This document shows positions 1-22,651 of a DNA stretch of 22,651 bases, piece after piece. Numbering within the stretch: position 1 is the stretch's first letter; the number at the start of each line of letters is the position of its first letter. Under the pieces are notes generated by a model. It saw only the letters and a program-made list of their open reading frames with translations, had not been told where the DNA came from and did not search any database. This DNA comes from a virus: IMG/VR virus record IMGVR_UViG_3300030109_005111, positions 26,660 to 49,310 of that record; one strand, 5' to 3'. The translations under genes and the position numbers were made by a program.

Positions 1-324
1 AATGTAAAAGATGCCGCTGCTGTCAAGGATTACCAGAGTGACATATCTAATTTCGTTAAGGAGTTCTTAGATGAAAATAATATGATGAAAGATGCTGCTG
101 GTTATCATAAAGCTTTATATGCTGGTAAAAATATTGACAAAATAGTTCAACATTTTTATGAACAAGGTAAAGCTGACGCTATAAAAGACACCGCTATAAA
201 GTCAAAAAATATTGACATGGGTGCTAGAGCTGTAAAACCAGTTGTAGACACAAGCGGTATGAAAGTTAGAGTGTTAGGTGGTGATAATAGTTCAAGGTTA
301 AAATTTAAAATTAGAAAAAAATAA
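1..324 (+). CDS. C-terminal part of putative capsid scaffold/assembly protein (5' partial)
   Basis: The reading frame is open from base 1 to the TAA at 322-324, so about 107 residues of a longer protein are present; an internal ATG at position 82 is not a credible start because the frame continues upstream without a stop. The visible part is charged and predominantly helical, with alternating Lys/Asp/Glu and no cysteine, and ends in a basic tail (KFKIRKK). It lies 21 bases before the major capsid gene, where tailed phages usually encode a scaffolding protein or capsid-maturation protease. A charged helical C-terminus with a basic end suits a scaffold that contacts the capsid shell. No protease motif is visible in this fragment. 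The role is inferred from position and composition; it could also be an unrelated head protein. Confidence 0.6.
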   Translation, partial: NVKDAAAVKDYQSDISNFVKEFLDENNMMKDAAGYHKALYAGKNIDKIVQHFYEQGKADAIKDTAIKSKNIDMGARAVKPVVDTSGMKVRVLGGDNSSRLKFKIRKK

Positions 325-345
325 ACAATTTAAAAATTTAACAAA

Positions 346-1845
346 ATGGGATTTAACACATCTTTGGGATTAGGTGGATCATATTCACTTACCCCACACC
401 CAACAGCAGACGTCTTGTCTACAAACTATATTAGTTTTGTTGACGGAAGTGCTGATTGGTCACAACAATATCTACCTGAGTTGTACGAGCAAGAAGTAGA
501 ACGCTACGGAAATCGTACTATCAGTGGATTTTTACAAATGGTAGGCGCTGAAATGCCTATGAGCTCTGATCAAGTTGTTTGGTCTGAGCAAAACAGACTA
601 CACGTTGCTTATAAAAGTGCAGGTGCTGTAGATAGTGCTACGAGTGTACAAGTTGCTGATGCAGCAGCTAGTACTATCTCTCTTGGTACTGGATTAAATA
701 ACTCTTTAAGAGTTGGTGATACAGTTCTTATTACAGATGCTGCTACTGGACTTAAAACAGTAAAATGTTACGTTTCTACAGTTGCTACCTTTAATGCTTC
801 TGGTGTTGCTACTGGAACTACTGCTGGTCAAGGTGGAAATAACACAGACGCCACGTGTCTGCCTTATTCTGCTGCGCATTTAACTAATGTTAATTTTGCA
901 ACTGATGAGCAAATTAATATATTTGTTTACGGTAAAGAATTTGCTAAAGGTAGCGCTAGTCAAGGCGGTGAAATTAAGCCACAGTTCCAACAGTATAACA
1001 ACAAGCCAATAATTATTAAAGATCACTTTAAAATTAATGGTTCTGATACTGCTAGAATCGGATGGGTTGAAACTACTGACGAAGCTGGACAAGTAGGATA
1101 TTCTTGGTATTTAAAGTCTGCTGGAGAAACTAGACTACGTTTTATGGATTATTTAGAAACTTCATTGATTGAAGCTGAAAAAGGAGCTAGTGCTTCTAAT
1201 ATTCATGATGCAACAGGTGGTTTAGGAGTAACTCAGCCAGGTGATGTAGGTACAGAAGGTTTATTTGCTGCTGTTGAAACTAGAGGTAATGTATTTGAAG
1301 ATTTAGCTTCTCTTGGAGATTTTGACTTATTGTTAAAAAATCTTGACAAGCAAGGTGCTATCGAAGAAAACATGTTATACTTAAACAGATCAATGGCTCT
1401 TACTTTTGACGATATGGTAGCTGGTATCAATGCTAACTATCAAGGTGGTGCTTCTTTTGGAGTATTTGACAATGACGCTGATATGGCATTAAACTTCGGT
1501 TTTTCTGCTTTCAGAAGAGGATCTTACGATTTCTACAAGTCTGATTGGAAATACTTAAACGATGCTGCTGCTCGTGGTGGATTTGGAGATATTTCAGGAG
1601 TATTAATTCCTGCTGGAACTTCAACTGTATACGATCAGTCACTAGGTAAAAACATGACACGTCCTTTCTTACACGTACGTTACAGATCTTCAGAAACTGA
1701 TGACCGAAGAATGAAATCTTGGGTAACTGGTTCTGTAGGACAAGCTAGCTATGTAGGAGATGACTTTATGGAAGTACACTATTTGTCTGAAAGATGTTTG
1801 GTAGTTCAAGGAGCTAATAACTTTGTATTATTAAAAGAATCATAA
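346..1845 (+). CDS. Major capsid protein
   Basis: A 499-residue protein, the usual size for an HK97-fold major capsid protein. The N-terminal stretch has a YLPELYEQEVERYGN segment followed by GFLQMVGAEMPMSSDQVVW, which I associate with major capsid proteins of marine and crAss-like podoviruses. Residues about 95-170 form a Gly/Thr/Ala-rich beta insertion (GDTVLITDAATG and onward) that could be a capsid surface or E-loop insertion. The C-terminal part ends in a hydrophobic strand (CLVVQGANNFVLL). The ATG follows an A/T-rich leader with no Shine-Dalgarno. In the 3' half, Asn, Tyr and Phe codons favour AAC, TAC and TTC more than in downstream tail genes, as expected for the most highly made virion protein. 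Its position after a scaffold-like gene and before connector genes agrees. The identity is recalled family resemblance plus context, not a database match. Confidence 0.8.
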   Translation: MGFNTSLGLGGSYSLTPHPTADVLSTNYISFVDGSADWSQQYLPELYEQEVERYGNRTISGFLQMVGAEMPMSSDQVVWSEQNRLHVAYKSAGAVDSATSVQVADAAASTISLGTGLNNSLRVGDTVLITDAATGLKTVKCYVSTVATFNASGVATGTTAGQGGNNTDATCLPYSAAHLTNVNFATDEQINIFVYGKEFAKGSASQGGEIKPQFQQYNNKPIIIKDHFKINGSDTARIGWVETTDEAGQVGYSWYLKSAGETRLRFMDYLETSLIEAEKGASASNIHDATGGLGVTQPGDVGTEGLFAAVETRGNVFEDLASLGDFDLLLKNLDKQGAIEENMLYLNRSMALTFDDMVAGINANYQGGASFGVFDNDADMALNFGFSAFRRGSYDFYKSDWKYLNDAAARGGFGDISGVLIPAGTSTVYDQSLGKNMTRPFLHVRYRSSETDDRRMKSWVTGSVGQASYVGDDFMEVHYLSERCLVVQGANNFVLLKES

Positions 1846-1872
1846 TATTAACCCTTAAAAAACTAAACAAAA

Positions 1873-2271
1873 ATGGAAAAATACTTATATTTCAGAACAC
1901 AAGCCACTATTGGCAATGATGATGCTGCAGATGATTCAGCATGCTGGCCTTTATCAAGTTTTGTTGGTATGCACCCTACTGCAGATGACACTTTAGCATT
2001 ACATTTTAAACCACAAATTGCGGTTTCTGGTGATGGTCAAGCTGGTAGTGTTGTTAACACTGATAAAGTGATTTTAACACTTGCAACTAACAATACTCAC
2101 AAAGCAGCTATGAAAAACCTAATAAAAGCTTTTAAAGCTGAAAAAGGTTTTAACGCTGATGGTGAAGACAGTTTTATTGTTGTAGCTGATGATATATCAA
2201 CGGGAACTAAATATTTAGTGCCTGAGATTAGCGCAGTGTCAACAATTGCACTTAGTCCTGCGGTATCTTAA
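1873..2271 (+). CDS. Small capsid-associated structural protein (unassigned)
   Basis: A 132-residue protein encoded 27 bases after the capsid gene and before a strong terminator, so it probably shares the capsid transcript. It is acidic at the start (repeated Asp in the first 25 residues), then mostly short beta strands rich in Val, Ile, Thr and Ala, with one central helix (KAAMKNLIKAFKAEKG, roughly residues 79-94). No signal peptide, membrane segment or catalytic motif is visible. Genes in this position often encode capsid decoration, auxiliary capsid or head-fibre proteins, which would be needed in amounts close to the capsid protein and would explain co-transcription. I do not recognise a specific family. 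The role is inferred from neighbourhood only. Confidence 0.6.
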   Translation: MEKYLYFRTQATIGNDDAADDSACWPLSSFVGMHPTADDTLALHFKPQIAVSGDGQAGSVVNTDKVILTLATNNTHKAAMKNLIKAFKAEKGFNADGEDSFIVVADDISTGTKYLVPEISAVSTIALSPAVS

Positions 2272-2290
2272 TACTGCAATTAATTTAAAC

Positions 2291-2328
2291 TTATGGGCGT
2301 CTTTACGGCGCCCTTAGGTTTATTTTTA
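2291..2328 (+). terminator. Rho-independent terminator after the capsid genes
   Basis: The stem is GGGCGTC (2295-2301) paired with GGCGCCC (2307-2313), with a five-base TTTAC loop. It has seven pairs, one of them a T-G wobble, in an otherwise AT-rich region. A T-rich tract follows (TTTATTTTTA, about 2319-2328). The site lies just after the 132-residue gene, so it would end or attenuate the capsid transcript and keep capsid messages in excess over the connector and tail genes downstream. Confidence 0.82.
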
Positions 2329-2352
2329 CAAACTATTTAATTATATTATATC

Positions 2353-3141
2353 ATGGAAACAAAAACAAAAAAACAACCTAAAAAGGTTGAAGTAAAAAAT
2401 ATTCCAGGCTGGGAAATAAAAGACAGGCAATATTATTTAACAGGTAATGGTAATCCCCTTAGCTATGTTTTAACTTCAAAATCAACACGTAAAAAACCAT
2501 TACTTTGGTTTGACGAAGAAAAAGGTTATAACAGAGAACTAAGATATGCTAGTAATCAAAGATCTTGTTTTATAGATGAACAAGACAGCAATGTAATACT
2601 AGATCATATTATATTTGAAGAAGGTGTATTATACGTACCTAAAACAAATCAAGCATTACAAAAATTACTTTCATTATATCACCCTAAAAAAGGTTATGTA
2701 TATGATGAAAAAGACGAAGTAGCAGAAGCTAAAGATGATTTAGTAAGTATAGAAGTTGAAATGGAAGCTTTAAACACTGCTATGTCAATAGATGTTGATC
2801 AAGCAGAAGCTATATTAAGAGTTGAATTAGGATCTTCTGTAGATTCTATGAGTTCAGCTGAACTTAAAAGAGATTTGTATATGTTTGCTAGAAATAATCC
2901 TATATTATTTTTAGAACTAGTTAACGATGATAATGTACAATTAAGAAACTTAGCTATTAAAGCTGCAGGCTTAAACATTATTAAGTTATCACAAGACCAA
3001 AGAACTTTTGCATGGGGTTCAAACGGTAAGAAATTAATGACTGTGCCTTTTGATGAAAATCCTTATTCTGCATTTGCTGCTTTCTTAAAAACAGATGAAG
3101 GTGTAGAAGTTTTCAAATCAATAGAAAAAAAGCTAAAATAG
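2353..3141 (+). CDS. Conserved phage structural-region protein, function unknown
   Basis: A 262-residue protein. The N-terminus is very basic (repeated Lys and Gln in the first 15 residues). It is followed by a beta-rich region with PLLWFDEEKGYNRELRYASN (about residues 49-68) and HIIFEEGVLYVPKTN (about residues 86-100), then LLSLYHPKKG. The C-terminal half (about residues 125-262) is acidic and helical. I recall this pattern from uncharacterised proteins placed between capsid and connector genes in marine phages, but not a named function. No catalytic motif is apparent. It begins just after the terminator, with an A/T-rich start context, and ends in TAG, one of only two TAG stops in the window; most genes use TAA. 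Possible roles are head completion or an internal head protein. Confidence 0.65.
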   Translation: METKTKKQPKKVEVKNIPGWEIKDRQYYLTGNGNPLSYVLTSKSTRKKPLLWFDEEKGYNRELRYASNQRSCFIDEQDSNVILDHIIFEEGVLYVPKTNQALQKLLSLYHPKKGYVYDEKDEVAEAKDDLVSIEVEMEALNTAMSIDVDQAEAILRVELGSSVDSMSSAELKRDLYMFARNNPILFLELVNDDNVQLRNLAIKAAGLNIIKLSQDQRTFAWGSNGKKLMTVPFDENPYSAFAAFLKTDEGVEVFKSIEKKLK

Positions 3142-3154
3142 CGTAACTATTATA

Positions 3155-3190
3155 AGTGGTATAGCCATCTATAATGGTGGCTGTACTACT
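3155..3190 (+). other. Strong intergenic RNA hairpin without a U-tract
   Basis: Left arm 3155-3169 (AGTGGTATAGCCATC) pairs along its whole length with right arm 3176-3190 (GGTGGCTGTACTACT). This gives a 15-bp helix with three G-T wobbles and no bulge, closed by a six-base loop TATAAT. Downstream the sequence is ATAATAAAAATAAAAAT, not a T-run, so it is not a classical terminator on the + strand. It lies 13 bases after the TAG of the preceding gene and ends 17 bases before the next ATG. It could be an RNase processing site, an mRNA stabiliser or a translation modulator. Confidence 0.7.
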
Positions 3191-3207
3191 ATAATAAAAA
3201 TAAAAAT

Positions 3208-3966
3208 ATGGCGATTGACGTAAATCAAGTATACACAACGTGTTTATCTATACTAAATAAAAAAGGTAGCGGTTATATGACACCAGATAATTTTAATAAA
3301 ATTGCTGCTGTAGCTCAAATAGAGCTTTTAGATAGAGCATTTTATGAATATAACCAAGCAGTTGCAAAACAAACATCTGGAAGAGCTGCTCAAGGAGTTG
3401 GTGATATACCTAGAAAAATAAAAGACAAGCTTGATCCATTTTGTGATCTAACAACTTTAACAATAGATTCTACAAATACTTATTTTGAAACGCCAGGATA
3501 TTCTACAACTATACCTGGAACAACAACAACTCAAGCTTTAAATAATATTTATGCGACACTTAGTCTTAAAGTAAACGGGGAGTTTACAGACATAGAGCGC
3601 GTAGATAAATCTAAAATACCGTTTTTATTTTCTTCAAAACTAACAGAACCTTCAACTACTTTTCCAGTATATTATTATTCTGCAGATTTATTATATGTGT
3701 TTCCAAACACTATAACAAGTGTAGATTTGTATTATATAGCTAAACCTAGAGATCCGCTATGGAGTGCTGGCGTAGACACAACTAGTTTTGGTACACCAGT
3801 ATATACTTACGACGCTGTTAATAGTAGTAATTTTAGATTACACCCTTCAGAGTTTCCAGATCTTGTAGTTTCTATATTAAAACACTTTGGAGTTACTATA
3901 AAAGATCCGTTAACAATACAAGCGGCTCAACAAGAAGAACAAACAACAATACAACTAGAACAATAA
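3208..3966 (+). CDS. Head-to-tail connector (ring/adaptor) protein
   Basis: A 252-residue protein. Its N-terminus has the layout I associate with adaptor/ring proteins of marine and crAss-like podoviruses: a DVNQVYTTCLSILNKKGSG segment, then YMTPDNFNKIAAVAQIELLD (residues 23-42) and a helix ending in FYEYNQAV. The middle is beta-rich with many Thr, and the protein closes on a C-terminal helix containing HPSEFPDLVVSILKHFGV and a Gln-rich tail. Such proteins form a ring beneath the portal and gate the DNA channel. The gene follows the 15-bp hairpin, and its stop lies one base before the ATG of the next connector-type gene (TAATATG), suggesting coupled translation. The exact ring position cannot be told from sequence alone. 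Confidence 0.65.
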   Translation: MAIDVNQVYTTCLSILNKKGSGYMTPDNFNKIAAVAQIELLDRAFYEYNQAVAKQTSGRAAQGVGDIPRKIKDKLDPFCDLTTLTIDSTNTYFETPGYSTTIPGTTTTQALNNIYATLSLKVNGEFTDIERVDKSKIPFLFSSKLTEPSTTFPVYYYSADLLYVFPNTITSVDLYYIAKPRDPLWSAGVDTTSFGTPVYTYDAVNSSNFRLHPSEFPDLVVSILKHFGVTIKDPLTIQAAQQEEQTTIQLEQ

Positions 3967-3967
3967 T

Positions 3968-5074
3968 ATGGGATTAATAGGAACAGTTACAGAAGAAAAT
4001 TACTACAATGGATCTCAAACTTTTATTGGAGATGGAACGGCTTTTTCTTTTACATTAACATTTGAAACATTACCTACTACTAATCAAGTAAGAGCGTTTT
4101 TAAATAATACAGAAACTTTTGAGTTTACTATATCTGGAGCTACAATTACTTTTTCAGGTGCTGCACAGCAGCTTCTTGAAACAAATGAAAATGTTGTTGT
4201 TGAAGTTAAGTTATTAGATTTTGTTTTTGGTGGATATCAATATACATCTATAAAAGATATTGTTGATAATTTTATGATAGCCTATGTAGGCGATGGTAAA
4301 TTAATAGGTCATGTAGCAAAATCTGATGTTATATTTCACGCTAAGCGAGGTTTACAAGAGTTTAGTTATGATGTGCTTAAAACAGTTAAATCGCAAGAAG
4401 TTGAACTTGGTACATCACTCTCTATACCAATGCCTCAAGATTATATTAATTATGTAAAGCTTTGTTATATAGATAGTTCAGGTATACGTAGAATTATATA
4501 TCCTACTAGACTTACAACAAATCCAACAGAACCATTGGTTCAAGATAATAATTTTAATTATGTTTTTGATAGTGAAGGTAATGCTATCGAAGGTAGTTCA
4601 ATAACAGAACAACGATATAGTAATTTTGACACTACAAGAGTTTCAGGTAATTTATCTTCTGAAGATAGTTTATACTTAACTACAAATGATTACATTAGAA
4701 GTGATTACGGGCAAAGATATGGAGCTACACCAGAAACTACTCAAGTAAATGGGTTTTTTACAATAAACGAAAGAACAGGTAGTTTTAATTTTAGTAGTGA
4801 TTTATCTGGTAAAATTATTGTGTTAGAATATATTTCAGATGGTTTAGGTACAGATGCTGAAATGAAAATTAATAAATTAGCAGAAGAAGCTTTATATAAG
4901 CATATTATTTATAATGTTTTAGCTGTTAAAAGAAATATATCAGAATATATAGTACAAAGATATAAAAAAGAGCGTAGAGCAGCAATTAGAAATGCTAAGC
5001 TAAGATTATCTAATTTAAAAATCTCAGAGCTTACACAAGTTATGAGAAACAAATCAAAACGAATTAAACACTAA
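3968..5074 (+). CDS. Connector/ring protein with N-terminal beta domain resembling phage tail-fibre head-binding modules
   Basis: A 368-residue protein in two parts. Residues about 1-85 are beta-rich with SQTFIGDGTAFSFTLTFE followed by a strand pattern ending GATITFSGAA; this FxGDGxxxxFxLxF layout is seen in N-terminal modules of T7-type tail-fibre and tailspike proteins. From residue 90 the protein has the connector-like core YQYTSIKDIVDNFMIAYVGD, then DVIFHAKRGLQEFSYDVLKT and a SIPMPQDYINYVKL strand, a combination I recall from ring/tail-tube-A-like proteins of short-tailed phages. The C-terminal 60 residues are a very basic helix (RYKKERRAAIRNAKLRL), suitable for contact with DNA or an acidic partner. 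It starts one base after the previous stop and ends three bases before the next ATG, in a tight connector-nozzle operon. Confidence 0.66.
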   Translation: MGLIGTVTEENYYNGSQTFIGDGTAFSFTLTFETLPTTNQVRAFLNNTETFEFTISGATITFSGAAQQLLETNENVVVEVKLLDFVFGGYQYTSIKDIVDNFMIAYVGDGKLIGHVAKSDVIFHAKRGLQEFSYDVLKTVKSQEVELGTSLSIPMPQDYINYVKLCYIDSSGIRRIIYPTRLTTNPTEPLVQDNNFNYVFDSEGNAIEGSSITEQRYSNFDTTRVSGNLSSEDSLYLTTNDYIRSDYGQRYGATPETTQVNGFFTINERTGSFNFSSDLSGKIIVLEYISDGLGTDAEMKINKLAEEALYKHIIYNVLAVKRNISEYIVQRYKKERRAAIRNAKLRLSNLKISELTQVMRNKSKRIKH

Positions 5075-5077
5075 TAA

Positions 5078-8000
5078 ATGGCTGAAGATAAAAGAACTTT
5101 TCTTCAAGGTAAAATGAATCAAGATCTTGATGATCGCGTTTTACCTAATGGAGAGTATCGCAATGCTCAAAACATACAAATAACTACTTCAGAAGTTTCA
5201 GATATAGGATCTATACAGAACTTATTAGGTAATTCTAAAGTTGGTGATACTGTTTCTGGTTTTGCGAACCTTGATACTATAGGCGTTTTTTTTGATGAAA
5301 AAAACAGTAGAATTTATTATTTCATTACAAATTATACTTGTCCTGATGTCAATAAAGAAGGTTTAGTTGGTGATATAGACGGACCTACAATGGCAGAACA
5401 AGCAGATAATGGTGATTTGTTTTGTGGTATATATATGTATGCAAAAGATACTACGCAGCCTCAACTATTAGTTTCTGGTTTATTTTTAAATTTTAGTAAA
5501 ACACACACTATAACAGGTGTAAATTTAATAGAAGATTTATTGTTTTTTACAGATGGTTTAAATCAACCTAGAAAAATAAATGTAGAAAAAGCAATACAAG
5601 ACGATGCTACAAGTAATAATCCGTATTATTATAACGAAGATAAAATAAGTGTTGCTAAATTTGCTCCCTTTATGCCTGCTTTATTGTTAGATTATGATCA
5701 AACAACTTTAAACAATAATGTACCTACAACTGAACCAGTTTCTTCACTACAAACAAATACTAGTTTTCCAGATAACTTAATAGATGAAAAATTTGTTAGA
5801 TTTTCATATAGATATAGATTTGTAGATGGCGAATATTCTACTATAGCTCCATTTACTCAAGTTTGTTTTATACCAAAAACTCACAGTTTTAATGGTAATC
5901 ATCTACAAAAAATACTAAAAAGAGGTCAAGCTTATTTTCAAGATGATAATGGGGCTTCTGATGGTATGGTAAACTCAGTTAATTCTGTTAATTTAAACAT
6001 AATATTACCTAGCTCTAAGTTAAAAACTAATTTAGACATAAATGGAATAGAAATACTTTATAAAGAGTCTAATAACAACGTTGTAAAAGCTGTTGAGCTT
6101 ATAGAAATTAAAAACGAAAACGCTTCAGATTTAGTTACACCTAGCAATAGTGATAATTTTATTCAAAACGAAGGTGTATTTCAATATAAATATAAATCAA
6201 CTCTTCCTTATAAAACACTACCAGCTGATCAATTACCTAGAGTATATGACAATATTCCGCTTTCTGCTAAAGCGCAAGAAATAGTAGGTAATAGAGTTAT
6301 ATATGGTAATTTTATACAAGACAGACAGTTACCTATAGAAAAAGGTGTTATAGGATTAAACTTTAATACATCTGTTGATGCTAAATATGATATAACTAAT
6401 CCTTTAGGTAATGCTGATTTTAATAATTATTATTTACATAAAGAATATCCTTATCACTCTGTAAAACAAAAAAGAACTTACGAGGTAGGTGTGGTATTAT
6501 CTGATAAATTCGGAAGACAATCACCTGTTTTAACTTCAACTATTGGTGATGGTTCTATAACAGTAGATGCAAAGTCTAACACATTTAATAGTAGTACATG
6601 GTCTGAAAATGATCTCTTACCAATACAGGACACTTCACCTGGTAACGAAAACTACTGCGGAGATGCTTTAACTATAACTTTTAATAAAGAAATACCTAAC
6701 GCTTACGCTAAAGGCACTTTAATTAATGTTAATAATGAGCTTATTTCTACTAATTATAGTTTTGATCTTTACGAAACAAATTTTACTACAAATCCTATAT
6801 TAAGTGATGGTTCACCAAGTAGCACAGGAGGTATTCAACTAGGTAGTTTATATTTTTATTCATCAACTGAAATTCCAATTGTTAATATTACTGATTTTTT
6901 ATATACAGACACTACTTTACAAACAATTTTAACTGGCTACAGCGAAGTATATATGCGTCAACCTTTAGCTGTAGTTAATAATCAAGCTACAATACATAAA
7001 ATTGATTTAAATCCTTCAACAGGAGCTGTATTAAATGTATCTACTGTTTCTCAAAGTATATTTCAAGGAAACTTAATGGTTGTTACAGTATCACAACTTG
7101 TTTCTAGTGGTGGTGATGTTAATTCTGTTATTTTAAATCAAGTAACAGTAACATCTAGTGTTATTAACGATACTAATGGTAATTTTTTAATAGGACAAAT
7201 CACAATTGAAGATGCTAGTCTTATAAACGAATTTACTGTTGGAGATTATTTAAAAGGTCAAAACGTAGATTTTGTAGAAATAACTAATATATTTATTGAA
7301 AATGGTAATTTAATAATACAATGTGATGGTGAGCCTAGCTTAAGCTATAATACTGTTTCAGGAAGTGTACCTTTAGGTTATTATTTTTATAAATACAAAA
7401 TAATTCCACATGGCTGGTATTCTTATAGAGTTGTTGTTAAACAAACAGAGCAAGATTACAACAATGTGTATGCTCCTAATGTTTATGATTTTGATAACGA
7501 TAGAGACGATCCAAAAACTTATATACCTATACTAGCTGATAATATAAATAAAGTAACTAGAGATATAGAGTTTACTAACACACAAGAAACTGGATTAAGT
7601 ACTAGTAAAGACAAGTTATTTCCAAAAGTTGTACCAAGCGCTACAAATGCAGGATTATCTGTACAAAGTGATAATGATATATTAGATGTTATAAATATAG
7701 GTACATCAAAAGAGCAAGGTATTAAAAATGAAAACGATGATGTTTTTGCTTTTATATCTGAGACTAGTAAAAATCCTTTAATGGCACAGATACCATTTGG
7801 AGGTTCTACTGGTAATAACATAGGATCAAATACAGAGCTTGGACTACAGGGAACACTAAGAACAATAACAGTTGCAACCTCTGGAACTACTGCTACTGAC
7901 TTTAAACAAGCAAATAAAGTTTTATCTATATCAGGAGGTGACGCTAGTGAGTTTGCTATTGGTGAATATTTAAAAGGATCTAATAAAGATTTAGTAAAAA

Positions 8001-10204
8001 TTATTAAAGTATCAGGTTCAAACCCAATTTTAGTAGAGTGTGACGGTAGTTTATCAAATGAATATAAAGATTTAACAAATAGTGAAAGCTTTAGAGTTTA
8101 TAGTTATAAATATGGAGTACAAGATAATTTAGCTGTTTTTGAAACAAAACCTTTTGATACTGCTTTAGATATATATTATGAAACTTCTACTGCTGGCTTA
8201 GTTCATGAGCTTAATGAGGCTTTAAATGTACCTGCTATTATTAGTAAAATTGAAGTAGATGCTAATTTATCAGAAGATATTTTATATTGGGATCAAGGTA
8301 ATTTCCAAGGCATATATGCTGGTATTGTTAATTTTTTAGATGTATTAGATAATAATATAACAAGTGATGATATAATTGAAGTTTCAATAAACTCTATAAG
8401 AGGATTTGTAGAAACAACAAGCCCAATAGCTGATTTGGCTACTCAAGCACTTATTCCTCAAGAGTCTATAATAACTGATGAAGCTTCGATGCCTTTTGAA
8501 ATATTGTTTGTAGATAACGAGTGGAAAATAAAACCAAAAAATAACTTTTATCATAGTGTTATTGATGGACAACAATTTAACGCTTATGAATTTAACGTAG
8601 ACATAGTTCACCAGCAAACATCTACAGATGTAGTTAATTTAAATAGTCAAACTTTTAATTTAAGACTTGAAAATGTAGCACCTATAGTTGAACCTATAGT
8701 TAACATAGATGGTTCTGTGAGAAGTTCTCTAGAAACTGAAGATATTATTGTTGGTAAAATACCAGCAGTAAACGGTAGTGCTGATGTAGAAAACAACAAA
8801 AGTGGTTTAATTTTTGTTTCTAAAAATATAAATCCTTCAATTACTTCTTCTACTACTAATATTAGCGATGACAACACAACTATAACAGTAGATACTAGCA
8901 CTGTTTTACACGATTCTAGTGGAGATCCAATAAAAGAATTAGCTATAAATTCTAATACTGGTGAAATATCAATAAGACCACAGTTCTTTTATGGTGTTGT
9001 AAATAAAACTTTTGATGTTTTTGTTTATGACTCAGATGTTAATTTTTTAAACTCAGAAGAATATTTAACAGATGAAACTGGTATTTTCTTTGGCAAAAGA
9101 ACTTTAACAACTGTAAACGTACAAGTTACAGCTGATTTAATAGTTATAGAAGGTGCTGAAGTTGATTCTGACGCAAATCACCCTTATTATGTTGTAACTA
9201 ACACAGATCAAATAAACGGACAAGATATTTTTAATCAAGACGCGTTTTTTGATGTTGATAATGATTTATATAATTGTTATTGGACAGAAAACCCTTCAAG
9301 TCTTGAAGCTTTTAATAACGACGGTGTGTCTCAAGAAAGTATGCCTAGCGCTATTAGACATAGTCAGTCTGGTGAGTTCTTTTTGTGTAGTTTTCTTAAT
9401 GGAGAAGGTGCTTCAGGTGATCCTGCTGAGTTATGGTCTATTAAAATAGACGAAAGCGGAGAGCCTAGAGTTAGAAAATATAAGAAACAAAGCACTAGAA
9501 AAGAAAGTTCTACTAGTGATTTTCTTTATTATGACCATATTTTACCTACATCATATAGAGGCGAGTTTGGTGAGTTATTGGCAGCTGGTGTTATTCCTGG
9601 TAGTGATAATCCAATAACTGTAACTATGGGAGGTGTTATTATTATACAAGAAGTAGGTAATAGCAGTGCGTCTTACAGTGTTCAAGAAAATATAGATTTA
9701 CTAGGTTTTCAAGGAACAGGTATAAACCATGATAATGGTGTTAATGCTACTGGACAATATAATCTTAGTGCTGGAGGAGGATTTACTAATTTTGGCGAAC
9801 CTAATGGCACAGAGCACGATATAAGAGATAAATTAGCACAAGGTATAACACAATGGGATTTTGAAGTTGCAAGTGAAGGTCCTTTTAGCGCAACAAACTC
9901 TGGTACTTTTGGTGACGGAGGTTTTGATTTTGATTTTAATCCTATAACAGGTGAAACTCAAGGTAGTTATAAGTATTATACTCCAGAAAATATTTTATCA
10001 GGATCTTTTGCACACCCAAAACATAGAGGTGTAGAAGATACTTTTATGTTTCAAACTAATAACGACATAGAAATACTAGGCTACACGTATAAAGTTGTTT
10101 ATGAGATGCAAAGATCAAATAGCGTTGGAATTACTGGATATTATGCTAGTGATGATCAATTTTGGGTACCTCATGTTTTTTTAGCAAGAAAAGGAAATGA
10201 TTAA
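5078..10204 (+). CDS. Giant tail stabilisation/nozzle protein (gp12/gp10-like)
   Basis: A 1708-residue protein. It opens with FLQGKMNQDLDDRVLPNGEY and, shortly after, SDIGSIQNLLGN (within the first 55 residues), the hallmark I recall from tail stabilisation or nozzle proteins of marine and crAss-like podoviruses, analogous to T7 gp12 and P22 gp10, which form a beta-propeller at the tail tip. Other family-like blocks are HGWYSYRVVVKQTEQDY (from residue 778) and FETKPFDTALDIYYETST (from residue 1021). Two related beta modules precede these blocks (about residues 687-774 and 927-1013). From about residue 1199 (NVAPIVEPIV) the protein is Thr/Asn/Ser-rich and beta-rich, resembling Ig- or cadherin-like repeats, and the last 250 residues are Gly-rich. 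This long extension could reach out as a host-contact element. No enzymatic motif is seen. The start lies directly after the previous stop. Confidence 0.65.
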   Translation: MAEDKRTFLQGKMNQDLDDRVLPNGEYRNAQNIQITTSEVSDIGSIQNLLGNSKVGDTVSGFANLDTIGVFFDEKNSRIYYFITNYTCPDVNKEGLVGDIDGPTMAEQADNGDLFCGIYMYAKDTTQPQLLVSGLFLNFSKTHTITGVNLIEDLLFFTDGLNQPRKINVEKAIQDDATSNNPYYYNEDKISVAKFAPFMPALLLDYDQTTLNNNVPTTEPVSSLQTNTSFPDNLIDEKFVRFSYRYRFVDGEYSTIAPFTQVCFIPKTHSFNGNHLQKILKRGQAYFQDDNGASDGMVNSVNSVNLNIILPSSKLKTNLDINGIEILYKESNNNVVKAVELIEIKNENASDLVTPSNSDNFIQNEGVFQYKYKSTLPYKTLPADQLPRVYDNIPLSAKAQEIVGNRVIYGNFIQDRQLPIEKGVIGLNFNTSVDAKYDITNPLGNADFNNYYLHKEYPYHSVKQKRTYEVGVVLSDKFGRQSPVLTSTIGDGSITVDAKSNTFNSSTWSENDLLPIQDTSPGNENYCGDALTITFNKEIPNAYAKGTLINVNNELISTNYSFDLYETNFTTNPILSDGSPSSTGGIQLGSLYFYSSTEIPIVNITDFLYTDTTLQTILTGYSEVYMRQPLAVVNNQATIHKIDLNPSTGAVLNVSTVSQSIFQGNLMVVTVSQLVSSGGDVNSVILNQVTVTSSVINDTNGNFLIGQITIEDASLINEFTVGDYLKGQNVDFVEITNIFIENGNLIIQCDGEPSLSYNTVSGSVPLGYYFYKYKIIPHGWYSYRVVVKQTEQDYNNVYAPNVYDFDNDRDDPKTYIPILADNINKVTRDIEFTNTQETGLSTSKDKLFPKVVPSATNAGLSVQSDNDILDVINIGTSKEQGIKNENDDVFAFISETSKNPLMAQIPFGGSTGNNIGSNTELGLQGTLRTITVATSGTTATDFKQANKVLSISGGDASEFAIGEYLKGSNKDLVKIIKVSGSNPILVECDGSLSNEYKDLTNSESFRVYSYKYGVQDNLAVFETKPFDTALDIYYETSTAGLVHELNEALNVPAIISKIEVDANLSEDILYWDQGNFQGIYAGIVNFLDVLDNNITSDDIIEVSINSIRGFVETTSPIADLATQALIPQESIITDEASMPFEILFVDNEWKIKPKNNFYHSVIDGQQFNAYEFNVDIVHQQTSTDVVNLNSQTFNLRLENVAPIVEPIVNIDGSVRSSLETEDIIVGKIPAVNGSADVENNKSGLIFVSKNINPSITSSTTNISDDNTTITVDTSTVLHDSSGDPIKELAINSNTGEISIRPQFFYGVVNKTFDVFVYDSDVNFLNSEEYLTDETGIFFGKRTLTTVNVQVTADLIVIEGAEVDSDANHPYYVVTNTDQINGQDIFNQDAFFDVDNDLYNCYWTENPSSLEAFNNDGVSQESMPSAIRHSQSGEFFLCSFLNGEGASGDPAELWSIKIDESGEPRVRKYKKQSTRKESSTSDFLYYDHILPTSYRGEFGELLAAGVIPGSDNPITVTMGGVIIIQEVGNSSASYSVQENIDLLGFQGTGINHDNGVNATGQYNLSAGGGFTNFGEPNGTEHDIRDKLAQGITQWDFEVASEGPFSATNSGTFGDGGFDFDFNPITGETQGSYKYYTPENILSGSFAHPKHRGVEDTFMFQTNNDIEILGYTYKVVYEMQRSNSVGITGYYASDDQFWVPHVFLARKGND
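7136..7402 (+). repeat. Intragenic beta module, copy 1
   Basis: Residues 687-774 of the 1708-residue tail protein. The copy contains FTVGDYLKGQNVDFVEI and, after a strand, a CDG motif followed by YKYKI. It aligns with copy 2, about 240 residues further on; 10 of the 17 residues quoted are identical between the copies. The DNA of the two copies has diverged, so this is an old duplication. Confidence 0.7.
7856..8116 (+). repeat. Intragenic beta module, copy 2
   Basis: Residues 927-1013 of the same tail protein. The copy contains FAIGEYLKGSNKDLVKI, then a strand, a CDG motif and YSYKYG, in the same order and spacing as copy 1. It lies directly before the FETKPFDTALDIYYETST block, while copy 1 lies directly before the HGWYSYRVVVKQ block. 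The modules therefore look like decorations inserted at equivalent places in two adjoining structural units. Confidence 0.7.
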
Positions 10205-10226
10205 TAAAATAAGTAATATATAATAA

Positions 10227-12044
10227 ATGGCTGTAACATTAAGAGTAAAGTATTTTAACACCATTATATTGAGGCAAGAACCTTATTTAGCTACTAGCAT
10301 AACTACGGCTTGCTCTACTTCAGCTTCAGCACCTGCAGAATCTAATACTATAAACGTTACTAGTTCTTCTTTAAGTGCTTTAAGCTCTAGTGTTTCCTAT
10401 GCTATAAGCGGACCGGGTGTTAAAGACGGCACAACAGGTCAGTTAAATGGAGGTAAAACAATATTAACTTTTGATAATAGTGTTGAGTGTAAAATAGAAA
10501 AAGGAGTTACTTTAACGTTTTCTTCTACAACACCATACGTTAATAATACTGTTTCAAAAAACGAGTGGCACGTAGAAGAGTCTAGAATAAAAGGTGGTTT
10601 TAATGAAAGTGCTATAGATTATGGACCTAAAGCATATGCCGTAGATAAAAAATATAACAGAAAGCATAGAGAAAATTCTATGATTTATTCTGGTATATTT
10701 AACTCAAGAACAGGTGTAAATAATACTAATCAATTTTCAATAGCAGAAAATATAACAAAATCTGTTGATTTAGCATATGGATCAATACAAAAACTATACG
10801 CTGAAGATACAAACTTGCTTATATTTCAAGAAAACAAAGTTAATGGTGCTTTAATTGATAAAGACGCTATATTTACGGCTGAAGGTGGAGGCTTATCAAC
10901 TACAGCTAAAGTTGTTATAGGACAAATAACTCCATATTTAGGTGAATTTGGTATAGGTAAAAATCCAGAAAGCTTTGCTGTGTTTGGATTTAGAAAATAT
11001 TTTGTAGATAGAGACAGAGGATCTGTTTTAAGGCTATCTAGAGACGGTTTAACAGAAATATCATCATATGGTATGAGAAGCTTTTTTAGAAAGCATCTAG
11101 ACAAGTCTATAAGCATAAGAGGTTTTTATGATATTCACGCTAGAAATTACGTTTTAAACTTGAAATTAGATAATTTAGTACAACAAAATAAGCAAACTTT
11201 TTTAACTGAAATACAAGCTACGGTTTTAAATTCTGTTAAAGGTGAAAACAAAGTTGTTTTATCTTCAAGCTCTAATAATATTCAACCTGGTTATTTTATA
11301 CAAAGCGATACTATTAAAAAGTTTTCTAATAGAGTTAGTAGTGTTGTTAATAATACTATTACTTTAACTAAAAATATTAATTTAAATGCTGGTGATGTAG
11401 TTAGTTTTATACCTACAAATCAATTTGGTATTGAAGCTTTAGAGCCATTAATAAAATATAAAACTTTAGTTTTTAGTGATAAAGTAAATGGTTGGAGCTC
11501 GTTTTTAACATATAATCCAAGTTTTGGTGGTAGTTTAAACAACTCTTTATATACTTTTGATGGTGGTGATTTATATAAACATTACGATGAAAATCAAGAT
11601 AAAAATACTTTTTATGGAGTTTTTCAACCAAGTACTATAACAGTTGTTAGTAATCAAAATCCTTCACTTGTAAAACACTATAAAACTGTTAATTACGAAG
11701 GAACAAATAACTGGAAAGTTATAAGTTTAAATTCACCTGCTGAAGATAATGAAAACTACAACGCGTATCCTATACCTGGTAATATAGCTGGTAGATATTA
11801 TCAAGAAGGTGTAGTTAAGTTTGCTGGATTTACACCTCTTGAGAAAAAATACTATGCAAACGTAATAATAAAAGATACATCTACAATAACTGGTATAAGT
11901 AGTTTAACAACTACTGGTGTAAAAGGGTTTTTTACAGAAGCAACTTTTGAGCATGAACCTTTAAACAACGATAAAACATTAAACAAAAAGAAAAAAGCTG
12001 AATTGTTTTCAATAGGCTTTAACTACGAACAATCACTATATTAA
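10227..12044 (+). CDS. Tail structural protein of the stabilisation/nozzle group
   Basis: A 605-residue protein. A short conserved-looking N-terminus (MAVTLRVKYFNTIILR) is followed by a Ser/Thr-rich beta insertion (residues about 25-112). The recognisable core then starts at EWHVEESRIKGGFNES and continues through MIYSGIFNSRTGVNNTNQFS, SIQKLYAEDTNLLIFQENKV, AIFTAEGGG, GKNPESFAVFGFRKYFVDRD and LRLSRDGLTEISSYGM. These blocks are familiar from proteins encoded next to the large nozzle protein in marine phages, and the repeated four-stranded units suggest a beta-propeller. Residues about 338-410 hold another small beta insertion (NAGDVVSFIPTNQFG). It lies 22 bases after the giant tail gene and 5 bases before the cupin-like gene. 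A role in the tail tube or tip is likely; the assignment rests on context and remembered family patterns. Confidence 0.62.
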   Translation: MAVTLRVKYFNTIILRQEPYLATSITTACSTSASAPAESNTINVTSSSLSALSSSVSYAISGPGVKDGTTGQLNGGKTILTFDNSVECKIEKGVTLTFSSTTPYVNNTVSKNEWHVEESRIKGGFNESAIDYGPKAYAVDKKYNRKHRENSMIYSGIFNSRTGVNNTNQFSIAENITKSVDLAYGSIQKLYAEDTNLLIFQENKVNGALIDKDAIFTAEGGGLSTTAKVVIGQITPYLGEFGIGKNPESFAVFGFRKYFVDRDRGSVLRLSRDGLTEISSYGMRSFFRKHLDKSISIRGFYDIHARNYVLNLKLDNLVQQNKQTFLTEIQATVLNSVKGENKVVLSSSSNNIQPGYFIQSDTIKKFSNRVSSVVNNTITLTKNINLNAGDVVSFIPTNQFGIEALEPLIKYKTLVFSDKVNGWSSFLTYNPSFGGSLNNSLYTFDGGDLYKHYDENQDKNTFYGVFQPSTITVVSNQNPSLVKHYKTVNYEGTNNWKVISLNSPAEDNENYNAYPIPGNIAGRYYQEGVVKFAGFTPLEKKYYANVIIKDTSTITGISSLTTTGVKGFFTEATFEHEPLNNDKTLNKKKKAELFSIGFNYEQSLY

Positions 12045-12049
12045 ATTTA

Positions 12050-12514
12050 ATGGAAAACAAGTTAAGTAATTATAAGCAAAAACTTGAAAACTTACAAAAC
12101 TTTTTAATAAAAAATAACGACGTAGAGGGTATATACGGAGATGGTAAAAAATTAGTTAATAACGATGTTTTTAAAATATCACATGATTTTTCTGATCAAC
12201 TATATATGAGAAAAATGATTATGCCTGCTGGATCGTTTGTTGTAAGCGCAATACATCATACAGACCATTTTTGGTTTTTAATGACTGGTAGAATACTAGT
12301 TACAACTGATGATGAAGAAATAGAACACATAGCACCATGCTATGAAAAATCAATAAAAGGAGCTAAAAGGTTAATTAAATGTTTAGAAGACTGTGTGTTT
12401 ATAAATGTTCATAAAAACCCTACAAATACAGAAAATATAGAAGAAGTGGAAGAGTTATTATACTCTTTTACTATAGAAGAATATAATAAAAAAGAAAAAC
12501 TATGTCAGGAATAG
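12050..12514 (+). CDS. Cupin-like protein in the virion operon
   Basis: A 154-residue protein with an N-terminal helix, a compact beta-barrel region and an acidic C-terminal helix. The segment GSFVVSAIHHTDHFWFLMTG (residues 61-80) resembles cupin motif 1, and VHKN (residues 120-123) resembles motif 2. H69, H70, H73 and H121 are candidate metal ligands. In the classical motif a Glu lies seven residues before the conserved Gly; here that place is taken by H73, so metal binding, if any, is non-standard. The reaction and substrate cannot be told from sequence. The gene lies between the tail genes and the ejection-protein cassette, and its last 13 bases overlap the next gene in another frame, implying translational coupling. 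It could be an assembly factor, a small virion enzyme or a receptor-binding accessory. It ends with consecutive TAG and TAA stops. Confidence 0.72.
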   Translation: MENKLSNYKQKLENLQNFLIKNNDVEGIYGDGKKLVNNDVFKISHDFSDQLYMRKMIMPAGSFVVSAIHHTDHFWFLMTGRILVTTDDEEIEHIAPCYEKSIKGAKRLIKCLEDCVFINVHKNPTNTENIEEVEELLYSFTIEEYNKKEKLCQE

Positions 12515-13281
12515 TAACAGCTGGAATAATAATGGGCGGAGCTAACGTATTAAGTGGTGGTATATCTGCTATAATGGGTGGCTCTGCTAGACGTAAAGCT
12601 AGAAGACGCCAAAGAAGGCTTGAAGCACAAATAAGACGACTTGAAGGACAAAGACAAGATATTATAAATCCTTTTGAAGGAGCAGAACAAACGCTTACAA
12701 ATCCTTTTGCTAATTTAACAGTTGCTACTCAAGCCGCTGATTTTCAAGCACAACAAACAGATTTATCTTTAGCTAGTACGCTAGATACACTTAGAGCTAC
12801 AGGTTCTGGCGCGGGTGGTGCTACTGCTCTTGCTCAAGCTGCTTTGCAAGCTAAACAAGGTGTTGCTGCTAGTATAGCTCAACAAGAAGTGCAAAACGAA
12901 AGATTAAGAGCACAAGGACAACAACAACTAGAAAGAGCTTTATTTGATGCTGAAGCTAAAGGTAAACAATTTGTTTTTGGCGCACAAGAAACAAGAGAAA
13001 TGCAAAGGCTAAATAGATTATCTTCAATGGCTGGAGCTGCTTCACAACAGGCCGCGGCGGCTCAAAGCGCTGAATTAGCTGGTGTTGGACAAGCTGTAGG
13101 TGGTATTGGTAGTATTGCAGCTATGGGCGCGACGGGAGCTTTTGGTTCAGGTGCAAGCACGGCTACATCACCTGGTCTTACAGGAACTGTACAAGGAACT
13201 GGTAATATAGGAAGCTCATATAATTTTGCGGGATCTATAGATCAAAATTTAATTCCTGGTATACTTAATCCTGGAAATTAA
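12502..13281 (+). CDS. Internal virion (DNA ejection) protein, T7 gp14-like in character
   Basis: A 259-residue protein rich in Ala, Gly and Gln. Residues 3-27 are a Gly-rich hydrophobic segment able to enter a membrane, followed by a very basic stretch (ARRKARRRQRRLEAQIRRLE). A region with NPFANLTVATQAADFQAQQT (about residues 67-86) and ATALAQAALQAKQGVAASI leads into a long Gln-rich coiled coil, and the C-terminus is Gly/Ala/Ser-rich. This layout matches small internal virion proteins such as T7 gp14, which leave the head first and insert in the outer membrane, and I recall the same pattern in marine phages. It overlaps the cupin-like gene by 13 bases and is followed by two further presumed ejection proteins, giving a small-middle-giant order. 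Assignment is by architecture and context. Confidence 0.68.
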   Translation: MSGIVTAGIIMGGANVLSGGISAIMGGSARRKARRRQRRLEAQIRRLEGQRQDIINPFEGAEQTLTNPFANLTVATQAADFQAQQTDLSLASTLDTLRATGSGAGGATALAQAALQAKQGVAASIAQQEVQNERLRAQGQQQLERALFDAEAKGKQFVFGAQETREMQRLNRLSSMAGAASQQAAAAQSAELAGVGQAVGGIGSIAAMGATGAFGSGASTATSPGLTGTVQGTGNIGSSYNFAGSIDQNLIPGILNPGN

Positions 13282-13307
13282 TGTTGAATTTAAATTAATT
13301 AAGTAGC

Positions 13308-14969
13308 ATGTCAAGACACACAACAAGATTAACACAATCAAGAACAAGAACAACGCCGGGATCATACGAAGCACCGGTAGAAGGTATAGTAGATTACGGT
13401 GCTTTTCAAAGAGGCTTCGCGTCTAGTTTCTATGTGCCTGAACAAGAAGAAGAAGAAATACCAGATCTTATATCACTAGAAGATATAGACTATGCTGGTA
13501 CTGCTTCTAAGTCTGGAGGTTTAGGACTTACTGGTGAAGCTAGCCAACAAATGAATGACTCTTTAGACGCTGAGCTTAGAAACTTACAAGCTCAATTAGA
13601 TTCTGCCGTAGTTAGAAAAGATGTTGCTGCTCAAAGAAAAGTAATGAAAAACTACAATTTAATAAAGAAAACTGTTGCTGGCGCTCAATTTGGGTTTAAT
13701 CACATTGCAAACTCAGAAGGTGCTTTTGATGCTCAGCAAGCAGCTGACTTAAAGCTAGGTGTAAAAGCAGATGGCACTAGAATGTCGTTTTACGAAATAT
13801 CTCAACTTAAAAACCAAACAAAAGATTCTAATTTTGGATTTGTTTTTGATTATGAAAAAGGAACAGGTGGTGTAACTGCTAATGGTTTTACTTTTGGAAC
13901 AAACAACATGAACGCTGATACAGTTAGTAAATTAACTCCTTTAAAGTCTAATTTAAGTCAATCTGTTGCAGATTATGATAAAATAAATGAAGTTAAATTA
14001 GTACAAAAAACAGATATTGAGCTTGATCCTGATAAAAAAAGAACAATAAAAAGCTACACTCGAGCTAGTGTAGATGCTTTAAATCAAAGTGCTGTAAATT
14101 TTGGTGAAAAATTTAAAGAAGCTAATCCAGATACTTATCAAGCTTCATTTTTAGATGCGGTTCTTGGTGATCATAGATTAAGAGCTCAAGATCCTACTAG
14201 AGTTTCTTTTGCAGATGGTTTTGGTTCAAAAGGATTTAAACTTAATCCTGATGATGAAAAGGAAAAAGGCTATACTACTGATGATTTTATTGCTCATATA
14301 CAAAAAATACCAGGTAGAGAAATACCTGGTGATATTGTTGATGCTTTTATGAGAAGAAGAGGTGAAGAAAAATATAAAAATATTGTGGGAAGTCCAATTT
14401 ATAAAGAAAATAAGTTTGGTTTCGCTGAAGAAAGAGGAGCAATAACAAGCACTGCAGAAAGAGACCCTAAAGAAAAAGGTGGTTTAGATATAGATATTGG
14501 TGGTGGTAATTTTACTGATAGAGATTTATTACAAAGAGTTCAACAATTATTAAATAGAACTGGTAATAGACAAGAACAAACACAAAGCATTAAAGCATTT
14601 GCTGAAGGTCAAGTTCTTAGAATACCAGAAGCTAAAGAAAATATAAAAGTGTCAAAAGACATGATAAGAGTTGATTATGGTGAAAGAGGAGTTGGTGGAA
14701 TTGGACCTGCACCAGAAAATTTCCTTATGAACGAACAGCCAATTATAAGAATAGACGTTCCTTTAGAAGCAGGTGGTACTAAAACTTTTCCTTATGATTT
14801 ATCTAAAAAAGAAGATATAGAAAAACTTATGAAAGCTTTATATGGAACAACTTCACAAACAGGTACAGACTGGACTCTTGTATATGAACCTACTATAGAA
14901 TACGTTCAAAAGCAAAGAGCACAAGAAGCGCAACGTCAAACGCTACAACAACGTAAACCCTTACCTTAA
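13308..14969 (+). CDS. Putative internal virion protein (middle gene of the ejection cassette)
   Basis: A 553-residue hydrophilic protein. The N-terminal 20 residues are basic and Thr/Arg-rich. An acidic stretch (EQEEEEIPDLISLEDIDYAG, about residues 46-65) follows, then a helical segment (DAELRNLQAQLDSAVVRKDV). The remainder mixes helices with Gly-rich loops and ends in a Gln/Arg-rich tail. There is no membrane segment, signal peptide or enzymatic motif. It sits between the gp14-like protein and the 2439-residue protein, the place T7 gp15 has in its cassette. The assignment therefore rests on gene order and hydrophilic helical composition, not on sequence family. It is separated from both neighbours by fewer than 30 bases. 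Another possibility is a minor tail or scaffold protein. Confidence 0.55.
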   Translation: MSRHTTRLTQSRTRTTPGSYEAPVEGIVDYGAFQRGFASSFYVPEQEEEEIPDLISLEDIDYAGTASKSGGLGLTGEASQQMNDSLDAELRNLQAQLDSAVVRKDVAAQRKVMKNYNLIKKTVAGAQFGFNHIANSEGAFDAQQAADLKLGVKADGTRMSFYEISQLKNQTKDSNFGFVFDYEKGTGGVTANGFTFGTNNMNADTVSKLTPLKSNLSQSVADYDKINEVKLVQKTDIELDPDKKRTIKSYTRASVDALNQSAVNFGEKFKEANPDTYQASFLDAVLGDHRLRAQDPTRVSFADGFGSKGFKLNPDDEKEKGYTTDDFIAHIQKIPGREIPGDIVDAFMRRRGEEKYKNIVGSPIYKENKFGFAEERGAITSTAERDPKEKGGLDIDIGGGNFTDRDLLQRVQQLLNRTGNRQEQTQSIKAFAEGQVLRIPEAKENIKVSKDMIRVDYGERGVGGIGPAPENFLMNEQPIIRIDVPLEAGGTKTFPYDLSKKEDIEKLMKALYGTTSQTGTDWTLVYEPTIEYVQKQRAQEAQRQTLQQRKPLP

Positions 14970-14986
14970 TAAAAAAAAATTAAATT

Positions 14987-17900
14987 ATGTTTGAATACGA
15001 AGGATTTGAATATTCATTAGAAGAAATACAAGAAGCAGCTAATAAAGCTGGTTTATCTGTAGAAGATTATATTTCAAAAAATAACATTGTTTCTAAACAA
15101 GAACAAGTTACTACTGATGATGAAAATTTTCAACAAGACGGTGTAGCGGGTGCGGATGCGCCGTCGGTAAGTGTAGCACCAGAAGATACGGAATTACCGC
15201 AGGTAGATACTTCTTTGGATTCTCTATTAAGTGATATAGACGAAAAAATAAAAGCAAAGCCTGTTTCTGAACAAAAAATTGCTGATTTTAAAAGCATAGA
15301 ATTAGAAGCTCCAAAAGTTATTCCAGGGCAAGAAGTACAAATACAAAGACCTCAACTAGAAGTTTCTGAAGCTGTTAAACAAAAAGTAAAACAAGAAAAC
15401 ATTGATAGACAAAAACCTTTAATACAAGATTTTAGATCAAGTGTTAAATCTGTTTTAGCTAACAATGGTATATATAAATTAGATATTGAAGGCGGTACGG
15501 TTGAAGAGCTTATTGCTAATGGTGTTGAAGATAAAGTACTTAAAGCAGCAAGGGAAAACTATAAAACTGGTAGAATATTTGAAGGTAAAGAACTACCTCC
15601 TAATCAGTTTTTAGATATTATTTTAGAAAGTGAAATAGCTAACATAGCTAAAGAAGAAAGAAATTTTTTTAATACAGAAAAAAATAAACAAGTAGACACA
15701 GCTAGGAAAGAAGGTATATACCAACCAACAATAAATCAAGGCTTTGAAGACTTTGTGCAAGATTTAAATAAAGATCAAAAAGCATATGCTTTATTAATAC
15801 AAGAAGCTAGAAGATATCAAAAACAATTAAAATACGGAGACGCAAAAGAAGCTCAAGATAATTTAATAAGGTTAAAACCTTTAATAAATGATGCTTTTGA
15901 AAAAATGCAGCTTTCACCAAAGACTGGTAAAAATATAAAACAATATTCGTATTTATTTGATCCAACAACAGGTGCTAAGTTAGATTTAACAGGGGCTGTT
16001 GAAGCTTCTGATGTTAACGACTATAAAGAAGAAGTTGAAAAACTAGAGCAAGAGTATAATTCACTTAGTTTAGAGCTTTTAGAAAGAGAGTTTTTCAAAC
16101 ATAATTTAGATACAAAAAGTAACCAAGAAGATTTATTAAAAACTATAGATTTAAAGCCTACTGACGGTGCTTTTGCTATTGCTTTAGGTCAAGCGGGTTA
16201 TAAACCACAAGACGGTGTATTTAAAGATGTTAGATATCAAGATATTATAAACTATCAGGATAAAAAAGAGCTTCTACAACAGTCTATATATAATCCAGAA
16301 GGTAATATTGTTCCTGTATTAGCTGATGAATTAAAGTCTATTTCTAAAGAAAGATTACAATTAGGCTTGCAAAAAGAAGCTTTAACAAGTTCTTACATAC
16401 TTAACGTTGACCCTGCTTCAATAAAAATAAAAGCTGATGACTATGTAGAAAGATTTGGAGAAGCTGTCTTAGAAGCAACTTTTGGTGAAGACGTAATATC
16501 TAAAATAGGTACAACAAAGCGTAAAGAACTTGATCAATTACAAACTCTTTTTAGCAATGCTAATATAGAGCTTACTAAAGAACAAGAAGAAAACTTTGAA
16601 AGAGGTTTTGGTATGAAAGTTACTGAAGGTGTAGGTTATTTTGTACCTATGCTTGCTAAATTCGCTGTTGCTAATAAAGTAGCTGGTGCTACTGGTGTTA
16701 CTAGAGTTATAAGAGAGCTTTCAAAAGGCGGTAGACGAGATAAAATAAAGGCTTTTGCTTTAGCCGCTATGCTTGAAGAAGCTAAGTTTAAAGCTGTTAC
16801 ATTAGGTGAATCTAAAACAGGTGCTGGTGCTGGTTTTTTTATTGGTGGTAGAGCTGTTTCAAAAATTATACCTAAGTTTACGGGTAAATTAGCTGCTGTT
16901 AACAATGTTTTAGAAAAATACGTTGGTGGTGCTGTAGGTGGTGTAGCTGGTACTGAAGGAGCTAAAATAGCTGAAGCTGCATATGAGCATTTGAAAGGCG
17001 ATAAAGACTTTATGAGATCAATGGAAGATTTTTACGGTGATATGGATGCTTTTACAGAAGAGTCCGCTGTCACTGCTGTTACTTTTGGTTTATTAGGTTT
17101 GCAAAGAGCAAAAGCTAAAGATTTTCAAAGTATAAGACGAAGAAGGCAAAATCTTGAAAAAATTAAGTCTAATATTATAGCTGGAGAATATAAAGGTGCC
17201 GAGCTTAAGAAAAAAATAGAATTAGTTGAAGATTTACAAAGAGATTTATCTTATGCTGACAAATCTTTTAATGATTTAAATATTGGAGAGCAACAACAAC
17301 AAGTTAATACTTTTAGAAAAATAATTCAAAATCCAGAATCAAAACCTGGCGATATAAAAGAAGCTCAAAGATTTATAAACAGATATGAAGCTAATGTAGC
17401 TGCTGCACAAAGAACTATAAACAAGTCTTTTGATAATTTAATGAAAGCTGGGGTTATGAAAAACCTAAAGCTAAATATACAACAAGGCGGTTTATCTGAA
17501 GGTAATAAAGCTGAGTTCGATCCTGTAAATAGAACTATTAGAGTAGATATAAATCAATATAAGCCTGGTGTTTTAGCGCAAGAGGTTGGTCATGTATTTA
17601 TGAAAGCTGCTTTTAATAGTAACACAAAAGCTGCTAGTATTTTTAAAGAAAGAATACAAGAAGATGTTAATAACGCTTTAAAAGATCAGTCTTTTAACAT
17701 AGGTGATAAAACAGGTTTAAGTTTTGAGCAAGCTATAAAAGAAGCTTATAAAGAAAAACCTGCTACAACACCTGAAGAATACGTTATGAACGTTGTTGAG
17801 TTTTTATCTCAACCTAAATATAGAGAATTATTACTAGAAAAAGGTCTTATTAATAACTTAAAAAGATCTACTTTGAATATAGCTAATAGAGTAGGATTAG

Positions 17901-20900
17901 ATTATACTAATAAAAATAATTTTAGAACTGGAGCAGAGCTTTTAGAATTTTTATACAGTGTAAATAAAGTAGCAGAAGGTGGATCAAGTGCTGCTATTAA
18001 AAATAAATTTAAAGCTTTTGAAGAAATAATTATAGATGGTACAAAACTAAAAGATCTTGCTAATTCTGCAAAAGATATAAGTAGTACAGAAGCTGCTGTT
18101 AAAGCTAGTCCAGCATTAGAAGCTTTAAAGAAAACATCTAACGAAATACAAAATATATTTGAGAACAAAAAACCTGAAGTACTTGATAGAATAAATGAGT
18201 TAGATGCTAAAGGTAGAAGTAGAACTCCAGAAGAAACAGCAGAGAGAAGATCTCTGAAAACAAGAGATTACGGTAAAGTAGCTCCTTATTATGAAAAGTA
18301 TATAGATGTTTTATCTAATAAATATTATAAATCAGTAGAAGAGCAAGCTTATACTAGAGAAGATTTTAAAGCTGATTTAAGTTTAGAAGTATTAGAGTTA
18401 ATGAACACATATAAGTTATCTTCTGGTGTAGATTTTAATTATTATATTTATAATAATTTACCTAAAAGAATACCAGGTATATTAGAAGGTAAGGTAGCAA
18501 AAGAATTTACTACTCAAATAACCGATGCAGAAGCTAAAATTATTGATACTGAAATAAGAGACGTTAACGTTGCTGTTGAAGGTATTAAGTCTGCGGAAAT
18601 TAAACAAAAAGAAACTATAGATCCAACAAAAACTTTTGATCAGCAGTCTATAGAAAAAGCTTCAGAAGCTGTTAAAGTAGAAGATATACCTTTAAGTGAT
18701 TTAAGCTATAGTACTTTATCTAAAAAATTTAACGGTGACGTTGCTCAAGCTATATTTGATGTGCCTGCTAAAAAAATAGTTAATCCTGCTGCTAATTTAA
18801 CTTATGCTAAAAGGTTTGTTAATGGTATTCCAGAAGCATCTGAAGCAGGTAAGATACAAGAGTTTGTTAGAAAAAACATAAACAATATAATAAAGCTTTT
18901 ACCTGAAACAAATGTAGCATCTGAACAAGCTATTATTAATCAAAAAGGTGAAATGATAGATGTTAGTAGAGATAAATATGGAGTTTCTATAGGTACTAAA
19001 AACGCTATATTAAAGTTATTTTATACTAAAAGTGGTAAAAGATCAAAAGGTTTAAAATCACAAGTTGCTATTTGGGAAAAAAATGGTGATCTTTATAATC
19101 TTACACCTGCAAAAACTCAACAAATATTAAATCAATTTGGCATTACACCTAAAGGTGAATTAAATATTTATAACAGAGAAATAGGTCAAAGATTAAAAGG
19201 TGTTGCTTCTACTTATGCTTCTTTAGTCACAAATAAAATAGCTAGAAACAAAATTGAGTTAAGCGAAAACCCAGCTAATCCTGAAATAAAACAAATACTA
19301 GCAGATATTAAAGCAGGTGCACCAGACATTATGGCTTCGGCAAAAATTGAAGAAGGATTTAAAAAAGCAGGTGCAACAGAAAAGCAAAAAGAATTAATAC
19401 TTAGTGCTAAAAATATTAATGAATTAGAAACTAAAAATCCAGAACTTTTTGAAATATATGAAACAGTAAGAGATTACGGTATAAAAGAAGCTTCTGATTT
19501 AGCTGAATTAAAAAATATTAAAATATTTAACGAAGCTTCAGCTTTAACACAGGGTAAAATAGTAAATAAAGATAAATTCGTTACAGGAGCAGACTCAAGT
19601 AGAGTAGATCATCATTTAATAATTAAAAATATAGGTGGTAAAAAAGGTAACGACTTAAAACTAGGTATTGAAGCTAAATCTATAGCTAACGGCGCAGCTA
19701 GATATGGTCAAATAACTATAAAACCTGTTTTTGACGCAACAACTGGTAAAGCTATAGACATAGATATAAATAAAAATAGCATACAAGTTAAAGGTGAGGC
19801 TAAACAAAGATTATTAAATGCTATAAATAAATACTCTGATTTAGTAAAACAAGCTTCAGGTGGTAAAGAGCTTTACAATAAACATAGAGCTGTAATTTCA
19901 AAAGAAACATTTGAAAAAATAAATAAATTTAAAAAACAACTTGAAACAATTGAAGCAGATATATCTGATATTGTAAACCATTATACTTCTAAAACAAAAG
20001 ATGGTCATAAAGGAGATTATGCTTTTATGACTAAAAAAGATGGAAGCATTGATGTTTATTCATTTGGAGTTGATAAATTTAATATTGGAGCAGAACCTTT
20101 AAATGGTACTCCTAGACTTGAAACTAGAATAAAATTAAGAAACGATGCTGGTAAGTTTACTATAAATTTAATTGGTGAATATAGATTACTTGAAAATACC
20201 ATAAATAATAAAACAAATTTAAATATAAAAAATTCAAAAGAATTTGTAGATAAATTTTATAAACCAATAAGTAATACAAATCAAGTTTTTGCTTCAAAAA
20301 GTATAAACGCTGAGTTTAATAGAATAATAGAAAGATCTACAGGTATTGGAGCTAGACAAAAAATATCTGAAGTAAGAGCTGCAGTTCAAGGAGCTAAAAA
20401 AGGTAAGTTTGATATATTTATATCACCATCAGCAGAAGATTTTGTAGGTTTATTATATAAAACTTTAGGAAAAAGTAAGCAAGGTGATGCTGATTTAGCT
20501 TTTTATAAAAAGAATTTATTAGATCCTTTTGCTAAAGCAAATAATCTTATAACATCAGAGCGTTTAGCTTTAATGAGAGACTATAGAGCACTTAAAAAAG
20601 AAATAGGTGTTGTGCCTAAAAATTTAAGAAAAACAGATCCAAATACAGGTTTTACAAAAGAACAAGCTGTAAGAACTTATATATGGAACAAGCAAGGCAT
20701 GAAAGTTCCTGGTATTAACAAAGGTGATTTAAACAATTTATTAAGAGTTGTAAATAAAAATAAAGAGCTTAAAGACTTTGGTGATAAGCTTATAGAAATA
20801 AACAGAGGTGATGGATATGCTAAACCAGAAGCAAATTGGCTTGTTGGAAGTATTACTACAGATCTTTTGCAAGGTATAAATACAACTAAAAGAGCTAAAC

Positions 20901-22306
20901 ACTTAGAACAGTGGCAAAAAAATGTTGATATTATATTTTCAAAAGATAATTTAAACAAGCTAGAAGCTGCTTACGGTGTTTCATATAGAAAAGCCATGGA
21001 AAACATGCTTTTGCGTATGAAAACTGGTAGAAACAGAACATATGGCATGGATAGTTTGACTGGTAAGCTTACAGACTGGATAAATGGATCTGTAGGTGCT
21101 ATAATGTTTTTTAATACTAGATCTGCTGTACTTCAAACAATATCTGCAGCTAACTTTATAAATTTTAAAGACAATAATATATTTGCAGCAGGTAAAGCAT
21201 TTGCTAATCAAAAGCAATATTGGTCAGACTTTAGTAAGTTGTTTAATTCTGAATTTTTAGTTGCAAGAAGAGATGGTTTACGTATGAACGTAAATGAAGC
21301 TGATATTGCTGAAATGGCTAAAAAAGGTGGTGTTAGAGGTGTTATAAATGAATTATTAAGATTTGGTTTTACACCTACACAGTTAGCTGATAGCTTTGCT
21401 ATTGCTTCCGGTGGATCTACTTTTTATCGTAATAGAATTAAAACTTACGAAAAACAAGGTTTATCAAAAGTAGAAGCTGAAAGAAAAGCTTTTGAAGATT
21501 TTAGAGAAAACGCAGAAGTATCTCAGCAGTCTAGTAGACCTGATATGATTAGTCAACAACAAGCTGGATCATTAGGTCGTTTAGTGCTTGCTTTTGCAAA
21601 TACGCCTAGCCAATATGCTAGAATAATAAAAAAGTCTGCTCTAGACCTTAAAAATGGCCGAGGAGATGCAAAGACTAATATATCTAAGATAGTTTATTAT
21701 ACTTTTGCACAAAACTTATTATTTAATGCTTTACAACAAGGATTATTTGCTTTAGCGTTTGGAGATGATGAAGATGATGAAAAGAAAAAACAAAAAAATA
21801 TAGACGTAGCAAATGGTATGGCTAACTCTTTATTAAGAGGCATGGGTATGTATGGAGCCGCAACTGCTGCTGCAAAAGACGCTGCGCTTAGAATATATAA
21901 AGAGTCTCAAAAAAATCAACCTAAATACGAAAAAGCAGCTATAGACTTTTTAAACATAAGTCCACCTATATCATCTAAATATAGAAAAATAGCTTCAGCT
22001 GGTAGAACTATACAGTTTGCTAAGGAAAGTGATTTTGAAAACTTTAGCATAAATAATCCAGCTTTAGAGTCAGGATCAAAAATTGTATCAGCTACAACAA
22101 ATATACCGCTTGATAGATTATTAATTAAAAGCCAAAATATAAATGATGCTTTAAACCAGGATTTAGAAGACTGGGAGAGAATAGCTTTAATGTTAGGTTG
22201 GTCAGGCTGGCAACTTGGTATTGAAGAAAAAAAAGAAAAAAAGAAAAGATATAATGATGTTTATAATAGAAAAACTTATAAACTTAAAACTTATAAATTA
22301 AAATAA
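14987..22306 (+). CDS. Giant multidomain internal virion (ejection) protein
   Basis: A 2439-residue protein, the largest gene here. In order: a helical N-terminus (FEYSLEEIQEAANKAGLSV) and an acidic Pro/Ala linker near residues 50-75; long helical regions; a Gly/Ala-rich hydrophobic region (about residues 540-680); a zincin-like segment with Q865-E-V-G-H869 in place of HExxH and a candidate third ligand in EEYVMNVVEF (930-939); a helical region near 1090-1180; a block with DVSRDKYGVSIGTKNAILKL (from about 1325); a nuclease-like D1556-x5-E1562-x-K1564 signature; and, from about 1810, a block I recall as strongly conserved in marine phages (GSVGAIMFFNTRSAVLQ at 2034, NTPSQYARIIKK at 2205). A hydrophobic helix at 2235-2257 precedes an acidic GDDEDDEKKK patch. 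Position and size suggest a T7 gp16-like role in crossing the host envelope. No lytic transglycosylase or RNA polymerase DFDGD motif was found. Confidence 0.7.
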   Translation: MFEYEGFEYSLEEIQEAANKAGLSVEDYISKNNIVSKQEQVTTDDENFQQDGVAGADAPSVSVAPEDTELPQVDTSLDSLLSDIDEKIKAKPVSEQKIADFKSIELEAPKVIPGQEVQIQRPQLEVSEAVKQKVKQENIDRQKPLIQDFRSSVKSVLANNGIYKLDIEGGTVEELIANGVEDKVLKAARENYKTGRIFEGKELPPNQFLDIILESEIANIAKEERNFFNTEKNKQVDTARKEGIYQPTINQGFEDFVQDLNKDQKAYALLIQEARRYQKQLKYGDAKEAQDNLIRLKPLINDAFEKMQLSPKTGKNIKQYSYLFDPTTGAKLDLTGAVEASDVNDYKEEVEKLEQEYNSLSLELLEREFFKHNLDTKSNQEDLLKTIDLKPTDGAFAIALGQAGYKPQDGVFKDVRYQDIINYQDKKELLQQSIYNPEGNIVPVLADELKSISKERLQLGLQKEALTSSYILNVDPASIKIKADDYVERFGEAVLEATFGEDVISKIGTTKRKELDQLQTLFSNANIELTKEQEENFERGFGMKVTEGVGYFVPMLAKFAVANKVAGATGVTRVIRELSKGGRRDKIKAFALAAMLEEAKFKAVTLGESKTGAGAGFFIGGRAVSKIIPKFTGKLAAVNNVLEKYVGGAVGGVAGTEGAKIAEAAYEHLKGDKDFMRSMEDFYGDMDAFTEESAVTAVTFGLLGLQRAKAKDFQSIRRRRQNLEKIKSNIIAGEYKGAELKKKIELVEDLQRDLSYADKSFNDLNIGEQQQQVNTFRKIIQNPESKPGDIKEAQRFINRYEANVAAAQRTINKSFDNLMKAGVMKNLKLNIQQGGLSEGNKAEFDPVNRTIRVDINQYKPGVLAQEVGHVFMKAAFNSNTKAASIFKERIQEDVNNALKDQSFNIGDKTGLSFEQAIKEAYKEKPATTPEEYVMNVVEFLSQPKYRELLLEKGLINNLKRSTLNIANRVGLDYTNKNNFRTGAELLEFLYSVNKVAEGGSSAAIKNKFKAFEEIIIDGTKLKDLANSAKDISSTEAAVKASPALEALKKTSNEIQNIFENKKPEVLDRINELDAKGRSRTPEETAERRSLKTRDYGKVAPYYEKYIDVLSNKYYKSVEEQAYTREDFKADLSLEVLELMNTYKLSSGVDFNYYIYNNLPKRIPGILEGKVAKEFTTQITDAEAKIIDTEIRDVNVAVEGIKSAEIKQKETIDPTKTFDQQSIEKASEAVKVEDIPLSDLSYSTLSKKFNGDVAQAIFDVPAKKIVNPAANLTYAKRFVNGIPEASEAGKIQEFVRKNINNIIKLLPETNVASEQAIINQKGEMIDVSRDKYGVSIGTKNAILKLFYTKSGKRSKGLKSQVAIWEKNGDLYNLTPAKTQQILNQFGITPKGELNIYNREIGQRLKGVASTYASLVTNKIARNKIELSENPANPEIKQILADIKAGAPDIMASAKIEEGFKKAGATEKQKELILSAKNINELETKNPELFEIYETVRDYGIKEASDLAELKNIKIFNEASALTQGKIVNKDKFVTGADSSRVDHHLIIKNIGGKKGNDLKLGIEAKSIANGAARYGQITIKPVFDATTGKAIDIDINKNSIQVKGEAKQRLLNAINKYSDLVKQASGGKELYNKHRAVISKETFEKINKFKKQLETIEADISDIVNHYTSKTKDGHKGDYAFMTKKDGSIDVYSFGVDKFNIGAEPLNGTPRLETRIKLRNDAGKFTINLIGEYRLLENTINNKTNLNIKNSKEFVDKFYKPISNTNQVFASKSINAEFNRIIERSTGIGARQKISEVRAAVQGAKKGKFDIFISPSAEDFVGLLYKTLGKSKQGDADLAFYKKNLLDPFAKANNLITSERLALMRDYRALKKEIGVVPKNLRKTDPNTGFTKEQAVRTYIWNKQGMKVPGINKGDLNNLLRVVNKNKELKDFGDKLIEINRGDGYAKPEANWLVGSITTDLLQGINTTKRAKHLEQWQKNVDIIFSKDNLNKLEAAYGVSYRKAMENMLLRMKTGRNRTYGMDSLTGKLTDWINGSVGAIMFFNTRSAVLQTISAANFINFKDNNIFAAGKAFANQKQYWSDFSKLFNSEFLVARRDGLRMNVNEADIAEMAKKGGVRGVINELLRFGFTPTQLADSFAIASGGSTFYRNRIKTYEKQGLSKVEAERKAFEDFRENAEVSQQSSRPDMISQQQAGSLGRLVLAFANTPSQYARIIKKSALDLKNGRGDAKTNISKIVYYTFAQNLLFNALQQGLFALAFGDDEDDEKKKQKNIDVANGMANSLLRGMGMYGAATAAAKDAALRIYKESQKNQPKYEKAAIDFLNISPPISSKYRKIASAGRTIQFAKESDFENFSINNPALESGSKIVSATTNIPLDRLLIKSQNINDALNQDLEDWERIALMLGWSGWQLGIEEKKEKKKRYNDVYNRKTYKLKTYKLK
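22271..22300 (+). repeat. 15-bp tandem duplication at the 3' end of the giant gene
   Basis: Two adjacent 15-base units, 22271-22285 and 22286-22300, each begin AAAACTTATAAA and encode KTYKL twice. They differ only in the final Leu codon (CTT in the first, TTA in the second), so the protein repeat is exact. The duplication adds a second basic tail unit just before the stop. Confidence 0.8.
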
Positions 22307-22308
22307 TT

Positions 22309-22440
22309 ATGCCAAAAGATGCATGTTACCACAAAGTAAAAAAAAGATATAAAGTGTTCCCATCAGCTTACGCTAGTGGTGCTATAGCTAAGTGCCGTAA
22401 GGTTGGTGCTAAAAATTGGGGCAATAAAAGTAAAAAGTAA
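22309..22440 (+). CDS. Small basic protein of 43 residues, unknown function
   Basis: A 43-residue ORF whose ATG lies two bases after the stop of the giant gene. The protein begins MPKDACYHKVKKRYKV, continues with PSAYASGAIAKCRKVGAKNW, and ends in a Lys-rich tail. It is very basic and has two cysteines, at residues 6 and 29. I recall nearly identical small proteins in uncultured marine phage contigs, usually next to the DUF5872-like gene, as here. Its TAA shares its last base with the next start (TAATG), suggesting translational re-initiation. The charge and cysteines allow nucleic-acid or metal binding, possibly packaging with the genome, but this is inference. Confidence 0.75.
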   Translation: MPKDACYHKVKKRYKVFPSAYASGAIAKCRKVGAKNWGNKSKK

Positions 22441-22651
22441 TGGCTGTTAGAAAGACTAAAAAAGGTTTAGCTCTTAAGCGTTGGTTTAAAGAAAAATGGA
22501 AAGACGAAAAAGGTAACCCGTGTGGATCTGCTAAAAACAAACGCACGAAAGTATGTAGACCTTCTCGTAGAGTAAGCAGTAAGTCACCTAAAACTTGGAG
22601 CCAAATGACTAAAGCTGAGCGCAGTAAAGTTATACGCGCTAAGAAAAAAGT
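22440..22651 (+). CDS. DUF5872-like small basic protein (3' partial)
   Basis: The frame starts at the ATG overlapping the previous stop by one base and is still open at the window end after 70 codons. The protein is strongly basic: MAVRKTKKGLALKRWFKEKW, then a PCG motif, a CRPSRRVSSKSPKTW block, and a Lys/Arg-rich tail. The spacing of W-K-(D/E), PCG and CRPS(K/R)RVSSK resembles the DUF5872 family found in marine phages and some large eukaryotic viruses. Residues C28 and C39 could bind metal. The function is unknown; the charge suggests DNA or RNA binding. The C-terminus lies outside the window. Confidence 0.75.
   Translation, partial: MAVRKTKKGLALKRWFKEKWKDEKGNPCGSAKNKRTKVCRPSRRVSSKSPKTWSQMTKAERSKVIRAKKK

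Follow-up and report, generated by a model that had tools for sequence, protein, structure and literature searches.

The window, the stretch of DNA analysed here, is the 22,651-base end of a 49,310-base record of a marine short-tailed phage and carries a small cupin-fold gene whose end overlaps the start of an ejection gene (Table 1). By analogy with phages T7 and P22, we propose that the cupin may be an assembly factor that would help to bring the first ejection protein into the virion, standing in for T7 gp13 and P22 gp14 with a different fold; we give this reading a probability of about 0.48, close to an even chance. The cupin, in which only half of the canonical metal site survives, would be made together with the first ejection (internal virion) protein from overlapping genes, would bind it, and would help it into the capsid or the internal core during morphogenesis, taking over the place of T7 gp13 and P22 gp14. 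The protein family is already known; as far as our searches go, its reading as a cupin-fold counterpart of these two proteins is new, and no description of it as such was found among the matches listed in open-licence PMC papers.

Table 1. Features of the window and of related loci discussed in the text.
Feature	Position	Strand	Basis
Cupin-fold gene, 154 aa; proposed ejection-protein assembly factor	12050..12514	+	ORF, relatives, PHROG_12032, AlphaFold2, Foldseek, VIA
Overlap of cupin gene end and ejection gene start, 13 bases	12502..12514	+	ORFs; relatives
Upstream gene, tail muzzle-like protein, 605 aa	10227..12044	+	Pfam crAss_MUZ_C E 3.6e-8; PHROG_14478 E 1e-41
gp14/gp7-like ejection protein gene, 259 aa	12502..13281	+	Profile match, PHROG matches of family
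Second internal-virion-protein position (T7 gp15 place), 553 aa	13308..14969	+	Gene order only; weak PHROG_25150 E 0.004
Large last internal-virion-protein position (T7 gp16 place), 2439 aa	14987..22306	+	Gene order only
Cupin motif 1, codons 67-73 A-I-H-H-T-D-H: A67 for first His, H73 for Glu	12248..12268	+	Sequence
Codon 107 (Arg) at cupin motif-2 His place	12368..12370	+	Alignment
Codon 121 (His), last barrel strand	12410..12412	+	Alignment
Cupin-SET fusions in podovirus virion operons	L073 (P26218):8896-9771; L076:8893-9723; L198-L207

The cupin gene and its relatives

The plus-strand open reading frame at 12050-12514 starts with ATG and encodes 154 residues, while its antisense frame contains many stops. 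Relatives were found at 64 IMG/VR loci with 55-89% identity, and a comparison with the nearest of them (L002, last five codons excluded) gave 0.058 nonsynonymous versus 0.475 synonymous differences per site. On these grounds it is a real gene, under purifying selection with respect to its nearest relative. The protein belongs to PHROG_12032 (E 1e-22, residues 42-148 aligned to positions 40-144 of 160 of the profile) and also matches PHROG_24280 (E 2e-16). No sequence homology to PHROG_308 (T7 gp13) or PHROG_651 (P22 gp14) was found, with no match to either at E<=10.

A recent acquisition of the gene from a cellular genome was considered and rejected: 72 candidate stretches in genome contigs contained no relative, in a search that reaches close relatives only, and there was no megablast match in E. 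coli genomes. A local promoter near the gene was likewise rejected, with 19 consensus sites against 20.6 expected. Terminator-like sites numbered 7 against 2.4 expected, none of them on the plus strand between 9800 and 14307. The capsid protein of the window matches 85 phage records (68 Flavobacterium, 15 Cellulophaga, 1 Maribacter and 1 unclassified); since all but one of these are named as phages of the three genera, the host is likely a member of the Bacteroidota.

Elsewhere in the record, the phage of the window carries a 513-aa chaperonin-like gene (L082:11824-13365, G000:C1), whose product is presumably a GroEL-like chaperonin; annotated GroEL genes are present in its relatives elemo and MW202828. 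Two large AIG/NAL-type repeat-rich proteins (L083:1465-5091 and L082:7480-9693) are possible fibres, and the end of the former presumably resembles an endosialidase-type chaperone domain.

The fold and the metal site

The sequence-only reading had called the protein cupin-like, and structure prediction agrees. AlphaFold2, supplied with 74 aligned sequences, gave a model with a pLDDT of 94.1 and a pTM of 0.86, consisting of nine beta strands, one N-terminal helix and two C-terminal helices. The top Foldseek rows against the PDB are cupins, with E values from 2.6e-7, and include the cupin domains of CENP-C, which are dimerisation modules. VIA-align placed HP0902 first (Z 11.8, rmsd 1.7 over 85 residues), with KdgF, DddK and sugar isomerases among the further structural matches. 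Of the viral structures, a protein of Virus NIOZ-UU157 is the top match (E 1e-14), the SnaP-R1 protein the fifth and a 'SET domain containing protein' the seventh. Sequence comparison alone gave weaker signals: Pfam Cupin_2 scored E=0.12 with the window protein, which misses the cut-off, and was detected at E<=0.01 in 9 of 74 family members; a PDB search with the single protein reached a best E of 0.1, and one with the profile A1 gave weak cupin matches with a best E of 0.019. The modelling thus confirms the predicted single RmlC-like cupin beta-barrel.

The window protein contains histidines at positions 45, 69, 70, 73, 93 and 121, four of which (H69, H70, H73 and H121) had been put forward as a metal centre, with H73 in place of the usual glutamate. 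The cupin motif G(X)5HXH(X)3-4E(X)6G maps to G61-A67-H69-H73-G80, and the canonical ligand positions, which by motif spacing are 67, 69, 73 and 107, are occupied by A, H, H and R. By the same spacing H73 indeed falls on the Glu position. To assess conservation, we used an alignment of 74 of the 85 non-redundant family sequences, with 11 long or short ones left out. H69 is kept in all 74 and H73 in 68 members; H70 occurs in 20 of 74, i.e. in the window clade only, and H121 in 62 of 74 overall and in 12 of the 20 window-clade representatives, the other eight having Ile. Among 46 distinct close sequences, position 121 is His in 22 and Ile in 24. A four-histidine metal site was therefore rejected.

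The remaining ligand positions are more variable, with K, A or H at position 67 (47, 21 and 6 members) and R, K, H or S at position 107 (65, 5, 3 and 1 members). The complete canonical ligand set is found in just three of the 74 (L164, L181 and L187), and the window protein, with A67 and R107, does not have the ligand set of a 3-His/Glu metal-binding cupin. Since H69 and H73 are conserved but A67 and R107 occupy the other two positions, the cupin pocket appears to be partly retained and the classical metal site, judged from the alignment, to be absent. The window clade differs from most other cupins of PHROG_12032 and PHROG_24280, which have lysine at both position 67 and position 70, in its A67 and H70; unlike in those cupins, position 121 is often Ile.

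Gene overlap and neighbouring virion genes

The open reading frame that follows the cupin gene begins with the ATG at 12502, resulting in the 13-base overlap described in the sequence-only reading, and this arrangement proved to be conserved. An ATG at -13 with an open downstream frame is present in 61 of the 63 window-clade loci that have a complete cupin gene (L039, the remaining one of the 64, is truncated). In one exception, L031, the downstream start lies at -16; in the other, L052, the ATG at -13 is present and its frame extends over only 11 codons. From about 5453 of L052 the ejection frame ends early, either by a frameshift in the contig or because the gene is broken. Counted by size and start position alone, an open reading frame of at least 90 aa starts within -40 to +60 in 70 of 71 SnaP-R1-like loci (76 minus the five cut-off loci L089, L091, L156, L158 and L159), 39 of them at -4, and in 32 of 33 VPMS1-like loci. 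The overlap is thus 13 bases in the window clade as opposed to mostly 4 in the SnaP-R1-like group. As the genes overlap, translational coupling of the cupin and ejection genes is plausible.

The claimed position between tail and ejection genes is likewise supported, by the crAss_MUZ_C match upstream and by the gp14-like family downstream. In the region 5078-12044, two genes of 1708 and 605 aa match separate parts of PHROG 14478 (1474 positions), as though a single tail gene had been divided here. Downstream, a profile (A6) built from the window protein and 21 of 40 distinct downstream proteins matched, with an hhalign probability of 96.5% and E 9.2e-10, the gp14-like proteins of one spring phage and of phages of Cellulophaga, Flavobacterium and Maribacter, two of which, phi18:3 gp120 and phi40:1 gp099, are annotated as structural from MS/MS. 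Three of the 22 family members match PHROG_598 'DNA ejection', one matches phrog_13764 and one phrog_805 'internal virion protein'. The profile and the PHROG_598 matches agree with the earlier assignment of the downstream gene to the gp14-like ejection type. The 12502-13281 protein of the window alone has no PHROG or phage-record match of significance, and the profile of its family failed to pick up the single T7 gp14 sequence. For the 2439-aa protein at the T7 gp16 place, nothing in Pfam scored E<=0.01.

The place of the gene in other phages

Gene place is conserved in related phages. In 13 of the 14 isolate or named carrier phages inspected, the cupin gene stands directly before a gene of 141-246 aa, which in five of the 13 (VPMS1, 234P9, MW202867, VAC_51 and VvAW1) is named as a DNA injection, ejection, transfer or internal virion protein and in the other eight has no name or is called 'structural'. 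Alteromonas phage H4/4 departs from this arrangement, with its cupin (L071:8866-9339) upstream of the portal, away from the ejection genes. The carrier backbones vary between P22-like, T7-like and VPMS1-like. In P22-like backbones (1.067.O, X14, VvAW1), the cupin gene directly precedes the gene at the gp7 place, which is the place of P22 gene 14; in T7-like backbones (Sphaerotilus phage SnaP-R1, VAC_51), it lies between tail tube B and the first internal-protein gene, which is the place of T7 gene 13. The window cupin, between a tail gene and the first ejection gene, occupies the T7 gp13 / P22 gp14 place as well, and shares family, fold and this place with the podovirus cupins of PHROG_12032 and PHROG_24280.

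T7 gene 13 (Phage_T7_Gp13, PHROG_308), between nozzle gene 12 and gene 14, encodes a protein of similar size (138 aa), which we take to be GNAT-like; P22 gene 14 (DUF2824, PHROG_651, 'head morphogenesis'), between needle gene 26 and ejection gene 7, encodes 151 aa. Unlike in their placement, both differ from the window cupin in belonging to separate protein families, that of P22 gp14 without a cupin match. PDB searches yielded weak spermine acetyltransferase matches for T7 gp13 (E 0.39 and 0.40) and a glyoxalase as the sole match for P22 gp14 (E 0.008), neither of which we count as evidence of a fold. The Pfam label of the T7 gp13 family is 'probable scaffold protein', and an excerpt of PMC5592923 states that T7 gp13 is needed for the incorporation of the ejection proteins into the virion. 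For phage SIO1, a passage in PMC6775973 notes that pc40, a GNAT, 'could correspond to gp13 from T7'. No passage on the function of P22 gp14 was found among the open-licence PMC matches listed. That the cupin shares its genome place with the small proteins of T7 and P22 suggests a loading role rather than that of an enzyme or a tail fibre.

A GNAT-fold family at the same place

In phages of the capsid lineage of the window, the homologous ejection gene is preceded by a different family, phrog_17252 (PHROG function unknown). Its matches, taken at an E limit of 10 and compared by organism group, not record by record, show counts identical to those given above for the capsid protein. Eight records were opened: the gene stands directly before the gp14-like gene in five (Panino, elemoF, MW202828, phi38:1 and phi40:1), is parted from it by small opposite-strand genes or a tRNA in two (phi18:3 and phi13:2), and in phi19:3 (L197:5001-5408) lies in the same interval on the strand opposite to the surrounding structural genes. 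These proteins thus resemble the window cupin in their place before the homologous ejection gene, and differ from it in fold and in not always being adjacent or co-oriented.

Five AlphaFold2 models of phrog_17252, the family whose GNAT fold was tested by modelling, had pLDDT values from 90.5 (best) to 65.5. Foldseek with the model reached a best E of 6e-7, and all named functions in the best 50 rows are acetyl- or acyltransferases of the GNAT kind; on this modelling, the predicted fold is that of a GNAT. Profile comparison with the PDB gave the weak matches yqjY (E 0.084; function unknown, a probable acetyltransferase by the Foldseek rows) and an acetyltransferase (E 0.2); profile comparison of phrog_17252 with T7 gp13 and P22 gp14 showed no similarity. 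The acetyl-CoA loop pattern [QR]xxGx[GA], looked for as a mark of a working GNAT, is absent in 11 of 11 rows of A5 and 6 of 6 of A3, and also in two Pfam-supported GNATs used for comparison, and we draw no argument from it.

In 45 records (26 of the 64 window-clade contigs and 19 isolates or named records), phrog_12032, phrog_17252, phrog_308 and phrog_651 were detected 37, 6, 1 and 1 times, respectively, and never together. In a second set of 48 records, phrog_17252 was confined to the eight selected on its account, and the 40 cupin carriers lacked it. Both sets were assembled from records known to have one of the families, so that all they can tell is that the families do not co-occur; the phrog_17252 and phrog_651 profiles also match in one and three of 14 control bacteria, respectively. 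For GNATs in general the replacement is not strict. A PF00583 GNAT match accompanies the cupin in 2 of the 45 records and in 6 of the 48, five of these over the cut-off, and SnaP-R1 has a GNAT gene upstream of the portal besides its cupin. In Acinetobacter phage MD-2021a (L067:4631-5086), a GNAT gene lies directly upstream of the cupin gene and overlaps it, so that the two folds can stand side by side.

Cupin-SET fusions

In Pseudoalteromonas phage PH1, Rhodoferax phage P26218 and nine further IMG/VR loci (L199-L207), the cupin runs on into a C-terminal SET-like domain (10 of the 15 fetched loci were read; L198 is the same genome as PH1). The N-terminal half of these PHROG_34170 proteins is of the same cupin family as the window protein, which lacks the SET domain. 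Pfam SET was detected in PH1 (E 3.3e-8) and in the three further loci scanned (2e-8 to 3e-7), while P26218 fails the cut-off with E 0.015. The exact 13-base overlap with the next open reading frame recurs in PH1 and the nine further loci (10/10), in contrast to the annotated overlap of 4 bases in P26218. The motif EE[ILF]T-x-x-Y is present in all ten fusion loci read and NHxxxPN in six of them.

Alternative explanations

It is possible, although we consider it unlikely, that the cupin belongs to the internal virion proteins and would enter the head and leave it along with the gp14-like protein, as a part of the DNA-ejection channel. The conserved pairing of the cupin and ejection genes is compatible with this, and several annotations favour it: phi40:1 gp098, a GNAT-fold protein from the corresponding place, has a structural annotation based on MS/MS, the T7 record labels the product of gene 13 as an internal virion protein, and the cupin of Shewanella phage X14 is a 'putative structural protein', on a basis that the annotation does not state. 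The first two of these, and a PMC5592923 legend in which gp13 is 'probable virion-associated', also speak against the assembly-factor reading. On the other hand, and in keeping with that reading, the virion table of phiPsa17, as given in an excerpt of PMC4517105, has gp14, gp15 and gp16 but not the gp13 homologue, and phi18:3 gp116 at the phrog_17252 place is without the MS/MS note borne by its structural neighbours; the compact barrel would also be unlike its Ala/Gln-rich neighbour. The assembly-factor reading has further observations against it. The H4/4 cupin is placed away from the ejection genes, and phrog_17252 lies on the opposite strand in phi19:3 and is not adjacent to the gp14-like gene in phi18:3 and phi13:2; the conservation of H69 and H73 would fit a retained ligand or metal pocket equally well.

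The databases label the family differently, as 'short tail fiber protein' (PHROG_12032) and 'tail fiber adhesin' (PHROG_24280), GenBank notes cite PHA00672, and the cupins of VPMS1, H4/4, 234P9 and others bear tail-fibre-type GenBank names. That the protein serves as a short tail fibre or adhesin attaching to the host surface is nevertheless very unlikely in our view, as the cupin core is conserved and not hypervariable and the place belongs to an assembly gene, not to a fibre gene. In phage phiAP1, according to a passage in PMC8703784, such a name rests on an RmlC-like domain 'present in sugar isomerases', without experimental validation; on account of this description, the name seems to come from fold resemblance. 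An experiment behind the name, or on any cupin member, was not found among the open-licence PMC matches listed. An active metal enzyme for sugars or small molecules, working on the host or its surface, would be in keeping with the near-invariance of H69 and H73 and with the structural matches to KdgF, DddK and sugar isomerases, but the retention of two of four canonical ligand positions, the loss of H121 in eight of 20 clade members and the rarity of the complete ligand set make it just as improbable. Of the roles that the sequence-only reading had considered, assembly is favoured by gene place and overlap; no support was found for host-surface modification. Slightly less improbable, though still very unlikely, is that enzymes of protein modification (GNAT, SET, a cupin-type hydroxylase) occupy the gene place and act covalently on the ejection proteins, for which the GNAT fold in relatives and the SET domains with their motifs argue, and against which the incomplete metal site of the cupin stands.

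Implications

To our knowledge, the entry of ejection proteins into podovirus heads is poorly understood, and we know of no agreed mechanism for T7 gp13 or P22 gp14. At its broadest, the proposal would be that short-tailed phages share one function at the place before the first ejection gene, which unrelated folds have come to serve (GNAT, cupin, or cupin with SET); these would be protein-modification folds that became, or still act as, handlers of the ejection proteins. In the boldest form, covalent modification would allow the ejection proteins to be packed inside the head and, at a later stage, to refold and form a channel in the host envelope. We regard this extension as speculative and of low probability. 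The results also suggest that a widespread phage family is wrongly labelled 'short tail fiber'. If a cupin and a GNAT-fold protein fill the same place before homologous ejection genes, shared binding would be likelier than shared chemistry, and binding to the ejection protein by both folds is a hypothesis to test.
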